A stretch of DNA of 64,000 nucleotides from Halopelagius inordinatus (GTDB lineage: Archaea; Halobacteriota; Halobacteria; Halobacteriales; Haloferacaceae): positions 744,001 to 808,000 of the forward strand of contig NZ_FOOQ01000001.1 of the NCBI RefSeq assembly GCF_900113245.1. The letters are read 5' to 3'. The translations under genes and the position numbers were made by a program. The notes under the pieces were generated by a model. It saw nothing but the letters and a program-made list of their open reading frames with translations, did no database searches and had not been told where the DNA came from. Positions 1 to 64,000 of the stretch are shown here, in pieces. Within the stretch, counting starts at the first letter, position 1. Each line of letters opens with the position of its first letter.

Positions 1-286
1 CGCCATCCTCGAACCGTCGCTCGCGGTTCTCGACGAGATCGACTCCGGTCTCGACATCGACCGCCTGCAGGACGTCTCGAAGGGAATCAACGCCCTCCGC
101 GACGAGCAGGGGACCGGCATCCTTCAGATCACCCACTATCAGCGTATCCTCGACTACGTCGAACCCGACCACGTCCACATCATGCTGGACGGCGAAATCG
201 CGAAATCCGGCGGTGCTGACCTCGCAGAGCAGCTCGAAGACGAGGGGTACGACTGGGTCCGCGAAGAAGTGTACGGGACAGCCTGA
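1..286 (+). CDS. sufC: SufC, Fe-S cluster assembly ATPase (C-terminal part)
   Basis: This is the last 94 codons of an ABC-type ATPase cut by the window edge; the reading frame begins at base 2. Visible are the Walker B/D-loop segment LDEIDSGLDID and the H-loop ITHYQRIL, followed by the SufC-type tail ending in EEVYGTA. SufC is the ATPase of the SufBCD scaffold that assembles Fe-S clusters in the cytoplasm. It is followed after 31 nt by sufB and then sufD in the same direction, which makes SufC rather than a transporter ATPase the secure reading. The N-terminal Walker A half lies outside the window. Confidence 0.93.
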   Translation, partial: AILEPSLAVLDEIDSGLDIDRLQDVSKGINALRDEQGTGILQITHYQRILDYVEPDHVHIMLDGEIAKSGGADLAEQLEDEGYDWVREEVYGTA

Positions 287-317
287 TAAGGCCAGCCACC
301 AAGGTACTACTAAGAAA

Positions 318-1748
318 ATGAGTTCCGATCAAGATCACCTCAAAGACACAGACACGGAGGCTCGATTCGAGTTCAAGAAGGAGCAGAGTTCCTCCTTCCA
401 AGCCGAAAAGGGTCTCACGGAGGAGACCATCCGGGTCATCTCCGAGGACAAAGACGAACCCGAGTGGATGCTCCAGCGACGCCTCCGCGCGCTGAAGCAT
501 TTCCAGGAGATGCCGATGCCGACGGACTGGCCCGGCCAGCCCGACCTCTCGGAAGTCGACGTCAACGAAATAATCCCGTATATCCGGCCGGACGTCGAGA
601 CGCGCGGCAGCGTCGACGACTGGACGGAACTGCCAGACGAGATAAAGGACACCTTCGACAAACTGGGCATCCCGGAAGCCGAGAAGAACGCCCTCTCGGG
701 CGTCGGCGCTCAGTACGAGTCCGAAGTCGTCTACCAGAACATGCAGGAGCGCTGGCAGGACAAGGGCGTCGTCTTCATGAACATGGACCAAGCGGTCCAA
801 GAGCACGAAGACATCGTCAAGGAGTACTTCATGACGAAGTGCGTCCCCCCGAGCGACAACAAGTTCGCGGCGCTTCACGGCGCAATCTGGTCCGGCGGGT
901 CGTTCGTCTACGTCCCGGAAGACACGACGGTCGACATGCCGGTTCAGGCGTACTTCCGCATGAACTCCGAAGGGATGGGCCAGTTCGAGCACACCCTCAT
1001 CGTCGCAGAAGAGGGTTCGGAGGTCCACTACATCGAAGGCTGTTCCGCGCCGAAGTACTCGGCGTTCAACCTCCACTCCGGCGGCGTCGAAGTGTTCGTC
1101 GGCGAGGACGCTCACGTCCAGTACTCGACCGTGCAGAACTGGTCGAAGAACACGTACAACCTCAACACGAAGCGCGCAATCGTCGAGAAGAACGGCCGCA
1201 TGGAGTGGATTTCGGGCTCGATGGGCTCGAAGGCAACCATGCTCTACCCCGCGACGATACTGAAGGGTCGCGGCGCGTCGGACAACCACATCACCATCGC
1301 CTTCGCTGGCGAGGGCCAAAACATCGACACCGGCGCGAAGGTGTACCACAACGCCCCCGAGACGAAGTCGACGATCGAGTCGAAGTCCATCTCGAAGGAC
1401 GGCGGCCGCACGAACTACCGCGGCCTCGTCCACATCTCGCAGGGCGCGCGCGACTCCTCGACCGCGGTCGAGTGTGACGCGCTGATGTTCGACAACGAGT
1501 CCACGTCGGACACGATGCCGTACATGGAGATAAACGAGTCCACCGTCGACGTCGCCCACGAGGCGACCGTCGGCAAAATCGGCGACGAGGACGTGTTCTA
1601 CCTCCAGTCGCGCGGACTCGACGACGACGACGCAAAGCAGATGATCGTCTCGGGCTTCATCGAGCCCATCACGGAGGAACTGCCCATCGAGTACGCGGTC
1701 GAACTCAACCGCTTGGTCGAACTGGAGATGGAGGGTAGTCTCGGATAA
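318..1748 (+). CDS. sufB: SufB, Fe-S cluster assembly scaffold protein
   Basis: A 476-residue SufB: the right-handed beta-helix core protein that, with SufC and SufD, builds Fe-S clusters. I place the start at ATG 318 (MSSDQDHLKDTD), because the longer reading from 213 only runs back through the end of sufC. The N-terminal block (about residues 35-60, PEWMLQRRLRAL) and the C-terminal core with VECDALMFDNES and HEATVGKIGDEDVFYL are family hallmarks. The Cys in VECDALM is a candidate for the conserved SufB core cysteine. sufD follows after one base, so the genes form one operon. Confidence 0.95.
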   Translation: MSSDQDHLKDTDTEARFEFKKEQSSSFQAEKGLTEETIRVISEDKDEPEWMLQRRLRALKHFQEMPMPTDWPGQPDLSEVDVNEIIPYIRPDVETRGSVDDWTELPDEIKDTFDKLGIPEAEKNALSGVGAQYESEVVYQNMQERWQDKGVVFMNMDQAVQEHEDIVKEYFMTKCVPPSDNKFAALHGAIWSGGSFVYVPEDTTVDMPVQAYFRMNSEGMGQFEHTLIVAEEGSEVHYIEGCSAPKYSAFNLHSGGVEVFVGEDAHVQYSTVQNWSKNTYNLNTKRAIVEKNGRMEWISGSMGSKATMLYPATILKGRGASDNHITIAFAGEGQNIDTGAKVYHNAPETKSTIESKSISKDGGRTNYRGLVHISQGARDSSTAVECDALMFDNESTSDTMPYMEINESTVDVAHEATVGKIGDEDVFYLQSRGLDDDDAKQMIVSGFIEPITEELPIEYAVELNRLVELEMEGSLG

Positions 1749-1749
1749 C

Positions 1750-2958
1750 ATGAGTGCGCAGTTACCAGCGAACCTCTCTGAGGAGACGGTACGAACGATT
1801 TCGGAGGACCGCGACGAGCCCGAGTGGCTCCTGGAGACGCGACTCGACGCACTCGAAGCGCTCGAAGAGGTCGACCTGCCGGACGTCATCCACACGCCCG
1901 GCCGCCGGTGGACGAACCTCGAAGCGCTCGACTTCGAGAGCCTCGTCGACCCGCTGAACCAGTCGGACACGACCGAACGCGTCACGGCGGAGGGCGTCGA
2001 AGTCCTGCCGTTCACCGAGGCGCTCCCGAAGTACGGCGACCTCATAGAGGAGCGGTTCGGCTCCATCATCGAACCGGACTCGAACTACCTCACTGCGCTG
2101 TCGGCGGCGCTTTTCACCACGGGCACGTTCATCTACGTCCCAGAAGGCGTCGACGCCGAGGACGTGAAGATCCGCGCCGAGATGAACTCCCGGTCGCTGT
2201 TCAGCCACACGCTCGTGGTCACCGAGAAGTCGTCGTCGGTGACGATTCTCGAGAGCATCGAGAGCGGCGAGGAGGTCGACGGCAACCGCTACTTCAGCAA
2301 CCTCGTGGAGGTCGACGCGGGCGAGAACTCGTACGTCCAGTACGGGTCGCTCCAGAACCTCGACGACGAGGCGTACAACTACACGCTGAAGCGCGGCACC
2401 ACGGACGCGTACTCGACGCTGAACTGGATCGAAGGGAACATCGGGTCCCGTCTCACGCGCAGCGACATCGAGACGAACCTCGACGGCGACTCCTCGGAGA
2501 CGAAGATCGTCGGCGCGTTCTTCGGCTACGAAGATCAGCATCTGGACGTGAACGCGCGCGTCTGGCACAACGCAGAGCACACGACGGCTGATCTCGTGAC
2601 CCGCGGCGTCCTCGACGACGAGGCGCGGTCGGTGTACGAGGGAGTCCAAGACGTGGGCCGCGACGCGTGGGACACGAACTCCTACCAGCGCGAGAACACG
2701 CTGATGCTCTCGGACGAGAGCGAGGCCGACGCGTCCCCGAAGCTGATCATCCACAACCACGACACCGAAGCGAGCCACTCCGCGACGGTCGGTCAGGTCG
2801 ACAAAGAGGACCTCTTCTACATGGTCTCTCGGTCGATCCCGAGCCAACAGGCTCGCAACATGCTCGTCGAGGGCTTCTTCGTTCCCGTCCTCGACGAGAT
2901 AGACGTAGACGAGTTCCGCGAGGACCTTCGCGAACTCATCGCGGCGCGCCTGCACTGA
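1750..2958 (+). CDS. sufD: SufD, Fe-S cluster assembly protein
   Basis: A 402-residue paralogue of SufB. It shares the N-terminal motif SEETVRTISEDRDEPEWLL with its neighbour and ends in the SufBD core: HNHDTEASHSATVGQ, then DLFYMVSRSIPSQQARNMLVEG. The conserved histidine expected at the SufB-SufD interface is present in ASHSATVGQ. It starts one base after the sufB stop, so translation is probably coupled. In the complex SufD partners with SufB and SufC in the cytoplasm. No NifU/SufU or SufS gene follows; the next genes are a ferritin-like protein and a metal regulator, so this is an iron/Fe-S neighbourhood. Confidence 0.94.
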   Translation: MSAQLPANLSEETVRTISEDRDEPEWLLETRLDALEALEEVDLPDVIHTPGRRWTNLEALDFESLVDPLNQSDTTERVTAEGVEVLPFTEALPKYGDLIEERFGSIIEPDSNYLTALSAALFTTGTFIYVPEGVDAEDVKIRAEMNSRSLFSHTLVVTEKSSSVTILESIESGEEVDGNRYFSNLVEVDAGENSYVQYGSLQNLDDEAYNYTLKRGTTDAYSTLNWIEGNIGSRLTRSDIETNLDGDSSETKIVGAFFGYEDQHLDVNARVWHNAEHTTADLVTRGVLDDEARSVYEGVQDVGRDAWDTNSYQRENTLMLSDESEADASPKLIIHNHDTEASHSATVGQVDKEDLFYMVSRSIPSQQARNMLVEGFFVPVLDEIDVDEFREDLRELIAARLH

Positions 2959-3079
2959 GCCGGCCCGCCACTTTCACTCTCGCTTTCTCTTCTTCTCTCG
3001 TGGACGCGGACGCGACGGCGACCGACGCGCGTGGGCAGCGAGGGAACCGCTTAAGTCCGTCACACGCAGAGCAAAAGGT

Positions 3080-3124
3080 ATGATCACCAGGGTATCGCAC
3101 GCGAAGGGAGGGTCGGGGTCGTGA
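3080..3124 (+). other. Short leader ORF (14 codons) overlapping the ferritin-like gene start
   Basis: Reads MITRVSHAKGGSGS and stop. Its ATG lies 27 nt after the centre of a TATA-like CTTAAG (3050-3055), the distance expected for a leaderless transcript. Its TGA overlaps the GTG start of the next gene as GTGA, and a GGAGGG stretch within it (about 3108-3113) could serve as Shine-Dalgarno sequence for that gene. Translation is not shown. It may simply be a 5' leader that happens to be open. Confidence 0.4.
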
Positions 3125-3618
3125 GCGTCGGCCACCGGGTGACGTCGGACCACCAACTCGCGCGCCTTCTCCAGATCGGCGTGGTACTGGAGGAAGTCGT
3201 CGAGGCCCGCGCGTACCACCACTACCAGTCGCTCTCCGACGAGGACAGAGCGCTCGACGAGGAACTCGAAGCGCTTCTCGAACACGCCGCAGAGGAGTCC
3301 GCAGAGCACCGCGAGCGTCTGGCCTCTCTCGTCGACGAACTCGACGCCGAGAGCATCCCGTTCGAGGACATCGAGACGCTCGTCGAAGCGCAGTACGGCA
3401 AGACGAAGCCCGACGACTTCGACGGCGTCCTCTACGACCAACTCTGCAACGAAGAGACCGCGTACAAGTTCTACGACGACCTCATCGGCGCGATTCGTGC
3501 CAGCGACGCGCAGTTCACCGTCGACCGGGAGCGCCTCATCGCCGTGCTCACGGAGATTCGAGAGGAGGAGGCCGACGGCGTCGAGGCAGTGACAAAGATA
3601 ATGGAGAAGCGCGAATGA
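3121..3618 (+). CDS. Ferritin-like four-helix protein
   Basis: A 165-residue acidic, almost wholly helical protein. Carboxylate/histidine pairs at helix spacing are visible: LEEVVEARAYHHYQ near residues 23-36, LEEH..EESAEHRERL at about 55-70, and NEETAYKFYDDL at about 117-128. This matches the rubrerythrin/ferritin-like diiron fold found in haloarchaeal genomes. A role in iron storage or peroxide handling is inferred from the fold and from its place between suf genes and a DtxR-type regulator. The start is GTG 3121; a second GTG at 3139 (VTSDHQLARLLQ) is possible. The stop overlaps a 16-codon ORF that leads into the regulator gene. Confidence 0.75.
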   Translation: MSVGHRVTSDHQLARLLQIGVVLEEVVEARAYHHYQSLSDEDRALDEELEALLEHAAEESAEHRERLASLVDELDAESIPFEDIETLVEAQYGKTKPDDFDGVLYDQLCNEETAYKFYDDLIGAIRASDAQFTVDRERLIAVLTEIREEEADGVEAVTKIMEKRE

Positions 3619-3665
3619 GCCCACTCGAACAGACCGGCGGACACGGTACGGGAGGATCACGATGA
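3615..3665 (+). other. Bridging micro-ORF (16 codons) between ferritin-like gene and sirR
   Basis: Reads MSPLEQTGGHGTGGSR and stop. Its ATG overlaps the stop of the ferritin-like gene (ATGA, 3615-3618), and its own TGA overlaps the ATG of sirR (ATGA, 3662-3665). A GGGAGGAT stretch inside it (about 3650-3657) is a good Shine-Dalgarno sequence for sirR. The arrangement would let ribosomes pass from one gene to the next without release. The peptide itself looks unstructured and may have no function. Confidence 0.4.
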
Positions 3666-4102
3666 ACACCGCAGACCAGTACGTCAAGGCAATCTACCTA
3701 CTGCAAGAGATGGAGGACGGCCCGGCGGCGACCGGCGCACTCGCGGACATGCTCGACGTGAGTCCGGCGAGCGCGAACGAGATGATCGGGAAGCTGGAAG
3801 ACCGCGGGCTCGCGAACCACGAAAAGTACAAGGGCGTACAGCTCACCGACGAGGGAATCGTTCGCGCGCGCGACGCACTCCAGACGTACTGCATCATAGA
3901 GCGGTTCCTCGCGAACGTCCTCGACGTCGAGTCGTTCCGCGAGGAGGCCCGGGAACTCGAACCCGTCATCGACGGAACGGTCGCGGAGCGATTGGACACG
4001 ATCATCGACCGAAACAGCGACTGTCCGGACTGCTTCGACGCCGAGACGGACGCCTGCGAGTATCTGGAAATCCCCGAGGCCGAAGAGAAGCCCGCCGATT
4101 AA
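3662..4102 (+). CDS. sirR: SirR, DtxR-family metal-dependent transcription regulator
   Basis: A 146-residue DtxR/MntR-type regulator. Residues 1-65 form the winged helix (NTADQYVKAIYLLQEMEDG, then LADMLDVSPASANEMIGKLEDRGL, then YKGVQLTDEGI). Residues 66-135 are the metal-binding/dimerisation domain with the carboxylate-rich LEPVIDGTVAERLD. A CPDCFDAETDACEYL segment follows (C-x2-C...C), typical of the haloarchaeal SirR form. Such proteins repress iron or manganese uptake genes when metal-loaded. Its position after suf and ferritin-like genes supports an iron role. Translation appears coupled to the preceding micro-ORF through ATGA. Confidence 0.88.
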   Translation: MNTADQYVKAIYLLQEMEDGPAATGALADMLDVSPASANEMIGKLEDRGLANHEKYKGVQLTDEGIVRARDALQTYCIIERFLANVLDVESFREEARELEPVIDGTVAERLDTIIDRNSDCPDCFDAETDACEYLEIPEAEEKPAD

Positions 4103-4178
4103 TTCAATCTGAACAGACAGTAATATTAGAGTGCAAGTCACACCCACGGTTAAGGTAATTCAGTTCCTGCGTCCGTCT

Positions 4179-4385
4179 ATGAATGGGACAGCGACTATCG
4201 GTCGTCTCCTTCGCCTCGCCGGATTGGGGCCCAGAGGCGGAGTCGATGCGACGACAGACGAGCATCCGTACGTCTGTCTCGGCTGTGGAGTCGAATACGA
4301 TGTAGAGTACCACGTCTGCCCGAACTGCGGCGGATTCTCCGTCGAACACGAACTCGACACCGACTCCGGGTTCGCCATCGACTGA
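4179..4385 (+). CDS. Small zinc-ribbon protein
   Basis: A 68-residue protein with one clear zinc ribbon, YVCLGCGVEYDVEYHVCPNCGG (two CxxC knuckles 13 residues apart), and an acidic tail. Residues before the ribbon (IGRLLRLAGLGPRGG) are basic and hydrophobic. I chose ATG 4179; a GTG at 4131 in frame would add 16 residues. Small stand-alone zinc ribbons are very common in haloarchaea and their functions are mostly unknown. It follows sirR by about 75 nt and precedes a tRNA gene. Confidence 0.7.
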   Translation: MNGTATIGRLLRLAGLGPRGGVDATTDEHPYVCLGCGVEYDVEYHVCPNCGGFSVEHELDTDSGFAID

Positions 4386-4447
4386 CGCTTCACCGGTCGT
4401 TCGAACCCGATGGGTTTTCAAAGGCGGACCGACGAGTGAGTAGTGAG

Positions 4448-4460
4448 CAGTCCCGTGGTG
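4448..4460 (+). repeat. Direct repeat of the tRNA-Gln 5' end
   Basis: The 13 bases CAGTCCCGTGGTG at 4448-4460 recur at 4514-4526, where they are the base before and the first 12 bases of the tRNA-Gln gene. The flanks are also loosely alike (gagtgagcagtcccg and atgcgagacagtcccg). No matching 3' acceptor strand follows the first copy, so it is not a second tRNA. Confidence 0.6.
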
Positions 4461-4464
4461 GTGA

Positions 4465-4483
4465 GTGAATCCGGCGGATTCAC
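4465..4483. repeat. Perfect 19-base palindrome upstream of tRNA-Gln
   Basis: GTGAATCCG-G-CGGATTCAC, an inverted repeat with 9-base arms around one central base, lying between the partial tRNA copy and the tRNA gene. It could be a protein site, a hairpin or a chance feature. Confidence 0.5.
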
Positions 4484-4514
4484 GAGGTACGCGGGGCGGC
4501 GAGCAATGCGAGAC

Positions 4515-4587
4515 AGTCCCGTGGTGTAGTGGCCAATCATAATGGCCTTTGGAGCCATTGACGGCGGTTCGAATCCGCCCGGGACTA
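4515..4587 (+). tRNA. trnQ: tRNA-Gln (anticodon TTG)
   Basis: The cloverleaf can be drawn fully. The acceptor arms AGTCCCG and CGGGACT pair in all seven positions. The anticodon stem ATGGC/GCCAT carries loop CTTTGGA, giving anticodon TTG (reads CAA). The T arm is GGCGG-TTCGAAT-CCGCC. The discriminator is A at 4587. No CCA is encoded and there is no intron. The 3' part of this gene is duplicated at 8171-8184, so the gene seems to have served as an integration target. Confidence 0.93.
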
Positions 4588-4870
4588 TACGACGGCTACG
4601 CCGTCACCCGATTTTCAGCCGTGGTATGGAGCGAGAAACACCATGCCACAAGCCATTTCGACTGAAGCAGTCGGAAACGTCGCCGCCGTACAGCGATTAG
4701 CAACGTACCAGGCTCATGAACAGTCCGGAGGTCGGTGACTGTGGACTACGTCGCAGACGACTTTCCCCTCACGACCTCGAAGAGCCGCGAGGTTCTCACG
4801 GAGTCGAAGATGCCGAGAAGGTGCTCACTATCGGATAACCAAACGCCCACTCTGGCGAAACCCCGGTAAG
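4588..4870. other. Non-coding stretch at the tRNA-proximal end of the island
   Basis: I see no convincing gene. A 31-codon ORF (4643-4738, beginning MPQAISTEAVGN) and a following open stretch (VDYVADDFPLTTSKS) could be remnants of a deleted gene. Neither resembles a family I know. This is where an integrase gene would be expected in an intact tRNA-targeted element. Confidence 0.4.
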
Positions 4871-5605
4871 TCAGTCAGCAGTCTGTTCGGCTTGGTGGGC
4901 TTGTTCTACGCCCAATGGGTCTGCCGTCGATGTCGCGGTGACCAGTCGCAAGAGCTGTCCCGCGTTCGTGAGGAGTTTGTTCTCCGCCTTCCGGAGGTGT
5001 TCTTCGTACGTCGAGCGAGCGACGGTCGTCTGGCCGGCCAGTTCTCGCAGCGAGGTCTTCCGCGGTTGCTCGTAGTAACCGCTTTCCAGCGCCAACTGGA
5101 GTGCTGCTAACTGCCGGTCGGTGAGGTTCTCGAATAGTTGATTCGCGGGGGCCAGCATACTGTGGGGTATCTGCTTCTCTGCGATCGAGGTTTTCGAGAG
5201 CAGTTCGATCTCCCTATCGGCTCGCAGGTCACCGAGTAGGTCCCGGATGTCTTCACTGTCGAACGCGACCACCGTGTAGTGCTCCCATCCTTGGCGGTAG
5301 ATCGTCGGTGATTGGTACAGACAGTTGTGTTGCTCGAAGCGGTCGATGATGGACTCTTCGAGTGAGCAGAGACAGGACTGCGTGACGACGTGATACCCGC
5401 TGTCGTCCTCCGATTCGTGTAGAACGGTCCCCAGTTGACTGATCTCGTCGTGCAGTTCGTCAGTCGGTGTCGTCTCGGAGGAGATCTCGAGCACCTGGCA
5501 GTCGCTCAGCGGCCACTCACGTATGGTCAAGTCCGGGTGCCGTTCCGAGATCTCCCGGTACGGACACTCGTGTCTGACCCGAATTGAGGCCTCGTACAGA
5601 CTCAT
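4871..5605 (-). CDS. Bat-type HTH-10 transcription regulator with cysteine-rich sensor domain
   Basis: A 244-residue haloarchaeal regulator. The C-terminal HTH-10 domain (about residues 155-225) has LTDRQLAALQLALESGYYEQPR followed by TSLRELAGQTTVARSTYEEHLRKAENKLL (given here in parts of the domain). The N-terminal half carries five cysteines, at 14, 36, 78, 80 and 95, including a CLC pair, which suggests a redox, thiol or persulfide sensor. I start at ATG 5605 (MSLYEASIRV), 27 nt after a TATA-like GTTATTTC on this strand; an in-frame ATG 14 codons upstream is less likely. It is divergent from a persulfide dioxygenase gene across an operator-like palindrome and probably controls it. Confidence 0.85.
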   Translation of the reverse strand: MSLYEASIRVRHECPYREISERHPDLTIREWPLSDCQVLEISSETTPTDELHDEISQLGTVLHESEDDSGYHVVTQSCLCSLEESIIDRFEQHNCLYQSPTIYRQGWEHYTVVAFDSEDIRDLLGDLRADREIELLSKTSIAEKQIPHSMLAPANQLFENLTDRQLAALQLALESGYYEQPRKTSLRELAGQTTVARSTYEEHLRKAENKLLTNAGQLLRLVTATSTADPLGVEQAHQAEQTAD

Positions 5606-5627
5606 ACGAGTAACTTTGGTCTGGTCA

Positions 5628-5666
5628 GAAATAACAGTGCCGGTCATGTCCGGCAGGTACTATAAG
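5628..5666. promoter_or_regulatory. Divergent promoter with operator-like palindrome
   Basis: An 18-base near-perfect palindrome, TGCCGGTCATGTCCGGCA (5638-5655; one mismatched pair), sits exactly between two TATA-like boxes. GTTATTTC on the minus strand (5628-5635) serves the HTH-10 gene, and TATAAG (5661-5666) serves the persulfide dioxygenase gene, whose ATG follows 29 nt after the box. A dimer bound here would touch both promoters. The regulator encoded on the left is the natural candidate. Confidence 0.6.
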
Positions 5667-5694
5667 CAGATGCACCTGCTATTCGGGAATACCG

Positions 5695-6807
5695 ATGCAA
5701 GAGATAACGCCGGAAGAACTCAGCGAACAGTTGCGAGATGGTGACGGAGGCCCGCTCGTTCTCGATATCCGCCACGAAGAAGACTTCGAGGACTGGCAGA
5801 TTCCAGGCAGTATCAACGTCGACGTCTACGACGAATTAACTGAAGACCCTGCTCAAGCCAAAGAGGCTCTCTCGGAGCTCCCTCGTGAGGAACAGATCGT
5901 CACCGTCTGTGCCGCAGGTGTTGTCTCAGAGACCGCAACGGAGGTCCTCCAAGAACTGGACTACGACGCGGTGACGCTCACTGACGGGATGAACGGCTGG
6001 AGTCGAGTGCATAGGAACGCACCAGTTCCTGATGACCTCGACGGGACGCTTATTCAGGTCGCACGTCCGGGGAAGGGCTGCCTCTCACACGTCCTCATTT
6101 CAGACGGCGAAGCCGCCGTCTTCGACCCGTCGCACTACCTCGAAGAGTACGAGGCGATTCTCGACGAGTACGACGCCGAAATCGTCGGTGTCTTCGACAC
6201 GCACGCCCACGCCGACCACGTCTCGGGTGCGGCGGAACTCGCCGACCGTCACGGCGTTCCGTACTACCTCCACCCCAAGGACGCACTCGCCATCGACGCG
6301 ACGCCCGTCGAGGACGGTCAGACTGTAACGGTCGGCACTCTCGATATCGAGGTCGTCCACACGCCGGGACACAGCGAGGGGAGCGTCTCGTTCGACGTCG
6401 CCGGTGCAGCGCTGATCACGGGCGACACGCTCTTCTACGAGAGCGTAGGTCGGGTCGAACTCGGCGTCGAAGCCGGTATCGAAGACTCCGACGTCGAGCA
6501 GAACGCCGCGACACTCTACGAGAGCCTCCAGCGGCTAGTGGACCGTCCGAACGATGCGCTGGTCCTGCCGGCCCACGACCCCGGTTCACCCGAACCGCCA
6601 GTAACTGCGACGCTCGGTGAAGTCAGAGAACGGAACCAGGACCTGGGGCGCGACCGCGAGGAATTCGTCCGAGAACTCGCGTCGGATATCCCAGATCATC
6701 CACCGAACTTCCAGCGCGTCAAGCGGACGAACGTCGGGCAGGAATCCGTTCCCGCCGACGAACTGGCCGAGCTGGAACTGGGCCCAAACAACTGCGCAGC
6801 GGAGTGA
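5695..6807 (+). CDS. Rhodanese / metallo-beta-lactamase persulfide dioxygenase fusion
   Basis: A 370-residue two-domain sulfur enzyme. Residues 1-110 are a rhodanese with DIRHEEDFEDWQIPGSINV and the active loop TVCAAGVVSETAT (cysteine in CxxGxxS). Residues 120-300 are an MBL-fold dioxygenase with DTHAHADHVSG and the metal ligands in HTPGHSEGSV, TGDTLF and LPAHD. The tail DHPPNFQRVKRTNVG is typical of persulfide dioxygenases (ETHE1/CstB-like). Expected role: oxidise protein or low-molecular-weight persulfide to sulfite, with sulfur transfer by the rhodanese part, in the cytoplasm. The rhodanese domain is N-terminal, the reverse of the PDO-rhodanese fusions I know. An MFS gene follows after 3 nt. 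Confidence 0.88.
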   Translation: MQEITPEELSEQLRDGDGGPLVLDIRHEEDFEDWQIPGSINVDVYDELTEDPAQAKEALSELPREEQIVTVCAAGVVSETATEVLQELDYDAVTLTDGMNGWSRVHRNAPVPDDLDGTLIQVARPGKGCLSHVLISDGEAAVFDPSHYLEEYEAILDEYDAEIVGVFDTHAHADHVSGAAELADRHGVPYYLHPKDALAIDATPVEDGQTVTVGTLDIEVVHTPGHSEGSVSFDVAGAALITGDTLFYESVGRVELGVEAGIEDSDVEQNAATLYESLQRLVDRPNDALVLPAHDPGSPEPPVTATLGEVRERNQDLGRDREEFVRELASDIPDHPPNFQRVKRTNVGQESVPADELAELELGPNNCAAE

Positions 6808-6810
6808 TCT

Positions 6811-8103
6811 ATGAGTACGGACACCGAAATCAAACAAGGAATCCGTGAGCACCTCGGGCAGTTCTCATTGCACGTCCTGCTCGTGTTCGCGACGGGCCTT
6901 ACCATCGGGTCCGAGCGCGCCGTCGTACCCGTACTTGGTCGCGACGTGCTGGGCGTCGAGTCGCTACTGGTCATCGGGTCGTTCGTCGTCTCGTTCGGCT
7001 TCGTCAAGGCACTGCTCAACCTCTACGCCGGCAAGTGGGGCGGCGAGTACGGTCGCAAGCCGGTACTCATCCTCGGCTGGGCGACCGCCCTCCCACTCCC
7101 GGTCATTCTGATCTTCGCGCCGAGTTGGGGCTGGATCACCGTCGGGAACATACTGCTGGGCATCAACCAGGCGTTGACTTGGAGTATGGCCATCAACGCT
7201 AAGATCGACATCGCAGGTCCCGAGCAGCGCGGACTCGCGGTCGGTATCGACGAGGCGTTCGGCTACACCGGCGTCGCCGCCGGTGCCTGGATCACCGGCG
7301 TCATCGCTGCCCGCACGAGTCTCCGACCCGAACCGTTCTACTTCCTCGCAATCGTGGTCGTGCTGGCGTTCCTCATCTCGATCTTCCTGATCAAGGAGAC
7401 GGTCCAACTCGCGGAGGCCGAGATCGACGACGAGGACCACCACGACGCCAACCTCCCGTTCGTCGAGGTGCTGAAGCGGGCGACCTACGGTGACAAGACG
7501 CTGTTCGCCGCGGCCCAGGCCGGGCACATCGAGAAGTTCGTCGACACGCTGTTCTGGCTCGCCGTCCCGCTGTATCTCACCAGTCAGGGACTCGGGATCG
7601 CAGCTGTCGGGTTCATCGTCGGCGTCCACAGCGCGATGTACTTCCTCCAGATCGCGACCGGTGGCCTCGCGGACCGTATCGGTCGGCGTCCGCCTGTCGT
7701 CGCTGGAATGTTCCTCGCCGGTGCAGGTGTCCTCGGGATGGTCCTCGTCGAGGGCTATCTCCTGTGGGCCGTGCTCTCCGGTGTATCCGGCCTCGGGATG
7801 GCACTACTCTACCCTAATCTGATGACCGTTCCCGGCGACGCTGCCCATCCGACGTGGCGCGCGACTGGGATGGGCGTCTATCGGATGTGGCGTGACGCTG
7901 GCTACGGTGTGGGCGCGATTCTGGTCGGTCTCTCGATGGAGTTCGTGAACGCCGAGACCGCGTTCTACGTGATCGCGGCCCTGATGTTCGTCTCTGGAGC
8001 GGTTGTCTATCTGTGGATGGAAGAGACGCACCCCGAGTTCGGGACGCACGAACCACCAGCACCGGCTACTGATACGCCTGGACGGGCGGTCTCCGATGAT
8101 TGA
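6811..8103 (+). CDS. MFS transporter
   Basis: A 430-residue major facilitator with about 12 membrane segments. The MFS loop motif is visible between helices 2 and 3 (GKWGGEYGRKPVLILGW) and again in the second half (GGLADRIGRRPPVVAG). An acidic central loop (ETVQLAEAEIDDEDHHDANLP) separates the halves. It starts 3 nt after the persulfide dioxygenase stop, so the two are co-transcribed. Export of sulfite, thiosulfate or another sulfur product, or import of a sulfur substrate, is a guess from context. The sequence itself does not reveal the substrate. Confidence 0.85.
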   Translation: MSTDTEIKQGIREHLGQFSLHVLLVFATGLTIGSERAVVPVLGRDVLGVESLLVIGSFVVSFGFVKALLNLYAGKWGGEYGRKPVLILGWATALPLPVILIFAPSWGWITVGNILLGINQALTWSMAINAKIDIAGPEQRGLAVGIDEAFGYTGVAAGAWITGVIAARTSLRPEPFYFLAIVVVLAFLISIFLIKETVQLAEAEIDDEDHHDANLPFVEVLKRATYGDKTLFAAAQAGHIEKFVDTLFWLAVPLYLTSQGLGIAAVGFIVGVHSAMYFLQIATGGLADRIGRRPPVVAGMFLAGAGVLGMVLVEGYLLWAVLSGVSGLGMALLYPNLMTVPGDAAHPTWRATGMGVYRMWRDAGYGVGAILVGLSMEFVNAETAFYVIAALMFVSGAVVYLWMEETHPEFGTHEPPAPATDTPGRAVSDD

Positions 8104-8135
8104 GAGGTGTCCACTCTCGGGTTGAGATTTCACTA

Positions 8136-8185
8136 CCGTGGTATCGAACGGGTGCCCTGCTGAGGTTCACAATCCGCCCGGGACC
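8136..8185 (+). repeat. Partial, decayed copy of tRNA-Gln (attR-like)
   Basis: AATCCGCCCGGGAC (8171-8184) is identical to the tRNA-Gln 3' end. Upstream of it GGTTC matches the T loop with one extra base, and CCGTGGT at 8136-8142 matches the tRNA 5' region. The D and anticodon arms are missing. It therefore looks like a tRNA copy with an internal deletion, or an attachment site plus chance similarity. The stretch 8104-8375 holds no gene that I can support. Confidence 0.55.
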
Positions 8186-8375
8186 ATTCTATCTGACCGA
8201 CGTGAAGACGAGTAGCGGACGGTAGATTCGACACCCCGAAGACGAGAGTATCGCCGACACGCGCCGCGTCCTGACGGGTGATTCGCTATCGGTATCCGAT
8301 TTTCTGTGGATAGTGGGGCTTCGCCTCGGCTCTCCCCGGCAACGTCATCTCGCGTGGTGCCGTAGTGGTCGGTAG

Positions 8376-9191
8376 ATGCCGACGCTTCAGACGAACGGTA
8401 TAGAGACCTACTACGAGGTGAGCGGAGACGGCCCGCCTATCGTCTTCGTTCACGGCGCACTGTCCGATCATTCGGCAGCGACACAGCAATTGAGAGCGTT
8501 CAGTGACGCGTACACCGCCATCGCGTACGATGTCCGGGGCCACGGCGACACCGCGAACCCCCAGCACGCACCCTATTCGATCGACTTGTTGGCGGAGGAC
8601 CTCCGCGCGTTCATCACCGAGATGGGCCTCGAGTGTCCCGTTCTCTGCGGGGTCTCGATGGGCGGTATGATCGCTCAAGTCTACGCGAGTCGCTATCCGG
8701 ATGAGCTCAGCGGTCTCGTACTCGCCGACACGTTCTCTCCGGAGTTCCTCGGTCGGCGCGACCGAATCGAGCGATCCAGCCTGGTGAACGCTGTGGCGGG
8801 ACTCGTCCGCCTCGTAGGATACAACCGGGCGAAGGGCCTCGTGTTGTGGGTCGGACGCACACTGGAGCGAAACCAGACCACGAGTCTCCGCACCGACGCC
8901 TTCCCGGACATGGCCACCGTGGACGCCGTGAATGCCCTCGATGCGGTCGCCGACTTCCATACCACCGACATCGACCTCTCTTCGATTACCGTTCCGACGC
9001 TCATCCTCTACGGCGAACACGAAACCGCCCTAATCGGCCGCCACGCCCCGACACTGTCCGCGCGAATCCCGAACTCGACCGTCCGGCAAGTCCCCGACGC
9101 GGGCCATGCTTCCCCCTGGGATAACCCCGAGTTCTTCGAGAGCGCCATTCGAGCGTTCCTCGCATCCCGGACTCGGATCGAGGCAGAGTAG
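8376..9191 (+). CDS. Alpha/beta hydrolase
   Basis: A 271-residue alpha/beta-hydrolase fold enzyme. The oxyanion motif VFVHGALSDHS is near residue 25, the nucleophile elbow GVSMGGM near residue 93, the acid in LILYGEHET near residue 212, and the catalytic histidine in VPDAGHASPW near residue 240. The order and spacing fit the 3-oxoadipate enol-lactonase/haloperoxidase-like subgroup, but the substrate cannot be named. It stands alone, just outside the island boundary, and starts at ATG 8376. Confidence 0.85.
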   Translation: MPTLQTNGIETYYEVSGDGPPIVFVHGALSDHSAATQQLRAFSDAYTAIAYDVRGHGDTANPQHAPYSIDLLAEDLRAFITEMGLECPVLCGVSMGGMIAQVYASRYPDELSGLVLADTFSPEFLGRRDRIERSSLVNAVAGLVRLVGYNRAKGLVLWVGRTLERNQTTSLRTDAFPDMATVDAVNALDAVADFHTTDIDLSSITVPTLILYGEHETALIGRHAPTLSARIPNSTVRQVPDAGHASPWDNPEFFESAIRAFLASRTRIEAE

Positions 9192-9638
9192 AACGGCACC
9201 CCACGTCGAAACACTCGTCGCAGTCCAGACGTACGGGTCGCTCGCGCGACTGACGGTCGTGCTCCGTCTCCGAGAGCGGGGACGGTGAAAACCACTACCG
9301 AGTTCGGTGGCGCGTCCGAGCGACCCCGGTAGCGGCGCGACGAGGCTCGCTGTAGCCACGATTACGACCCTGGAGGAACCAAACGCCGAGTTCGCCGCCC
9401 GGGGTGACACTCCGGTTTCTCACCGACGAGTCGCCGAGCGTCGACGTCCGGCGAGACGGACGAGACTACTATCATATAACGGACTATTATCTGCTCTATC
9501 CGATTCGGACGCCGAAATTGGACGGGTCCGTCGATCCAGACTATCCGTTAAAGACTCGATTCAGGCGTTTTATCTTTCGTTAACGAAGTTTACTCTAAAC
9601 CGAGTACGTTATACGCTCGCGTCGATTCGTATTATTTG
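9192..9638. other. Long intergenic region, AT-rich in its second half
   Basis: No gene that I can support. An open frame at 9307-9639 (110 codons) changes from Arg-rich to AT-rich codon use and resembles no family, so I treat it as chance. From about 9470 the DNA becomes distinctly AT-rich, with repeated TTA/TAAC elements such as CCGTTAAAG, CGTTAACG and CGTTATACG. This suggests a multi-element promoter for the small membrane protein gene at 9686. Confidence 0.5.
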
Positions 9639-9689
9639 ATGACTGAAACGATCTCTCTGCTGTTCGCCGCGACGGAGGATACACGATGA
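9639..9689 (+). other. Leaderless micro-ORF (16 codons) overlapping the next start
   Basis: Reads MTETISLLFAATEDTR and stop. The ATG is 28 nt downstream of the TATA-like GTTATACG (9609-9616 region). The TGA overlaps the ATG of the membrane protein gene as ATGA. GGAGGAT at about 9675-9681 gives that gene a Shine-Dalgarno sequence inside the micro-ORF. Translation is not demonstrated. Confidence 0.4.
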
Positions 9690-9994
9690 TTTGGCAGGAC
9701 TTAATCTTCCTCGCCGGAAGCGTCTTCTCGCTTTTCGTGCTCGTGCCATCTCTCCGAGACGCGACGACTAACATTCCGCTGGGAACCTCGCTGCCCTCCG
9801 CGACTATCGGTATCGTCTACGGAACGACGTTCTTCACGCTCGGGATGACGATGTCCGCGGCGGGATCGGTTCTCACGGGACTGATGTGGAGCGTCATCGC
9901 GGTTCTCCGTTCGCCGCACCCGTTCGACGGACTGGTAGACTCGAACAGTACCGAACAGAACGCGACCCACTCCGGCCCGCAGAACGCCGACTAA
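9686..9994 (+). CDS. Small membrane protein of unknown function
   Basis: A 102-residue protein with three predicted membrane segments: about residues 3-22 (IFLAGSVFSLFVLVPSL), 37-57 (ATIGIVYGTTFFTLGMTMSA) and 58-75 (AGSVLTGLMWSVIAVL). A short polar tail rich in Asn, Ser and Gln follows. A strong Shine-Dalgarno sequence (GGAGGAT) precedes ATG 9686. It is flanked by an AT-rich promoter region and a run of five T after the stop (10020-10024) that may end the transcript. I recognise it only as a haloarchaeal-type hypothetical membrane protein. Confidence 0.7.
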   Translation: MIWQDLIFLAGSVFSLFVLVPSLRDATTNIPLGTSLPSATIGIVYGTTFFTLGMTMSAAGSVLTGLMWSVIAVLRSPHPFDGLVDSNSTEQNATHSGPQNAD

Positions 9995-10086
9995 ACGACT
10001 TTCCCGTCTCTTCGCCCTCTTTTTCGACGTCTCGCCGCTTCTCGTCTCGTCGAACGGTAGTCATACCGCGCTCGAAAAGGGAAGCG

Positions 10087-11100
10087 TCAGGTCGTCTCCG
10101 GAGCGATTTCGAGGAGACGGTCCGCCAACCGCAGCAGTTCCCCGCGTTCTTCGAGCGTCTCCGCCCACCGGTCGGGTATCGATTCGACGCCGAAGCGCGC
10201 GCCCGCGACGGCACCGGTCACCGCGCCGACGGTGTCTGCGTCGTCGCCCTCGTTTACCGCCTCGACGACCGCTTCCTCGAACGAGTCCGCGGTGAGGCCG
10301 TGGTACAGGCCGGATTCGAGCGTCGCCAACACGTAGCCGCTGTATCCGAGCGTCTCGGGGTCCGTCTCCGCGGGGAGTCCCGCCACGCGCGTCCACAGTT
10401 CGTCGGGAACCCGGTCCTCTCCGTCGATTGCGCTCAGCGCGTCGCTGACGACTCCCTCGGTGTCCGCTTCCCCGCGGACGAGCCGACGGACCACCTCGTT
10501 CAGCAGGGCGCACCCGGCCGTACAGCGGGGGTCTGCGTGCGTAATCTCCGAGGAGGCGCGACTGACTTCGGCGAGTCTGTCGGGCGTCTCGCGGTAGGCG
10601 AGAGCGTACGGGACGCACCGCATCACGCTCCCGTTGCCGGCGTTTTCTCCCTCCGCTCGCCGCTCCCAGACCCGCCGTCCGGCGTCCTCCCACGCCGTCC
10701 CCTCGCGGACCAACGCGAGCGAATCGGCGGTCGTGAGGCCGATGTCGAACGGACCGGAGTCGTACCACGCGAGGAATCGGCGGGCGACGTCCGCACCGTC
10801 GAATCGTTCCCGTTCGACGAGGCTCCGCGCGATACAGAGCGCCATCTCCGTGTCGTCGGTGACCGTCCCCGGCGGCTTGCCGTACGTCCCGTCGCCGAGC
10901 ATCTCCGTCACGCGGCCGTACTCCGCCTCGATGGCCGCGGGCGTGCGAAACTCCACCGGTCGGCCGAGCGCGTCTCCGCAGGCCAACCCGAGGAGCGTTC
11001 CCCGCGCCCGCGACCGGACGCCCGCAGAGTCGGTCCGGCGGGCCGACCGACTGCGCTCGTCTCCGTGGTCGGTCATACTCTCGTTCGGCTCCGGTGACAT
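10087..11100 (-). CDS. ADP-ribosylglycohydrolase (DraG/ARH family)
   Basis: A 337-residue ARH-type hydrolase. The family metal sites are visible: GLACGDALGRPVEF near residue 38, TVTDDTEMALCIARSL near residue 79, and the C-terminal NEGDDADTVGAVTGAVAGA near residue 290. These coordinate the two Mg ions that remove ADP-ribose from proteins or small molecules. Start: ATG 11100, or ATG 11076 (MTDHGDERSRS), which would drop eight residues. It is monocistronic and convergent with the small membrane protein gene. The natural substrate is unknown. Confidence 0.87.
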   Translation of the reverse strand: MSPEPNESMTDHGDERSRSARRTDSAGVRSRARGTLLGLACGDALGRPVEFRTPAAIEAEYGRVTEMLGDGTYGKPPGTVTDDTEMALCIARSLVERERFDGADVARRFLAWYDSGPFDIGLTTADSLALVREGTAWEDAGRRVWERRAEGENAGNGSVMRCVPYALAYRETPDRLAEVSRASSEITHADPRCTAGCALLNEVVRRLVRGEADTEGVVSDALSAIDGEDRVPDELWTRVAGLPAETDPETLGYSGYVLATLESGLYHGLTADSFEEAVVEAVNEGDDADTVGAVTGAVAGARFGVESIPDRWAETLEERGELLRLADRLLEIAPETT

Positions 11101-11166
11101 ATCAACCCTCGGTCCGCAGGGGTCGCGGGGAAACCACGAAGCGTCTCGGCCGCGACGGTCCGAGAG

Positions 11167-11916
11167 ATGCTCCGCTCACTCCGCGGCGTCGGTCGGTCCC
11201 TGTTCCGCACCGGACGGTCCGCCGTCTTTTCGGCGTACTACGCGGCCGTCCGCATCAACCACCGGCGCGAACTGTACGCCCCGCGAAAACGCGTCGGCGA
11301 CGCCGAGTTCCGAAGCTACGAACTCGTCAACAAACACGGGCGTGACCTCCTCCTCGGGCGACTCCTCACGAACTGCGCCCCCGGAGCGACGGTGTACGAC
11401 GTCGGCGCGAACACCGGCACGTACACCCTCGCAGTCGCCGCCGCGCGCCCGGACGCCTCCGTCGTCGCCTTCGAACCCAACCCCGACGTGCGCGAGCAAC
11501 TGGCGACGAACGTCCGGCGAAACGGCTTCGAGAACGTCGCGGTTCGCGGGGAGGGCGTCGGCGACCGGTCGGGAACGCGGACGTTCTATCGGTCCACCTA
11601 CGACGAACTCGGATCGTTCAGGCGGGCGAACGCCGCCGGGTGGGAGGCGCGCGTCCGAGACGCCGTCGAAGTGCCCGTCGTGACCCTCGACGACGTCGTC
11701 GCAAGCGGGGAGGTGCCGCCCCCGGACCACCTCAAAGTGGACGTCGAGGGGTTCGGCGGCGAGGTGTTCGACGGCGCGCGCGAGACGCTCGAAACCCATC
11801 GTCCGACCGTCTACTTCGAACCGCACGGACGCGAGGAGGCGTCGGCCGTCGCGTCGATACTGGACGCCGCGGGGTACTCGATTCGGACCCGTCCCGGCGC
11901 GTGGGTCGCGGAGTGA
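11167..11916 (+). CDS. FkbM-family methyltransferase
   Basis: A 249-residue SAM-dependent methyltransferase. The SAM-binding motif VYDVGANTGTYTLAVA is near residues 77-92, followed by VVAFEPNPDVREQLATNV. The FkbM signature LKVDVEGFGGEVFDGA is near residue 190. The N-terminus (about 1-40) is basic with a weak hydrophobic stretch. Family members methylate sugars or other small molecules; no glycosyltransferase cluster is nearby to suggest a target. The gene is divergent from the ADP-ribosylglycohydrolase. Confidence 0.85.
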   Translation: MLRSLRGVGRSLFRTGRSAVFSAYYAAVRINHRRELYAPRKRVGDAEFRSYELVNKHGRDLLLGRLLTNCAPGATVYDVGANTGTYTLAVAAARPDASVVAFEPNPDVREQLATNVRRNGFENVAVRGEGVGDRSGTRTFYRSTYDELGSFRRANAAGWEARVRDAVEVPVVTLDDVVASGEVPPPDHLKVDVEGFGGEVFDGARETLETHRPTVYFEPHGREEASAVASILDAAGYSIRTRPGAWVAE

Positions 11917-11998
11917 CGCGGCGGGCCCGTCGTTTCGCGGCCCCGGCCGGTTCTGAACGTCGTAACGCCTAAGAGCGGAACAACCATTAATTCGGGTA

Positions 11999-12073
11999 AT
12001 GAACTCAATGGCGAACGTTCGAACGTCCCCCCTCTCTCCGAACGCGGAGGTGGCACCGTGGACGTCGAGATAA
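11999..12073 (+). other. Upstream short ORF (24 codons) overlapping the HD-hydrolase start
   Basis: Begins MNSMANVRTSPLSPNAEV and ends at TAA 12071-12073, 16 nt inside the next gene. A TATA-like CCTAAGAG lies about 28 nt upstream of its ATG, and another (CATTAATT, about 11984) gives an alternative transcript start. A GGAGGTG sequence in its 3' part precedes GTG 12058. This is a weaker case than the ATGA-type overlaps elsewhere. Confidence 0.25.
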
Positions 12074-12747
12074 AAGAGTCCTCGGTCTCCCCCGAGGAGT
12101 TCGAGGAGATGCAGCAGTTCGTAAACGACTACCTCTCGGCGAGTGTCGAGAACGAGGACGACGGCGGCCGGATGCGGTGGTATCCGTGGCACAGTTCCGA
12201 GTACCGCTTCAACCACATCCTCAACGTGGTAGACCTCGCTTCGACCATCGCCCGCCGCGAGGGCGCGGACGTAGACGTCGTCCGCGTCGCCGCCCTCTTT
12301 CACGACATCTCGAAGCTAGAGGCCGAACAGGACGTCCACGCGGAGGAGGGCGCGCGCGTCGCCCGCGAGTATCTGGAGGCGCGCGGCGAGTTCCCCCAGT
12401 CGTTCGTCGAACAGGTCTGTCAGGTCGTCTCGACCCACTCGTATCAGGGCCCGTTGACGGACGTCTCCTTGGAGACGCGGTGTCTCATCGAGGCGGACAT
12501 CCTCGACAAGGTGGGCGCGAACGGAACGGCGTTGATGCTCCTGCGGATGGGCTACGAGGCGCGCACCCACATGGAGGCCTCCGAGATGGTCGAACGCGTC
12601 CTCGAACGCGGGCGCGACGCGACCGACCGAGTCGAGAGCGACGCCGCCGAAAGCATCGCCTACCAACGACTCAAGCGCGTCAAGTGGTTCCGCGAGTGGT
12701 TAGAGGAGGAGGTTCCCGGCATGGACCACGAGGAGTTCGGCGTCTGA
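12058..12747 (+). CDS. HD-domain phosphohydrolase
   Basis: A 229-residue HD-superfamily hydrolase. Metal ligands can be followed in order: the histidine in YRFNHILNVVDLA near residue 53, the HD pair in AALFHDISKLEAE near 81, and later acidic/histidine sites VHAEEGARVA and EADILDKVGANG. These proteins hydrolyse phosphate esters of nucleotides or related compounds; the substrate is not evident. The start is GTG 12058 behind the Shine-Dalgarno sequence GGAGGTG. It converges with the epimerase gene after a gap of 30 nt. Confidence 0.85.
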   Translation: MDVEIKESSVSPEEFEEMQQFVNDYLSASVENEDDGGRMRWYPWHSSEYRFNHILNVVDLASTIARREGADVDVVRVAALFHDISKLEAEQDVHAEEGARVAREYLEARGEFPQSFVEQVCQVVSTHSYQGPLTDVSLETRCLIEADILDKVGANGTALMLLRMGYEARTHMEASEMVERVLERGRDATDRVESDAAESIAYQRLKRVKWFREWLEEEVPGMDHEEFGV

Positions 12748-12777
12748 GACGGCCGACGGGGCGGCGACGCCGGTTCC

Positions 12778-13767
12778 TCAGAGCGTGTCGAGTATCGAGA
12801 GGACCGACTCCTCGGCGTCGCGTCCGGGGTCGTGTTCCGCCCCGTCTCTGTCCGCGTCGCGGTGGTCTTCGACGCTCCGGGCCATCGCCTCGCCGACGGG
12901 CGTCGAGTCCCATCCGAGAGCGGCGAGTTCGCTCGTATCGAGCAGGTGCGGGTAGTCGCGGTAGAAGACGAAGTCGTCGCCGGAGAGACCGGCCGCCGCG
13001 AGTTCGCGTTCCCCCGCGTGGACTACCTCCACGTCCGTCCCCGCGGCGTCGGCTATCTCGTGGACCGTCTCTTCGAGGGTGAGCGCTCGCCTGTCACCGA
13101 CGTTGTACGCCGTCCCCGCCTCGCCCTCTTCTGCGACGAGGCGCAACGCCGTCGCCACGTCTTCGACGTACGCGCGGTGCCAGACGTTCGTCCCGTCGCC
13201 GGGGACGACCACGCGGTCGTAGTTCTCGACGCGGTCGATCCAGTAGTCGAGTCGCTCCGTGTAGTCGTGGGGGCCGTAGACGATGGTCGGACGGACGGAC
13301 ATCGCGTCGACGCCGCGACTCGCCGCGTCGAAGACGACTCTGTCGCCCTCGGCCTTCCGTGGGCCGTAACTCTCCGCGGAGTCGTCGGTCAACTGGTCGT
13401 CGGAACACGGGCAGAGTTCCGTGATGCCCTCTCGCTTCGGTATCTCTTCTGCGCCGTACGCGGCACCGCTCGAAACGTAGACGTAGGCGTCCGCGTTCGA
13501 GAATATCTCCGTCGCGGCGACGACCTCTCGGGGTTTGTACGCCACGCAGTCGAAGACGGCGTCGGGTTCGACGGCCGCGTTCGCGGACCTGAGAGCGCCG
13601 TCGTCCGTCCTGTCGCCTTCGACGTGCCGGACGCGGGCGTCGTCCTCGAAGGGGTTGTCGTGGTTCCCGCGGTTGAAGATAACGACGTCGTAGCCGTTCT
13701 CTACGAGGTCCGAGACGAGGTGGCGGCCGATGAAGCGGGTGCCGCCGACGACGAGTGCGGTGTCCAT
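12778..13767 (-). CDS. NAD-dependent epimerase/dehydratase (extended SDR)
   Basis: A 329-residue extended SDR enzyme. The nucleotide-binding glycine motif ALVVGGTRFIGRHLV is at residues 4-18. The catalytic segment YVSSGAAYG is near 96, and the YxxxK pair in SYGPRKAEGDRV is near 136. C-terminal features include VRPTIVYGPHDY and AYNVGDRRALTLEE, as in nucleotide-sugar epimerases and reductases. The exact substrate is unknown. The GGTRF variant of the glycine motif resembles the plant CSP41/mRNA-binding SDR subgroup, so a nucleotide-sugar role is not certain. It lies downstream of no obvious partner. Confidence 0.82.
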   Translation of the reverse strand: MDTALVVGGTRFIGRHLVSDLVENGYDVVIFNRGNHDNPFEDDARVRHVEGDRTDDGALRSANAAVEPDAVFDCVAYKPREVVAATEIFSNADAYVYVSSGAAYGAEEIPKREGITELCPCSDDQLTDDSAESYGPRKAEGDRVVFDAASRGVDAMSVRPTIVYGPHDYTERLDYWIDRVENYDRVVVPGDGTNVWHRAYVEDVATALRLVAEEGEAGTAYNVGDRRALTLEETVHEIADAAGTDVEVVHAGERELAAAGLSGDDFVFYRDYPHLLDTSELAALGWDSTPVGEAMARSVEDHRDADRDGAEHDPGRDAEESVLSILDTL

Positions 13768-13863
13768 GTCCTCGTCGAAGGCTGGGCCGGAGAAAAACGT
13801 GGCAGATGCGGCGGCCGGTTCCGGTAGTTCCGCGCGGTCGGCGCGTGCGGACGGTCCGGGCGT

Positions 13864-16800
13864 TCAGTCGTCGCCGGTCTGTGCAAGTCCCGCGTCGCCG
13901 TCGGCGGCGGCGGCCGTCGCCGAGGCGGGGAGTTCGCTGCGCACGTCGGCCTCTGCGTTCTCCGCGATGATGTCGGCGTACGCGTCGGGCATCACCTTCA
14001 CGAAGTCGCCCGATGCGCTCGCCCAGTCGTCGAGAAGCGCCGTCGCGCGGTCGCTGTCGGTGTACTCGACGTGGTTCTCGACGAGGCGTCGGAGCATCTG
14101 TTCGTCGCTCTCTTCGAGGTCGTCGAAGAGAGACACCATGCCGGTGTTCGCCTTCGCTTCGAGTTCGTCGTCGGGGTCGTAGACGTACGCGACGCCGCCG
14201 GACATCCCCGCGGCGAAGTTGCGGCCCGTGTCGCCGAGGACGGCGACGACGCCGCCGGTCATGTACTCACAACCGTGGTCGCCGACGCCTTCGACGACGG
14301 CTTTCACGCCCGAGTTGCGGACGCCGAAGCGTTCGCCCGCGACGCCGTTGACGTAGGCTTCCCCCTGCGTCGCGCCGTAGAGAGCGACGTTGCCGACGAG
14401 GACGTTCTCGTCGGCCTCGTACGCGGCGTCTTCGGGCGTGTTCACGACGATTCGACCGCCCGAGAGGCCTTTCCCGACGTAGTCGTTCGACGCGCCGGTC
14501 AGACGCATCGTCACGCCGTTCGCGAGGAACGCGCCGAACGACTGCCCGGCGATGCCGGAGAACTCGCAGTCGATGGTGCCGTCTGCGAGTCCCTCACTAC
14601 CGTACGCCTCGGAGATGCGGTTCGACAGCATCGCGCCGACGGCGCGGTCCACGTTCGAGACGCTCTCTCGAATCTCGACGGGTTCGCCGCGTTCGAGTGC
14701 GGGTCGCGCCTGTTCTATGAGTTTGTGGTCGAGTTGCGTCTCCAAGTCGGCGTGGGTCTGCTCTTCGGTCTTGTAGCGCGCGCCCTCGGCGGGTTCGGCG
14801 ATGACCGACGCGAGGTCCAGATGCCGCGCCTTCTCGTGGTCGGTCTCTCGTTGGCGGAGCACGGAGGGGCGACCGATCATCTCGTCGACGGTCCGGAAGC
14901 CGAGTTCGGCCATTATCTCCCGCAGTTCCTGCGCCATGAACGTCATGTAGTTTATGACGTGGTCGGGTTGGCCGGGGAACCGCTTTCGCAGGTCGTCGCG
15001 TTGGGTGGCGACGCCGACCGGACAGGTGTTCTCGTGGCACTGACGGGCCATCACGCAGCCCGACGTGACGAGAGAGGCCGTCCCGAAGACGTACTCTTCT
15101 GCGCCCAAGAGGGCCGCGACGGCGATGTCGCGACCGGTCTTCATGCCGCCGTCGGCGGTGACGCGGATGCGAGACCGGAGGTCCGTCGCGCGCAGCATCT
15201 GGTTCGCCTCCGCGAGGCCGAGTTCCCACGGGAGACCGGCGTTCTTGATGGACGTCTTCGGCGACGCGCCCGTCCCGCCGTCGTGGCCGGAGATGTGGAC
15301 CACGTCGGCGTTCGCCTTCGCCACACCCGCGGCGATGGTGCCGATTCCGGCCTCCGAGACGAGTTTCACGTTGATGTCGGCGTCGGAGTTGGCCGCCTTC
15401 AGGTCGTGGATGAGCTGTTTGAGGTCCTCTATCGAGTAGATGTCGTGAAGCGGCGGCGGCGAGATGAGCCCCACGCCCGGCGTCGCGTAGCGGACGTGCG
15501 CTATCATGTCGTTTACCTTCTTACCGGGGAGGTGACCGCCCTCGCCGGGCTTCGACCCTTGGGCCATCTTTATCTGGAGTTCGTCGGCGCTCGAGAGGTA
15601 CTGAGAGGTGACGCCGAACCGGCCGGAGGCGACCTGTTTGACGTTGCACTCCTTTTCGGTGCCGAACCGCTCGGGCGGTTCGCCGCCCTCGCCGGAGTTG
15701 GACTTCCCGCCGATGCGGTTCATCGCGATGGAGTTGTTCTCGTGGGCCTCCGGCGAGAGACTGCCGAGCGACATCGCGGCCGTCGAAAAGCGTTCGACGA
15801 TGTCTTCGACGGGTTCGACCTCCGCTATCGGAACCGGGTCGCGGTCCGAATCGAACTCCAACAGACCGCGGAGCGTCTGCAACTCCTCCGATTGGTCGTT
15901 TACGAGTTCGGCGAACTCGCGGTACTTCTCGTACTTGCCGGAGCGGACCGCCTGCTGGAGCGTTCCGACCGTCTTGGGGTTCCACTGGTGGTGGATTCCG
16001 TCCGAGCGGTGTTCGTACTCGCCCTGCCGTTCTAAGTCGGGGTCCGCGCCGAACCCGACGGCGTGGCGGGTGAGCGCGTCGTCCTCTACGACGTCGATGC
16101 CGATGCCCTCGGTTCGAATCTCGGTCCCCTCGAAGTACTCGGCGACGAACTCCGAGTCGAGACCCACGGCCTCGAATATCTGCGCTCCTTGGTAGGACTC
16201 CACGGTGGAGATGCCCATCTTGGCCATCGTCTTCAGGAGGCCGTCTTCGAGCGCGTTCTTGTACGCCGCGACGGCCTCGGACTCGTCTGCGCCGTCCGGA
16301 CCGGCGACGACGTCGCCGATGGTCTGGTAGGCGAGGTAGGGGTTCACCGCGCCCGCGCCGTACCCGACGAGGGTCGCGAGGTGGTGCACCTCGCGGGGGT
16401 CGCCCGACTCGACGACGAGGCCCGCGTGGTTCCGCAGGCCGTTGCGGACGAGACTGTGGTGAACCGCGCCCGTCGCGAGCAGACTCGGAATCGCGACGCG
16501 GTCAGGGCCGAGGTTTCGGTCCGAGAGGACGACGACGTTCGCGCCGCCCTCGATTGCGTCTTTTGCCGCCTCGCGGACGCGTTCGACGGCGGCCCGCATC
16601 TCCTCGCCCGTCTCGTAGGTGATGTCGACGACGGTCGAGGAGAGGTCGCCGTCTAACTCCTTTATCCCGTCCGTCTGGGCGTCCGTCAGGACGGGCGAGT
16701 CCAAGACGAGTTGCCGGGCGTGTTCGGCCGTCTCGTCCAAGAGGTTCCGCTGGTAGCCGAGTCTGGACTCCAAGGAGGTGACGAGTTCCTCGCGGATGTA

Positions 16801-18393
16801 ATCGAGCGGCGGGTTCGTCACCTGCGCGAACAACTGCTTGAAGTAGGTAAACAGCGGGCGGTTGAAGTCAGACAGCACCGAAAGCGGCGTGTCGTCGCCC
16901 ATCGACCCGACGGGGTCTTTCCCGTCTTCGGCCATCGGCTTGATGAGGTGGTTCACCTGGTCGTGCGTGTAGCCGAACGCCGCCTGGTGCGCGCGGAGAC
17001 TGTCCACCTCGTCGCGGGGTTCGTAGTCGTCTTTCTCCGCCACCTCGTCGAGGTGTCTCTGTTCGTTTCGGACCCACTGGCCGTACTTCTCGTCGGTCAG
17101 CGAGTCGAACACCTCGTCGTCGGGGATGACGCGGCCCTCTACGGGGTCGGCCATGAACAGTTGGCCGGGTTGGAGGCGGCCTCGCTCTCTGATCTCGCTC
17201 GGCTCGGTGTCGAGTGCACCGACTTCGGAGGCCATGATGACCTTGTCGTCGGTGGTCACGTCGTAGCGACACGGACGGAGGCCGTTGCGGTCGAGAACTG
17301 CGGCGATTCGGTCGCCGTCCGTCGCGGCTACGAGGGCGGGGCCGTCCCACGGTTCGACCAGGGAGGCGTGGTAGTCGTACCAGTCGCGCTTCTCTTGGGA
17401 CATCGCGTCGTCGCCGCGGTACGCCTCGGGGATGAGCATCCGGAGGACGTGCGGGAGTTCGCGGTCCGAGTGGAGAAGCAGTTCGACGGCGTTGTCCACG
17501 ACGGCGGTGTCGGATTGGTCGGCCTTCGTGACCGGCTTTATCGTCTCTAAGTCCTCGCCGAAGTCGGGGTGTGCGAGGTCGGTCTCGCGGGCGCGCATCC
17601 AGTTGATGTTGCCGCGGATGGTGTTTATCTCGCCGTTGTGGATGATGTGGCGGTACGGGTGCGCGAGATGCCACGCGCCGAGCGTGTTCGTCGAAAACCG
17701 CGCGTGGACGAGCGTCAGCGTCGTCTTCACGCGTTCGTCGGCCAAATCCGGGAAGTAGTCGAGCAGTTGGTCGCCCTTCAGCAGGCCCTTGTAGACGAGG
17801 GTCTTCCGCGAGAGCGAACAGACGTAGAAGCGCGCCGCGCCCGCGGATTCGAGTTCGCCGACGCGTTTCTCGGCCGCGCGGCGGCCGACGTACAGTTTCC
17901 GGTCGAACGCCTCTCCGTTCATCTCCTCGGCGGGGCGCACGAACGCCTGCCAGACGTCGGGTTCCGATTCCAGCGCCGTCGCGCCGAGGGTCGAGTTGTC
18001 CGTCGGCACGTCCCGCCAGTGAAACACGTCCAATCCGTGGGCTTCGAGCGACCGCTCGAATATCGAGAACAGTCCCTCGCGGGCGGCGTCGTCCTGCGGC
18101 ATGAACACGGACCCGACGGCGTACGTCTCCGGCAGGTCGGCGTCTACGACGGAGTCGAAGAACTCGTCCGGCCGTTGAATCGTGATGCCGGCTCCGTCGC
18201 CGGTGTTCTCTTCGGCTCCGGTGGTGCCGCGGTGTTCGAGGTTCGCGAGCAGTTCGACGCCGTCAGCGACGGTCTCGTGGGTTCGGCCGCCGTCCAAATC
18301 GACGACTGCGCCTACGCCGCAGTTCGACCGCTGGTCGGTGGGGTCAGCGAGCCCCTCCGATTCGACAGGGGTGTCTCTCTGTGGCTTGGTCAT
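13864..18393 (-). CDS. gltB: Glutamate synthase, large subunit
   Basis: A 1509-residue full-length GltB, making glutamate from glutamine and 2-oxoglutarate. The class II amidotransferase domain follows a 24-residue leader that must be removed to expose the catalytic Cys25 (SNCGVGAVVDL). The central and FMN-binding synthase domains include ISGHDGGTGASP. The 3Fe-4S cluster motif is CVMARQCHENTCPVGVATQ (C-x5-C-x4-C). The C-terminal GxGxG domain spans about residues 1230-1480. No small subunit gene (gltD) is adjacent, so ferredoxin may be the donor, but this is inference. A palindrome lies in the upstream region shared with proS. Confidence 0.96.
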   Translation of the reverse strand: MTKPQRDTPVESEGLADPTDQRSNCGVGAVVDLDGGRTHETVADGVELLANLEHRGTTGAEENTGDGAGITIQRPDEFFDSVVDADLPETYAVGSVFMPQDDAAREGLFSIFERSLEAHGLDVFHWRDVPTDNSTLGATALESEPDVWQAFVRPAEEMNGEAFDRKLYVGRRAAEKRVGELESAGAARFYVCSLSRKTLVYKGLLKGDQLLDYFPDLADERVKTTLTLVHARFSTNTLGAWHLAHPYRHIIHNGEINTIRGNINWMRARETDLAHPDFGEDLETIKPVTKADQSDTAVVDNAVELLLHSDRELPHVLRMLIPEAYRGDDAMSQEKRDWYDYHASLVEPWDGPALVAATDGDRIAAVLDRNGLRPCRYDVTTDDKVIMASEVGALDTEPSEIRERGRLQPGQLFMADPVEGRVIPDDEVFDSLTDEKYGQWVRNEQRHLDEVAEKDDYEPRDEVDSLRAHQAAFGYTHDQVNHLIKPMAEDGKDPVGSMGDDTPLSVLSDFNRPLFTYFKQLFAQVTNPPLDYIREELVTSLESRLGYQRNLLDETAEHARQLVLDSPVLTDAQTDGIKELDGDLSSTVVDITYETGEEMRAAVERVREAAKDAIEGGANVVVLSDRNLGPDRVAIPSLLATGAVHHSLVRNGLRNHAGLVVESGDPREVHHLATLVGYGAGAVNPYLAYQTIGDVVAGPDGADESEAVAAYKNALEDGLLKTMAKMGISTVESYQGAQIFEAVGLDSEFVAEYFEGTEIRTEGIGIDVVEDDALTRHAVGFGADPDLERQGEYEHRSDGIHHQWNPKTVGTLQQAVRSGKYEKYREFAELVNDQSEELQTLRGLLEFDSDRDPVPIAEVEPVEDIVERFSTAAMSLGSLSPEAHENNSIAMNRIGGKSNSGEGGEPPERFGTEKECNVKQVASGRFGVTSQYLSSADELQIKMAQGSKPGEGGHLPGKKVNDMIAHVRYATPGVGLISPPPLHDIYSIEDLKQLIHDLKAANSDADINVKLVSEAGIGTIAAGVAKANADVVHISGHDGGTGASPKTSIKNAGLPWELGLAEANQMLRATDLRSRIRVTADGGMKTGRDIAVAALLGAEEYVFGTASLVTSGCVMARQCHENTCPVGVATQRDDLRKRFPGQPDHVINYMTFMAQELREIMAELGFRTVDEMIGRPSVLRQRETDHEKARHLDLASVIAEPAEGARYKTEEQTHADLETQLDHKLIEQARPALERGEPVEIRESVSNVDRAVGAMLSNRISEAYGSEGLADGTIDCEFSGIAGQSFGAFLANGVTMRLTGASNDYVGKGLSGGRIVVNTPEDAAYEADENVLVGNVALYGATQGEAYVNGVAGERFGVRNSGVKAVVEGVGDHGCEYMTGGVVAVLGDTGRNFAAGMSGGVAYVYDPDDELEAKANTGMVSLFDDLEESDEQMLRRLVENHVEYTDSDRATALLDDWASASGDFVKVMPDAYADIIAENAEADVRSELPASATAAAADGDAGLAQTGDD

Positions 18394-18469
18394 GTGTGAC
18401 GTGAGGCAGTACCCGCATAAGGCAGTTGTCCTGAAAGGATAAGGGCACTATTCACACATATTAGGGGGT

Positions 18470-18489
18470 ATAAGGTATATCTACCTTAT
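18470..18489. promoter_or_regulatory. 20-base palindrome between proS and gltB
   Basis: ATAAGGTA-TATC-TACCTTAT, perfect 8-base arms around a 4-base centre, in an AT-rich intergenic region (18394-18540) upstream of gltB on the minus strand. TATA-like CTTATC (about 18437-18442) and CTTATG (about 18416-18421) lie between it and the gltB start at 18393. An operator for a nitrogen or amino-acid-responsive regulator is a fair guess; a proS transcript end is the alternative. Confidence 0.5.
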
Positions 18490-18540
18490 CGAATGTTAAT
18501 TTAGGATTACCCGATCACGGCAGAAGAGCGGAGGGGTCGC

Positions 18541-20007
18541 TCAGTACGTCTTCGCGAAGTAGGCCGTCTCGACGGCGTCGCCGTCGCAGATGGCGCACGC
18601 CTCCCCGTCGTGAATCTCCGCGTCCTCGTCGTCGAGGGGGACCATCACTATCTCGGCCGCTATCTGCTCTTTGATCTCGGCCTCGCAGTCCTCGTCGCCG
18701 CACCACGGTGCTTTCACGTACCCGCCGTGTTGGCCGATGGTGCCGAGGATGTCCGCGCGGGAGTCGGCCTCTCGGACGTTCTCTTCGAGGTTCTCTTCGG
18801 CACTCGCGTAGAGTTTCGCGTACACCTCGTCGAACTCGTCTCGAATCGTCTCTGCGATGTTCTCGCGGTCTACCTCGTGGCTCTCGCCGTCGGGGCGGTG
18901 GACGACGGTTATCACGTCGTCGTCGACTTCGTTCGGCCCGATTTCGAAGCGGACGGGGACGCCTTTCAGTTCCCACTCGTTGAACTTGAAGCCGGGATTG
19001 CGTTCGTCTCTGTCGTCCAGTTCGACGCGGACGCCCGCCTCCGCTAACTCATCGGTGATTTCCTCGGCGTAGCCGAGAACCTCGTCTTTCGTGTCCGACT
19101 GCCAGATGGGGACGACGACGACCTGTTCGGGCGCGACGGTCGGCGGCAAGACGAGACCCTGATCGTCGGAGTGGGTCATGATGAGTGCGCCGAGCGAACG
19201 CCACGAGAGGCCCCACGAGGTGGTGTGCGCCACCTGACTCTCCTCGCTTTCGTCCGTGTATCTGATGTCGAACGCCTCCGCGAAGGAGGTTCCGAGGTGG
19301 TGGGACGTTCCGCTCTGGACCGACTTCCCGTCGGGCATGAGAGCCTCCACCGTCGTCGTCGTGTCCGCGCCGGGGAACTTGTCGTGGTCGGGTTTCGCGC
19401 CGCGGAGAACCGGAATCGCGAGCAGGTCCTCGAAGACCGACTGGTACTGGTCGAGGCGGGTCAGCGTCTCCTCCCACGCGTCCTCGTGTGTGGCGTGTGC
19501 GGTGTGGCCTTCCTGCCAGAGGAACTCCTTCGTGCGGAAGAACGGCTTCGTCTCCGTGGCCTCCCACCGGACGACCGACCCCCACTGGTTGACGCGGAGA
19601 GGCAGGTCACGGTGACTGCGGACCCACTGGGCCATGTACGGCGCGATGATGGACTCGGAGGTGGGTCGCACGGCGAGTCGTTCCTCCAGTTCCTCGTGGC
19701 CCGCGTGGGTGACCCACGCGACTTCGGGGTCGAACCCCTCGACGATGTCTTTCTCGCGTTCGAGGTAGCTCTCGGGGATGAACATCGGGAAGTATGCGTT
19801 CTGGACGCCCGTCTCCTTGAACAGGCCGTCGAGGTAGCTCTGAATCCGCTCCCACAGGGCATACGCCCGCGGGCGCGTGACGATGAATCCGCTCATCCCT
19901 TCCGGTCCGTAGTTGGCCAGACCCGCTTTCTGGACAACTTCGGCGTACCACTCGCCGGTGTTGTACTCCTTGGACTCGGTTATCCCGAGTTCCTGGTCGT
20001 CGCTCAT
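18541..20007 (-). CDS. proS: Prolyl-tRNA synthetase (archaeal/eukaryotic type)
   Basis: A 488-residue class II synthetase that charges tRNA-Pro. Motif 2 (RWEATETKPFFRTKEFLWQEGHTAH) and motif 3 region (WRSLGALIMTHSDDQGLVLPP) are clear when read in parts. The anticodon-binding domain follows, and the C-terminal zinc-binding-type end holds WCGDEDCEAEI and EACAICDGDAVETAYFAKTY, as in the ProRS form of archaea. I start at ATG 20007 (MSDDQELGITESK), not at the longer frame. A TATA-like TTTAAG 29 nt upstream makes the transcript essentially leaderless. Confidence 0.96.
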   Translation of the reverse strand: MSDDQELGITESKEYNTGEWYAEVVQKAGLANYGPEGMSGFIVTRPRAYALWERIQSYLDGLFKETGVQNAYFPMFIPESYLEREKDIVEGFDPEVAWVTHAGHEELEERLAVRPTSESIIAPYMAQWVRSHRDLPLRVNQWGSVVRWEATETKPFFRTKEFLWQEGHTAHATHEDAWEETLTRLDQYQSVFEDLLAIPVLRGAKPDHDKFPGADTTTTVEALMPDGKSVQSGTSHHLGTSFAEAFDIRYTDESEESQVAHTTSWGLSWRSLGALIMTHSDDQGLVLPPTVAPEQVVVVPIWQSDTKDEVLGYAEEITDELAEAGVRVELDDRDERNPGFKFNEWELKGVPVRFEIGPNEVDDDVITVVHRPDGESHEVDRENIAETIRDEFDEVYAKLYASAEENLEENVREADSRADILGTIGQHGGYVKAPWCGDEDCEAEIKEQIAAEIVMVPLDDEDAEIHDGEACAICDGDAVETAYFAKTY

Positions 20008-20173
20008 TACTCTGGGTTTGCTCCAGCGAACTCTTAAAGACCCCGAACCGGCCGACGACATCCGGACCGAACGGCCGACGGTCGAATCTCTCGGTGTCCG
20101 AACACTCTCGAAAAGGGGCCGGTCGGGACATCTACAAGAGTCCGAAGGACGTATCTGGGAGCTGGTGAGGCAA

Positions 20174-20743
20174 ATGGTAACGCCCAACAGTAAACTCCGG
20201 ACGGACGACGGCGTGACGACGCGGCGGCGAACGGGCGGCGAGAAGCGCGTCGAACTGTGGCACCGGTCGATGCGGACGGGTGGACGCGGCGAGTTCGACC
20301 GCGTCGTCGCCGCGTTGGAGGACCTCTCGGCCGCCGGTGAGATAGACGAGTTCGCAGTCGAGTCGTGGGACCCCTCGGTCGACGTGTCGGGTCGCGTGCC
20401 CCGCGACCCGACGACGCGCCGAACCTTCGAGCAGTACGGCCTCCTCAGGGCGTTCGACTCGCGGCGCACGCTCGACTCCCTGCCGGAGACGCCGACGCGG
20501 GCGGGCGTCGGTCGGTTAGGACCCGAGTACAGGGAACACCGCGTGCCGCGCGCGGTCCTGTTCGAGTTCCGAAGCGAGTCGTTGCAGAGAGTGACACTCT
20601 GCGACGAACGCCTCGGGGCACTGACGAAGCGACTCCGCGAGATTTCCGAGGAGTCGGTGCGCGAGAGAGACGTCCGCGAACGACGGCGTGAGGAACGAAC
20701 GCGCGAGAGAACGCGGGAACGAGAAGAGCCGTCTCGCTCCTAA
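20174..20743 (+). CDS. Haloarchaeal HTH-domain-like protein
   Basis: A 189-residue Arg- and Glu-rich protein. The segment KRVELWHRSM...EFDRVVAALEDLSAAGEIDEFAVESWDPSVDV (residues 22-70, shown in part) resembles a small haloarchaeal family annotated as HTH-domain proteins, in which the same VELW..S and short alpha-beta pattern recurs. The last 40 residues are a highly charged helix (RERDVRERRREERTRERT). The start is ATG 20174 (MVTPNSKLRT). It is divergent from proS, and its stop codon overlaps that of the convergent downstream gene (CTAA). Function unknown; a DNA or RNA contact is plausible. Confidence 0.6.
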   Translation: MVTPNSKLRTDDGVTTRRRTGGEKRVELWHRSMRTGGRGEFDRVVAALEDLSAAGEIDEFAVESWDPSVDVSGRVPRDPTTRRTFEQYGLLRAFDSRRTLDSLPETPTRAGVGRLGPEYREHRVPRAVLFEFRSESLQRVTLCDERLGALTKRLREISEESVRERDVRERRREERTRERTREREEPSRS

Positions 20744-21237
20744 TCTCGGTCGCGGCGCACGGAAAACGGACTCTCCCCGTCGCGCCACGACCACCCCGGC
20801 AACCGCGTCTGAAAGCCCGCCGCGAGTGCGGCGTCTAAGTCGTCTGCGCCCGCGGGCCCCTCGGTGTGGGTGTGGACGTCCGCGAAGTGAAACGTCGCCT
20901 GCGCGAGAAGCGAGAGGGGGTGGCCGCCGGCGATGGTCGCGGCGAGTTCGCGCCCGAGAATCTCGTCGACGACGAACCCCGGGTAGTCGCCCTCCACGTC
21001 GAGTTCGCGGAGGAGGACGACGAACCCGGCGACGTTGACGGCCACCTCGCCGTCGGCGAAGACGGCGTCTACCTCCTCGCGGTACGCCGCGGGCGTCACG
21101 TCGGCGACGGCGGTACCGAACAGGTCACCCAGTCGCGCGCGGGTATCGTTTATCAGCGGAACGACCACGTCGTCGCGGGTTCGCATCCGCGTCGCCTCGC
21201 GTTCGACGGCGTCGGGAGTCAGATCCATACGCCCCAT
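20740..21237 (-). CDS. Conserved-type hypothetical protein
   Basis: A 165-residue acidic protein that I do not recognise. It is predicted mostly helical: DLTPDAVEREATRMRTRDDVVVP at the N-terminus, then GYREEV-like helices and EILGRELAATIAGGHPLSLLAQATF, ending FQTRLPGWSWRDGESPFSVR. Start: ATG 21237 (MGRMDLT) or ATG 21228. A clear TATA box on this strand (GGTATAAAA, 21271-21279) supports either start with a short or absent leader. It is divergent from fttA and converges with an overlapping stop on the HTH-like gene. Confidence 0.65.
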   Translation of the reverse strand: MGRMDLTPDAVEREATRMRTRDDVVVPLINDTRARLGDLFGTAVADVTPAAYREEVDAVFADGEVAVNVAGFVVLLRELDVEGDYPGFVVDEILGRELAATIAGGHPLSLLAQATFHFADVHTHTEGPAGADDLDAALAAGFQTRLPGWSWRDGESPFSVRRDRD

Positions 21238-21489
21238 CTGGGCGCCCGACGGCTTCGACTTTGCGAAGGCTTTTATACCAACGAGAAAGTACCTCCGAGT
21301 AAGCGGGTTTTCCCTGCCTCTTCCCGCAGTCAGGATAGCCAGAGATACCATCGTACTCGTTGACTATGCTCTCTCAATCGTCGACCGGGCCCGACCGTCT
21401 CCGGAGAGACGTACCGGCACCGGAACGCGGCTTTCGAGGCAGCGACTCTCCGACACCGCTCGCGACGAAGCGGGCGAGGCCACTCAGTT
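21238..21489. promoter_or_regulatory. Divergent promoter region and long fttA leader
   Basis: Contains CTTTTATACC (21270-21279), which can be read as a TATA box on either strand. For fttA this would give a 5' leader of about 185 nt, unusually long for a haloarchaeal gene. The leader contains an open frame of 46 codons (21366-21506) that runs 17 nt into fttA out of frame. No strong Shine-Dalgarno sequence precedes ATG 21490. Confidence 0.35.
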
Positions 21490-23412
21490 ATGAGTTCAGT
21501 AGATAAGCAACTCGAGGAATTGAAAGCAGAGATTACGAACGAACTTCCATCCGACATCTCGGTGTCGGACGTGAAATACGAGGGACCGGAGCTAGTCGTC
21601 TACACGCGCGACCCAAAGGAGTTCGCACAGAACGGCGACTTGATCCGAAAACTCGCCAGCAAACTTCGCAAGCGCATCACGGTCAGACCCGACCCCGAGG
21701 CGCTTTCGAGCCCCCGCGACGCCGAAGAACAGATTCTCGACGTCATCCCCGAGGAGGCGGGCGTCACCGACCTCGACTTCCACGCCGACACGGGCGAAGT
21801 CGTCATCGAGGCGTCGAAGCCCGGGATGGTCATCGGCCGCCACGGTTCGACGCTCCGAAAGATAACCCAGCAGGTGGGATGGACCCCGGAAGTCGTCCGC
21901 ACCCCGCCGATAGAGTCCTCCACCGTCTCGAACGTCCGGAACTTCCTGAAGCAGGAACGCGACGAGAGGCGGCAGATTCTCGAACGCGTCGGACGGCAGA
22001 TTCACAGAGAACAGCTCTCGGACGACGAGTGGGTCCGCATCTCGACGCTCGGCTGCTGCCGCGAAGTCGGGCGCGCCTCGTTCGTCGTCTCGACGCCCGA
22101 GACGCGCATCTTGGTCGACTGCGGCGACAAGCCCGGGTCCGACGACGTGCCCTACCTGCAGGTGCCCGAAGCGCTCGGGTCCGGCGCGAACTCGCTCGAC
22201 GCCGTCGTCTTGACGCACGCGCACCTCGACCACTCGGCGCTCATCCCGCTTCTGTTCAAGTACGGGTACGACGGCCCCATCTACACGACCGAACCGACCC
22301 GCGACCTGATGGGCCTTCTCACCCTCGACTACCTCGACGTGGCGACCAAAGAAGGCCGGACGCCGCCGTACGAGTCCGAGATGGTCCGCGAGGCTATCAA
22401 ACACTGCATCCCGCTCGAATACGGCGACGTGACCGACATCGCGCCGGACGTGAAGCTCACGTTCCACAACGCGGGTCACATCCTCGGATCGGCCGTCTCC
22501 CATTTCCACATCGGCGACGGCCTCTACAACGTCGCGTTCTCGGGTGACATCCACTACGACGACACGCGCCTTTTCAACGGCGCGGTCAACGACTTCCCGC
22601 GCGTCGAGACGCTGGTTCTCGAATCCACCTACGGCGGTCGGAACGACTACCAGACAGACCAAGAGCACTCGGAAGAGAACCTCATCGAGATAATAAACGA
22701 GACGTACGACAAGGGCGGGAAGGTTCTCGTCCCCGCGTTCGCGGTCGGCCGGTCACAGGAGATAATGCTCGTCATAGAGGAGGCGATGCGGAGCGGCAAG
22801 ATTCCCTCCATGCCCGTCCACTTAGACGGGATGATATGGGAGGCGACCGCGATTCACACGACCTACCCCGAATACCTCCGCGACGAACTCCGCGACCGCA
22901 TCTTCCACGAGGACGAGAACCCGTTCCTCGCCGACGAGTTCAACCACATAGACGGCGGCGAGGACGAACGTCAAGAGGTGGCCGACGGCGAACCGGCCAT
23001 CATCCTCTCTACGTCCGGGATGGTCACGGGCGGCCCCATCATGTCGTGGCTCCGCCACATCGGCCCCGACCCGGACTCCCGCCTCGTCTTCGTCGGCTAC
23101 CAGGCGCAGGGAACGCTCGGGCGACGCATCCAGAACGGATGGGACGAGATTCCGGTCAACGGCCGCGACGGCCGGGGCCGTTCGGACACCCTCCAACTGA
23201 AGATGGACGTCGAAACCGTCGACGGGTTCTCCGGCCACGCCGACCGGGAGGGACTGGAGAACTTCGTGAAGACGATGAACCCCCGTCCCGAGAAAGTGCT
23301 CTGCGTCCACGGCGACGAACGGTCGGTGCAGGACCTCTCGTCTGCGCTGTACCACAACTACAACATGCGGACGTTCGCGCCGAAGAACCTCGAGACGTTC
23401 CGCTTCAAGTAG
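21490..23412 (+). CDS. fttA: aCPSF1/FttA, archaeal transcription termination nuclease (KH-KH-MBL-beta-CASP)
   Basis: A 640-residue archaeal CPSF73 homologue that cleaves nascent RNA and ends transcription. Two N-terminal KH domains span about residues 1-145 (second KH signature GMVIGRHGSTLRKI). The metallo-beta-lactamase core has motif 2 LTHAHLDHSALIP near residue 242, NAGHILGSA and FSGDIHYDD. The beta-CASP domain has LVPAFAVGRSQE, STSGMVTGGP and GFSGHADREGLENF, then LCVHGDERS. Length and domain order match the universal archaeal aCPSF1. It is monocistronic, divergent from a hypothetical gene. Confidence 0.95.
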   Translation: MSSVDKQLEELKAEITNELPSDISVSDVKYEGPELVVYTRDPKEFAQNGDLIRKLASKLRKRITVRPDPEALSSPRDAEEQILDVIPEEAGVTDLDFHADTGEVVIEASKPGMVIGRHGSTLRKITQQVGWTPEVVRTPPIESSTVSNVRNFLKQERDERRQILERVGRQIHREQLSDDEWVRISTLGCCREVGRASFVVSTPETRILVDCGDKPGSDDVPYLQVPEALGSGANSLDAVVLTHAHLDHSALIPLLFKYGYDGPIYTTEPTRDLMGLLTLDYLDVATKEGRTPPYESEMVREAIKHCIPLEYGDVTDIAPDVKLTFHNAGHILGSAVSHFHIGDGLYNVAFSGDIHYDDTRLFNGAVNDFPRVETLVLESTYGGRNDYQTDQEHSEENLIEIINETYDKGGKVLVPAFAVGRSQEIMLVIEEAMRSGKIPSMPVHLDGMIWEATAIHTTYPEYLRDELRDRIFHEDENPFLADEFNHIDGGEDERQEVADGEPAIILSTSGMVTGGPIMSWLRHIGPDPDSRLVFVGYQAQGTLGRRIQNGWDEIPVNGRDGRGRSDTLQLKMDVETVDGFSGHADREGLENFVKTMNPRPEKVLCVHGDERSVQDLSSALYHNYNMRTFAPKNLETFRFK

Positions 23413-23539
23413 ACAGGAAACGGCCGACGCGACGGGCGGCAGTTCGCACGGCTATCGCTTTCGTTGTCTCTCGCAGTCGTCGAGACGCGTCCCGTTTCGG
23501 GCGGCGAACTTTCTTGGCGCTGTGCGGTAGACTGACCAT

Positions 23540-23935
23540 ATGCGTCTCGCACTCATCGCACACGACGAGAAAAAGCCCGAACTCATCGAGTTCGCGCGGA
23601 ACCGAGCGGCCGACCTCGAACGTTTCGACCTGATGGCGACGGGGACGACGGGAAAGCGACTCCAAGAGGAGACGGGCCTCGACGTCGAACGAAAGCAGTC
23701 CGGTCCCATCGGCGGCGACATGCAGATCGGCGCGGAGATAGCCGACGGGAACTGCGCGGGCGTCTTCTTCCTGCGGGACCCCTTGACCGCGCAACCGCAC
23801 GAACCCGACATCACGGCGCTTCTCCGCATCTGTGACGTTCACTCGGTCCCCCTCGCGACGAATCTATCGAGCGCGGACGCAATCCTCGACGAACTCGTCC
23901 GCCAACTCGAAGGCGAGGCGGAATCTCAGGCCTGA
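23540..23935 (+). CDS. mgsA: Methylglyoxal synthase
   Basis: A 131-residue enzyme converting dihydroxyacetone phosphate to methylglyoxal and phosphate. Family residues are in place: LIAHDEKKPELIEFA (His near residue 8), TGTTGKRLQEETGLDVERKQSGPIGGD (phosphate loop and catalytic Asp near 60; shown in part) and FFLRDPLTAQPHEPDI (His and Asp near 85-88). A TATA-like CTTTCTT about 29 nt upstream fits a leaderless start. A tandem glyoxalase I-like gene occurs elsewhere in the window (60989-61756). Confidence 0.93.
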   Translation: MRLALIAHDEKKPELIEFARNRAADLERFDLMATGTTGKRLQEETGLDVERKQSGPIGGDMQIGAEIADGNCAGVFFLRDPLTAQPHEPDITALLRICDVHSVPLATNLSSADAILDELVRQLEGEAESQA

Positions 23936-23980
23936 GAATCGCGACCCGACGCTTAACATCCTTCCCGAGAACCGCCCTGT

Positions 23981-24451
23981 ATGCGACGCTGGCTTCGGAC
24001 TATCGTCACCGTGTTCGTGCTGCTTTCTGTCGTGGGAGCGTCGGCCGTCGGCCCCGTCGCCGCCCAGTCGGCCGACCCGGATTCGACCGCCGACGCGGAC
24101 GGAGAGCGCTGCTTTCCGCCCGGCGGGCACGAACTCGGCGTCGGAACCGAGGGACCCGGTATCGAGATGACGATTCACACGTCGCTTTTCTCTAATCTCG
24201 GCGGCGAAGGAGCCCTCGGCATCGAAGCGCGCGGCACCGCACTGAACCAGACGATACTCTCGCTTCGGACCGGCGTCGTCTTCGACGGCGTCGGCGACGC
24301 GGGGGCGTTCCTCTCGAACCCGTTCGACGCCTTCGCCGTCGTGTTCGACTACTCGTTCGAGTTGCCGATGTTCTCTTCGCTCGGTGAGGACCGGTCGTCG
24401 TACGAGTCCGACGGGTCACCGGTTTCCGGCGTCGAGACGAGGGCGTGTTGA
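23981..24451 (+). CDS. Secreted or membrane-anchored protein of unknown function
   Basis: A 156-residue protein with a clear signal sequence: basic MRRWLR, a hydrophobic core to about residue 28 and a VAAQSA cleavage-like site. A segment rich in Asp and Ala follows, then a domain with two short hydrophobic stretches and cysteines near residue 44 (GERCFPPGG) and at the very end (TRAC). CTTAAC about 27 nt upstream suggests a leaderless transcript. I do not recognise the family. Haloarchaeal proteins of this pattern are usually annotated as hypothetical. Confidence 0.65.
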   Translation: MRRWLRTIVTVFVLLSVVGASAVGPVAAQSADPDSTADADGERCFPPGGHELGVGTEGPGIEMTIHTSLFSNLGGEGALGIEARGTALNQTILSLRTGVVFDGVGDAGAFLSNPFDAFAVVFDYSFELPMFSSLGEDRSSYESDGSPVSGVETRAC

Positions 24452-24467
24452 CGCCGGGCGACCCATC

Positions 24468-24788
24468 TCAGGCCGGCCCCGACGGGTAGTTCGCGTCGGC
24501 GCGTTCGACGACGATGCCGCCGTCCGCGTAGACGGTCACCTCGTGACCGTCGAGCAAAAACGAGAGACTGCCGTTTCGGTTCGTCCTGTCGGTGAACAGC
24601 GTATCGAGCGAGTCCGGGTCGACGACGTCGTACAACGGCGGCAACGCCTCCGGTTCCTTCTCCGCGAGTCTCGACACCGCTCTGACGACGCTGAAACTCA
24701 GCGGTTCGTCGCTCGACCAGTCGTGCATCGCGTGGTACTCCTCGGCCGACGCTGTCGGGCCCCTGCCGCCGACTCCGTCGTCACTCAT
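24468..24788 (-). CDS. HalOD1 output-domain protein
   Basis: A 106-residue stand-alone HalOD1 domain. The typical pattern is present: LSFSVVRAVSRLAEKEPEALPPLYDVVDPDSLDTLF followed by GSLSFLLDGHEVTVYADGGIVV (read in parts). HalOD1 is a haloarchaeal domain often found at the end of signalling proteins and also alone. Its molecular role is unknown. The first 30 residues are acidic and unstructured. It converges with the secreted-protein gene, 16 nt apart. Confidence 0.82.
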   Translation of the reverse strand: MSDDGVGGRGPTASAEEYHAMHDWSSDEPLSFSVVRAVSRLAEKEPEALPPLYDVVDPDSLDTLFTDRTNRNGSLSFLLDGHEVTVYADGGIVVERADANYPSGPA

Positions 24789-25013
24789 CGTCTCCCCCTC
24801 GGAAACGTGGCCGGTTACAACTCCTGTCTGCGAACACCATATCTCAGCGAATCTCTACTCTCGGTTCCCTCATAAAGTACGAGGACCGTTAATATGAACA
24901 AATGTGCTACTGTCAGCGCGCCCCGACGGTTAAACCCCAAGTTATCGCGCGCGGCGACGCCGTAGGACCCGATTAGCGGAAGAAGGCGGTCACTACCGGC
25001 TCTCTCGGCGGCG

Positions 25014-25820
25014 TCACTCGGCCGTCGCCTCGGACGGGTCGACGACGTCGCCCGTCTCCGGCGACACGCCCACGCGGTCACAGCGGTCGGACAGCGGACA
25101 GGCGTCGAGTCCGTCGAGACAGGCGGGCTTGCGCGCGGTGCAGTACTCCCGGCCGAACTGTATCATCGCGGTGTGTCCGAAGCCGCACTTCTCGCCCGGA
25201 ACGTCGCGTTCGAGCGCTTCTCTCACGCCTTCGTGGTCCGCGTCCGGCGGCGCGACGCCCAACCGGCGGGCGATTCGGTGGACGTGCGTGTCGACGGGGA
25301 AGACGCCGCCTCGGCCGCCCGCAAAGAGGAGAACGCAGTCGGCCGTCTTCGGACCGACGCCGTGTATCTCCAGCAATCGGTCGCGGACGACGGCGGGCGG
25401 TTCGTCTCGCACGTACGCGTCGAACCCCGTCGAGTCCCCGAACTCGGCGACGACTTCCCGGGCCGCGCCGCGTATCATCTTCGACTTCTGGTTGTAGAGG
25501 CCCGCGCCCGATATCGTCTCTGCGAGTTCCGCTCGGTCCGCTTCGGCCAGCGTCTCTGCGAGATCGCCCTCGCCGCCGTACCGAGCCATCAGTTCGTCGT
25601 GGGCCGGTTGACTCGCCTTGTCGCTCGTGTTCTGGCTGAGAATCGTCCGGACGAGGCACTCGAAGGCGTCCCGTCCGCCGTAGGCCTTCTGCCAGTACTG
25701 TCGGCCTAACTCGTCGACGACGGCCTCGGCGCGCGTCTCGGCGGGACGCTCTTCGAACATCGCGGCGGCGCCGGACCCGTCTTCGCCGCCGCTTATGTTC
25801 TCTGCGGGTTCCTCCGACAT
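25014..25820 (-). CDS. nth: Endonuclease III (DNA glycosylase/AP lyase)
   Basis: A 268-residue base-excision repair enzyme for oxidised pyrimidines. The helix-hairpin-helix LLEIHGVGPKTADCVLLFA carries the catalytic Lys, and FPVDTHVHRIARRLG carries the catalytic Asp. The C-terminal Fe-S site reads CTARKPACLDGLDACPLSDRC (21 residues; C-x6-C-x6-C-x5-C), whereas the usual spacing is x6-x2-x5. The start is ATG 25820 (MSEEPAENISGG), giving an acidic N-terminal extension of about 35 residues before the glycosylase fold. The much longer open frame upstream is not part of the protein. Confidence 0.92.
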   Translation of the reverse strand: MSEEPAENISGGEDGSGAAAMFEERPAETRAEAVVDELGRQYWQKAYGGRDAFECLVRTILSQNTSDKASQPAHDELMARYGGEGDLAETLAEADRAELAETISGAGLYNQKSKMIRGAAREVVAEFGDSTGFDAYVRDEPPAVVRDRLLEIHGVGPKTADCVLLFAGGRGGVFPVDTHVHRIARRLGVAPPDADHEGVREALERDVPGEKCGFGHTAMIQFGREYCTARKPACLDGLDACPLSDRCDRVGVSPETGDVVDPSEATAE

Positions 25821-25888
25821 GGAAGCGAGTTCGGCTCCGACGGCGAAAAGCGGTCTGGTCTCTCGGCCCCGTTCGCTCCTCGCGCGCG

Positions 25889-26326
25889 TCACTCCACGGT
25901 GAGCGTCAGCGTCACCGCCGCCCCCTCTGCGAGGGCCGCGACGAGTTCCCGGTCGAAGTCCGCGGCGGCGCCGCCGGCACCGACGAGAACGGTTCGGTCG
26001 TCGACGTACTCGCTCGTTCGGCCCACGTGGCTCCGGTCGCCCTCGAACGTCAACTCGGGGTGGCCGCGCCCCGAAACGGTCTGCGTGAACACGTCTCCGT
26101 CGTCGGTTTCGACCGCTACCTCCGCCGTGATCGTTGCTTCGCGGTCGCGGCACGCTTCGACGAACGCTTCGTCGAAGTCCGCGGGGACCCGGTCGGCCTC
26201 GACGGCCAAAATACAGTCTCCCGCGGGCGTGAGCCAATCGTCCGACGTCACCTCGAACGTGCTCGCGTGTTCGGCGGTGACGTTCTCGTGTCCGCGCGCG
26301 CGGACGACTTCGCGTCGGTCGGTCAT
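25889..26326 (-). CDS. DUF371 family protein
   Basis: A 145-residue beta-rich protein of the archaeal DUF371 family. The N-terminal pattern RARGHENVTAEHASTFEVT, then WLTPAGDCILAVEADR, is characteristic. The middle GHPELTFEGDRSHVGRTS and the VLVGAGGAAADF end also fit. Function unknown. The start is ATG 26326 (MTDRREVV), 26 nt after a TATA-like CTTTACC on this strand, so probably leaderless. It precedes nth in the same direction with a gap of about 70 nt. Confidence 0.82.
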   Translation of the reverse strand: MTDRREVVRARGHENVTAEHASTFEVTSDDWLTPAGDCILAVEADRVPADFDEAFVEACRDREATITAEVAVETDDGDVFTQTVSGRGHPELTFEGDRSHVGRTSEYVDDRTVLVGAGGAAADFDRELVAALAEGAAVTLTLTVE

Positions 26327-26679
26327 GCCTCTCCGTCGCCGTCGCCGCGGTAAAGCGCACACGATTCTCCACGGCGGTCTGATTCCGTTTCCACTCGTCC
26401 GACACGTCGGGCCTCGTCCCGCGCCGCGGTTTATATACCCACCACCGACCCTTGATAGCTCGTAACACGGCGTATTCGAGGGCCGTGATACCGCTTTCCA
26501 CGGCCTGGACCACCGATGGATTTATATGTGGATGGAAACAATAGAAGAGTACCAGAGCGCCTCCGGCGTTCCGGCGGAACCGCACGTAGAATGATCGGGA
26601 ATTCTTATCCACGGTCGGCAGCATCACAAGGAGCGGCCGCCTTGTCCGGAGCGGTGATGGTATCGAGGTTTGATTACGC
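26327..26679. promoter_or_regulatory. Intergenic region with two TATA boxes and a hairpin
   Basis: No supported gene. TTTATATA at 26430-26437 and TTTATATG at about 26520-26527 are strong TATA candidates for the + strand. Between them lies an inverted repeat, GGCCGTG (26481-26487) and CACGGCC (26499-26505), with an 11-base loop. An open frame of 56 codons (26516-26686) starts at ATGGATTTATATG and ends 7 nt inside the next gene. The region could give a small RNA or a structured leader for the coiled-coil gene. Confidence 0.4.
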
Positions 26680-27603
26680 ATGGTGACAAAGCAAGACGTT
26701 CTCCAAGAATACGACGTACAAGAGCTCGACGAATCCCAAAACGTCGAACTCACAGATGACAAGCTCGAAGACGGTTCGAAAGGCGAGCTCATCAAACTCG
26801 CGGGGCAGCTCCGCGATCGTCGTAACGACCTGAACCAGATGGCCTCCGAGCGCGCGTCCAAGCGCGACGACCTCAACGCGATGACTCGCGAGAAGGTCGA
26901 CGAGGCACAAGAACACCGCGAAGAGCGGGACTCGCTCAACGAGCAGGTTCAGGAGCACAAGAAGAGCCGAAACGAGCTCAACGCGGATGCCAACGAACTC
27001 TTCGACCAGGTCGAAGAGATGAAGCAGGACTTAGAGCTCGACGACGGCAAAGACATCGACGAGCTCAAAGAAGAGATCGAGCAACTCGAGTTCCGACAAC
27101 AGACCGAAGTTCTCTCGACGGAAGACGAGCGCGAACTCATCGAGAAGATCGAGGACAAGCGCGAGGAACTCCGTCAAAAGAAAGACAAGGTCGAGGACAC
27201 GGGCGAACTCGACGAACTCGTCGAAGAGGCCGAGGAGGTCCGTTCGGAGGCGTCTCAGCACCACCAGAAGGTGACAGAGCTCGCCGACAAGGCTCAAGAA
27301 CATCACAACCAGATGATCGAGGCCTACCGAGAGGCCGACGACATCCGTGACAAGGCCGACGCGATGCACGAACTGTTCGTCGAAGCGCAGGAGGCCGCAG
27401 ACCGGCACCACGAGGACTTCGTCCGCGTGCAAAAGCGTCTCCGCGAACTCGACAAGCAGGAAGAGCAGGAACGCGACGCCGAACGCGCAGAGGAGCGCGA
27501 AGCCGCCAAAGAAGAGGCCGAAGAGATCTACCAGAAGTTCAAGGAAGGCGAAACCCTCGACACCGAGGACCTGATGAAGCTCCAGAAGACGGGGCTGCTC
27601 TAA
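26680..27603 (+). CDS. Long coiled-coil protein, conserved archaeal type
   Basis: A 307-residue, extremely charged protein that is helical and coiled-coil for nearly its whole length (about residues 25-290). It is rich in Glu, Lys, Arg and Gln with heptad spacing, for example LVEEAEEVRSEASQHHQKV and RVQKRLRELDKQEEQERDA. The end KEGETLDTEDLMKLQKTGLL is a short conserved-looking tail, and TLDTEDLMKLQ recalls proteins sometimes mislabelled as phosphoserine phosphatase in archaea. Function unknown; a structural or ribosome/nucleoid-associated role is possible. It has a long upstream region with two TATA boxes. Confidence 0.78.
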   Translation: MVTKQDVLQEYDVQELDESQNVELTDDKLEDGSKGELIKLAGQLRDRRNDLNQMASERASKRDDLNAMTREKVDEAQEHREERDSLNEQVQEHKKSRNELNADANELFDQVEEMKQDLELDDGKDIDELKEEIEQLEFRQQTEVLSTEDERELIEKIEDKREELRQKKDKVEDTGELDELVEEAEEVRSEASQHHQKVTELADKAQEHHNQMIEAYREADDIRDKADAMHELFVEAQEAADRHHEDFVRVQKRLRELDKQEEQERDAERAEEREAAKEEAEEIYQKFKEGETLDTEDLMKLQKTGLL

Positions 27604-27666
27604 GCCGACCGGACCGTTCTCGCTGTTTCGGATACGTTTTTCACCGCGCCCGAGAGACGCATCAGT

Positions 27667-27690
27667 ATGCTATCGGGTGATATCGCGTGA
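27667..27690 (+). other. Micro-ORF (7 codons) overlapping the sppA-like start
   Basis: Reads MLSGDIA and stop. Its TGA overlaps the GTG start of the next gene as GTGA. GGTGAT inside it is a Shine-Dalgarno-like sequence. A T-run (27637-27641) lies about 28 nt upstream of its ATG and may act as TATA element; the same run could instead terminate the upstream gene. Confidence 0.3.
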
Positions 27691-28694
27691 CGGGCAGTCG
27701 ATTGACCTCCGTCGGGCGCACAGTCGTCGTTCTCTCCGTCGCGGTGGTCTTTACCGCAGTCGGTTGGTATCTCTTCGTCCTCAGACCCGCCGACGTGGCG
27801 GACCTTCTCGGCGTGATTCTCGCCGTCTGCGTCCTCGGTGCGGGTCTCCGCGTCGGCGGGCGACTCGCAGACAGGGCCTACCCCGACTACGACGTCGCGG
27901 AAGTGGCGGTCGAAGGCCCGATAACCCGCGACGGCGGACCCGGCCCCGTGCCCGGCGGAAGCGTCGGCACGCCGGCGGACGACATCGTAGACCGGATACG
28001 CGCGGCGGACGACGACGGCGGCGCGGACGCCTTGTTGGTGAAACTGAACACGCCGGGCGGCGAGATTCTGCCGAGCGAGGAGATACGGCGGGCGGTCGAG
28101 GAGTTCGACGGCCCAACCGTGGCGTACGCCACCGACGTCTGTGCGAGCGGCGGCTACTGGATCGCCACCGGCTGTGACGAACTCTGGGCGCACGACGTGA
28201 GCGTCGTCGGGAGCATCGGCGTCATCGGCTCTTCGGTGAACGTCTCGGAACTCGCAGAGCGACTCGGCGTCTCCTACGAGCGATTCGCCGCAGGCAAGTA
28301 CAAAGACGCCGGGACGGCGCTGAAAGACGTCTCCGAGGACGAACGCGACTACCTCCAAGGCATCGTCGACGACTACTACGAGGACTTCGTCGAACGCGTC
28401 GCGGCGGGCCGAGAGATGGACCCCGAGACGGTGCGAGACACCGAGGCGCGCGTCTATCTCGGCGAGGACGCCTTCGAACTCGGGTTGGTGGACCACTTGG
28501 GAACGCGAGACGACGTGGAGGACCGCGTCGCGACCCTTCTCGGCGTCGACGACGTGGGCGTCCGCGAGTTCACGCCCCGACGAGGCGTCGCCTCCCGCCT
28601 CCGCGGCGGCGCGGCGCACGCGGCCTACGCGTTCGGCGCGGGCGTCGCGTCCGCGTTCGACGCCGACGCCGCGGACTTCCGGTTCCGGTTCTAA
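27687..28694 (+). CDS. sppA: S49 family membrane protease (signal peptide peptidase A-like)
   Basis: A 335-residue SppA-like serine protease. Two N-terminal membrane segments (about residues 12-32 and 36-53) anchor it. The S49 domain spans about 60-270 with NTPGGEILPSEEIRRAV, CASGGYWIATGCDE, the nucleophile in VVGSIGVIGSSVN and the catalytic Lys in FAAGKYKDAG. It digests signal peptides or membrane fragments. The start is GTG 27687. Its stop overlaps the stop of the convergent RidA gene (CTAA, 28691-28694). Confidence 0.88.
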   Translation: MTGSRLTSVGRTVVVLSVAVVFTAVGWYLFVLRPADVADLLGVILAVCVLGAGLRVGGRLADRAYPDYDVAEVAVEGPITRDGGPGPVPGGSVGTPADDIVDRIRAADDDGGADALLVKLNTPGGEILPSEEIRRAVEEFDGPTVAYATDVCASGGYWIATGCDELWAHDVSVVGSIGVIGSSVNVSELAERLGVSYERFAAGKYKDAGTALKDVSEDERDYLQGIVDDYYEDFVERVAAGREMDPETVRDTEARVYLGEDAFELGLVDHLGTRDDVEDRVATLLGVDDVGVREFTPRRGVASRLRGGAAHAAYAFGAGVASAFDADAADFRFRF

Positions 28695-29107
28695 CCGCTC
28701 TCTTCTTCTCCGCCCGGTTCGACGACCGCTTCGGCCTCTATCTCGACCAGCAGTTCCGGGTCGATCAGTCGACTCACTTCGACCATCGTCGAGGCGGGTC
28801 GGACGGGAACGTCGCGGAAGAACGACCCGTGGACGTCGCCGACGGCCTCCCAGTCGTCCGCATCGACGACGTACATCCGGGTTCTGACGACGTCTTCGAC
28901 GCGGCCGCCGAGTTCTTCGACGGCGGACACGACGTTCGAGAGCGCTCGGTCGGTCTGTGCGGCCGGGTCGCCGACTCCGACCACGTCGCCGTCCTCGTCG
29001 GTGGCCGTGGTGCCGGAGACGCGAATCGTCTCGCCCGTCCGGACGGCGCGGGAGTAGCCGACTCTCGGTTCCCACTCGGTTCCGGTGGAGACTGCCTCTC
29101 GTCGCAT
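28691..29107 (-). CDS. RidA family protein
   Basis: A 138-residue YjgF/YER057c/UK114-type protein. Hallmarks are GYSRAVRTGETIRVSGTTA, ALSNVVSAVEELGGRVEDVVRTRMYV (in parts), FRDVPVRPASTMVEVSRL and LVEIEAEAVVE with the final conserved acidic residue. The Arg in RPASTMVEV is the position used by deaminating RidA members, so hydrolysis of reactive enamines/imines is possible. The start is ATG 29107. It is convergent with sppA, sharing four bases. Confidence 0.87.
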   Translation of the reverse strand: MRREAVSTGTEWEPRVGYSRAVRTGETIRVSGTTATDEDGDVVGVGDPAAQTDRALSNVVSAVEELGGRVEDVVRTRMYVVDADDWEAVGDVHGSFFRDVPVRPASTMVEVSRLIDPELLVEIEAEAVVEPGGEEESG

Positions 29108-29189
29108 AGCGGACCGACGACTCCCCGTCCGATAACGGTTCGCTCCATCGACCGGGAGCGTTTTAACTAAGTGAGTCGTTCGCACGGTT

Positions 29190-30299
29190 GTGACCACGCT
29201 CGTCCTCTGTGTCGACCGGTCGAACGACATCGGGCGGAAGGCGGGGCTCCGGACGCCCGTGGTCGGGTGGGAAGCCGTCCAATCGCTCGTCACGGAGGTG
29301 GGCCTCGCGGACCCGGAAGATTCGAGTGTCAACTGCCTCCTCGAATCGCTCCGCGTCGTCAGGGACCTGCGGGACGAAGACGAGGACGCCGTCGTCGCCG
29401 TCGTCTCCGGCGGAAGCGACTCGCTCGTAGGCGCCGACCTCTCTTTGGCCGCGCAACTGGACCGACTCGTAGCGGAGTACGACCCGGAATCCACCGTCGT
29501 CGTCATCGACAGCGCCGCCGACGAACGGGTGGTGCCGGTGATAGAGAGCCGCCTCCGCATCGACTCCGTGGACCGAGTGGTCGTCCGGCAGGCCCACGAC
29601 ATCGAATCGACGTACTACCTCCTCAAGCAGTTTCTCGCCGACGAGGAACTCCGGACGACGGTGCTCGTCCCTCTCGGAGCGACGCTTCTTTTGATGCCGC
29701 TTCTCCTCACGCAGTTTTCGCCCGCCGTCGCCCTCGCGGGTCTGGCGTCGGTTCTCGGGGCGGCGCTTCTGTACAAGGGGTTCGCGATAGACCAGTTCAT
29801 CGCGGACGCCCCAGATAGGGTCCGCGACGCGCTGTACTCCGGACAGGTGTCCGTCGTCACGTACGCCGCCGCGGGCGGACTGTCGCTCGTCGGTATCTTC
29901 CTCGGTGCGCTCTCCGTGACGACGCCGACCGGTTCCGAGACGGTGGTGCTGCCCGCCATGCAGTTCGTCTATAACGCGGTTCCGTGGCTGGCGCTCGCCG
30001 CGTTGACCGCGAGTGCGGGCCGCCTCATCGACGAACTCATCGGCTCCGACGGCGTTCGGACGCCGTATCTGAACCTCCCGTTCGGCGTCGTCGCCCTCGG
30101 ACTCGTCGTCCGCGGCTTCTCCGGGTGGTTCCTCCACCGCGAGGGCGTGCTCACGAACGCCGTGTTCTTCGACGTCGCGCTCTCGGCCAGACAGCGACTC
30201 GCGCTTTTCATCGTCGGCGGTATCGTCGTAAGCGTCGTCGGCGTCCGAATCGCCGCGAGCATGAGCGACGAGACGGTCGAGGACGCGGTAGAGCAGTGA
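29190..30299 (+). CDS. DUF373 family membrane protein
   Basis: A 369-residue protein of the archaeal DUF373 family. Residues 1-150 form a soluble alpha/beta domain beginning TTLVLCVDRSNDIGRKAGL, with AVVSGGSDSLVGADLSLAAQLD. About six membrane segments follow from residue 155 to 355. The start is GTG 29190, 28 nt after TTTTAACT, the expected geometry of a leaderless transcript. Function unknown; the conserved Asp in CVDRSND suggests a ligand or enzymatic site. Confidence 0.82.
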   Translation: MTTLVLCVDRSNDIGRKAGLRTPVVGWEAVQSLVTEVGLADPEDSSVNCLLESLRVVRDLRDEDEDAVVAVVSGGSDSLVGADLSLAAQLDRLVAEYDPESTVVVIDSAADERVVPVIESRLRIDSVDRVVVRQAHDIESTYYLLKQFLADEELRTTVLVPLGATLLLMPLLLTQFSPAVALAGLASVLGAALLYKGFAIDQFIADAPDRVRDALYSGQVSVVTYAAAGGLSLVGIFLGALSVTTPTGSETVVLPAMQFVYNAVPWLALAALTASAGRLIDELIGSDGVRTPYLNLPFGVVALGLVVRGFSGWFLHREGVLTNAVFFDVALSARQRLALFIVGGIVVSVVGVRIAASMSDETVEDAVEQ

Positions 30300-30311
30300 G
30301 CGGTCCTCTCG

Positions 30312-30509
30312 TCAGCGCGTCCCTCCGGTGCGGTACTCGCCGTGTTTGATACCGAGTCCGAGACAGACCGCCCCGAACAGAAGCATCGCCGGGGCGACCA
30401 TCATCAGAACCGTACTCGTGGCCATCACGCCCATCGCGATGAGTGCGGCGACTCCCACCGCGACGAGTACGAGAAACAGCGCCGACGTTCGCATTAGGTC
30501 GAACTCCAT
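30312..30509 (-). CDS. Small two-helix membrane protein
   Basis: A 65-residue protein with two membrane segments (about residues 8-28, SALFLVLVAVGVAALIAMGV, and 32-52, VLMMVAPAMLLFGAVCLGLG), ending in GIKHGEYRTGGTR. I chose ATG 30509 (MEFDLMRTSALF) because the upstream nine codons are not needed. This is a haloarchaeal-type small membrane protein without known function. It converges with the DUF373 gene, 12 nt apart. Confidence 0.7.
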   Translation of the reverse strand: MEFDLMRTSALFLVLVAVGVAALIAMGVMATSTVLMMVAPAMLLFGAVCLGLGIKHGEYRTGGTR

Positions 30510-30568
30510 ACGGAGTACTATTCGGTCCGTCAACACTAATCGCTTGTCCCGACGGCCGCCGCCCGGCC

Positions 30569-30582
30569 GGGCAAAAAAGAGA
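30569..30582 (-). terminator. Oligo-T terminator of the aldo/keto reductase gene
   Basis: Six T in a row on the minus strand (A-run 30573-30578), about 13 nt after the stop of the gene at 30591. Oligo-T is the usual archaeal termination signal. Confidence 0.5.
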
Positions 30583-30590
30583 CGAGTCCC

Positions 30591-31421
30591 TTACCAGGGC
30601 GCGAAGTCGGGGTCGACGCGGCGGTCGGTCCGGTCGATGGCGTCTATCTTCTCGACGTCCTCGTCGTCGAGTTCGACGCCGAGAGACTCCCAGTTGTCGA
30701 GGATGTGGTCTTCGCTCGTCGCCTTCGGGATGGCGGTGACGCCCTTCTCGCGAAGCCACGCGAGCGACACTTGCGCCTCGCTGGCGTCGTGTTTCTCCGC
30801 GACGTCTGAGAGTTCGGGCACGTCGAACACCTCGCCGCGCGCGAGCGGAGAGTACGCGACGATTTCGATGTCCGCGTCGGCGCAGTGGTCTCTGAGTTCC
30901 TCCTGCGGGAGGAGGGGATGCAGCTCTATCTGGTTCGCGAAGATGGGCGAGTCGGCCGTCTCGACGGCTTCGTCGACCTGTTCGGGTTCGAAGTTGCTGA
31001 TTCCGACGCGCTCTACTTTTCCGTCGTCTACGAGTTCGTCGAACGCGCGGAACGTCTCTTCGGGGTCGTACTCGCGGGACGGCCAGTGGACGTAGAGCAG
31101 GTCCACGTAGTCGACGCCGAGTTTGTCGAGGCTCTCTTCGGTCGACGAGAGGACGTCGTCGTGCGCGAGGTTGTCTATCCACACCTTGGTCGCGAGAAAG
31201 ACGTCCTCTCGGTCCACGTCCGCGTTCTCTATGCCCCGGCCGACGGCGTCTTCGTTGCCGTACGCTTGGGCCGTGTCGATGTGACGGTATCCGGCGTTCA
31301 GCGCCGTCTCCACCGCGTTGGCGCAGGCGTCGGGGTCGTCGTTCTGCCACGTGCCAAGTCCGAGCACCGGCATGCCGTTCGTCACGGGGACGTCGTCGCT
31401 GTCGAGTGACTGGTGGGACAT
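30591..31421 (-). CDS. Aldo/keto reductase
   Basis: A 276-residue (beta/alpha)8 oxidoreductase. The catalytic tetrad is visible: Asp and Tyr in GYRHIDTAQAYGNE, Lys in FLATKVWIDN and His in LLYVHWPS. The NADPH-binding end has VTAIPKATSEDHILDN. It reduces aldehydes or ketones; the substrate is unknown, and members of this group (2,5-diketo-gluconate reductase-like) also reduce methylglyoxal. The start is ATG 31421 (MSHQSLDSDDV); an ATG five codons upstream is possible. Monocistronic. Confidence 0.9.
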   Translation of the reverse strand: MSHQSLDSDDVPVTNGMPVLGLGTWQNDDPDACANAVETALNAGYRHIDTAQAYGNEDAVGRGIENADVDREDVFLATKVWIDNLAHDDVLSSTEESLDKLGVDYVDLLYVHWPSREYDPEETFRAFDELVDDGKVERVGISNFEPEQVDEAVETADSPIFANQIELHPLLPQEELRDHCADADIEIVAYSPLARGEVFDVPELSDVAEKHDASEAQVSLAWLREKGVTAIPKATSEDHILDNWESLGVELDDEDVEKIDAIDRTDRRVDPDFAPW

Positions 31422-31503
31422 ACGTTGCCCGAACAACGGGCGACTGCGGGAAAGACGTTGTGAAAGGGAGGTAACGTGCCGGAAAGCGTGCGAACAGTTG
31501 TCG

Positions 31504-32871
31504 TCAGTACTTCGGGTCCGCGCCGGTTATCTCGTAGAGGTCTTCCATCACGCCGTCGCGCGCGTCCTGCCACGCCTCGAATCCGCGCGGCGACGAGGGG
31601 TAGGCGTTGTACTGCGTCGTAATCTCCGAGGCCTTTCGACTCACCTTGTAGAGACCAGAGAGCGCGCGCCAGTGGCCGAACGTCTTCACGAGCGTCTCCA
31701 GTTTCAGTTTCAGGCTCATCTCGGAGGAACCGCTGCTGAGGGCGTCGACGAGTTGCTGACCCGGGAGCGACGAGACGATATCGACGAGGTCGTTGACCTC
31801 GTGGGCGGTGCCCCAGATGTTGTAGAGGTCGACCGCGGCGAACCGCTTGCCGAAGTCGGTCATCACGTCGCGGTTGTACTCCCAGAGGTTCGCCTCGCTC
31901 ACGTCGCCCTCGGAGATGGCTTTCGCGGCGCGCTTGGCCGCCCAGTGGGCGGACCTGGCCGCGCCGGGGATGCCGCCGCCGGTGGTCGGATTGACGTGGC
32001 CTGCAGAGTCTCCGGCGGCGATGAAGCCGTCTGCGACCGCCGAGTCGTAGGGTCGGCGCGTCGGCAGGGCGGCACCGAGTTTGTCTTTCACCGTCGCGTT
32101 CGCGAACTCCGGGCGGTTCCGCAAGTCGCGTTTCAGCACCTCGATCAGTTCCATCGGCTCTTCTGTCATCTGGAAGCCGAGTCCGGCGTTTATCTCCGTG
32201 GCGGACCGAGGGAAGTACCAGAGATAGCCCAACTCCTCTGTCGGTTTGAACACGATGGCGTCGTCGTAGTCGACGGGTTCCGAGACGTCGATAACCTCCC
32301 GGTAGGCAGAGCAGAACTGCGAGTACGAGACGTTCGTATCGAAGTGCGTCCCGGAGAAATCCGTCTTGTCCTGCAGGAGCGACAACGCGCCCGCGCCGTC
32401 GATGGTGACCTGCGCTTCGTATTCGAGCACGTTCCCGTCGCGCTTGGCGCGGACGCCGGTGACGGTGCCGTCGTCGTCCTGCATCACGTCTTGGACCACC
32501 GTATCGAACTGCAGTTCCGCGCCGAGTCGGTCGGCCTCCTCTAAGATCACCTCGCCGTAGCGCTTTCGGTCGATGACCGCGCCCGTGCTCTTGAACGGGA
32601 TGTCGAGCGTCTCGCCGCGCGGGTTCTCGAAGACGGCGCGACTGATCCGTTGGTTGGTGAACGATTCCTCACGGAGGTAATCGAGATCGAGAACGTCTGG
32701 GAACGTCTTTTTTCCCTTGATGGCGTCCCCACAGGCGATGTGACCGGCCTCGCTCTCCGATTTCCGCTCGAGGAGAGCGACGTCGAGGCCTTCCGACGCC
32801 CCGGTCGCCGCGGCGAAGGCTCCCGCCGTTCCTCCTCCGACGACGACGATATCGTAGGCTTCCGCAGACAT
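31504..32871 (-). CDS. Geranylgeranyl reductase family flavoprotein
   Basis: A 455-residue FAD-dependent reductase. The N-terminal dinucleotide fold reads YDIVVVGGGTAGAFAAATGA. The family segment AGHIACGDAIKGK and the second FAD motif GFIAAGDSAGHVNPTTGGGI near residue 290 are clear. Such enzymes saturate isoprenoid chains of archaeal lipids (digeranylgeranylglycerophospholipid reductase) or related isoprenoids. Which paralogue this is cannot be decided here. The start is ATG 32871, 29 nt downstream of a strong TATA element on this strand, so leaderless. Confidence 0.87.
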   Translation of the reverse strand: MSAEAYDIVVVGGGTAGAFAAATGASEGLDVALLERKSESEAGHIACGDAIKGKKTFPDVLDLDYLREESFTNQRISRAVFENPRGETLDIPFKSTGAVIDRKRYGEVILEEADRLGAELQFDTVVQDVMQDDDGTVTGVRAKRDGNVLEYEAQVTIDGAGALSLLQDKTDFSGTHFDTNVSYSQFCSAYREVIDVSEPVDYDDAIVFKPTEELGYLWYFPRSATEINAGLGFQMTEEPMELIEVLKRDLRNRPEFANATVKDKLGAALPTRRPYDSAVADGFIAAGDSAGHVNPTTGGGIPGAARSAHWAAKRAAKAISEGDVSEANLWEYNRDVMTDFGKRFAAVDLYNIWGTAHEVNDLVDIVSSLPGQQLVDALSSGSSEMSLKLKLETLVKTFGHWRALSGLYKVSRKASEITTQYNAYPSSPRGFEAWQDARDGVMEDLYEITGADPKY

Positions 32872-32894
32872 GTTCTACGAATTTCGTCGCCCGT

Positions 32895-32906
32895 CATAAA
32901 AATAAA
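32895..32906 (-). promoter_or_regulatory. TATA box of the geranylgeranyl reductase gene
   Basis: TTTATTTTTATG on the minus strand, centred about 29 nt upstream of ATG 32871. One of the clearest leaderless-promoter arrangements in the window. Confidence 0.6.
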
Positions 32907-32998
32907 CCGTATCCGTACCCCGGCGTCGCGAACCGACGGCCACCCGCCTGCCGTCAGATTTAGTGTGGTAGACGTTGGCATCCTACTGGTGGCAAAAT

Positions 32999-33196
32999 AT
33001 GCCAGAACTCTCCGCGGAGAACACGAACGCGTTCGCCCATCGCATCGCCGGGGACACCCTCGTCTACGACTGTCCGCGCTGTGAGTTCGGGGAAGTCGTC
33101 GTCACCGAACTCATCGAATCCGACACCTCTCGGTGTCTCGACTGCGGCGCGCGGTACCGATTGTCCGTCGAACGGGTCGAAGCCGACGACGCCTGA
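32999..33196 (+). CDS. Small zinc-finger protein
   Basis: A 65-residue protein with two CxxC knuckles, YDCPRCEFGE near residue 24 and SRCLDCGARYRL near 45, forming a zinc ribbon. The start is ATG 32999 (MPELSAENTN); an in-frame ATG eight codons upstream is less likely. It is divergent from the geranylgeranyl reductase-like gene. Function unknown; single zinc ribbons of this size are numerous in haloarchaea. Confidence 0.75.
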   Translation: MPELSAENTNAFAHRIAGDTLVYDCPRCEFGEVVVTELIESDTSRCLDCGARYRLSVERVEADDA

Positions 33197-33279
33197 CCGG
33201 CGACCGAGGCTCTCTTCTCTCGGCGTCTCGGAGACGGACGGCGCGAAAAGTGAAATCCGACGGCCGGTTCGGAGCCGAC

Positions 33280-34143
33280 TCAGTAGAACTCGCGGACGAG
33301 GTCCATCGCGCCGTCGGGCGCGCCCTCGTCGATTTCGGACATGTCCGAGTCGAGGTCGTGTTTCTGGTCGTACGGCACCGACTCGTCGTCTTGCCAGATG
33401 ACGCCTTGGTACTCCTTTCCGGCGTCGAGAATCTTGTCTTTCGCCGAGTCGTAGTCCGAGGGGTCGTGGTCCTCTTCGGCGAGGTCGACGAGGTTGTCGC
33501 GGAAGTAGTCGTACGTGTCCACGTCGTTGAACGTGACGCACGGGCTGAACACGTTGACGAAGCCGAACCCGTCGTGTTCGATGGCTTTCTGGACGATTTC
33601 GGCGTGGCGCTGTGCGTCGGTGGAGAACGACTGCGCGATGAACGTCCCGCCCGCCGCGAGTGCGAGTGCGAGGGGGTTCACCGGCGGTTGCTGGGGACCC
33701 TCCGGCGTCGTGGACGTCTCGAAGTCCTCGCGCGACGTGGGCGAGGCCTGCCCCTTCGTCAGGCCGTAGATGCGGTTGTCCATGACGACGTACGTCATGT
33801 CGACGTTCCGCCGCACGGCGTGGACGAAGTGACCGGCACCGATGGAGTAGCCGTCACCGTCGCCGCCCGCGACCATCACTTCGAGGTTCGGGTTGGCGAG
33901 TTTGACGCCCGTGCCGACGGGGAGTGCGCGCCCGTGAACGCCGTGGAGGGCGTACGAGTGCATGTACGTACCAATCTTTCCGGAACAGCCGATACCGGCG
34001 ACGACGAAGGTGTTGTCGGGGTCGTTCCCCGTGTTCGCGAGGGCCTTCATCATCCCGTTCATCGTGCCGAAGTCCCCGCAACCGGGGCACCACGTGGGCT
34101 GTTTGTCGGACTTGAAGTCGGTAAAGCGGATTTCGGAGCTCAT
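33280..34143 (-). CDS. korB: 2-oxoacid:ferredoxin oxidoreductase, beta subunit
   Basis: A 287-residue TPP-binding subunit. The thiamine diphosphate motif is AGGDGDGYSIGAGHF followed by YVVMDNRIYGLTKGQ. Fe-S ligand cysteines are in TWCPGCGDFG, GIGCSGKIG and NVFSPCVTFN. With the alpha subunit it oxidises a 2-oxoacid (probably 2-oxoglutarate or pyruvate) to acyl-CoA with ferredoxin as acceptor. This is how haloarchaea run this step instead of a dehydrogenase complex. It starts at ATG 34143, overlapping the korA stop by one base. Kor rather than Por is the better fit, but not certain. Confidence 0.92.
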   Translation of the reverse strand: MSSEIRFTDFKSDKQPTWCPGCGDFGTMNGMMKALANTGNDPDNTFVVAGIGCSGKIGTYMHSYALHGVHGRALPVGTGVKLANPNLEVMVAGGDGDGYSIGAGHFVHAVRRNVDMTYVVMDNRIYGLTKGQASPTSREDFETSTTPEGPQQPPVNPLALALAAGGTFIAQSFSTDAQRHAEIVQKAIEHDGFGFVNVFSPCVTFNDVDTYDYFRDNLVDLAEEDHDPSDYDSAKDKILDAGKEYQGVIWQDDESVPYDQKHDLDSDMSEIDEGAPDGAMDLVREFY

Positions 34144-35903
34144 TATTGTGCCGTAGCCTCCTCTGCGAGGAGTTCTTTGATGTCCGCCGCGAGTTCGTCC
34201 GCGTTGAACCGGACACCGTTGTACTTGTTGAGTCGCTTGACGCGTGTAAGTGTGTCGTGCTCTACGACGTCGGCGAACTGACCGGTCGCGTTACACTCGA
34301 CGACGATGACGTCGTCTGCGGCTTCGATATCCTCCGTGAGGTCCGGACGCGGGAAGATGTACGGAACCGAGAGGAACCGCACGTCGATGCCGTCGTCTTC
34401 GAGGAACTCGATGGCTTCGCGCATCGCGCCCTCGTTCGACCCCCACGAGACGACGAGGTTGTCGGCGTCCTCGTTCCCGAACTCGCGCGGACTCCAGTCT
34501 TCGTCGTCTCGCGCCGTCTGGACCTTCTGTTGGCGCTTGTCAACCTGCTGTACGCGCATGTCGGTGTCCTCGGTACGGCGGCCGAGTTCGTCGTGTTCGA
34601 GACCGGTCGACATGTGTGCGCCGCCCTCCGTACCGGGGAACGCGCGCGGCGAGACGCCGTCGTCGGTCAGCGCGTGCGGTTGGAACTGCCCTTTCTCGTT
34701 TTGCCACTCGCCGATGGTGTCGTCGTCGACGACTTTCCCGCGGTCGATTTCGACCTCGTCCATGTCGAACATCTCGGGCGAGAACGTCTGTTCGGTGACG
34801 GCCATCGCGAGGTCGGACGTGAGGTAGACCGGCGTCTGGTACTTCTCGGCGAGGTTGAACGCCTCGACGGTCTTCCAGAAGCACTCGGCGATGGTCGTCG
34901 GAGCCAAGACGAAACGCGGAATCTCGCCGTGACCGCCGTGCAGGAGCATGTTCAGGTCGCCCTGTTCTTGTTTCGTCGGCATCCCCGTCGAGGGGCCCGA
35001 CCGCATCACGTCGGCGATGACGAGGGGCGTCTCCGAGGTGGCGACGAGTCCGAACGTCTCGGTCATCAGGTCGATACCCGGACCGGACGTCGCCGTCATC
35101 GAACGCGCACCGGCGCGCGCCGCGCCGAGTGCGACGTTGATGGCGGAGAGCTCGTCTTCGGCTTGGAGGACGTGGCCGCCGAACTGCTCGATGCGGCCCT
35201 TGAGATACTCCATCACGTCCGTCGCGGGCGTGATGGGGTATCCGGCGTAGAACTTACACCCGGCGGCGATTGCGCCCATCCCGATGGCTTGGTCGCCGTT
35301 CAGGAGAACGTAGTCCTCCTCTGTCGTGTCTAAGTCGTAGTCGAACTCGTGATCGTAGTTCTCCTCGACGTAGTCTTGACCGCTCCGTGCGGCCTCTTTG
35401 TTGTTGTCGACGAGAGACTGTCCCTTCGAGCCGAAGCGCTTCTCGAGTGCGCTGTCGAGGTTCTCGATAGGGAAGTTCGATACTTCGCAGGCGGCGCCGA
35501 GTGCGACGACGTTTCGCATGATGGCTCCGCCGGCCTCCTCCGCGAGGCGCTTGAGGGGAACGTCCAGCCCAATCATCCCCTCGGGTATCTCGATGTTCTC
35601 CATCGTGGTCCGCTCGCCATCGTAGATGATGACGGAACCTTCGTGGAGTTCTTCGAGATTCTCCTCGATAGTCCGAGGCGTCAGCGCGATGAGCACGTCG
35701 AGTCGGTCGACGACGCTCTGCACCGGGTCGACCGACGTGCGGACCTTGTACGCCGTGTATCCGCCGCGGATACGGGACGCGAAGTCCTTCGAAGTGAACA
35801 CGTGCCGTCCAGCCCGAGAGAGTGCCTGAGCGAATATCTTCCCCGTCGAATCGATGCCATCGCCGGCTTCCCCGCCGATGGCCCAGTTGAAGTCCGCAGG
35901 CAT
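34143..35903 (-). CDS. korA: 2-oxoacid:ferredoxin oxidoreductase, alpha subunit (gamma-alpha fusion)
   Basis: A 586-residue fused subunit. Residues 1-190 are the gamma domain (NWAIGGEAGDGIDSTGKIFAQ). From about 215 the alpha part follows with GDQAIGMGAIAAGCKFYAGYPITPATD and the ATSGPGIDLMTE signature (in parts). This gamma-alpha fusion is usual for haloarchaeal Kor/Por. I start at ATG 35903 (MPADFNWAIGG); in-frame ATGs further up belong to the leader. korB follows with a 1-base overlap, so the pair is an operon read leftwards. Confidence 0.92.
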   Translation of the reverse strand: MPADFNWAIGGEAGDGIDSTGKIFAQALSRAGRHVFTSKDFASRIRGGYTAYKVRTSVDPVQSVVDRLDVLIALTPRTIEENLEELHEGSVIIYDGERTTMENIEIPEGMIGLDVPLKRLAEEAGGAIMRNVVALGAACEVSNFPIENLDSALEKRFGSKGQSLVDNNKEAARSGQDYVEENYDHEFDYDLDTTEEDYVLLNGDQAIGMGAIAAGCKFYAGYPITPATDVMEYLKGRIEQFGGHVLQAEDELSAINVALGAARAGARSMTATSGPGIDLMTETFGLVATSETPLVIADVMRSGPSTGMPTKQEQGDLNMLLHGGHGEIPRFVLAPTTIAECFWKTVEAFNLAEKYQTPVYLTSDLAMAVTEQTFSPEMFDMDEVEIDRGKVVDDDTIGEWQNEKGQFQPHALTDDGVSPRAFPGTEGGAHMSTGLEHDELGRRTEDTDMRVQQVDKRQQKVQTARDDEDWSPREFGNEDADNLVVSWGSNEGAMREAIEFLEDDGIDVRFLSVPYIFPRPDLTEDIEAADDVIVVECNATGQFADVVEHDTLTRVKRLNKYNGVRFNADELAADIKELLAEEATAQ

Positions 35904-36182
35904 GTGGGTAGCGAGTTGCCATGGAGTGCTGAAAAGCCTTCTGAAAGCCATTGAAAACGGTGACGGATTAGATTCGGGTAAATATGAACGTACACGGAGT
36001 AAGGGTGGGTAATATTGGTCCAATCAGTAGTAATAACCCCGAAATACGGCGGAGAAACGACCGAATGTCCACCGTCGCTTCGCCCGGCGGGCGGAGATAT
36101 TACGGTGACAGAAACCGGTCCCGGCGGGCGGCCGCCGTCCCGGAGAGCAAGGCCCTTTATTCGGGCCCTCGAACCGTCGGCC

Positions 36183-36821
36183 ATGGACGCAACTGTCGCC
36201 GTCGCGGCCGTTCGAGAAGTCGGACCGGACACGGTTGCCATCGAGTTCGAGACGCCGGACGGGTTCGAGGCCGAACCCGGTCAGTTCGTGAAACTCACCG
36301 GCACCGTCGACGGCGAGTCGTACTCTCGGTTCTACACGCTCTCCTCGCCGGGCGTCGAAGGGACGTTCGAGGTGACTGTCGGCGTCGACCCCGAGGAGGC
36401 CGGGCCGTTCAGTCGGCATCTGGTAGACCTCTCTGCGGGCGACGAACTCGACGTGACCGGCCCGTTCGGAAGCGACTACTACGAGGGCGAGTCGCGCGTC
36501 GTCGTCCTCGCGGGGGGTCCGGGAATCGGCCCCGCGGTGGGAATCGGCGAGGCGGCCGCCCGAGACGGAAACGAGGTGGCGGTCGTCTACCAGTCCGACG
36601 CACCCGCCCACGAGGAGAGGTTAGACGCCCTCCGCGAGTCGGGCGCGTCCGTCGTCGTCACCGACGGCGACATAGAGGACGCCGTCTCGGACGCGGTGAC
36701 GACGAAAGAAGGCGAACAGGTGTTCGTCTACGGGTTCGCTGATTTCGTCGCGGAGGCGACTGACGCCGTCGACGCCGCGGGCGGCGACGCCGACGCCGCG
36801 AAAGTCGAGAACTTCGGCTGA
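36183..36821 (+). CDS. FAD/NAD(P)-binding oxidoreductase (ferredoxin reductase-like)
   Basis: A 212-residue ferredoxin-NADP reductase-fold protein. The FAD-binding barrel shows SYSRFYTLSSPG (RxYS-type motif) near residue 40. The NAD domain has VVVLAGGPGIGPAVGIGEAA near 101 and FVYGFADFVAEATDA at the end. It lacks an iron-sulfur domain, so it is a reductase component with an unknown partner. The start is ATG 36183, 28 nt after CTTTATT, so leaderless. It is divergent from korAB, which makes a ferredoxin-linked role conceivable. Confidence 0.85.
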   Translation: MDATVAVAAVREVGPDTVAIEFETPDGFEAEPGQFVKLTGTVDGESYSRFYTLSSPGVEGTFEVTVGVDPEEAGPFSRHLVDLSAGDELDVTGPFGSDYYEGESRVVVLAGGPGIGPAVGIGEAAARDGNEVAVVYQSDAPAHEERLDALRESGASVVVTDGDIEDAVSDAVTTKEGEQVFVYGFADFVAEATDAVDAAGGDADAAKVENFG

Positions 36822-36841
36822 ACCGAGGGCCGTTTTCCGGG

Positions 36842-37684
36842 CTACTGCGCCCCGCGTTCCACGTTCGGCCAGACGCGCCAGACTGCGACGCCCAGACCGA
36901 CCGCCCACCACGCGAACAGTCCGAGGGCGTTCACGAACGGCGACCCGGCGTTGACCCCGGCACCACCGACGACGCCGACGGCCGAGGAGAGGACGAGGCC
37001 GCGAAACGCGCTGTTCGGCCCGAACGCGAGCAGTCCCGACAGTCCCTCCGGCGAGACGACGCCCGCCGCGAGTCCGGCCAAGAGCGCGGTGTCCGCACCG
37101 AGTACGAACACCGCAACGAGAGCCGTGACGAGCACGAACGCGGTTCGCAGCGTTCTCGCGGCCGCCGATACCGCAACCGTCACCGCGAGCATCACGAGCG
37201 AGAACGCCGCCGCGAGAGCGACGAACCGGACGAACCGAAGCAGGGAGTCGGCCGCCTCGTTCGTCGCGAGGAACGTCGGCTGGTCGGCGGTCAACACCGG
37301 AACGAGCAGTCCGGCGACGAGTAGCGACGCGACGACGAGAGCGACGAGCGCCATCCCGCGGCCGAGGTAGACGCCCCCGACGTACGCGACTCGTCCGACG
37401 TCGAACGTTCGGAGCATGTCGAGTTCGCCCGTGAGGCGGTCGTCGAGGATGCTCCGGTAGCCGAACGCGACAGCCAAGACCGGGACGAGAACCTCGGTGA
37501 ACGTCAGCAGGTCGAGCGTGAGGGGGACGAACCCGCCGCCGCCGCCCGTCCCGCCCCACGCGACGCCGACGACGCTCGCGAGAAAGACGACGGAGATGCC
37601 GAGGAGCGCGGGCGTCCGCGCGACGGTCCGTAGTTCTCGGGTGGCGACGACGAACAGGTCCCCGACCGTCTCGCCGACGGTCAT
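36842..37684 (-). CDS. nosY: NosY-like ABC permease
   Basis: A 280-residue ABC-2-type permease with about six membrane segments (first near residues 25-45, after TRELRTVARTPALLG). SILDDRLTGELDMLRTFDVGR near residue 80 and a glycine-rich loop are as in NosY. Its ATG overlaps the stop of the ATPase gene by four bases. With NosF and NosD it would form the machinery that matures the copper centre of nitrous oxide reductase, or supplies a copper/sulfur species outside the cell. No nosZ is in the window. Confidence 0.8.
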   Translation of the reverse strand: MTVGETVGDLFVVATRELRTVARTPALLGISVVFLASVVGVAWGGTGGGGGFVPLTLDLLTFTEVLVPVLAVAFGYRSILDDRLTGELDMLRTFDVGRVAYVGGVYLGRGMALVALVVASLLVAGLLVPVLTADQPTFLATNEAADSLLRFVRFVALAAAFSLVMLAVTVAVSAAARTLRTAFVLVTALVAVFVLGADTALLAGLAAGVVSPEGLSGLLAFGPNSAFRGLVLSSAVGVVGGAGVNAGSPFVNALGLFAWWAVGLGVAVWRVWPNVERGAQ

Positions 37685-38436
37685 CGCTCCGTCGCCTCCC
37701 CGTCTCCCGCACTCGCGCGGACGGTCGACCCGCCCTCGCCTCCCTCGACGATGGCGAGAAACGCCCCGACCAGCGTCTCGGTCCCCGTCTCCGAGAGGAG
37801 GTCCGCCGGCGGGCCGACGGCGGCGAAGCGACCCCGGTCGAGGAGGGCGACGGTGTCCGCGTGCATCTCGACGGCCGCGAGGTTGTGCGACGCGACGACG
37901 ACGGCCGTTCCGTCCGCGGCCAACTCGCCGACCACGGCGAACAGTCGTTCAACCATCGCGGGGTCGAGTCCGCTCCCCGGTTCGTCGAGGACGAGTACGT
38001 CGGGACTCCCGAGAATCGCTTGGCCGAGTCCCAGCAGTCGCGTCATGCCGCCCGAGAGCGAACCGACGGTCCGGTCCGAGACGCCGCTCAGGCCGACGCG
38101 TTCGAGCGTTCCCGGCACGTCCGCCTCCGCGAGGAACCGCGCGTAGAAATCGAGCGTGTCGCGGGCGGTGAACCCCTCGCGGAACGCCGGTCGCTGGGGG
38201 AGATAGCCCACGCGCCGGTCCCCCTCGCCCCCGCCGAGTTCGACGCTTCCGCCGCCGGCGGCGCGAACGCCCACGAGCAGTTCGAGAAGCGTCGATTTCC
38301 CCGACCCGTTCGGGCCGACGATGGCGACGACGTCCCCGGGCGCGACCGACATCGAGACGCCGTCGAGGACGGTCACGTCGCCGAACGACTGCCGCAGGTC
38401 GGACACCGTGACCGCGGCCGGTGCGTCGTCGGTCAC
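37681..38436 (-). CDS. nosF: NosF-like ABC transporter ATPase
   Basis: A 251-residue ATPase: Walker A GPNGSGKSTLLELL near residue 38, signature GSLSGGMTRLLGLGQA near 130, Walker B VLVLDEPGSGLD near 154 and the switch His in VVASHNLAAVE. It energises the NosY permease. It overlaps nosD and nosY by four bases on each side (ATGA-type), so the three proteins are made in step. Confidence 0.86.
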   Translation of the reverse strand: MTDDAPAAVTVSDLRQSFGDVTVLDGVSMSVAPGDVVAIVGPNGSGKSTLLELLVGVRAAGGGSVELGGGEGDRRVGYLPQRPAFREGFTARDTLDFYARFLAEADVPGTLERVGLSGVSDRTVGSLSGGMTRLLGLGQAILGSPDVLVLDEPGSGLDPAMVERLFAVVGELAADGTAVVVASHNLAAVEMHADTVALLDRGRFAAVGPPADLLSETGTETLVGAFLAIVEGGEGGSTVRASAGDGEATER

Positions 38437-40373
38437 GCCGTCTCGCCCCCGTCAGTCGCGTTCGCGCGCGCCCGTTCGACCGCCGCCGGACGGAACGGGG
38501 ACGTCCGGGGCGCCGAGTCCACGACGCCCGACTGGCGGAGTCCCGAGACCACGTCTTGGACGCCGCGGAGCGTCGTCGCCGCCGGCGACCGCGCGAGCGT
38601 TGTCGCGCCCGGCGTCTCGCCGAGTCGGCCGTCTACGGCCCCCGACGGGCGGTACGTTCGGTCGTAGACGCCGTCGGAGTCGGCGTCGGTCAGCGGCAGT
38701 TCGCCCCAGTGGTTGCCGACGCCGCCGTGCGTCCACGTCCGCGTCGGTCCGAGTGTCACCTCGACGCGGCGGTCGTTGTCCACCACGTCGTTTCGTATCG
38801 CCCAGTTCGTCGGGAGTATCTCGTTTCCGCGCACGCCGACGCGGTTCCCGACGACGACGTTCCCGACGAAGGCGTTTCGGTCCCCGGCGACCTGTAGCCC
38901 GTAGCCGTTGTTCACGACGACGTTGTCCGCGTACAGCGACTCGCCGCCGGCCGGAACGACGCCGTAGGTGCTGTCTCGGACGTCGTTGCCCACGACGATG
39001 TTTCCGACGGGTCGCGTCATCACGATTACGCCCGACTGCGCGTCGCGGACGGTGTTGTCCGCGACGAGCGTGTTCGAGGTGTACATCTCGTGGACGCCGT
39101 ACCGACCGCCGACCATGCGGTTGCGGCGAACGACGCTCCCGTCGGCGCGGTGGGTGTAGACGCCGTCTCGGCCGCCGCGGAACGTCGAGTTCTCGACGAC
39201 GCTGCGACCGTCGATGAGGATAGCGCCCATGAACCCCTCTTCGGGCGTCGGCGCGCCGTCGACGGTCACACCCTCGACGACGGTGCGGTCGCTTCCGCGG
39301 ACGAGGATGCCGGAGGCGTTCGTCTCGATGCGGGCGCCGGAGACGGCGGACCCGTTCGACCCGTCGAGGACGATTCCGGCGTCGCCGTACCCGTACGCGA
39401 GTTGGACGCTCGTGTCCCAGTCCGTGGTTACGTCGCGTCGGTCCGGGCCGCGACTCCCGACGGTGCCGACGCCGTCGATTCGCAGGTTCGCGACACCGAC
39501 CCGGTCGGCTTTGGCGTGGACGACGCTTCCGTTACCGTCGCCGCGGAGCACCGTCTCCTCGCCCGCACCCGCGAGGGTAATCGACCGGTTGACGACGAGT
39601 CCGTCCGTTCTGTAGGTTCCGGGCGGGAGATACACCGTGGTGTCGGGCGGCGCGTCGGCAACGGCGGCGGCGACGGTGGGCGCGTCGTCTCCGACGACGA
39701 CGCTCCGCGGGCGGTCGAACAGCGGTTCGGCGGCCGCGACGGTTCGGTTCGCGAAGCGGTCGCGGGCCGCCTCGTCGTTTCGGAACGCTTCGAGGCGTTC
39801 GTCGAGGGGGTCGGCCGCCGTTCTCTGGACCCCCTCCCAATCGACGACGCGCCCGCCGTGGGCCGCGGCAAACCGGTCTGCGTCCTCGCGGTCGGAGAAT
39901 CCGAGGACGACGGGGCCGGACGGAACTCGCGCTTCGCTCCCGACGACGAAGTGGGCGTCTTCGGCGGTGACCCACCCGACCGCGCGGTTCTGCTCCGGAA
40001 CGACGAACCCCTCGGCGGTGAGGGACGGTTCGACCCGCGAGAAGTCCGAGACGAACACCGCGAGCGGAGTTCCGAACTGCCTCGTCGTCGAGGAGTCCGA
40101 CAGTTCCGAGGCGGCCGCCGAGACGCCGTAGTACCCGACCACGTAGCGGTAGTTCGAGAAGTACACCTGCGCCTTCGGGACGACGAACCCCTCTTCTTCG
40201 GACCGCCGGATGTCGATGCCCGTCCCGCCCACCGTGACGGTGTCGTCGAACGCCGCCGGTTGGAGACGTTCACCGCTCGCGGGCGTCAAGACGAACGAGA
40301 GGCTCAGTACGGCGAGCACCCCGACCAGAACGACCGCGAGCCAGCGCGTACCGCCCGGTGACAACAGAGCCAT
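38433..40373 (-). CDS. nosD: NosD, copper-maturation beta-helix protein with N-terminal NosL-like domain
   Basis: A 646-residue exported protein. Residues 10-32 form a membrane anchor or signal. Residues about 225-540 form a right-handed beta-helix of NosD/CASH repeats, with many N.G..V..N turns and MYTSNTLVADNTVRDAQSG. The NosD tail GNHWGELPLTDADSDGVYD follows. Before the helix, about residues 70-190 resemble NosL (VSDFSRV, EDAHFVVGSEARVPSGPVVLG, AAAHGGRVVDWEGV) but without the CxxC-G-M metal motif. The length exceeds typical bacterial NosD by about 200 residues, which this extra domain explains. Confidence 0.82.
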   Translation of the reverse strand: MALLSPGGTRWLAVVLVGVLAVLSLSFVLTPASGERLQPAAFDDTVTVGGTGIDIRRSEEEGFVVPKAQVYFSNYRYVVGYYGVSAAASELSDSSTTRQFGTPLAVFVSDFSRVEPSLTAEGFVVPEQNRAVGWVTAEDAHFVVGSEARVPSGPVVLGFSDREDADRFAAAHGGRVVDWEGVQRTAADPLDERLEAFRNDEAARDRFANRTVAAAEPLFDRPRSVVVGDDAPTVAAAVADAPPDTTVYLPPGTYRTDGLVVNRSITLAGAGEETVLRGDGNGSVVHAKADRVGVANLRIDGVGTVGSRGPDRRDVTTDWDTSVQLAYGYGDAGIVLDGSNGSAVSGARIETNASGILVRGSDRTVVEGVTVDGAPTPEEGFMGAILIDGRSVVENSTFRGGRDGVYTHRADGSVVRRNRMVGGRYGVHEMYTSNTLVADNTVRDAQSGVIVMTRPVGNIVVGNDVRDSTYGVVPAGGESLYADNVVVNNGYGLQVAGDRNAFVGNVVVGNRVGVRGNEILPTNWAIRNDVVDNDRRVEVTLGPTRTWTHGGVGNHWGELPLTDADSDGVYDRTYRPSGAVDGRLGETPGATTLARSPAATTLRGVQDVVSGLRQSGVVDSAPRTSPFRPAAVERARANATDGGETA

Positions 40374-40375
40374 GG

Positions 40376-40972
40376 TCAGAGCGTTCCGATTACCTCCGGC
40401 GTCACCTCGTCGTGCGTGGCGAGGTCACCGCCGTACTCGGACTGGAACGACTCCGCGTCCCCCGCCTCGGAGAACGCGACGAGGTCTCTCCCCATCGAAC
40501 CGACGGCGTCGGAGCCCACGACGTAGGTCACCTCGCTCGCGGCGACGAACGCCTCCGCGTCCGGGTGCGAGGAGAGGACCTGGTCGCCGCCGTCCTCCGT
40601 GACCTCGTACTCGACGGCCGAGTAGTCCGTGACGAAGAACGCGACGTCCTCCCATCCGTCGGATTCGCGGTCGAAGTCGTACTGGTACGCCTCCCACGTG
40701 CTACAGAACCGCGCGGGGTTGTCGTGGCCCTCGGGGCTGTGGTCCCCGTAGAATATCTCGGCGTTCGGTCCGGGGTTCTGCCGGATGTTCATCCCGCAGA
40801 CGTCGCAGGTGGCCCCTTCCGGCACGGTGACCGCCGCCGGGGCCGACGACTCAGAATCCCCCCCGGACCCGAGACAGCCTCCGAGTGCGGCAGTCGCGAA
40901 AGTCACTCCCGCGGCGAGAAACCGGCGGCGGCGGCATCCTACCCGGGACGACTCGCGGAAGCTACTGTCCAT
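40376..40972 (-). CDS. nosL: NosL-family copper-binding lipoprotein
   Basis: A 198-residue lipoprotein with a twin-arginine signal (CRRRRFLAAGVTF) and lipobox LGGCLGS, so it is exported folded and lipid-anchored. The NosL copper motif CDVCGMNI is near residue 58, and the typical second half has AFFVTDYSAVEYEV, VTYVVGSDAVGSMGRDLVAF and FQSEYGGDLATHDEV. NosL delivers copper(I) to the N2O reductase maturation system. It is the first gene of the nosL-D-F-Y unit and ends 2 nt before nosD. Confidence 0.88.
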   Translation of the reverse strand: MDSSFRESSRVGCRRRRFLAAGVTFATAALGGCLGSGGDSESSAPAAVTVPEGATCDVCGMNIRQNPGPNAEIFYGDHSPEGHDNPARFCSTWEAYQYDFDRESDGWEDVAFFVTDYSAVEYEVTEDGGDQVLSSHPDAEAFVAASEVTYVVGSDAVGSMGRDLVAFSEAGDAESFQSEYGGDLATHDEVTPEVIGTL

Positions 40973-41083
40973 ACCGAGAGTTACCCCCTCAGCGCCAAAT
41001 AGAGCGTGGTTCGGCCGACGAATCGCCGTTCGTCCCCGGTGACCACCAGAATCCTTAATCATTAGCCCAGTAAAACTCTCGGC

Positions 41084-42784
<1,701 letters not shown>

Positions 42785-42830
42785 CCGGGGGCACGCGAAC
42801 CGTTTTGACCGGTCCGTCTGTATTGCGGGC

Positions 42831-43970
42831 ATGCATTTCGAACTCACGGAGGCCCAACGCAGTCTCCGCGAGGAGGCGCGGAAGTTCGCACGCGAGGAAA
42901 TCGAACCGCGCGCGAGGGAGTTAGACCGAAGCGAAACGTACCCCGAAGAGATACTCGCGAAACTCGGCGAACGGCGGTACGCCGGACTCACCCTCCCCGA
43001 GGAGTACGGCGGACGCGGCGAAGGATTGGTCGAGTTGGCTCTCGTCGTCGAGGAACTGTCGGCGGCGCTCATGTCCGTCGCCAGTTCCCTCGCGTTGCAT
43101 CTGGGCGTCGCCACCGTCGTCGAACGGTTCGGCACCGACGAACAGAGAGACACGTACCTCCCGGAGATGGCGACGTACGACACCGTCGGCGCGTTGGGCC
43201 TCAGCGAAGCGAACGCGGGGAGCAACAAACTCCAGATGGAGACGCGCGCGCGGAGGGACGGAAGCGAGTGGGTGCTGAACGGCCACAAACAGTGGGTGAC
43301 GAACTTCCTCGACGCGGACGTGGTGTTGACGTACGCCAAAACCGGACCCGACGAGGACGCCCCGCACAACGTCAGCGCGTTTCTCGTCCCCGCGGCGGAG
43401 TTCGAGGTGGAGACGGTGTGGGAGACGCTGGGCGCAAAGAGCGTCAAGTCGCCGCGCGTGACGCTCTCGGACGTCCGCGTCGGCGACGACCGGTTGGTCG
43501 GCGAGGCGGGCGAGGCGTACGTCCAACGCGGCACCGTCCACACGGGCGTCAACGTCCCCGCCCGCGGCGTCGGCATCGCGCGGGCCGCACTCGAAGACAC
43601 GGTCGAGTACACCCGGGACAGAGAGCAGTACGGCGGGACGATAAGCGACTTTCAGGGCGTCCGCTGGGAGGTGGCGAAGATGGCAGAACGCGTGGACACC
43701 GCCCGCTTGCTGACGCTTCGGGCCGCGGACAGAGCCGACAGGGCGGAGGCGGGCGCGGACGTGCGGCGCGAGACGAGCATGGCCAAGATACGCGCGACGC
43801 AGGCCGCGGTGGACAACGCCAACGACGCGGTGCAACTGCACGGCGGCGTCGGCTACACGACGGAGAGAGACGTCGAACGCTACCTCCGGGACGCGCGCTT
43901 GCTCACCATCGCGGGCGGCCCCAACGAGACGCACAAGAACACGCTCGCGGACGCCGTCTTCGATAGCTGA
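42831..43970 (+). CDS. Acyl-CoA dehydrogenase
   Basis: A 379-residue flavoprotein. Family landmarks are VGALGLSEANAGSN near residue 121, NGHKQWVTNFLDADV near 148, YTRDREQYGGTISDFQ near 261 and the C-terminal QLHGGVGYTTERDVERYLRD. At the position of the catalytic Glu of the MCAD type (YEGT), this protein has AGGP, which places it with the GGGT-type subgroup whose catalytic base lies elsewhere or is absent. The substrate is unknown. It follows the mutase gene by about 45 nt and may share its transcript, which suggests propionate or branched-chain acid metabolism. Confidence 0.87.
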   Translation: MHFELTEAQRSLREEARKFAREEIEPRARELDRSETYPEEILAKLGERRYAGLTLPEEYGGRGEGLVELALVVEELSAALMSVASSLALHLGVATVVERFGTDEQRDTYLPEMATYDTVGALGLSEANAGSNKLQMETRARRDGSEWVLNGHKQWVTNFLDADVVLTYAKTGPDEDAPHNVSAFLVPAAEFEVETVWETLGAKSVKSPRVTLSDVRVGDDRLVGEAGEAYVQRGTVHTGVNVPARGVGIARAALEDTVEYTRDREQYGGTISDFQGVRWEVAKMAERVDTARLLTLRAADRADRAEAGADVRRETSMAKIRATQAAVDNANDAVQLHGGVGYTTERDVERYLRDARLLTIAGGPNETHKNTLADAVFDS

Positions 43971-44161
43971 GACGCCGAGCATTCGCGCTCCTCGTCGGTC
44001 GTCGTTCGAGGCGGGCGCGACTGCCGTCTGAGAACGTATCGACGCGAGACGACCATCGATTCCGCGTATCGCCCGCGGCAAAATTCGCAGACGGGACGGG
44101 TATCAGCCGCTGCGGATTGGCATAGATTTATCATGCAGGATTCGGACTATAACCATGACCT

Positions 44162-46141
44162 ATGTCAGACGGTGACGGTGAACTCGAGGCACGGCTAGTT
44201 GAACAGGAAGAATTCGAGCCCTCTGACGAGTTCGTCGAACAGGCGAACGTCTCGGACCCGGGTATCTACGACGAGTTCGAGGAGAACTGGCCCGACTGTT
44301 GGGAACGGGCCGCCGACCTGCTCGATTGGGACGAGGAGTACGAGACAGTTCTCGACGACTCGAACGAACCGTTCTACGAGTGGTTCTCCGACGGAACGCT
44401 CAACGCGTCGTACAACTGCGTGGACCGTCACGTCGAGAACGGCGACAAGAACCGCGTCGCCATCAAGTGGGAGGGAGAACACGGCGAGACGCGGACGTAC
44501 ACGTATCAGGACCTCTACCGCGAGGTCAACGAGTTCGCGGCGGCGCTTCGAGAGATGGGCGTCGAGGAAGACGACGTCGTCACCCTCTACATGCCGATGG
44601 TGCCGGAACTTCCCATCGCGATGCTGGCGTGCGCCCGCATCGGCGCTCCCCACTCCGTCGTCTTCGCGGGGTTCTCCGCGGAGGCACTCGCCACGCGGAT
44701 GAACTCCGCGGACTCCGAGTATCTCGTCACCTGCAACGGCTACTACCGCCGCGGCGACGCTCTCGACCACTTAGAGAAGGCGAACGAGGGACTCGACGAC
44801 GTCGACCACGGCGTCGAAGCCACCGTGGTCGTGGACCGTCTCGGCGACGACAGTTTCGGTCACGACCTGCGGGGCAACCAACACGACTGGGACGAACTCG
44901 TCGACGAACAGCGCGGAGAGCGCGTCGACCCGGTCGAACGCGACGCCGAGGACATGCTGTTTCTCATGTACACCTCCGGGACGACCGGAGAGCCGAAAGG
45001 CGTCAAACACACCACCGGCGGCTACCTCGCGTACACGGCGTGGACCTCTCACGCCGTCCTCGACATCGAACCCGAAGACACCTACTGGTGCTCTGCGGAC
45101 ATCGGCTGGATCACCGGCCACTCCTACATCGTCTACGGACCCCTCGCGCTCGGAACGACCACCGTCATGTACGAGGGGACGCCCGACTACCCCGAGCGTG
45201 ACCGCCTCTGGGACATCGTCGAGAAGTACGCCGTTGACATCTTCTACACCGCGCCGACGGCCATCCGCGCGTTCATGAAGTGGGGCACGGAGTTCCCCGA
45301 ACGCCGCGACCTGTCGTCGCTTCGTTTGCTCGGGACGGTGGGCGAACCCATCAACCCGCGCGCGTGGAAGTGGTACTACAAGCACATCGGCGGCGAGGAC
45401 TGCCCCGTCGTGGACACGTGGTGGCAGACGGAGACGGGCGGGATGATGGTGACGACGCTGCCCGGCGTGGGCAACATGAAACCCGGGTCCGCCGGGCCGC
45501 CGCTTCCGGGTATCGACGCGCGAATCGTCGATACCGAAGGCGAGGAAGTCGAGGCGGGGCGGGCGGGCTACCTCACGGTGAACAAGCCGTGGCCCGGCAT
45601 GCTCCGGACGCTGTACAACAACGACGAGCGGTTCGTCTCCGAGTACTGGGAGGAGTACTCGGACCCCGACGCCGACGAGTGGGTGTACTTCCCCGAGGAC
45701 GGCGCGAAGATAGACGACGACGGCTACATCACCGTCCTCGGGCGCGTCGACGACGTGCTCAACGTCTCGGGGCACCGCCTGGGGACGATGGAGATAGAGT
45801 CCGCCATCGTCGGCGTCGAGGGCGTCGCGGAGGCGGCAGTCGTCGGCGGCGACCACGAGGTGAAAGGCGAGGCAGTGTACGCCTACGTCATCCTCGAAGA
45901 CGGCTACGACGGCGGCGAGGAGATGCGCGGGCGCATCATCGAGGGCGTCGAGGACGCCATCGGCCCCATCGCCCGACCCGAACAGGTCGTGTTCACGCCC
46001 GAACTGCCGAAGACTCGGTCGGGCAAGATAATGCGCCGCCTGCTCGAAGAGATAGCAAACGAGGAGGAACTCGGCGACACCACGACGCTTCGGAACCCCG
46101 AAATCGTCACCGACATCCAATCGAAGGTGCAGGGCGACTGA
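44162..46141 (+). CDS. acs: Acetyl-CoA synthetase (AMP-forming)
   Basis: A 659-residue adenylating enzyme. The nucleotide loop YTSGTTGEPKGVKHTTGG is near residue 272. DTYWCSADIGWITGHSYIVY and DTWWQTETGGMM are the acetyl-CoA synthetase forms of the core motifs. The hinge LGRVDDVLNVSGHRLGTMEIE and the catalytic Lys in KTRSGKIMRR complete it. It activates acetate with CoA and ATP. TTTAT about 28-33 nt upstream indicates a nearly leaderless start. An ATG 7 nt earlier in another frame (MTYVRR) is also possible as first start. Confidence 0.94.
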   Translation: MSDGDGELEARLVEQEEFEPSDEFVEQANVSDPGIYDEFEENWPDCWERAADLLDWDEEYETVLDDSNEPFYEWFSDGTLNASYNCVDRHVENGDKNRVAIKWEGEHGETRTYTYQDLYREVNEFAAALREMGVEEDDVVTLYMPMVPELPIAMLACARIGAPHSVVFAGFSAEALATRMNSADSEYLVTCNGYYRRGDALDHLEKANEGLDDVDHGVEATVVVDRLGDDSFGHDLRGNQHDWDELVDEQRGERVDPVERDAEDMLFLMYTSGTTGEPKGVKHTTGGYLAYTAWTSHAVLDIEPEDTYWCSADIGWITGHSYIVYGPLALGTTTVMYEGTPDYPERDRLWDIVEKYAVDIFYTAPTAIRAFMKWGTEFPERRDLSSLRLLGTVGEPINPRAWKWYYKHIGGEDCPVVDTWWQTETGGMMVTTLPGVGNMKPGSAGPPLPGIDARIVDTEGEEVEAGRAGYLTVNKPWPGMLRTLYNNDERFVSEYWEEYSDPDADEWVYFPEDGAKIDDDGYITVLGRVDDVLNVSGHRLGTMEIESAIVGVEGVAEAAVVGGDHEVKGEAVYAYVILEDGYDGGEEMRGRIIEGVEDAIGPIARPEQVVFTPELPKTRSGKIMRRLLEEIANEEELGDTTTLRNPEIVTDIQSKVQGD

Positions 46142-46170
46142 GCGCCACTCGGCGAAATCGACGGTATAGC

Positions 46171-46180
46171 CGTTTTTTCG
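46171..46180 (+). terminator. Oligo-T terminator after acs
   Basis: Six T in a row (46173-46178) 32 nt after the acs stop, in the short gap to the convergent gene at 46186. Confidence 0.5.
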
Positions 46181-46185
46181 GCCGC

Positions 46186-46425
46186 TCACTCGTCGTTCAG
46201 CCACGCCCGCAGACACGACTCGTCTCGGACGTACTCTCTGACCCTGTCGTCGCCGACGTCGAGAACGACGAGGAGGTGCCTCTCCGAGAGCGACAGTTCC
46301 TCGCCGCTGTACGCGCAGGACTCGACGCGTTCGCCTCCCGGCCGCCACAGGCGATGCGGGGCGACTCGGACTACCGTCGCATCGCGTCCCTTCGGCGAAC
46401 GGCCCGCGTAGTCTGAGAGTGCCAT
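46186..46425 (-). CDS. Small haloarchaeal protein of unknown function
   Basis: A 79-residue protein beginning MALSDYAGRSPKGRD (ATG 46425). Two cysteines (RVESCAYSGEEL and RDESCLRAW) sit 36 residues apart around LSERHLLVVLDVGDD. The pattern recalls small haloarchaeal proteins with a C..C/C..W metal-binding site, but most ligands are missing here. The in-frame upstream extension to 46515 has different composition and is probably leader. Function unknown. Confidence 0.6.
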   Translation of the reverse strand: MALSDYAGRSPKGRDATVVRVAPHRLWRPGGERVESCAYSGEELSLSERHLLVVLDVGDDRVREYVRDESCLRAWLNDE

Positions 46426-46598
46426 TGGTCGCTCCACGCGACGGGACGGTAAGTTGCTTTCTGCCAACCGGTCCGGTGTGCTCTCCTCCCGTCGGGAGAC
46501 GAAAGAGCCCTCCACTTCGAACTCGTGACGTACGTACCCACACCGAAGGTTGCAGCGAACCGCAGTTTTATAGCAATCGTTAATGATACTTCTGGCAT

Positions 46599-48212
46599 AT
46601 GGAGAAACCCCTCCTCGTGACCGACTTTTTGGACCGCGCGCGGCGTCACTACGGAAAAAAGGAGGCCGTCGTGGCGACGACCGGAGAGCGCTACACGTAC
46701 GACGAGTTCGGAGACCGCGCGGACCGGTTCTCGGCGGCGTTGCAGCGATACGGCGTCGAGAAAGGCGACCGAGTCGCCGTCCTCGACCCGAACACGCACT
46801 ACCATCTGGAGGCGGCCTACGGGTCGATGCAGGTCGGTGCAGTTCACACGCCGTTGAACTACCGACTCGTCCCCGCGGACTACGAGTACATCCTGAACGA
46901 CGCGGACGTGGACGTGGTGTACGCCGACTACGAGTACGCGGGGAAGATAGAGCAGATACGCGACGAGGTGCCGACGGAGACGTTCGTCACGAACGACGTC
47001 GAGGCGGTGGAGGGAGACTGGCTCTCGTTCGACGAGGAACTGGAGGCGTCGGCCGACTACGACCGCCCGGAGATGGACGAAGACGACATCGTCACCATCA
47101 ACTACACCTCCGGGACGACGGGTGACCCGAAGGGGGTCTGTCGCACCCATCGAGCGGAGACCATCCACGCCTATCTGGTGTCGATGCACCAGGAGTTGGC
47201 CGACGACGACATCTACCTGTGGACGCTTCCGATGTTCCACGTGAACGGGTGGGGTCACATCTACTCGGTGACGGGTCACGGCGCGAAACACGTCTGCACC
47301 CGCGGCGTCGACGCGGCGGACGTCCTCGACGCCGTCCGCGAGGAGGACGTCTCTTACATGTGCGCCGCGCCGACGGTGTTGAAACTGCTCATGGACCACT
47401 ACGAGGCGGAGGGCGGCGTGGAGACGACGGGGTCGAATCCGGTGCGCGTCGCCACCGCGGGGGCGGCCCCGCCCGAGGCGACCATCCGAACCGTCGAAGA
47501 CGAGTTCGGCTGGTATCTCATGCACGTCTACGGCGCGACGGAGACGGGTCCTCTCATCACCACGTCGCACGCCCGCCGCTTCTTCGACGACGACGACCCC
47601 GAGCGGTTCGACCTGAAGAAACGACAGGGCATCGGCTACCTCGGGACGGACGTTCGCGTCGTGGACGAAGACGGCGAGGAGGTGCCCCGAGACGGTCAGA
47701 CCGTCGGCGAAATCGTCGTCCGCGGCAACCAGGTGATGGACCGCTACTGGAACAAACCCGAGGAGACGGAGACGGCGTTCTCGGAGCGGTTGGACGGCTA
47801 CTACCACATGGGCGATTTGGCCGTCGTCGACGAGAACGGCTTCGTGACGATTCAGGACCGGAAGAAAGACATCATCATCTCCGGCGGCGAGAACATATCG
47901 AGCATCGAGTTAGAGGACACGCTGTTCGACCACGACGCCGTCGGCGACGTGGCGGTCATCCCCGCGCCCTCCGAGGAGTGGGGCGAGTCGCCGAAGGCGT
48001 TCGTCGTCCCGTCGAACGGAGACCCGTCGAACCCCGGCGTGACGGAAGACGACCTCATCGAATACTGCAAGGAGCGCATCGCGACGTTCAAAGTGCCCAA
48101 GGAGATAGAGTTCGTGGCCGAACTGCCGAAGACGGCGACCGGAAAGGTCCAGAAGTACGAACTGCGAGAACGCGAGTGGGAGGACGAAGACCGGATGGTC
48201 GGTCAGGGCTGA
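46599..48212 (+). CDS. Acyl-CoA synthetase (AMP-forming, fatty-acid/alkanoate type)
   Basis: A 537-residue adenylating enzyme with loop YTSGTTGDPKGVCRTH near residue 170, HVYGATETGP near 310, GDLAVVDENGFVTIQDRKKD near 408 and C-terminal Lys in KTATGKVQKYEL. It is of the type annotated as long- or medium-chain fatty acid CoA ligase; the real substrate is open. TTTTATAG about 33 nt upstream marks the promoter. The stop is one base away from the stop of the convergent acetyltransferase gene. Confidence 0.88.
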   Translation: MEKPLLVTDFLDRARRHYGKKEAVVATTGERYTYDEFGDRADRFSAALQRYGVEKGDRVAVLDPNTHYHLEAAYGSMQVGAVHTPLNYRLVPADYEYILNDADVDVVYADYEYAGKIEQIRDEVPTETFVTNDVEAVEGDWLSFDEELEASADYDRPEMDEDDIVTINYTSGTTGDPKGVCRTHRAETIHAYLVSMHQELADDDIYLWTLPMFHVNGWGHIYSVTGHGAKHVCTRGVDAADVLDAVREEDVSYMCAAPTVLKLLMDHYEAEGGVETTGSNPVRVATAGAAPPEATIRTVEDEFGWYLMHVYGATETGPLITTSHARRFFDDDDPERFDLKKRQGIGYLGTDVRVVDEDGEEVPRDGQTVGEIVVRGNQVMDRYWNKPEETETAFSERLDGYYHMGDLAVVDENGFVTIQDRKKDIIISGGENISSIELEDTLFDHDAVGDVAVIPAPSEEWGESPKAFVVPSNGDPSNPGVTEDDLIEYCKERIATFKVPKEIEFVAELPKTATGKVQKYELREREWEDEDRMVGQG

Positions 48213-48213
48213 C

Positions 48214-48963
48214 TCAGAGGTAAGACGAGTCCCAGCGGGTGGCCTTCCGTCGGTTGCCGCAGGTGTTGCACTGGATTCGCCCCATCGTGTCCATCGCCAG
48301 GTCGAAACTACCGTCGTGAGTGCACATCCAGCCGTACCGCCTCTCGCGGCCCTCGTCCGAGTACGCCACCACGAACGGCGACTCGGACCCCCGAGCGGCC
48401 TCGTCGAAGGCGACGAAGACGCGTTCGCCCGCCTCGGTCTCCCGCGTTTCCATCGTCGGGGTGTCGTTCTCGATTGGCTTCGTGTAGACGCGTTCGACGA
48501 ACGTCTCCTCGCCGATGTCGAGTTCTCGGTCCGACCCCCGGGAGAAGCCGTGGTCCTCGTAGAACGTCGCCCCCGACTCGTTCTCGGTCAGCACCCGCCC
48601 TTGGATTCGCTCGACGCCCTCGGCTCTGAGTCGCCGTTCTACCTCCCGCAGCAACCGCGTCCCCAGTCCCTCGCCGCGGTACGCCGGGAGGACGTGGAGC
48701 CAATCTATCTCGCCGACGGACACCTCTCCTTCGTTGACGTAACTCTCGGCGAACGCCACCACCTCCCCGTCGTCCGTCCCCACGACCAGTATCACGTCGT
48801 CGTCGGTTAGCGAATCCGTCACCGTATCGCGGTCGTACCACTCCCTGACCGCGTCCGAGAGCGTTTCTTCGTCGAACGCGTGTCCGTACGAGGCGATGAG
48901 CGACTCGCGGGCGACCGACTGTATCTGTTCGGCATAATGCGTGTTAGCGTCCCGCACATCCAT
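48214..48963 (-). CDS. GNAT acetyltransferase with C-terminal zinc-finger domain
   Basis: A 249-residue two-domain protein. Residues 1-165 are a GNAT acetyltransferase with the acetyl-CoA loop VLPAYRGEGLGTRLLREVER and ATFYEDHGFSRGS. Residues 170-249 form a separate beta-rich domain with cysteines in YGWMCTHDGSF and RIQCNTCGNRRKATRWDS. This domain also occurs alone in haloarchaea (DUF5816-like). The fusion suggests acetylation of a substrate recognised by the zinc domain. The gene is divergent from the Liv transporter operon. Confidence 0.83.
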   Translation of the reverse strand: MDVRDANTHYAEQIQSVARESLIASYGHAFDEETLSDAVREWYDRDTVTDSLTDDDVILVVGTDDGEVVAFAESYVNEGEVSVGEIDWLHVLPAYRGEGLGTRLLREVERRLRAEGVERIQGRVLTENESGATFYEDHGFSRGSDRELDIGEETFVERVYTKPIENDTPTMETRETEAGERVFVAFDEAARGSESPFVVAYSDEGRERRYGWMCTHDGSFDLAMDTMGRIQCNTCGNRRKATRWDSSYL

Positions 48964-49282
48964 GCCGAATGGTAGGGACGTTCGTCACTTCACCTTGCGG
49001 GATGACCCACGGTGTGAAGACGAGTCTCGCCGCCTGCGTCCGACCGTCGGCGTCGTCCGACGCACTCGGCGCGACTCTCGGCGTGGGCGTCGCTTCGCTC
49101 TCGGAGTCGCCCCCGTGGGCGGTTCTACTCGTAGGTGCCGAACGGAGCCGTCTCCCGGATATCGGCCCCGGAATGTTGACCTTATACTACCTATAGGAAT
49201 ATCTACTTATATGGCCGATATTACCAGCCATAAAGGGCATATGTACAAAACGATTATTAACAATCTTATCAGGAGTAGTGTC
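48964..49282. promoter_or_regulatory. Promoter region of the Liv operon
   Basis: No gene in the first 200 bases. CTTATAC (49181-49187) is a TATA element whose expected start falls at ATG 49211. That ATG is in frame with the binding-protein gene and would add 24 residues (MADITSHKGHMY...). AGGAG at 49271-49275 in front of ATG 49283 is a good Shine-Dalgarno sequence for the shorter form. Confidence 0.5.
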
Positions 49283-50695
49283 ATGGCACGGGATAACAAA
49301 TCTCTCCATCGGAGAGACTTGTTGAAGGCTGCTGGTGCAAGTACCGTTGGAATAACCGCGCTCGCTGGCTGTTCCGGCGGGGGCGGCGGCGACGGAGGCG
49401 ACGGTGGCGACGGTGGCGGCGGAGGCGGAGACGGTGGGGGCGGCGGAGGCGGAGGCGACGGCGGGGAGGACTATCCGCCGCTCGGAAACTTCCCCATAGA
49501 GGGCGACACGGCGACGTTCGGGTTCAACGTCCCGCAGTCCGGTCCGTACGCTTCGGAGGGGCAGGACGAACTCCGCGCTTACGAACTGGCGGTCAAACAC
49601 CTGAACAACGGCGGCGGATGGGTGGACTCTCAGTTCGACGACCTGTCGGGCGACGGCGTCCTCGGCTACGAAATCGACTACGTGGACGGCGACACCGCCA
49701 CCGACGCCGACACGGCCCGTCAGTCCGCCTCTCGGATGGTGGAGCGCGACGGGGCGATAATGGTGTCCGGCGGGTCCTCCTCCGCCGTCGCCATCGCGGT
49801 GCAGGGGCTGTGTCAACAGGAGAAAGTCATGTTCATGGCCTGTCTGACGCACTCGAACGATACCACCGGGAAAGACTGCGCTCGGTACGGCTTCCGTGAG
49901 GTGTTCAACGCGTACATGACCGGACAAGCGTTGGCTCCGGTGGTGCGCGACGAGTACGGCGAGGACCTCAAGTTCTACCAGTTGTACGCCGACTACAGTT
50001 GGGGCCAGACCCAGCAGGCGTCGATGGAGAAGTTCATGACCGAGGAGGCGGGCTGGGAACAGGTCGACAGCGTGGCCACTCCGCTCGGCACGTCCGACTA
50101 CTCGACGTACCTCTCGCAGGCGGCGAACTCCGGCGCGGACGTGCTCATCCTCAACCACTACGGCCTCGACGGGTCGAACTCCGTCCAGCAGGCGGTCGAC
50201 GCCGGCATCGACCAAGACATGGAGATTATCGTTCCGCTGTACAACCGGCCGATGGCGGAGGCCGCCGGCGGTGCCATCGAGGACATCTACGGTACCGTCG
50301 CGTGGGACTCGCAGATAGACAACGAACCGTCGAACCAGTTCACGGAGGTGTTCCAGTCCGAGTACGACCGCATTCCCTCCGGGGTGGCACAACTCGCGTA
50401 CGCGCAGACGCTGCAGTACGCCGCCGCCGCCGAACGCGCGGGAACGTTCTACCCGCCCGAGGTCATAAAACAGCTCGAAGGCTACGAGTACGACAACATC
50501 GGCATGGGCGCAGAGACGATGCGCAAGTGCGACCACCAAGCGCAACGCGACGTGCCCGTCGTCAAAGGCCTCTCCTCGTCGGACCAGTCCGACGGCCAGT
50601 ACTACGAACTCGTGAACCTCACGAGCCGAGACGACCTCGGCTACGCCTGCGACGAAGGACCGGCCGCGGAGTGTGAACTCGGCTCCTACGAGTAG
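49283..50695 (+). CDS. Liv-type ABC transporter substrate-binding lipoprotein
   Basis: A 470-residue binding protein of the branched-chain amino acid/amide/urea class. The Tat lipoprotein signal reads LHRRDLLKAAGAS then ALAGCSG. A linker of about 30 residues made almost only of Gly and Asp follows. The type I periplasmic-binding fold begins near residue 75 (ATFGFNVPQSGPYASEGQDE) and contains FYQLYADYSWGQTQQASMEKF. The start at 49283 has a Shine-Dalgarno sequence; an in-frame leaderless ATG at 49211 is an alternative. It heads the Liv operon; the ligand is not evident. Confidence 0.88.
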   Translation: MARDNKSLHRRDLLKAAGASTVGITALAGCSGGGGGDGGDGGDGGGGGGDGGGGGGGGDGGEDYPPLGNFPIEGDTATFGFNVPQSGPYASEGQDELRAYELAVKHLNNGGGWVDSQFDDLSGDGVLGYEIDYVDGDTATDADTARQSASRMVERDGAIMVSGGSSSAVAIAVQGLCQQEKVMFMACLTHSNDTTGKDCARYGFREVFNAYMTGQALAPVVRDEYGEDLKFYQLYADYSWGQTQQASMEKFMTEEAGWEQVDSVATPLGTSDYSTYLSQAANSGADVLILNHYGLDGSNSVQQAVDAGIDQDMEIIVPLYNRPMAEAAGGAIEDIYGTVAWDSQIDNEPSNQFTEVFQSEYDRIPSGVAQLAYAQTLQYAAAAERAGTFYPPEVIKQLEGYEYDNIGMGAETMRKCDHQAQRDVPVVKGLSSSDQSDGQYYELVNLTSRDDLGYACDEGPAAECELGSYE

Positions 50696-50751
50696 ACACT
50701 CACAGCGGAAACTTCATAATCTTTAGACCAAAATTCGCATTCCATACTGTC

Positions 50752-50817
50752 ATGCTAATACAATTCACTATCGGTATCAAGCGGGGATCACGCCCGGCCG
50801 GAGGGGTTCCGGTATGA
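50752..50817 (+). other. Micro-ORF (21 codons) between binding-protein gene and livH
   Basis: Begins MLIQFTIGIKRGSR and ends at a TGA that overlaps the livH ATG as ATGA. Its ATG lies 28 nt after the TATA-like CTTTAGA (50721-50727), so it could be the first start of a leaderless permease transcript. GGAGGGG (about 50800-50806) inside it is the livH Shine-Dalgarno sequence. Confidence 0.4.
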
Positions 50818-51782
50818 GCCTTCTGGCCGACGTCGTGACCATCCTCCTGAACGGCCTCCAGCAGGGCGCGATATACGTCCTGTTGGCGGTCGGACTCTCT
50901 ATCATCCTCGGGACGCTCAAGTTCGTCAACTTCGCCCACGGGGCGTTGTACGTCATCGGGACGTACGCGGGTCTGTTCGTCGCCCTCGAAGTGAACCTCA
51001 CGTCCGGGAAGCTCTCGGAGTGGGGCTACTCGACGCTCGGACTGGAGTGGGGCTTTCTGGCCGCGCTGATACTCGTTCCGCTCATCGTCTTCTGCGTCGG
51101 ACTCCTCATGGAGCGCTACGTCGCGCGGTCGTTCTACGACCGACCGGACACCGACCAGATTCTCGTCACGTTCGGCCTCGCCATCGTCCTGCAGGAACTG
51201 TTTCGGGTGCTGTTCGGCAGCAACAGCCTGCCGTTCGAGCAACCGGCGCGCATCCTCTCTTTCGCCGGGTTCGCCGGAATCCCCGTCTCGGGTCCCGTGG
51301 CGCTTCCCATCGTCGGAAACTTCCCGCGGTGGCGCCTGTGGGTCATCGCCATCACGGCGGTGCTCGTCGCTATCGTCTACGCTCTCGTCGAGTACACCGA
51401 CTTCGGACTCGTCGTCAGGGCCGGGACGAGAGACGCCGAGATGGTTCGACTCCTCGGCATCAAGATAAGCCGTCCGTACCTCGTGGTCTTCGGCATCGGC
51501 TCTGCACTCGCCGGCGTCGCGGGCGTCGTGGGCGGACCGCTGAACGTCGTCAACCCGACCGTCGGGATGGACATCCTCGTTCCGGCGTTTCTCACCGTCG
51601 TCATCGGCGGCGTCGGCAGCATCGCCGGCGCAGTCGTCGGCGGCGTCCTGTTCGGCCTCACTACTGCCGTCCTCGTCGCGTTCGTCCCGGCGTGGTCGCA
51701 GGTGGGGCTGTACGCCATCGCGGCCATCGTCCTCCTGACGCGACCGCAGGGCATCCTCGGTAACGAGGAGGTGGCGCCGTGA
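50814..51782 (+). CDS. livH: LivH-type ABC permease
   Basis: A 322-residue inner-membrane permease with about eight membrane segments. LivH hallmarks: GLQQGAIYVLLAVGLSIILG near the N-terminus, KFVNFAHGALYVIG, and the coupling region GTRDAEMVRLLGIKISRPYL. FLTVVIGGVGSIAGAVVGG lies near the end. It pairs with LivM to form the translocation pore. The stop overlaps the livM GTG by four bases. Confidence 0.92.
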   Translation: MSLLADVVTILLNGLQQGAIYVLLAVGLSIILGTLKFVNFAHGALYVIGTYAGLFVALEVNLTSGKLSEWGYSTLGLEWGFLAALILVPLIVFCVGLLMERYVARSFYDRPDTDQILVTFGLAIVLQELFRVLFGSNSLPFEQPARILSFAGFAGIPVSGPVALPIVGNFPRWRLWVIAITAVLVAIVYALVEYTDFGLVVRAGTRDAEMVRLLGIKISRPYLVVFGIGSALAGVAGVVGGPLNVVNPTVGMDILVPAFLTVVIGGVGSIAGAVVGGVLFGLTTAVLVAFVPAWSQVGLYAIAAIVLLTRPQGILGNEEVAP

Positions 51783-52933
51783 GCGACTCCGACCCCGAAC
51801 CGTCTCCGTCGGGCGACGGCGGAACGGTCGTCGAACGGCCCGGACTGCTCGACCGGTGGGAGCGGATTCGCGAACGCGAGGCGACTGTCGTCGGTATCGC
51901 GGCCGTCGTCGTCGCGGTGTTCCCGTGGCTGTTCGCTCGCGCCCCGTTCGTCAGCGACGTTCTGCTCGGCTACCAGAGCCTCGCGACGCTCATTCTCATC
52001 TGGGGCATCTTCGCCATCGGCTTCGACCTGCTTCTCGGCTACACCGGCTTGCTCTCGTTCGGCCACGCGGCCTTCTGGGGCGGGGCCGCTTACGCGGCGG
52101 GCATCTTCTCGAAGAGCGTCTCGGCGGACCCCATCGCGATGGTCGTCGTCGGCACCGTCTCGGCGGTACTGTTCGCGTGGGTGCTCGGATTCCTGTCGCT
52201 CCGACGCGGCGGCATCTACTTCAGCATCCTCACGCTGGCGTTCGGGCAGATGCTGTACTACATGGCCACCGCTCCGCTCTCGGCGTGGACCGGCGGCGAG
52301 AACGGACTCACCGGAATCAGCGTGGCTCCGCTTTTCGGCACGTTCCACCTCGAAGCCGACCTGCCCGGACTGGCGGGCGAACTGATGGGGACGTGGCTCT
52401 ACCTGTTCGTCGGCGTCATCGCCGTCGGCGCCGTCGCCGCGGCGTACCGTATCCTCAACTCGCCGTACGGCATGGTGTTTCGCGCCATCCGCGAGAACGA
52501 ACAGCGCGCGCAGTTCGTCGGTCTGAACGTCTGGCGCTACAAGCTGATGGCGTTCATCATCTCCGGCGGGTTCGCCGGTATCGCCGGGAGCCTGTTCACC
52601 ATCCACGGGTCGTACGTCCCGCTTCAGTCGCTGTACTGGACCGAGTCCGGAGAAATCGTCATCATGACCGTCCTCGGCGGGGCGGCGTCGCTCTTCGGCC
52701 CGATTCTCGGCGCGGCGGTCTATCTCTACGTCGAGAACATCGTGAGCGGCATCCAGACGCTGCAGATTCCGCTCACCGACGTCGTCCTCCTCGACGACTT
52801 CGGGACGTACTGGCACCTCCTTTTGGGACTCGTGTTCGTCGTCGTCATCTGGTTCGCGCCGCGAGGCATCTGGGGGGCGATAACGGACGTCCGAACGTTC
52901 GTCTCCGACCGTCTCGGGGGTGACCGCCGATGA
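51779..52933 (+). CDS. livM: LivM-type ABC permease
   Basis: A 384-residue permease with about nine to ten membrane segments and a polar N-terminal tail. LivM landmarks: DLLLGYTGLLSFGHAAFWGGAAYA, FLSLRRGGIYFSILTLAFGQ, the coupling loop FRAIRENEQRAQFVGLNVWRYK and FTIHGSYVPLQSLYWTESGE (given in parts). The start is GTG 51779. It overlaps livG by four bases at its 3' end. Confidence 0.92.
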   Translation: MSDSDPEPSPSGDGGTVVERPGLLDRWERIREREATVVGIAAVVVAVFPWLFARAPFVSDVLLGYQSLATLILIWGIFAIGFDLLLGYTGLLSFGHAAFWGGAAYAAGIFSKSVSADPIAMVVVGTVSAVLFAWVLGFLSLRRGGIYFSILTLAFGQMLYYMATAPLSAWTGGENGLTGISVAPLFGTFHLEADLPGLAGELMGTWLYLFVGVIAVGAVAAAYRILNSPYGMVFRAIRENEQRAQFVGLNVWRYKLMAFIISGGFAGIAGSLFTIHGSYVPLQSLYWTESGEIVIMTVLGGAASLFGPILGAAVYLYVENIVSGIQTLQIPLTDVVLLDDFGTYWHLLLGLVFVVVIWFAPRGIWGAITDVRTFVSDRLGGDRR

Positions 52934-53697
52934 GTTCGGGACCGCTTCTCGAAACCGACGGCCTCGTCAAGGAGTTCGGCGGCCTCGTCGCCACCGACGA
53001 CGTCAACCTCTCCGTCGAGTCGGGCGAACGCGTCTCGATAATCGGCCCGAACGGCGCGGGCAAATCGACGCTCATCAACCTCATCACGCGCCGACTCGAC
53101 CCGACCGCGGGCGACATCCGGTTCAAAGGCGAGTCCATCGTCGGCTTGGAACCGCACCAGGTGGTCCAACGGGGGGTCTCGAAGTCGTTCCAGACCGCCT
53201 CGATCTTCCCGGACCTCACGGTCCGAGAGAACGCCGAAATCGCCTCTCTCGCCGCGGAACACGGCGAGTTCGGGCTGAACTTCCTCACGCACCGAAACAA
53301 CCTCTCTGCGGTTCACGACCTCGCAGAGGAGACGCTCGACGACGTGGGCCTGTTGGACCGCGCCGACACCGAAGCGGCAGACCTGCCGTACGGCGACAAG
53401 CGCCGCCTCGAAATCGGTATCGCACTCGCCGCGGACCCCGACCTCCTCCTCATGGACGAACCCACCGCGGGGATGTCGCCGGAGGAGACCCAATCGACCG
53501 TCGAACTCGTCGAACGGGTCAAGCGGGAACGCGGCCTCACGTTCGTCCTCGTCGAACACGACATGGAGATCGTCTTCAGCGTCTCCGACCGCATCGTCGT
53601 CCTCAACCGAGGGCAAGTAATCGCCGAGGGGACGCCAGACGAGATTCGGGGGAATCCCGACGTCCAAGAGGCCTACCTCGGAGGGATGGAGATATGA
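52930..53697 (+). CDS. livG: LivG-type ABC ATPase
   Basis: A 255-residue ATPase: Walker A GPNGAGKSTLINLITR near residue 39, LPYGDKRRLEIGIALA in the signature position (LPYGDKRR is the LivG form), Walker B LLLMDEPTAGMSPEE and switch His in VLVEHDMEIVFS. It powers import through LivHM together with LivF. It overlaps livF by four bases (ATGA). Confidence 0.93.
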   Translation: MSSGPLLETDGLVKEFGGLVATDDVNLSVESGERVSIIGPNGAGKSTLINLITRRLDPTAGDIRFKGESIVGLEPHQVVQRGVSKSFQTASIFPDLTVRENAEIASLAAEHGEFGLNFLTHRNNLSAVHDLAEETLDDVGLLDRADTEAADLPYGDKRRLEIGIALAADPDLLLMDEPTAGMSPEETQSTVELVERVKRERGLTFVLVEHDMEIVFSVSDRIVVLNRGQVIAEGTPDEIRGNPDVQEAYLGGMEI

Positions 53698-54437
53698 GCC
53701 TGTTAGAACTCTCGGAGATAGACGCGTACTACGGTGAGAGCCACATCCTTCGGAACCTGTCGATGAACGTCGAGGAAGGCGAGATATGCGCCCTGCTCGG
53801 CCGCAACGGCGCGGGCAAGACGACGACGCTCCGGTCTATCGCCGGCGCGACGCCGCCGGACGTGCGAGACGGCGTCGTCCGGTTCAAAGGCGACGACATC
53901 ACCGGCCGCACGGCCGAGGACGTCTCCATGCAGGGCATCTCCCTGGTTCCGGAGGAACGCCGCATCTTTCCGAACCTCACCGTCGCGGAGAACCTCCACC
54001 TCGCCGAGGTGGCCAGAAACACGTCCAACACGTGGAGGCGGTCGGTCGCCGTCGAACGCGAGGGACTCACCACGGACGAGGTGTACGCGCAGTTCCCCCG
54101 ACTGGACGAACGGCGGACCCAACGGGCGGGGACGCTCTCGGGCGGGGAACAGCAGATGCTCGCCATCGCGCGCGCACTGAAGCAGAACACCGACCTGCTG
54201 TTGCTCGACGAACCGTACGAGGGTCTCGCGCCCAAGATCATCGAGGACGTAGAGGAGGCGGTCAGACGAATCAGCGACGCCGGGACGACCATCCTCCTCG
54301 TCGAACAGAACGCCGCGGCGGCGATACAACTCGCCGACCGCGCGTACATCATCGACCAAGGCGGAATCGTGTTCGACGGGAGTTCCGAGGAACTCCGCGC
54401 GGACGAAGAGACCCGCGAGCGGTATCTGGGGGTGTGA
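53694..54437 (+). CDS. livF: LivF-type ABC ATPase
   Basis: A 247-residue ATPase: Walker A GRNGAGKTTTLRSIAG near residue 36, the LivF signature AGTLSGGEQQMLAIARAL near 143, Walker B LLLLDEPYEGLAPKI and switch residue in LLVEQNAAAAIQL. Second ATPase subunit of the importer. The start is ATG 53694 (MSLLELSEIDAYYGES), overlapping the livG stop. A thioredoxin-like gene follows after 2 nt. Confidence 0.93.
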   Translation: MSLLELSEIDAYYGESHILRNLSMNVEEGEICALLGRNGAGKTTTLRSIAGATPPDVRDGVVRFKGDDITGRTAEDVSMQGISLVPEERRIFPNLTVAENLHLAEVARNTSNTWRRSVAVEREGLTTDEVYAQFPRLDERRTQRAGTLSGGEQQMLAIARALKQNTDLLLLDEPYEGLAPKIIEDVEEAVRRISDAGTTILLVEQNAAAAIQLADRAYIIDQGGIVFDGSSEELRADEETRERYLGV

Positions 54438-54439
54438 CA

Positions 54440-55144
54440 GTGAGCACAGACGCGCCGTCGCCCGACGGCGGCCTCCCCGACCCGGAAGCGGTTCTGGATA
54501 GACTCGTCGAACTCGGGGCGGTGACCGAGAGCGAAGACGGGTCGCTCGCGACGACGAGCGAGTACGAGGACGTCCGCCGCGTCTACCACGACACGTACGC
54601 CGAGATGGACGACGACGGCGTCGAGTCGACGGTGGCGGACCTCTTCGGCGTCGAGAGAGCGGAGGCGGCGTCGCTTCTCGACGCCGGGGAAGTGACGAGA
54701 GCGGACGTCATCGCGTACCTCGCCGCGCGTTCGTTCGCCGACGGCGAACTCGACTCGCCGACTCTCGCCGTCGCGTCGGACCTCCTCGTCCGCATCGAAC
54801 CCGAAACGCCGGTTCCGGAGGCGTTCGAGGAACTGACCGACGATTCGTACCGATCGTTCCTCGACTCGAACCCGGACGCGGTGGTGACCGTCTGGCGGCA
54901 CCACTGCGACCCCTGCGAGGCGATGAAAGCGGACGTGCCCGAGATTCTCGACGCGGTTCCCGAGGGCGTCGCGACGGCCGGCCTCGACGGCCAAGACGCG
55001 CCCGCGTTCCGCCGCGAGTTCGGCGTCGACGCCGCCCCGGCGGTACTTCTCTTCTGTGACGGCGAACGCAGAGAGACGCTGACGGGACGCCGCCGCCCCG
55101 AGACGTTCGCGGACCGGTTCGCGGATGTCTTCGGCGACTCCTGA
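54440..55144 (+). CDS. Thioredoxin-like protein with novel N-terminal domain
   Basis: A 234-residue protein. Residues 1-120 are a helical, acidic region without a family I recognise (DPEAVLDRLVELGAVTESEDG, then FGVERAEAASLLDAGEVTRADVIAYLAARSF in parts). Residues 130-234 are a thioredoxin fold with the active site WRHHCDPCEAMK near residues 152-163 and the cis-Pro strand DAAPAVLLFCDGERRETLTG. It starts at GTG 54440, 2 nt after livF, so it is part of the Liv operon. A role in protecting or reducing a transporter component or the imported compound is a guess. Confidence 0.75.
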   Translation: MSTDAPSPDGGLPDPEAVLDRLVELGAVTESEDGSLATTSEYEDVRRVYHDTYAEMDDDGVESTVADLFGVERAEAASLLDAGEVTRADVIAYLAARSFADGELDSPTLAVASDLLVRIEPETPVPEAFEELTDDSYRSFLDSNPDAVVTVWRHHCDPCEAMKADVPEILDAVPEGVATAGLDGQDAPAFRREFGVDAAPAVLLFCDGERRETLTGRRRPETFADRFADVFGDS

Positions 55145-55252
55145 GTTCGGCGGTCTTCGGTCGGCTCTTTCCTTTTTCGACCGCTCGAATCGCAGAGAGC
55201 GTTCGCTCCGGCCGAACTGACGTGCGGAGAAACGGCCGGCGTCCGTCCGCGA

Positions 55253-55651
55253 TTAGTCGACGCCGGTGACCATCACGGGTCGTTGCGCGCCGAGAACGAC
55301 CGACTGCGTGACGCTCCCGAACAGCGCCTTTCCGGCGGGCGACCGCTTTCGCCCGCCGACGACGATGAGGTCCGCCTCCCCTCCGTCCGCGGTCCTCACG
55401 ATGGCGTCCGCCGGGTCACCGCTCGACTCCTCTATCTCGCACTCGATCCCGTGTTCTTCGAGGTAGTCCGCCGCCTCGCGGACCGACTGGACCTGCGTCG
55501 CGGACGCACCGCTCGGGTTGTCGACGAACGTGTGGATGAGCGTCACCGACTTCTCTTCGACTCCGCCGGGGAGATTGACCACCTCTTCGACGCATCGAAG
55601 CGCGTGTTCCGCCTCGTCGTCGACACCGACTACCACGTGATACATACGCAC
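55253..55651 (-). CDS. Universal stress protein (UspA family)
   Basis: A 132-residue UspA-fold protein. The first strand reads YHVVVGVDDEAEHALRC and the ATP-binding motif VVGGRKRSPAGKALFGSVTQ (G-x2-G-x9-G-S type) is near the end, so it probably binds nucleotide. It starts at GTG 55651 or ATG 55645. Proteins of this family respond to stress in haloarchaea; the specific trigger is unknown. Confidence 0.88.
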   Translation of the reverse strand: MRMYHVVVGVDDEAEHALRCVEEVVNLPGGVEEKSVTLIHTFVDNPSGASATQVQSVREAADYLEEHGIECEIEESSGDPADAIVRTADGGEADLIVVGGRKRSPAGKALFGSVTQSVVLGAQRPVMVTGVD

Positions 55652-55720
55652 AGATGTCCGCCCCCGCGGCTTAGTCTTTTGGGGGACGGCGCGGGGTTCG
55701 GTCGCCGAACCCCTCCGCGC

Positions 55721-56002
55721 TCAGGTCGCGTCCTCGACGACGTTCTCCGAGACGTAGACGACGAGGTAAAGCGGGATTCCCAACACGATGGCGATGGTGA
55801 GTGCGCCGTAGGCCGCAAAGCCGAGCGGCGTCGGCGGGAACGGAATCACGAAGAGGAATCTCGGCGCGCTGAGGTTCTCGACGAACGTGCCGACGAGGAA
55901 TCCGGCGACGCCGGAGAAACAGACGAGCATCACGTAGAGCGCACCGACGAACCGTGGACCGTCGACGCCCGAGTCGCCGGACCGAGATGCGGACTCGCTC
56001 AC
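55721..56002 (-). CDS. Small cox-cluster membrane protein (two helices)
   Basis: A 93-residue protein with two membrane segments, near residues 18-42 (FVGALYVMLVCFSGVAGFLVG) and 58-85 (LGFAAYGALTIAIVLGIPLYLVV), and a serine-rich N-terminal tail. Proteins of this kind accompany the haloarchaeal cytochrome oxidase genes. The start is GTG at 56000-56002. Role unknown; oxidase assembly or stability is possible. Confidence 0.65.
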   Translation of the reverse strand: MSESASRSGDSGVDGPRFVGALYVMLVCFSGVAGFLVGTFVENLSAPRFLFVIPFPPTPLGFAAYGALTIAIVLGIPLYLVVYVSENVVEDAT

Positions 56003-56091
56003 GTTCGAATCTTCGGCCGACTCGGGTTAGTGGTTCCGTTCTCGCCGCCGGACACCGACGGCTCTTTGCCCTTCGACACTAACGCTGAGAT

Positions 56092-56175
56092 ATGTCCGAC
56101 AAGGACCTCCTCGGCATCGTTCTCGCCGCCATCGCGGTGTTGATGCTCCTGACCGGCGTCGTCCTCATCATCTGA
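56092..56175 (+). CDS. 27-residue single-span membrane peptide
   Basis: ATG TCC GAC AAG... encodes MSDKDLLGIVLAAIAVLMLL plus TGVVLII and stop. A charged N-terminus followed by one perfect membrane helix without a single interruption is hard to get by chance in this GC-rich DNA. It lies between two cox-cluster genes and is divergent from the small membrane protein at 55721-56002. It resembles the tiny accessory subunits of heme-copper oxidases in size and placement. No strong Shine-Dalgarno sequence is visible. Confidence 0.5.
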   Translation: MSDKDLLGIVLAAIAVLMLLTGVVLII

Positions 56176-56271
56176 CCGACGGCCGCTTTCTTCCGGATAG
56201 ACGACTCTCGAAGCGACGCTACGGACTCGCTCGAAAGTCGGAAGAACAGTCGAGAAAACGAAGAGCGTCAG

Positions 56272-58047
56272 TTACTCTTCTGCGTCCGGCGTACTGCCGC
56301 CGTCGGTGAGAGCGGTCTCGTCTTCCTCGCCGCCGTCGGTGGCGATCGAGGTCTCCAGTTTGCGACTGAACCAGTCCCAATCGGAGGTGTAGAGGTTGTC
56401 CTCTTTGAGGTTCCACGGGTCGCCGTCCGTGATTTCCGGTCCTTCGAGCCACGACTGGACGATGTTGCCGACGAAGATGATCTGTCCGACCAAGAGCACG
56501 AACGCGCCGACAGTCGCGAGGAGGTGCAGGTCGGTGAACTGCGGCAGGTACGTCGCGTAGCGACGCGGCATGCCGCCGTAGCCGAGCAGGATCATCGCGA
56601 AGAACGTCAGGTTCGTCCCGATCATGGAGAGCCAGAAGTGCGCTTTCCCGAGCGTGCGCTGGTACATCCGTCCCGAGAAGAGGGGGAACCAGTAGTAGAT
56701 TCCCGCGAACCCGGCGAAGGAGATGGCACCCATGACGATGTAGTGGAAGTGACCCACGACGTAGTAGGTGTCGTGAAGCACGAGGTCGACCGGAATCGAC
56801 GCGAGGAAGACGCCGGTGACGCCGCCGATGATGAAGTTCGAGATGAACCCGATGCAGAACAGCATCGGCGTCGTGAGCCGAACGTTACCGTTCCACATCG
56901 TCGTTATCCAGTTGAACGTCTTCACCGCGGACGGTATGGCGATGGCCAAGGAGACGGCCATGAACGAGGCGCGGAGACGGGGGTCGATGCCCGTCGCGAA
57001 CATGTGGTGCGCCCAGACGCCGAACGAGAGGACGCCGATAGCGAGCGTCGAGTAGACGACGAACTTGAATCCGAACAGCCGACGGCCGGCGAAGCGCGGC
57101 AACACGAGGCTGACGATGCCCATCGGCGGGAGCACCAACACGTACACCTCGGGGTGGCCGAAGAACCAGAAGATGTGTTGCCACAGTATCGCGCCGCCGC
57201 CGTCGTTGACGAAGAACGACGTCGCGAAGTTGCGGTCGAAGAGCAACATCAAGAGCGCGCTCCCGAGCAGGGGGAACGCAAAGAGGATGAGCCCCGACTG
57301 GGTGAGAATCGTCCACGAGAAGATGTCGAGGTTCGCCCACGACACTTCCTTCGCGCGTTCGGTGAAGATGGTCGCGATGAAGTTGATAGCGCCCATCGTC
57401 GCCGAGACACCCGTGAGGTGCAGTCCGAGAAGCATCAGGTCGACACCGGCGTTGGCCTGATTACCTTGGCCGATTCCCGCCGAAAGCGGCGTGTACATCG
57501 TCCATCCCGTCTGTGCCGGGATGACTTCCGGGATGGGGAAGAAGCCGGCCCAGATGAGTAACGCGCCCGGCGGCAGAAGCCAGAAGGCGATGGCGTTGAT
57601 GCGCGGGAACGCCATGTCGTCGGCACCGATGAGAAGCGGGATGAAGTAGTTCGCGAACGCCGCGATGATGGGCGTCCCGAACAGGAAAAGCATCGTGATG
57701 CCGTGACTCGTCATCAGCGAGTTGTAGAAGGTGTTCGAGATGAGGGTCGCACCGGGGTCGGCGAGTTCGGCCCGCATCACCATCACCATCAACCCGCCCA
57801 CCGCGAAGGCGATGAGTCCGTACGTTCCGTACAGGATACCGATGTCTTTGTGGTCGACTGTGGTCAGCCATCGGATGATTCCGGATGGCTTCTCTTGGTG
57901 GACTTCCTGCCCGTGTCCGCCGACGCCACCGCCGCCAGCCAGCGGCGTGTAGGTGCGCCAGTTCTCGATCCGCGCGAGCCACGCGGCGACGGCCACGAGG
58001 AAGACCCCCATGAGGACCGTCAGCGCTAACTGTCCGTTTATCTCCAT
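56272..58047 (-). CDS. coxA: Cytochrome c oxidase-type heme-copper oxidase, subunit I
   Basis: A 591-residue integral membrane oxidase subunit with 12 or more helices. Metal ligands and core motifs are complete: low-spin heme His in TSHGITMLFLFG, CuB His and cross-linked Tyr in WFFGHPEVYVLVLP, the CuB His pair in VWAHHMFATG, the K-channel Lys in IAIPSAVKTFNWI, and heme ligands in YYVVGHFHYIVMG. It reduces oxygen to water and pumps protons. Subunit II is not in the window. A short N-terminal helix with a Gly/His linker precedes the core. Small satellite genes lie on both sides. Confidence 0.95.
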   Translation of the reverse strand: MEINGQLALTVLMGVFLVAVAAWLARIENWRTYTPLAGGGGVGGHGQEVHQEKPSGIIRWLTTVDHKDIGILYGTYGLIAFAVGGLMVMVMRAELADPGATLISNTFYNSLMTSHGITMLFLFGTPIIAAFANYFIPLLIGADDMAFPRINAIAFWLLPPGALLIWAGFFPIPEVIPAQTGWTMYTPLSAGIGQGNQANAGVDLMLLGLHLTGVSATMGAINFIATIFTERAKEVSWANLDIFSWTILTQSGLILFAFPLLGSALLMLLFDRNFATSFFVNDGGGAILWQHIFWFFGHPEVYVLVLPPMGIVSLVLPRFAGRRLFGFKFVVYSTLAIGVLSFGVWAHHMFATGIDPRLRASFMAVSLAIAIPSAVKTFNWITTMWNGNVRLTTPMLFCIGFISNFIIGGVTGVFLASIPVDLVLHDTYYVVGHFHYIVMGAISFAGFAGIYYWFPLFSGRMYQRTLGKAHFWLSMIGTNLTFFAMILLGYGGMPRRYATYLPQFTDLHLLATVGAFVLLVGQIIFVGNIVQSWLEGPEITDGDPWNLKEDNLYTSDWDWFSRKLETSIATDGGEEDETALTDGGSTPDAEE

Positions 58048-58107
58048 GGGTGATTCTGAGGAACGGAGGGTAATGAAAGGTTCGGGTACGAGTCGCGAAC
58101 GACGTCG

Positions 58108-58491
58108 CTACTGTCCGTCGGATTTGGTCGCGTCGGCGTCCGAAACGTGTGATTCATCGTCGGCCGACGGGTCGGATTCCGCGGTGTCGGTCTCCGATTC
58201 GTGCTCTGCCTCGTGAAGCGGAGTCGCCCCCGGAACCGTCGCCTGCCCCGGCAGGAAGACGGTCGAACCTTTCTCTGCCCCGGCGATGGCTTTTCCCGAG
58301 AGATACGTCAGTATCGCGAGCAGGACGAACGGGACGGCGAGCAGACCGAACTGCACCGCCATCGGGAAGAGTTCTGTGCCGAACGCCGGATACACCGCGA
58401 ACCCGACGACGAAGAAGGCGATGATGAACAACGGAACGATGTTGACCGTCAGGTCCAACAGCGTCTCCTTGTCGAAGATTTTGTTCGCCAT
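58108..58491 (-). CDS. Cox-cluster membrane protein (DUF6684-like)
   Basis: A 127-residue protein with two membrane segments (near residues 15-37, NIVPLFIIAFFVVGFAVYPA, and 42-65, MAVQFGLLAVPFVLLAILTYL). A long acidic Ser/Asp-rich tail ends SDADATKSDGQ. It lies directly upstream of coxA in the same direction and belongs to the group of small haloarchaeal proteins that accompany coxA. It may be a structural subunit, comparable to subunit IV in other oxidases. Confidence 0.72.
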   Translation of the reverse strand: MANKIFDKETLLDLTVNIVPLFIIAFFVVGFAVYPAFGTELFPMAVQFGLLAVPFVLLAILTYLSGKAIAGAEKGSTVFLPGQATVPGATPLHEAEHESETDTAESDPSADDESHVSDADATKSDGQ

Positions 58492-58568
58492 ATAGCAGTG
58501 TCTCGGCGCCCCCGAATCAAATAGCTTGTTGGTTCGCTACCGTTCGAACCGATCGATCGCCTCGAACG

Positions 58569-58934
58569 TCAGTACGACGGCTCTCTCTCGTCGACGAACA
58601 GTTCTCCGACGACGCCGCCGACGAGGAGGATGACGCCCGCGGCGATGATGGCGTACCCGCGAGTCACGAGACTGACGTCCGTGAAAGCGATCACTCCGCC
58701 GAGAACGGAGAGAATCACCGAGAGGACGGCGAGCGCTCTCCACGGCGTCTTCGCGTATCCGGACTCGTGGGCCATTCCCGCGACGCTCCCGCTGAACAGG
58801 AGCAACCCCCCGACCGCGACGGGAAAGAGGTCGAACAGGATGCCGATCTCGGAGATGGGGATTCCGAGCGCGACGAACAGGGGCCACGGGCTGGCCATCC
58901 GGTACTGGTCTGAGAGCCCCGGCGTCTCGTCCAT
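58569..58934 (-). CDS. Cox-cluster membrane protein (four helices)
   Basis: A 121-residue protein with four closely spaced membrane segments: WPLFVALGIPISEIGILFD, VAVGGLLLFSGSVAGMA, ALAVLSVILSVLGGVIAF and GYAIIAAGVILLVGGVVGEL. Its start MDETPGLSDQYRMASPWP is a pattern I associate with haloarchaeal cox-cluster proteins. It is upstream of and in line with the DUF6684-like gene and coxA. Function unknown. Confidence 0.68.
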   Translation of the reverse strand: MDETPGLSDQYRMASPWPLFVALGIPISEIGILFDLFPVAVGGLLLFSGSVAGMAHESGYAKTPWRALAVLSVILSVLGGVIAFTDVSLVTRGYAIIAAGVILLVGGVVGELFVDEREPSY

Positions 58935-58977
58935 ACCGGGCGTAGGTCACGCGGGGTAGAAAGCGCTTCGGAACGGT

Positions 58978-59178
58978 TCAGGGGACGCGGACGCCGTGGC
59001 GCGCGAGAAACTGCTCTACAGCCTGTATCTCCACCGGGCTCGCGATAATTCGACAGACACCGTCGGCGGGGAAGACGGTGACGGTGAACTCCGCTTCCAG
59101 TTCGTCTCGAACGTCCGCGAAGGAACTGCACGGGACGACTATCTCCGTACTGTCCCGAAAGGTGGAGGCATCCGCCAT
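58978..59178 (-). CDS. VNG_1110C-family small protein
   Basis: A 66-residue protein, MADASTFRDSTEIVVPCSSF and on to EIQAVEQFLARHGVRVP. It matches my memory of a conserved haloarchaeal family named after a Halobacterium ORF. The predicted fold is small alpha/beta, with two cysteines (VVPCSS and DGVCRI). Function unknown. It is divergent from the drg gene. Confidence 0.72.
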   Translation of the reverse strand: MADASTFRDSTEIVVPCSSFADVRDELEAEFTVTVFPADGVCRIIASPVEIQAVEQFLARHGVRVP

Positions 59179-59318
59179 TCTGGTTCACTGCGTGGGTCGC
59201 GACTCCCGAGTATAATCGTGTCGAAGCGTGTCTCGCGCCCCCACGCACGCGCGAGTACCAAAACGGGGTCCGACCCGAAGGAACAGATTTTTCGACGCAG
59301 GTGGCAGAGGTGTAACCG

Positions 59319-60431
59319 ATGGGACTGGAGGACGAGATCGAAGAACTCCGAGAGGAGATCTCGAGTACGCCATACAACAAGTCGACCGAGTCGCACATCG
59401 GCCGTCTGAAGGCGAAACTCGCCGAAAAGAAAGAGAAACTCGAGCAACAGTCCTCCAGCGGCGGCGGTCACGGATACGCGGTCGAGAAGACGGGCGACGT
59501 GACGGTCGCACTCGTCGGGTTCCCGAGCGTCGGGAAGTCGACGCTGATAAACGCCCTGACGAACGCGGACAGCGAGGTCGGCTCCTACGAGTTCACGACG
59601 CTGAACGTCAATCCGGGGATGCTCAAGCACAACGGTGCGAACATCCAGATTCTCGACGTTCCGGGTCTCATCGAGGGCGCGGCGGGCGGCCGCGGCGGCG
59701 GGAAGGAGGTTCTCTCCGTCGTCCGGACGGCCGACCTCGTCGTGTTCATGCTTTCGGTGTTCGAGATAGAGCGCTACGAACGCCTCCGTCACGAACTGTA
59801 CGAGAACAAGATTCGACTCGACACGGAACGGCCGAGTCTCACCATCTCGAAGAAAGGCAAAGGCGGCATCCAAGTGACGACGACGGACGACGTCTCTCTC
59901 GACGAGGGCACGATAAAGGACGTCCTCAGAGAGCACGGCTACGTCAACGCCGACGTGACCGTCCGCGGCGACCCGACGATAGACGAACTCATCGACGGCA
60001 TCATGGACAACAGGGTGTACCTCCCCTCCATGGTCACGGTCAACAAAGCCGATCTCATCGACCAAGACTACCTCCCGACGGTCGAGGAGAACCTCAGAGA
60101 GGTCGGTATCGACCCCGCCGAGGCCGTCTTCATCAGCGCCGAGGCCGAGAAAGGGCTCGACGCTCTCAAAGAGAAGATGTGGGAGAAACTCGGGCTCATC
60201 CGCATCTACATGGACAAACCCGGCCGGGGCACGGACTACGAGGAACCGCTCGTGCTCACAGAAGAGGAGAACACGGTCGACGACGCCCTCGACAGACTCG
60301 GCGGGTCGTTCGAGGACCGCTTCCGATTCGCGCGGGTGTCCGGTCCGAGCGCGAAACACGACGAACAACAGGTCGGACGCGACCACGAACTCAAAGACGA
60401 AGACGTCTTGCGCATCATCGCACAGCGGTGA
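59319..60431 (+). CDS. drg: DRG-family GTPase (Obg-related)
   Basis: A 370-residue developmentally-regulated-GTP-binding-type protein. An N-terminal helical hairpin (about residues 1-50) precedes the G domain: G1 ALVGFPSVGKSTL near 65, G3 DVPGLIEGAAGGRGGGK, G4 VTVNKADLID and G5 SAEAEKGLDAL. The C-terminal TGS domain spans about residues 290-370 (IRIYMDKPGRGTDYEEPLVL, ending DEDVLRIIAQR). Drg proteins associate with translating ribosomes. A TATA-like ATTTTTC about 29 nt upstream suggests a short or absent leader. Confidence 0.95.
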   Translation: MGLEDEIEELREEISSTPYNKSTESHIGRLKAKLAEKKEKLEQQSSSGGGHGYAVEKTGDVTVALVGFPSVGKSTLINALTNADSEVGSYEFTTLNVNPGMLKHNGANIQILDVPGLIEGAAGGRGGGKEVLSVVRTADLVVFMLSVFEIERYERLRHELYENKIRLDTERPSLTISKKGKGGIQVTTTDDVSLDEGTIKDVLREHGYVNADVTVRGDPTIDELIDGIMDNRVYLPSMVTVNKADLIDQDYLPTVEENLREVGIDPAEAVFISAEAEKGLDALKEKMWEKLGLIRIYMDKPGRGTDYEEPLVLTEEENTVDDALDRLGGSFEDRFRFARVSGPSAKHDEQQVGRDHELKDEDVLRIIAQR

Positions 60432-60441
60432 GTCAGGGGCC

Positions 60442-60906
60442 GTGTCTCGACGCTCCGATCGGTCGGATACGGCGTCGGACCGAACGGCCGTCCTCGCCGT
60501 CCTCTCTCTTCTCGCGGTCCCGTGGTCGGTTCAGACGTTTCCCGGAGGGGACGAGACGCTCCTCTTCGCGTGGGGACTGTTGAACACGGCTCCCGTCGGG
60601 GTGACGACGCTCTTCGAGTTCCTGTTCGTCTACACGCGGGGTCTCCCCGACTTCATCGTCTCGTGGCCGGTGTCGGTCGCTTGTTACGCCGGTGCGGTCG
60701 CGAGTGCCGTCGTCGGGTGGCGTCGGGGACGCGAGGACCCGCGAGTCACGGGCGGCCTCCTCGTTCTCGCGGGCGTCGCGCAACTCTCTCTCGCGAGTGG
60801 GTTCTCGGCGCAACCGGGCCGGACGGCGTGGCCTCTCGGTACTCTCGCTCTCTGGACCGTCGCGTGGGTGGTGTACTGGCCGAGGGTGAGACGGCGGCGC
60901 GAGTGA
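60442..60906 (+). CDS. TIGR04206-like membrane protein (artA neighbourhood)
   Basis: A 154-residue protein with about four membrane segments, starting from GTG 60442 just 10 nt after drg. TAVLAVLSLLAVPWSVQTF, LLFAWGLLNTAPVGVTTLFE, YTRGLPDFIVSWPVSVACYA and LGTLALWTVAWVVYWP are the recognisable stretches. I recall a haloarchaeal family of this layout (TIGR04206) defined by its position near archaeosortase A, and artA is indeed two genes downstream. Function unknown; a link to protein sorting is by location only. Confidence 0.65.
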   Translation: MSRRSDRSDTASDRTAVLAVLSLLAVPWSVQTFPGGDETLLFAWGLLNTAPVGVTTLFEFLFVYTRGLPDFIVSWPVSVACYAGAVASAVVGWRRGREDPRVTGGLLVLAGVAQLSLASGFSAQPGRTAWPLGTLALWTVAWVVYWPRVRRRRE

Positions 60907-60988
60907 GTCGCCCAAACCCCCTTGCGAGAGTGCGTCGGCGGCTTCCGCGTCCGGTACTCTTTTCGACGCTCCGGCCGACGTCACGCGT

Positions 60989-61756
60989 ATGTCCGGAGTA
61001 CTTGACCACGTGATGATGCGCGTCGAGGACCTCGACGAATCGCTCGACTGGTACCAGACGCACCTCGACTACGAGGAGAAGGGTCGATGGGAGGCCGAGA
61101 CGTTCACGAACGTCTACCTCGGTCCCGAAGACGTCCACGAGGACGGTGCGGTCCTCGAACTGACGTACAACCACGACGACCGGTCGTACGAGATGGGCGA
61201 CGCGTGGGGCCACATCGCCGTCCGAGTGCCCGAGGGCGAACTCGAAGAGGCGTACCAGAGTCTCATGGACGAGGGCGTCGACGACTACCGCGACCCCGAA
61301 TCCTGCGGCGGGCGCTACGCGTTCGTCAAAGACCCGGACGGCCACGAGGTCGAAATCGTCCAACGCGACCAGGGCGCGCGGTGGAGCATCGACCACACGA
61401 TGATGCGCGTCGAAGACGCGGACGAAGCCCTCGGCTTTTGGACGCGGAAGTTCGAGTACGAACACACCGGTCGCTGGGAGTCGGACTCCTTCGCGAACTA
61501 CTTCGTAAAGCCCGAAGACGCCGCAGAAGAGGCGATGGCTGTCGAACTGACGTACAACTACGACGGCCGGAGCTACACGATGGGCGACGCGTGGGGACAC
61601 GTCTGTGTCCGCGCCGACGACCTGAACGACTACTGGGAGACGCTGATGGAACGTGAGGGCGAAGACTACCGCGACCCCGAGTCCTGTGACAACCGCTACG
61701 CGTTCACGCGGGACCCCGACGGCCACGAGATAGAGGTTCTCGAACCCGACGACTGA
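60989..61756 (+). CDS. Tandem glyoxalase I-like (VOC) protein
   Basis: A 255-residue protein with two VOC domains in tandem (about 1-125 and 130-255). Each repeat has the glyoxalase I pattern: LDHVMMRVEDLDESLDWY, VLELTYNHDD, GDAWGHIAVRV and PDGHEVEIV in the first; IDHTMMRVEDADEALGFW, VELTYNYDG, GDAWGHVCVRA and PDGHEIEVLE in the second. The His and Glu metal ligands are kept in both. Detoxification of methylglyoxal adducts is likely. Haloarchaea lack glutathione, so the thiol partner would differ (gamma-glutamylcysteine is the usual candidate). Confidence 0.82.
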   Translation: MSGVLDHVMMRVEDLDESLDWYQTHLDYEEKGRWEAETFTNVYLGPEDVHEDGAVLELTYNHDDRSYEMGDAWGHIAVRVPEGELEEAYQSLMDEGVDDYRDPESCGGRYAFVKDPDGHEVEIVQRDQGARWSIDHTMMRVEDADEALGFWTRKFEYEHTGRWESDSFANYFVKPEDAAEEAMAVELTYNYDGRSYTMGDAWGHVCVRADDLNDYWETLMEREGEDYRDPESCDNRYAFTRDPDGHEIEVLEPDD

Positions 61757-61864
61757 TCGTCCGGACCCGGCGTCGCCGAGCCGAAATCGCGGCTCGCGTG
61801 CGGTTCGACTCCGGCGGCGCATAGAACGACAAGGGATTTAATCCGAACGCGACATCGTTCCCCT

Positions 61865-62806
61865 ATGCCCGGAGTTCTCTCTGACGCCCTCGCGTGGGTC
61901 GTCATCGCGACGTTCGTGGCCGGAGCGGTACTCGAACGGCGCGGCGACCGCCGCGCGCGACACGTCACCGTCGCCGCGTGGGTGGGCTTTGCGCTCTTTT
62001 GGCTGCAGTTGATCCCCCACTTCGCGTTCGTCCACAAAAGCTACATCGAGGGGTTCCTCTCGCTCGCCGCGGTGCCCGCGTGTCTCTACGCGGGCTATCT
62101 GCTCTACTCCGGCCGCACCACGCTGTTCGTTCTCTCGCGGGCCGTCGCCGTGATGGGGGCGGTGTACCTGCCGTTCGAGACGATTCCCGCGTTCGCGCTC
62201 TTCGGTTTCGACGTTCCGGCGCCGAGAGGCGTGTTGATGGAGACGGTCGCCGCACAGACCGGCTTCTTGGTCAACGCCCTCGGCTACCACCCCGAAGTCA
62301 TCGTCGGCGAAGAGGGCTTTCTGAATACGTTTCTCTTCTACGACGGCGACCACCGGCTCAAAGTGTCGGTCGTTCTCGCGTGTACCGGCCTCGGGAGCAT
62401 GACCATCTTCGCGGGCCTCATCGCCGCGGTGAAGGCTCCGCTCCGGCGGAAAATCCGCGCGCTGGCTATCGCTCTCCCCATCATCTACGCGCTCAACCTG
62501 CTTCGGACGACGTTCATCACCATCGCCTTCGGGAAGCAGTACTTCCAGTTCTTCGTCGACGAGATACTGCTGTTGTTCGGGTCGAGCGACCCCTACATGG
62601 TGTCGTTTTTCATCTCCGACCGAATCATCAGCCAACTGCTCGCCGTCGTCGCTCTCGTCGGCGTCACGTATCTCGTCGTCCGCGAACTGCCGGAACTGCT
62701 CACGGTGGTCGAAGACGTGCTGTTCATGCTCACCGGCGACGAGTACGACCTGAGAGAGGCCTTAGACGTAGAGGGCCAGGGGCTGAACCGCGGCGGAAGC
62801 GTCTGA
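61865..62806 (+). CDS. artA: Archaeosortase A
   Basis: A 313-residue membrane enzyme with about eight helices. It cleaves PGF-CTERM proteins such as the S-layer glycoprotein and links them to an archaeal lipid. The catalytic residues are in place: Cys173 in VLACTGLGSM, Arg214 in LNLLRTTFI and Arg253 in ISDRIISQLL. The numbering is identical to that of Haloferax volcanii ArtA. GATTTAATC about 30 nt upstream of ATG 61865 marks a leaderless promoter. Confidence 0.95.
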   Translation: MPGVLSDALAWVVIATFVAGAVLERRGDRRARHVTVAAWVGFALFWLQLIPHFAFVHKSYIEGFLSLAAVPACLYAGYLLYSGRTTLFVLSRAVAVMGAVYLPFETIPAFALFGFDVPAPRGVLMETVAAQTGFLVNALGYHPEVIVGEEGFLNTFLFYDGDHRLKVSVVLACTGLGSMTIFAGLIAAVKAPLRRKIRALAIALPIIYALNLLRTTFITIAFGKQYFQFFVDEILLLFGSSDPYMVSFFISDRIISQLLAVVALVGVTYLVVRELPELLTVVEDVLFMLTGDEYDLREALDVEGQGLNRGGSV

Positions 62807-62845
62807 GGAGTCGTCCGCGCACTCGTTCCGCTTGCAGTCTTCCGT

Positions 62846-63655
62846 CTACAGTTCGTTCTCCGAGACGACGTCGTCCGGTGCCCCGCCGAGCGTTCGCACC
62901 GCGTCGGCCTCCACGTGGTGGAGATCACCGGGAATCAAAAGCATCTGAAGCGGGTCGCCGAAGTCGCGTTCCGAGAGCGCAGAGAGTCGGTCCGCCGCCA
63001 CCACGGCGTCGGGACTTCCGGCGCGGGCGACGACGACGCCGAGAACGTCGTCCCAGTCGCGGGCGAGTTCTCCGGCGGCGAAGTCGGCGGTCATGTACTC
63101 GCCGTACTCGTCGTCGGGACTCCCCGATCGGCCGTCAGCGACTTTGATGTCGAGGTACACGAGGGTGTGCAGTCCGCGCTCTCGGTTCGCGTCGATGGAG
63201 TCGACGACGCTCTGCGGGACGCCGTCGGCACCGTGCGCGTACGGGAACGGAAGCGTCACGGCCTTCCCGAAGCGGTAGTTCTGGAGTCCGGTGAGACTGC
63301 TGGCGGCCGACTGGGCGGTCACGCCGTGGACGACGCGGGTGTCGATACCGCGCTCTATCGCTCGGAGTCGAAGGTCGACGTGCGTCGTCGATATCATCGT
63401 ATCCCCCGCCGTGAGGAAGGCGACGTCGCCCGCTTCCGCGGCGTCGAGTATCTCCTCTGGGCGCTGTTCGACGCCCTCTCGGTCCCGAACCTCGATGTCG
63501 ACGTCGTGGTGCGACCGAAGTTCGTCGACCGTCGCACCGAGCAGTTTGCTGGTGTAGAACTCCGCGTAGGCGTGGTCGGCGTCGCGAAGTGCGTCTCGCC
63601 CTTCGACGGTAATCGACCGCTCGTCGTACAGGCCGAGTCCGATGAACGTGAGCAT
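62846..63655 (-). CDS. dphB: Diphthine synthase
   Basis: A 269-residue SAM-dependent methyltransferase that methylates the modified histidine of elongation factor 2 on the way to diphthamide. The tetrapyrrole-methylase fold is clear: LTFIGLGLYDERSITVEG at the N-terminus, VAFLTAGDTMISTTHVDL near residue 74, VVHGVTAQSAASSLTGLQNY near 107 and GVVVARAGSPDAVVAADRL. TTTATCAT about 27 nt upstream of ATG 63655 shows a leaderless promoter. It is convergent with artA. Confidence 0.94.
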   Translation of the reverse strand: MLTFIGLGLYDERSITVEGRDALRDADHAYAEFYTSKLLGATVDELRSHHDVDIEVRDREGVEQRPEEILDAAEAGDVAFLTAGDTMISTTHVDLRLRAIERGIDTRVVHGVTAQSAASSLTGLQNYRFGKAVTLPFPYAHGADGVPQSVVDSIDANRERGLHTLVYLDIKVADGRSGSPDDEYGEYMTADFAAGELARDWDDVLGVVVARAGSPDAVVAADRLSALSERDFGDPLQMLLIPGDLHHVEADAVRTLGGAPDDVVSENEL

Positions 63656-64000
63656 ACGTGGTTTCCGCCGCGCCGGATGATAAACTGCCTGAAGCGGTCG
63701 GCGGATATCGCTCGCGTCGTACCCGCAGCGATCTCAGTCGGGAGAATAGACGATCGGAGACCGCACGCGCGCCTCGGTTCGGTCGCGACAGACCGGTCGC
63801 CGACGTCGTTCTCTCTCGAATGGACGACTCGCTGTCAGAGGTAGTCGCACCCCCACTCTGCCGTGGTATACTCTCGCGGCAACGCTCGTTTCGGATCCGG
63901 TGGTGTCCGGCTAAACTGCCGCATACGCTACTTAGAGCGCTCCTATTCCGGGGTAGCTCTCTCGGATTGGAATTATTTTTGAGTGACACATTCTCCGTAA
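63656..64000. other. Intergenic end of window
   Basis: Apart from the dphB promoter I see no gene. Open frames in this stretch are Arg/Ser-rich and resemble no family. The last 30 bases are AT-rich (GGAATTATTTTTGAG) and may be the promoter of a gene beyond the window. Confidence 0.4.

Follow-up and report, generated by a model that had tools for sequence, protein, structure and literature searches.

How would ribosomes reach a regulator gene in a haloarchaeal unit in which a micro-ORF stands ahead of each of the two genes? The question is raised by a locus of Halopelagius inordinatus, within a window (the whole stretch of DNA analysed here) of 64,000 nt. All features of the unit lie on the forward strand, and the gene 5' of it encodes a SufB/SufD-type protein. 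The TATA-like promoter box of the unit, CTTAAG (3050-3055), is followed by uORF1, a leaderless-type micro-ORF of 14 codons (3080-3124; ATG at 3080, TGA ending at 3124; peptide MITRVSHAKGGSGS). The distance between them had been given as 27 nt in a preliminary description; it is 25 nt from the end of CTTAAG and 29 nt from its TTAAG, and a TTAAG-type box occurs 28-31 nt ahead of the uORF1 ATG in most loci of the family. The last codon of uORF1 takes part in a GTGA joint with the ferritin-like gene (165 aa, 3121-3618), which starts with GTG at 3121 and is preceded, within uORF1, by the Shine-Dalgarno-like sequence GGGAGGG (3106-3112). The ferritin-like stop shares the tetranucleotide ATGA (3615-3618) with the start of relay ORF2 (16 codons, 3615-3665; peptide MSPLEQTGGHGTGGSR). 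This ORF runs in the -1 frame relative to the ferritin-like gene and contains the Shine-Dalgarno-like sequence GGGAGG (3650-3655), and its TGA overlaps, as a further ATGA, the ATG of sirR (146 aa, 3662-4102) at 3662. Direct reading and re-translation confirmed the four frames and the joints GTGA, ATGA and ATGA where they were first noted. All three link same-strand frames by overlapping stop and start codons, which is the structure expected of termination-reinitiation.

The ferritin-like gene was found in 167 of 170 genomes of the family and in 387 of 391 genomes sampled from the order. Its product gave no useful family in Pfam and NCBIfam searches and no match of use in a sequence search of the PDB. 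The predicted structure is a four-helix bundle (mean pLDDT 78.4), and the best structural matches of the model are Dps, bacterioferritin and related ferritin-like proteins (TM about 0.5-0.74; Foldseek E ~0.01-0.02); the name "ferritin-like" is therefore reasonable for the predicted product of 3121-3618. A misplaced start of this gene was considered and ruled out, as in other families the protein begins at this very residue, close to the promoter, and these leaderless orthologues back the GTG. The sirR product matches the Pfam models Fe_dep_repress and Fe_dep_repr_C above the cut-off and belongs to the DtxR/MntR family of metal-dependent regulators. There are three PF02742 matches in the genome, sirR among them, and two of the three are over the cut-off. 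The name sirR was chosen in the preliminary description; the regulator may be of the TroR rather than the SirR type. That the chain couples the output of an iron regulator to translation of the ferritin-like protein is only plausible.

The path from the ferritin-like stop to the sirR start (joint 2) is conserved. The comparison set holds 175 distinct ferritin-like/sirR loci from about 50 genera of the haloarchaeal order, those from outside the family being a sample of the best-scoring matches. In 173 of the 175 loci, at most two untranslated bases lie between the ferritin-like stop and the regulator start. The two genes overlap directly in 43 loci and are separated by a 2-nt spacer (TAA or TAG, two bases, ATG) in 14; one relay ORF bridges them in 112 loci and two relay ORFs in series in three, and in one further locus (L022) the relay stops 2 nt early. 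The two exceptions are L044 and L182. Relays, found in 115 of 175 loci, have 2-40 codons each, and the gap length at this joint spans 7-186 nt.

Since each relay step uses up one base, the expected gap class (length modulo 3) is 2 without a relay, 1 with one relay and 0 with two. Among 118 gaps longer than 5 nt, 112 belong to class 1, five to class 0 and one to class 2. Three of the five class 0 loci are the two-relay loci, which sit in exactly the class that the relay model predicts; the others are a locus whose relay begins one base after TAA, and L044. By parsimony on a two-gene tree, joint 2 has undergone at least 52 length changes and six changes of frame class, versus 83 and 48 in a control spacer from the same species (upstream suf gene to ferritin-like start; binomial P about 2e-16), these counts resting on a FastTree topology and on loci that are related. 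A tree-free minimum is provided by the 34 distinct gap lengths, which require at least 33 changes; 28 of the 34 are of class 1. The difference between joint 2 and the control spacer, together with a synonymous bias at the end of the ferritin-like gene, points to overlaps kept by selection and not by chance. The relay frame is open in 110 of 112 loci with 99.5 expected, which is weak evidence alone; the evidential weight for the relay is on frame class and start codons, not on the open frame.

The synonymous bias concerns the last ferritin-like codon, whose final base, together with TGA, forms the relay start. This base is A in 92 of the 115 relay loci. The final codon is CGA in 32 of 36 cases of arginine (15.5% usage of A-ending synonyms), CAA in all nine cases of glutamine (14%), GCA in 10 of 12 cases of alanine (9%) and GAA in 37 of 52 cases of glutamate (24%), the 15 GAG cases giving GTGA. 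Rare A-ending synonyms at the end of the ferritin-like gene thus create ATGA. Where the stop has shifted to TAA, the relay ATG is retained as TAATGA (L020, L055) or TAACATG (L048).

At joint 1, uORF1 overlaps the ferritin-like start in 148 of 175 loci. Its length varies from 9 to 22 codons with at least 32 length changes, and promoter-proximal upstream ATGs are found in the relay frame in 142 cases versus eight and one in the other two frames. In 20 of the 175 loci, mostly from two other families, the ferritin-like start is itself promoter-proximal and the gene looks leaderless, so a uORF is superfluous there. The gene begins directly after the promoter box in families f4 and f5 (L193-L227); uORF1 was therefore gained or lost at least once. 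Joint 1 would accordingly have two alternative forms: either the ferritin-like gene is leaderless, or a leaderless uORF passes the ribosome on to it. The joint 2 relay occurs with both uORF1 and a promoter-proximal ferritin-like start. The rule for joint 1 is broken by a Halocatena-like group and by one Haloplanus-like locus (L081). SD-like 4-mers precede the ferritin-like start in 85 of 175 loci.

Of the 148 loci, 79 carry a hexamer, GTATCG, within uORF1, about 6-19 nt past the ATG (3092-3097 in the window). It occupies two reading frames and therefore looks like a DNA or RNA element rather than a peptide motif, possibly an operator or an RNA signal that holds the 5' segment in place. We rejected GTATCG as a general start-proximal element, since the starts of other genes show no enrichment for it.

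Very probably, the genes of the unit are obligatorily coupled at translation through termination-reinitiation, and the micro-ORFs serve as ribosome bridges whose peptide sequence does not matter. A ribosome would load on the uORF1 ATG at the 5' end of a leaderless transcript, read 9-22 codons, end at NTGA and reinitiate on the overlapping ferritin-like start. At the ferritin-like stop it could reinitiate directly on the regulator start, across an overlap or a 2-nt spacer; otherwise a relay ORF would ferry it over the intergenic stretch to a second NTGA at the regulator start. The peptides would be functionless spacers that need only be translatable, and intergenic insertions would persist only where the path remains translated. 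From the sequence comparison we infer that ribosomes take this path and that regulator output depends on it. Species with a direct overlap show that the relay as such is dispensable.

This coupling agrees with studies of Haloferax volcanii. According to Huber et al. 2019 (PMC6728339), the downstream gene of overlapping pairs is strictly dependent on translation of the upstream gene, and SD motifs have no role in driving de novo initiation. Reinitiation is abolished by spacers of about 22-23 nt according to their 2023 study (PMC10666635), and the 43-nt spacer of this locus should therefore be uncoupled without its relay. SD-like sites ahead of sirR, present in 89 of 90 loci with a gap of at least 31 nt, leave room for some independent initiation.

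The main rival holds that the micro-ORFs serve to cover the transcript with ribosomes against termination (FttA-type polarity) or nucleases, handover being secondary. The same anatomy would give a continuously translated mRNA, and FttA polarity has been proposed for archaea (PMC12548453). If cover were all that mattered, gaps of 10-20 nt should be acceptable; instead, precise NTGA overlaps are found repeatedly at the two ends, and cover would still require reinitiation at each joint. We regard this explanation as unlikely, though it deserves more credit than the others considered below.

In the proposed coupling, the micro-ORF peptides should be free to drift, and they are. Among close relatives, substitutions at codon positions 1, 2 and 3 number 146, 153 and 138 in uORF1 and 76, 84 and 88 in the relay, compared with 659, 445 and 2528 in the ferritin-like gene. 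Substitutions that are flat across codon positions indicate peptides without selection; by these counts, neither micro-ORF shows the purifying selection on amino acids expected of a small-protein gene. With its short frame, stop-start overlap and unselected peptide, uORF1 has the properties of a ribosome-delivering uORF. The peptides could instead be functional, or form a leader that senses peptide or codons (an attenuator), which would fit the conserved presence of the micro-ORFs and the recurrence of the hexamer in uORF1. The flat substitution pattern, lengths of 9-22 and 2-40 codons and the placement of the hexamer in two frames all speak against this, and no conserved peptide or codon run of the kind that marks a leader peptide was found in uORF1 or the relay; we consider such a role very improbable. 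Conservation appears to concern the translation of both micro-ORFs, not the peptides that result. The overlaps and open frames are kept while the peptides drift, as the preliminary description had anticipated for relatives, and this extends well past the family level; loss of the open frames, which would have told against its chain of termination and reinitiation, was seen in none of the close relatives. Conserved overlaps, frame class and drifting peptides across the order thus lend support to that chain as the probable arrangement.

Programmed frameshifting or read-through that fuses the ferritin-like protein, relay and regulator might likewise explain the conservation of frame, the relay being in the -1 frame relative to the ferritin-like gene. 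Such a fusion needs a single gap class, and direct, one-relay and two-relay loci occupy three; an ATG or GTG at the stop and the synonymous bias would also be needless, and we give this reading almost no credence.

The chance level was estimated from 848 kb of the window's genome, in which genes were called; 306 pairs of same-strand neighbours are separated there by 8-200 nt. A frame that stays open between the stop of the first gene and an overlap with the start of the second was found, with any start codon, in 33 of 306 pairs for the relay frame versus 34 and 33 for the control frames. Such equal counts mean that there is no genome-wide excess of relays, so a lone relay proves little, and the idea of a genome-wide relay habit is not supported. 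Relays that start with ATG are limited to two of the 306 pairs, the window locus being one of them, and those with ATG or GTG to nine; a leaderless-looking uORF with an NTGA overlap onto a gene start precedes three of 865 genes. The arrangement is thus unusual within its own genome, as had been suggested. A lone relay could arise by chance at the 1-3% level, and the proof that it did not lies in its conservation. Chance open frames in GC-rich DNA, although they yield relay-like frames with any start codon at the rate just given, are scarcely credible as an explanation of ATG relays this rare and of a frame class that survived at least 52 changes of length, the control spacer having switched class 48 times in 83.

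Two further elements were noted in this genome. A second leaderless-looking uORF of 16 codons lies at 9639-9689 of the window, with a TTATAC box at 9610; its TGA and the ATG of the gene that follows (9686) share an ATGA. The sole other ATG-started relay in the 848 kb is on the minus strand of G000:C1 (~686797-686894), where 34 codons span a 100-nt gap between genes for two exported or membrane-like proteins.

Several parts of this picture are already known, namely overlap coupling, ribosome-delivering uORFs and, as a precedent, the mycobacterial MIRU (PMC12548453). The pairs described in the available sections of Huber et al. (PMC6728339, PMC10666635) share with our locus the NTGA overlaps, the same-strand order, an SD-like site inside the upstream frame and a haloarchaeal host. 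Those pairs are real genes, whereas here peptide-neutral micro-ORFs would bridge spacers otherwise too long; the same sections contain no mention of an interposed relay ORF. The short ribosome-delivering uORFs reviewed in PMC12548453 resemble uORF1 in their short frame, unconserved peptide and NTGA overlap with the main start. In contrast to them, uORF1 is leaderless-type, is found order-wide and is free to vary in length; in addition, two structural genes are joined by a second micro-ORF. The MIRU likewise places a small ORF at a start codon, to which it is coupled at -4 nt spacing, and its insertion is therefore tolerated (PMC12548453). MIRUs are repetitive mobile units, whereas the relay and uORF1 are single-copy in the window's genome, with no repeated, dispersed copies. 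An intergenic small ORF of a Salmonella Mg2+ transporter also lies between two genes and aids translation of the second; in the available text (PMC8092293), it works by aborting translation and by the unfolding of a start that is otherwise sequestered, whereas here stop-start overlaps and frame rules are conserved.

A search of the Haloferax Ribo-seq and small-protein literature found nothing covering this locus. Nor did we find, in the literature searched, a conserved peptide-neutral relay, single or double, between unrelated genes with an order-wide frame arithmetic. We tentatively propose, as a generalization that may well prove too broad, that haloarchaea, which hardly initiate internally on a transcript, retain obligatory relay ORFs on which selection acts only to keep them translated. 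A spacer between coupled genes could then lengthen only by turning into an open frame with a stop-start overlap at each end. Some spacers would hold two such frames in series, and in certain lineages small repeated elements would supply them. The ferritin/DtxR unit would then be the first well-conserved case, and its uORF1 would also act as a translational entry gate. Conserved frame arithmetic, overlaps and a neutral peptide form a signature that separates translated, non-functional micro-ORFs from small-protein genes and chance ORFs. The crossing of gaps by haloarchaeal ribosomes also becomes testable with reporters, the prediction being that gaps are crossed only via translated relays. For the locus itself, the results suggest a link at translation between a ferritin-like protein that is nearly universal in haloarchaea and the metal-sensing regulator encoded next to it.

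Related copies of a relay elsewhere were found in the Halalkalicoccus group only. In this group (L204, L162, L173, L200, L231) the relay is a unit of ~60 nt that contains a hairpin, GCGACCAC..GTGGTCGC, and carries RTGA at either end; each genome has about one strict match to this pattern, and the unit had no match in viral contigs. Related units lie directly 5' of other genes in L275, L276 and L280 (a MNTVEQWKQEKHPLDV gene and a VRTSERIGRVPPSGIRKFFE gene), a distribution that recalls the mycobacterial MIRUs.

Follow-up and report, generated by a model that had tools for sequence, protein, structure and literature searches.

A partial duplication of tRNA-Thr1 in Haloquadratum walsbyi (6.7 kb, without an integrase) has been interpreted as probably left over from an integrative element or a prophage, and haloarchaeal insertions at tRNA-Glu and tRNA-His are described in which an HF2-related integrase stands next to the complete tRNA (PMC3119063). 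The locus described here lies in a stretch of 64,000 nucleotides of DNA from the salt-loving archaeon Halopelagius inordinatus (the window). The tRNA-Thr1 case resembles the window in having a partial tRNA copy some kilobases downstream and no integrase nearby, but it holds hypothetical genes and pseudogenes (PMC3119063). The window instead holds a conserved cassette of sulfur genes and what is probably an integrase stub, and its old junction is marked by a trailing unit. In two further loci (L153 and L154), an integrase adjoins a complete tRNA-Glu, and the spacer between them aligns with the window. The window differs from these tRNA-Glu systems in the use of tRNA-Gln and in the apparent loss of all but about 21 integrase codons; L153 and L154 are comparable to the integrases of PMC3119063 in standing beside a complete tRNA.

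The stretch 4588-8187 is probably the remnant of an integrative element that inserted at tRNA-Gln, later collapsed by deletion and carried sulfur genes as cargo. Its features are as follows.

4449..4460, + strand: part of a leader hairpin that precedes the tRNA, repeating the 5' end of tRNA-Gln (AGTCCCGTGGTG; exact match)
4515..4587, + strand: tRNA-Gln (TTG), intact, insertion target (ARAGORN)
4572..4585, + strand: left attachment core (attL), tRNA 3' end (exact 14-nt repeat)
4588..4740, + strand: arm region, homologous to the tRNA-Glu/integrase spacer of G007 (L154) and more weakly to that of congener G001 (L153) (blastn, alignment)
4741..4802, + strand: probable 5' stub of a tyrosine integrase gene, about 21 codons, VDYVADDFPLTTSKSREVLTE (peptide match)
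4803..4838, + strand: dsrE 3' stub, final 11 codons with the stop (VEDAEKVLTIG*), where cassette homology begins, at the putative deletion junction (position)
4871..5647, - strand: transcription regulator REG, HVO_A0563_N and HTH_10 (Pfam, E 3.5e-44 and 1.9e-20)
5695..6807, + strand: rhodanese-metallo-beta-lactamase (MBL) fusion, persulfide-dioxygenase-like (Pfam PF00581 and PF00753)
6811..8103, + strand: MFS transporter (Pfam PF07690)
8171..8184, + strand: right attachment core (attR), displaced old tRNA-Gln 3' end (exact 14-nt repeat)
8187..8248, + strand: decayed tRNA-trailing unit, head 8187-8222 and class-B hairpin start 8225-8248 (blastn, alignments)

The repeat pair at tRNA-Gln

The 14-base exact repeat of the tRNA-Gln 3' end about 3.6 kb downstream, reported in the first-pass annotation, was confirmed: AATCCGCCCGGGAC is present at both 4572-4585 and 8171-8184 and, with both strands checked, is the sole 14-mer from the last 50 bases of tRNA-Gln that recurs in the window. 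The repeat grows to 17 nt with one mismatch (AATCCGCCCGGGACTAT against ...CAT; repeat family D16). Its proposed extension with one insertion also holds, as GGTTC lies upstream of both copies, with one extra base at the right one. The locus has the layout by which tRNA-targeted integrative elements are recognized: it is bounded on one side by an intact tRNA and on the other by a repeat of that tRNA's 3' end. The G+C content of the island (0.612; regulator alone 0.582) is close to that of the DNA to its left (0.620) and of the window (0.646), and composition is therefore weak evidence; being near normal, it was dropped as a proof of insertion. Leaders similar to the tRNA-Gln leader hairpin were seen by eye in L066, L068, L069 and L071, and twice in L141.

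Trailing units and the uninserted site

The right edge of the island meets a family of hairpin repeats of about 100 nt, referred to here as trailing units, which stand singly or in tandem behind many tRNA genes throughout the Halobacteriales (22 of 24 sampled genomes). The tail of every unit repeats, exactly or nearly so, the 3' end of the tRNA that the unit follows, and the T-loop variant of that tRNA is mostly mirrored in the 5' arm of the unit. In E. coli, tyrT is followed by 178-bp tandem repeats, each with a copy of the tRNA-Tyr 3' end. The trailing units are similar in their tandem position behind the tRNA and in carrying copies of its end, but they follow many different tRNAs, are hairpins of about 100 nt and occur order-wide. 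Rfam searches of L063, L044 and L056 at the gathering threshold returned the tRNA itself as the sole match, and no description of the units was found in the open-access literature, judged from titles and the starts of abstracts; the family is seemingly new to the literature. A weak match to the unit model within the window (4475-4577, 15.7 bits, E 0.025) was rejected as the tRNA T-arm paired with the leader hairpin.

The right-hand stretch, tRNA end included, matches the trailers of G007 (87% over 53 bp, E 1.4e-11) and G018 (81% over 62 bp), and the unit remnant aligns to L043, L048, L056, L064 and L066. The DNA past the second repeat copy thus matches the units behind the tRNA-Gln of relatives, including the only congener compared. 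Of the 37 relatives, 13 have a trailing unit shortly after tRNA-Gln by the tail criterion, among them the congener (L043); in the window it comes after the right repeat copy, and in the relatives directly after tRNA-Gln. The right-hand neighbours common to relatives are methyltransferase, HD, epimerase and gltB genes. In most relatives, the further right flank differs.

The cassette was present at none of the 37 tRNA-Gln loci, so that gene order and repeat are not shared by all relatives, the pattern that the first-pass annotation had named as contrary to an insertion. The empty site that it had expected beside an alpha/beta hydrolase gene was not seen, as none of the 37 loci contains a match to the hydrolase gene. 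In G111, from a related genus, the tRNA-Gln site holds 30.2 kb of DNA that ends in a 17-nt copy of the 3' end and a trailing unit; this insert has a tyrosine integrase (PF00589) near its right end and a G+C of 0.55, against 0.64-0.66 in its flanks. In G010, of the same genus as G111, the unit stands directly behind tRNA-Gln. The G111 island is independent of that in the window. The uninserted arrangement in relatives, a best congener match to the rhodanese-MBL gene of 40% and the G111 island uphold the earlier proposal of a fixed element inserted at the tRNA-Gln 3' end, and at the level of sequence these comparisons establish the site, its uninserted state and the displaced end.

The left edge

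Among the loci searched, blastn with the left edge matched L154 (67% over 210 bp, E 9e-8) and L153 (70% over 97 bp, E 0.007), and a three-way alignment with the window had a mean column identity of 75%. Between 4598 and 4803, the sequence corresponds to the left part of integrase genes that stand at tRNA-Glu, with the arm and about 21 integrase codons. The stub peptide resembles the start of the L154 integrase (54% over 24 aa, E 0.001) and the L153 integrase (44% over 27 aa, E 0.005), and both intact reading frames carry PF00589. Positions 4741-4802 are thus probably the start of a lost tyrosine integrase gene, a stub that is supported but short. Integrase queries at full length gave no window match at E 1e-3, and Pfam returned Sigma70_r3 alone for the stub peptide, below cut-off (E 0.076). 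When the remnant was searched in 392 genomes of the order, only G007, besides the window, matched over most of its length (E 1.7e-7); the other matches were short, and several corresponded to the end of dsrE (query 214-257). Apart from the probable stub, no integrase gene was found in the island, and the nearest PF00589 match in G000 lies at C1:811853, about 60 kb beyond it; the island is thus a remnant and no longer an active element.

The dsrE stub is shown by comparison with other loci. Of 89 loci, 21 have dsrE beside REG, either intact (PF02635) or in part; some genomes are represented twice. The stub lies 39 bp from REG, and 18 of the 21 dsrE copies lie at 33-41 bp by the same measure. 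The apparent integrase codons abut the last 11 codons of dsrE at 4803; therefore, an internal deletion probably took out the integrase. The first-pass description of the island as lacking an integrase is not supported as an original trait and is probably wrong, because an apparent decayed integrase start lies beside the tRNA.

The cargo and its distribution

Pfam confirmed what the enclosed genes encode: the regulator REG, the rhodanese-MBL fusion and the MFS transporter. That the island carries only these is correct for the genes but not for 4588-4838, apparently occupied by the integrase and dsrE stubs. The nearest solved chains to the rhodanese-MBL protein are 3tp9, 3r2u (S. aureus CstB) and 4ysb, with BpPRF and ETHE1 lower down. 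The protein carries THAHADH, HTPGH and TGDTLF...GRVEL, also present in the aligned matches to 3tp9 and 3r2u; these are the HxHxDH and later metal-site motifs of MBL-fold persulfide dioxygenases. CstB, BpPRF (5ve3) and 3tp9 likewise fuse an MBL domain of the same family to rhodanese. The rhodanese is N-terminal in the window protein, whereas in 3tp9 and 3r2u it appears, weakly, behind the MBL part, where it also lies in BpPRF. The sulfurtransferase precedes the dioxygenase in Blh (NF040641, bifunctional sulfur transferase/dioxygenase), as in the window fusion, and the dioxygenase half of Blh matches the protein at E 1.2e-14. The protein reached no NCBIfam cut-off (best GSH_gloB, 78.4 of 200.8 bits); with 54.1 of 625 bits for Blh, it is therefore not a member of that family.

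The island is probably a small foreign set of putative sulfur-handling genes. REG, divergent and 47 bp away, would probably control the enzyme and the transporter; the rhodanese domain may pass sulfane sulfur to the MBL domain for oxidation to sulfite, and the transporter may export a product or a toxic sulfur species. The self-contained persulfide response module proposed earlier is plausible from the domains alone, but dsrE has been lost from the cassette here.

The cassette, made up of dsrE and the genes for the HTH_10 regulator, the rhodanese-MBL fusion and the MFS transporter, is patchily distributed, and sequence comparison shows its spread across families. Of 392 genomes of the order, 137 contain a match to the MFS gene at E <= 1e-60, its own genome included; identities among the matches listed are mostly 83-93%, with some of 63-77%. 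In the MFS tree, the window groups with Haloarcula amylovorans (support 100/93) and then Natrinema gelatinilyticum (95/86), which belong to two other families. In G153, tRNA-Gln is followed by the cassette after about 90 bp; in N. gelatinilyticum, the distance is about 3.7 kb. When the positions were compared by eye in 80 genomes with the cassette, 78 of which gave a tRNA-Gln match, only G153 had it at tRNA-Gln; a general link between the cassette and tRNA-Gln was therefore rejected. No 3'-end copy was found beyond the cassette in L201, nor one longer than 10 nt on its far side in L141. No description of the cassette was found in the open-access literature, judged from titles and the starts of abstracts.

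Origin of the island

In the favoured sequence of events, a tyrosine integrase akin to the haloarchaeal ones beside tRNA-Glu would have inserted an element at the tRNA-Gln 3' end. The insertion would have restored tRNA-Gln and shifted the old 3' end, together with its trailing unit, downstream by 3.6 kb. Subsequently, a deletion within the element would have fused integrase codon ~21 to what remains of dsrE, its last 11 codons (junction ~4803), with the integrase lost, the island fixed and the regulator, rhodanese-MBL enzyme and MFS transporter left as cargo. The cassette would have come inside the element rather than joined it later. Several observations count against such a single element: a stub of about 21 codons with a peptide E of 0.001 that full-length integrase queries miss at E 1e-3, relatives of the stub at tRNA-Glu and not tRNA-Gln, near-normal G+C, no match of 21 integrase queries in the 37 tRNA-Gln loci, the cassette at tRNA-Gln in one of 80 genomes, and no far-side copy in L201.

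An unlikely but not negligible course is that of two events, in which an unrelated tRNA-Gln element decayed to its ends and the sulfur cassette entered later by ordinary recombination, the stub and attR being foreign to it. The boundaries of the cassette are alike at many sites that have no L153-type integrase; such an integrase was the best query per stretch only once in the cassette loci, as a fragment in L246. The cassette also follows tRNA-Met at 0.15-1.7 kb (L203, L207, L208) and tRNA-Arg at 81 bp (L247), and no copy of the tRNA 3' end was found there. Yet in the window the integrase stub meets the dsrE stub at the single junction 4803 with no DNA of a second element between them, and one deletion suffices. 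In a highly improbable reading, the second copy would be no displaced tRNA end but would stem from the tail of an older unit; DNA would have entered a tandem array of units by another route, and the repeat would be uninformative on integration. Trailing units do end in tRNA 3'-end copies and can be tandem, and CTGAGGTTC before the second copy is closer to some unit tails than to the tRNA. However, the unit hairpin that such a tail needs was not found before 8171 (best 4.2 bits, E 0.56, 501 bases); in the congener, a single class-B unit stands immediately after the tRNA, and the class-B remnant of the window follows the copy; and the G111 layout is alike and includes an integrase.

Significance

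In the Halobacteriales, a partial tRNA copy should be taken as proof of integration with caution, as such copies can be unit tails. Tentatively, and with some doubt, the right edge of the island may lie in an undescribed class of tRNA 'echo' repeats, perhaps copied from the tRNA end and acting as reserve attachment sites or as fail-safe 3' ends, by which tRNA genes would stay functional when elements insert into them. The trailing-unit family would bear on tRNA 3' processing and on why tRNA genes are landing sites. The island shows the fossilization of a tRNA-targeted element, with the probable integrase stub, the deletion junction and the displaced tRNA end legible together; these three would explain the presence of a travelling sulfur cassette at a fixed site of the core genome.

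The island behind tRNA-Gln

The window covers 744001-808000 of contig C1. The 3′ end of the tRNA-Gln gene, AATCCGCCCGGGAC, recurs downstream at 8171-8184, as the first-pass annotation had stated. This copy (17 nt if one mismatch is allowed) is the only further 14-mer match in the window to the last 50 bases of the gene.

4515-4587, tRNA-Gln gene
8187-8248, decayed trailing unit

The two 3′-end copies enclose genes for a regulator (HVO_A0563_N + HTH_10), a rhodanese-MBL fusion (MBL) and an MFS transporter. These contents were correctly named earlier, but they are not the only ones, as a probable integrase stub and a dsrE stub appear to lie within 4588-4838.

The tRNA-Gln neighbourhoods of 37 relatives were fetched, some of them ending early at contig ends and two (L055 and L077) holding a CTG rather than a TTG tRNA-Gln gene, and 15 window genes were mapped onto them. 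The dtxR-like gene lies upstream of tRNA-Gln in 25 of the 37, while the right side is variable; the HD-domain gene (window 12058) follows in 16, at distances between 143 bp (L074) and 11.3 kb (L049). Within the fetched stretches the regulator, MBL and MFS genes were found at none of the 37 loci at E ≤ 1e-6, and a cassette order common to all relatives, which would speak against insertion, was not seen. The best match to the rhodanese-MBL gene in the sole congener compared (G001) reaches 40% identity. In 13 of the 37 relatives a trailing unit, a hairpin repeat whose tail again copies the tRNA 3′ end, lies within 150 nt behind tRNA-Gln (tail of 22 nt, at most 4 mismatches); the related genome G010 also carries one, which stands outside this strict count because of its shortened tail. 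In the window other DNA follows tRNA-Gln, and the decayed unit begins directly after the second 3′-end copy. Together with the tRNA end, this right-hand stretch shares 87% identity over 53 bp with the trailer of the related genome G007 and aligns with a unit of one hairpin class (class B) of the congener. Since the unit stands behind the second copy here and behind the tRNA itself in relatives, the comparison indicates that the island entered between the two and displaced the old tRNA-Gln end. An empty site was thus seen as a unit straight after tRNA-Gln, though not in the predicted form beside the alpha/beta hydrolase gene, which had no match in the fetched stretches of any of the 37 loci.

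Between the unit remnant and the methyltransferase and HD genes, window 8376-11100 holds this hydrolase gene, a 102-aa ORF and an ORF at 10087-11100 (minus strand). The latter two were likewise unmatched in the 37 loci, and these genes are perhaps an older insertion layer.

A probable integrase remnant and a dsrE stub

In G007 (L154), the stretch that separates tRNA-Glu from the start of an intact integrase gene aligns with window 4598-4803 (67% over 210 bp, E 9e-8); the corresponding locus of the congener (L153) aligns more poorly (97 bp, E 0.007). The alignment retains the first ~21 integrase codons, so that the absence of an integrase, previously noted for the island, probably does not hold as an original trait; at the peptide level the match is short, with E 0.001 and 0.005, and no full-length integrase query reached E 1e-3 against the window. 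At 4803 the integrase-side homology gives way to dsrE, of which the last 11 codons remain. Among 89 cassette loci, 21 have an intact or partial dsrE gene (PF02635) adjoining the regulator, some genomes being present twice in this set, under a G handle and under a name; the gene lies 33-41 bp away in 18 of the 21, and the window stub, by the same measure, 39 bp. The simplest reading of the junction would be a single internal deletion, running from inside the integrase gene to the end of dsrE.

Distribution and predicted function of the cassette

Among the 392 genomes of the order, 137, its own included, match the MFS protein at E ≤ 1e-60; a scan of named genomes matched it at 96 places, and 80 of these were retained. 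DNA homology of the cassette mostly begins near 4803 or 4870-4930 and ends near 8070, limits that mark regulator-MBL-MFS as its unit, and some copies are without MBL and others without the regulator. Short fragments of the rhodanese-MBL gene lie between regulator and transporter in L136, L140, L201, L203, L207 and L208; these loci were picked by the transporter and therefore allow no inference on which gene selection keeps. The MFS tree, of 80 rows, pairs the window, from a member of Haloferacaceae, with Haloarcula amylovorans (100/93), followed by Natrinema gelatinilyticum (95/86), and this grouping of sequences makes transfer of the cassette between families well supported.

Among the 80 best-scoring cassette genomes (positions compared by eye; two gave no tRNA-Gln match), only G153 carries the cassette at tRNA-Gln, ~90 bp behind it. 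In N. gelatinilyticum it lies ~3.7 kb behind tRNA-Gln, separated from it by an IS110-type transposase, another regulator and dsrE. The cassette also stands shortly behind tRNA-Met (L203, at 149 bp; L207; L208) and tRNA-Arg (L247, at 81 bp) in Natrinema and Haloterrigena, and no tRNA 3′-end copy was detectable at these four cassettes.

The nearest solved chains to the MBL part of the fusion are 3tp9 and 3r2u, followed by 4ysb; BpPRF and ETHE1 were matched as well, and on this basis a persulfide dioxygenase is the best guess for the protein. It reached no cut-off of the curated family models. The window genome encodes five further full-length rhodanese-MBL paralogues (38-48%).

Trailing units behind haloarchaeal tRNA genes

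The trailing units (tRNA echo units) form a Haloarchaea-wide family of ~100-nt hairpins that follow tRNA genes singly or in tandem; at its end each unit repeats the 3′ end of its own tRNA, closely or exactly.

L063:12604-12844, trailing units
L112-L131, trailing units
L278-L307, trailing units

Tail copies defined 44 units (exact 22-nt tail in 25); they come from 13 tRNA-Gln loci and, among 18 tRNA-bearing loci off this site, from 16. A model built from 29 unit hairpins gave 17 matches at E ≤ 0.003 in the window genome, each of which lies behind a tRNA gene (for 16 a listed tRNA no more than 330 nt away, for the remaining one an intron-containing tRNA-Trp), and 12 of 14 at the same threshold behind tRNAs in the related genome G013; three and four of the model sequences, respectively, come from these genomes, so that their matches are built in. 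A phylum sample of 148 genomes gave matches at E ≤ 1e-5 in 22, all of them among its 24 Halobacteriales, with none in the 124 others (taxa by listing order, in which 106 non-matching rows did not appear; strict filters). An intact same-strand tRNA, of 11 amino-acid types in all, lies within 400 nt at 29 of the 30 loci from this search, or at 23 of 24 once six loci that are themselves model sequences are set aside. In all 29 cases the last 14 nt of the neighbouring tRNA recur at the unit tail, allowing 2 mismatches, as against 0.5% for other tRNAs.

The sole locus without a tRNA, in G111, is a displaced unit, and this orphan pointed to an occupied tRNA-Gln site in that genome.

G111:C1, tRNA-Gln down to about 547567 (L311, L314), island of 30.2 kb, integrase near right end

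The order there is tRNA-Gln, 30.2 kb of island, a 17-nt tRNA-end copy, the unit, and methyltransferase, HD, epimerase and gltB genes. The island has a G+C of 0.55 vs 0.64-0.66 in its flanks and encodes a PF00589 protein ~0.5 kb inside its right end. In G010, of the same genus, tRNA-Gln is directly followed by the unit, and a separate contig carries the sulfur cassette. G111 is an independent case of an island at tRNA-Gln. The start of its island resembles, by eye, the trailer in N. gelatinilyticum (L201), which in turn matches the DNA following a 46-nt 3′ half of tRNA-Gln on the congener's contig C7.

Compared with shuffles the units have more structure (median z -3.1; 42 of the 44), unlike tRNA-Gln trailers that lack a unit (median -0.15; 23 controls). 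Covariation support is modest, with both-sided change in some sequence at 4 of 13 predicted pairs and a covariation term of -0.79. Five model units have a T-loop reading TTCAAATC, and the arm that matches it is present in four of them and missing in one, as it is in the first unit of L116; allowing 3 mismatches in 10, an arm was found in 38 of 43 units vs 22% of shuffles. Three loci gave no Rfam match for the units, and a search of open-access papers found no published description of them. Upstream of tRNA-Gln, leader hairpins whose start repeats the tRNA 5′ end, AGTCCCGTGGTG, were seen at window 4449-4514, by eye in L066, L068, L069 and L071, and twice in tandem in L141:6597-6728.

Summarizing, the island is a decayed tRNA-targeted element, a known kind of thing, whose history is unusually readable, and the tRNA echo units, a lead opened by its right boundary, are more surprising than the island itself.
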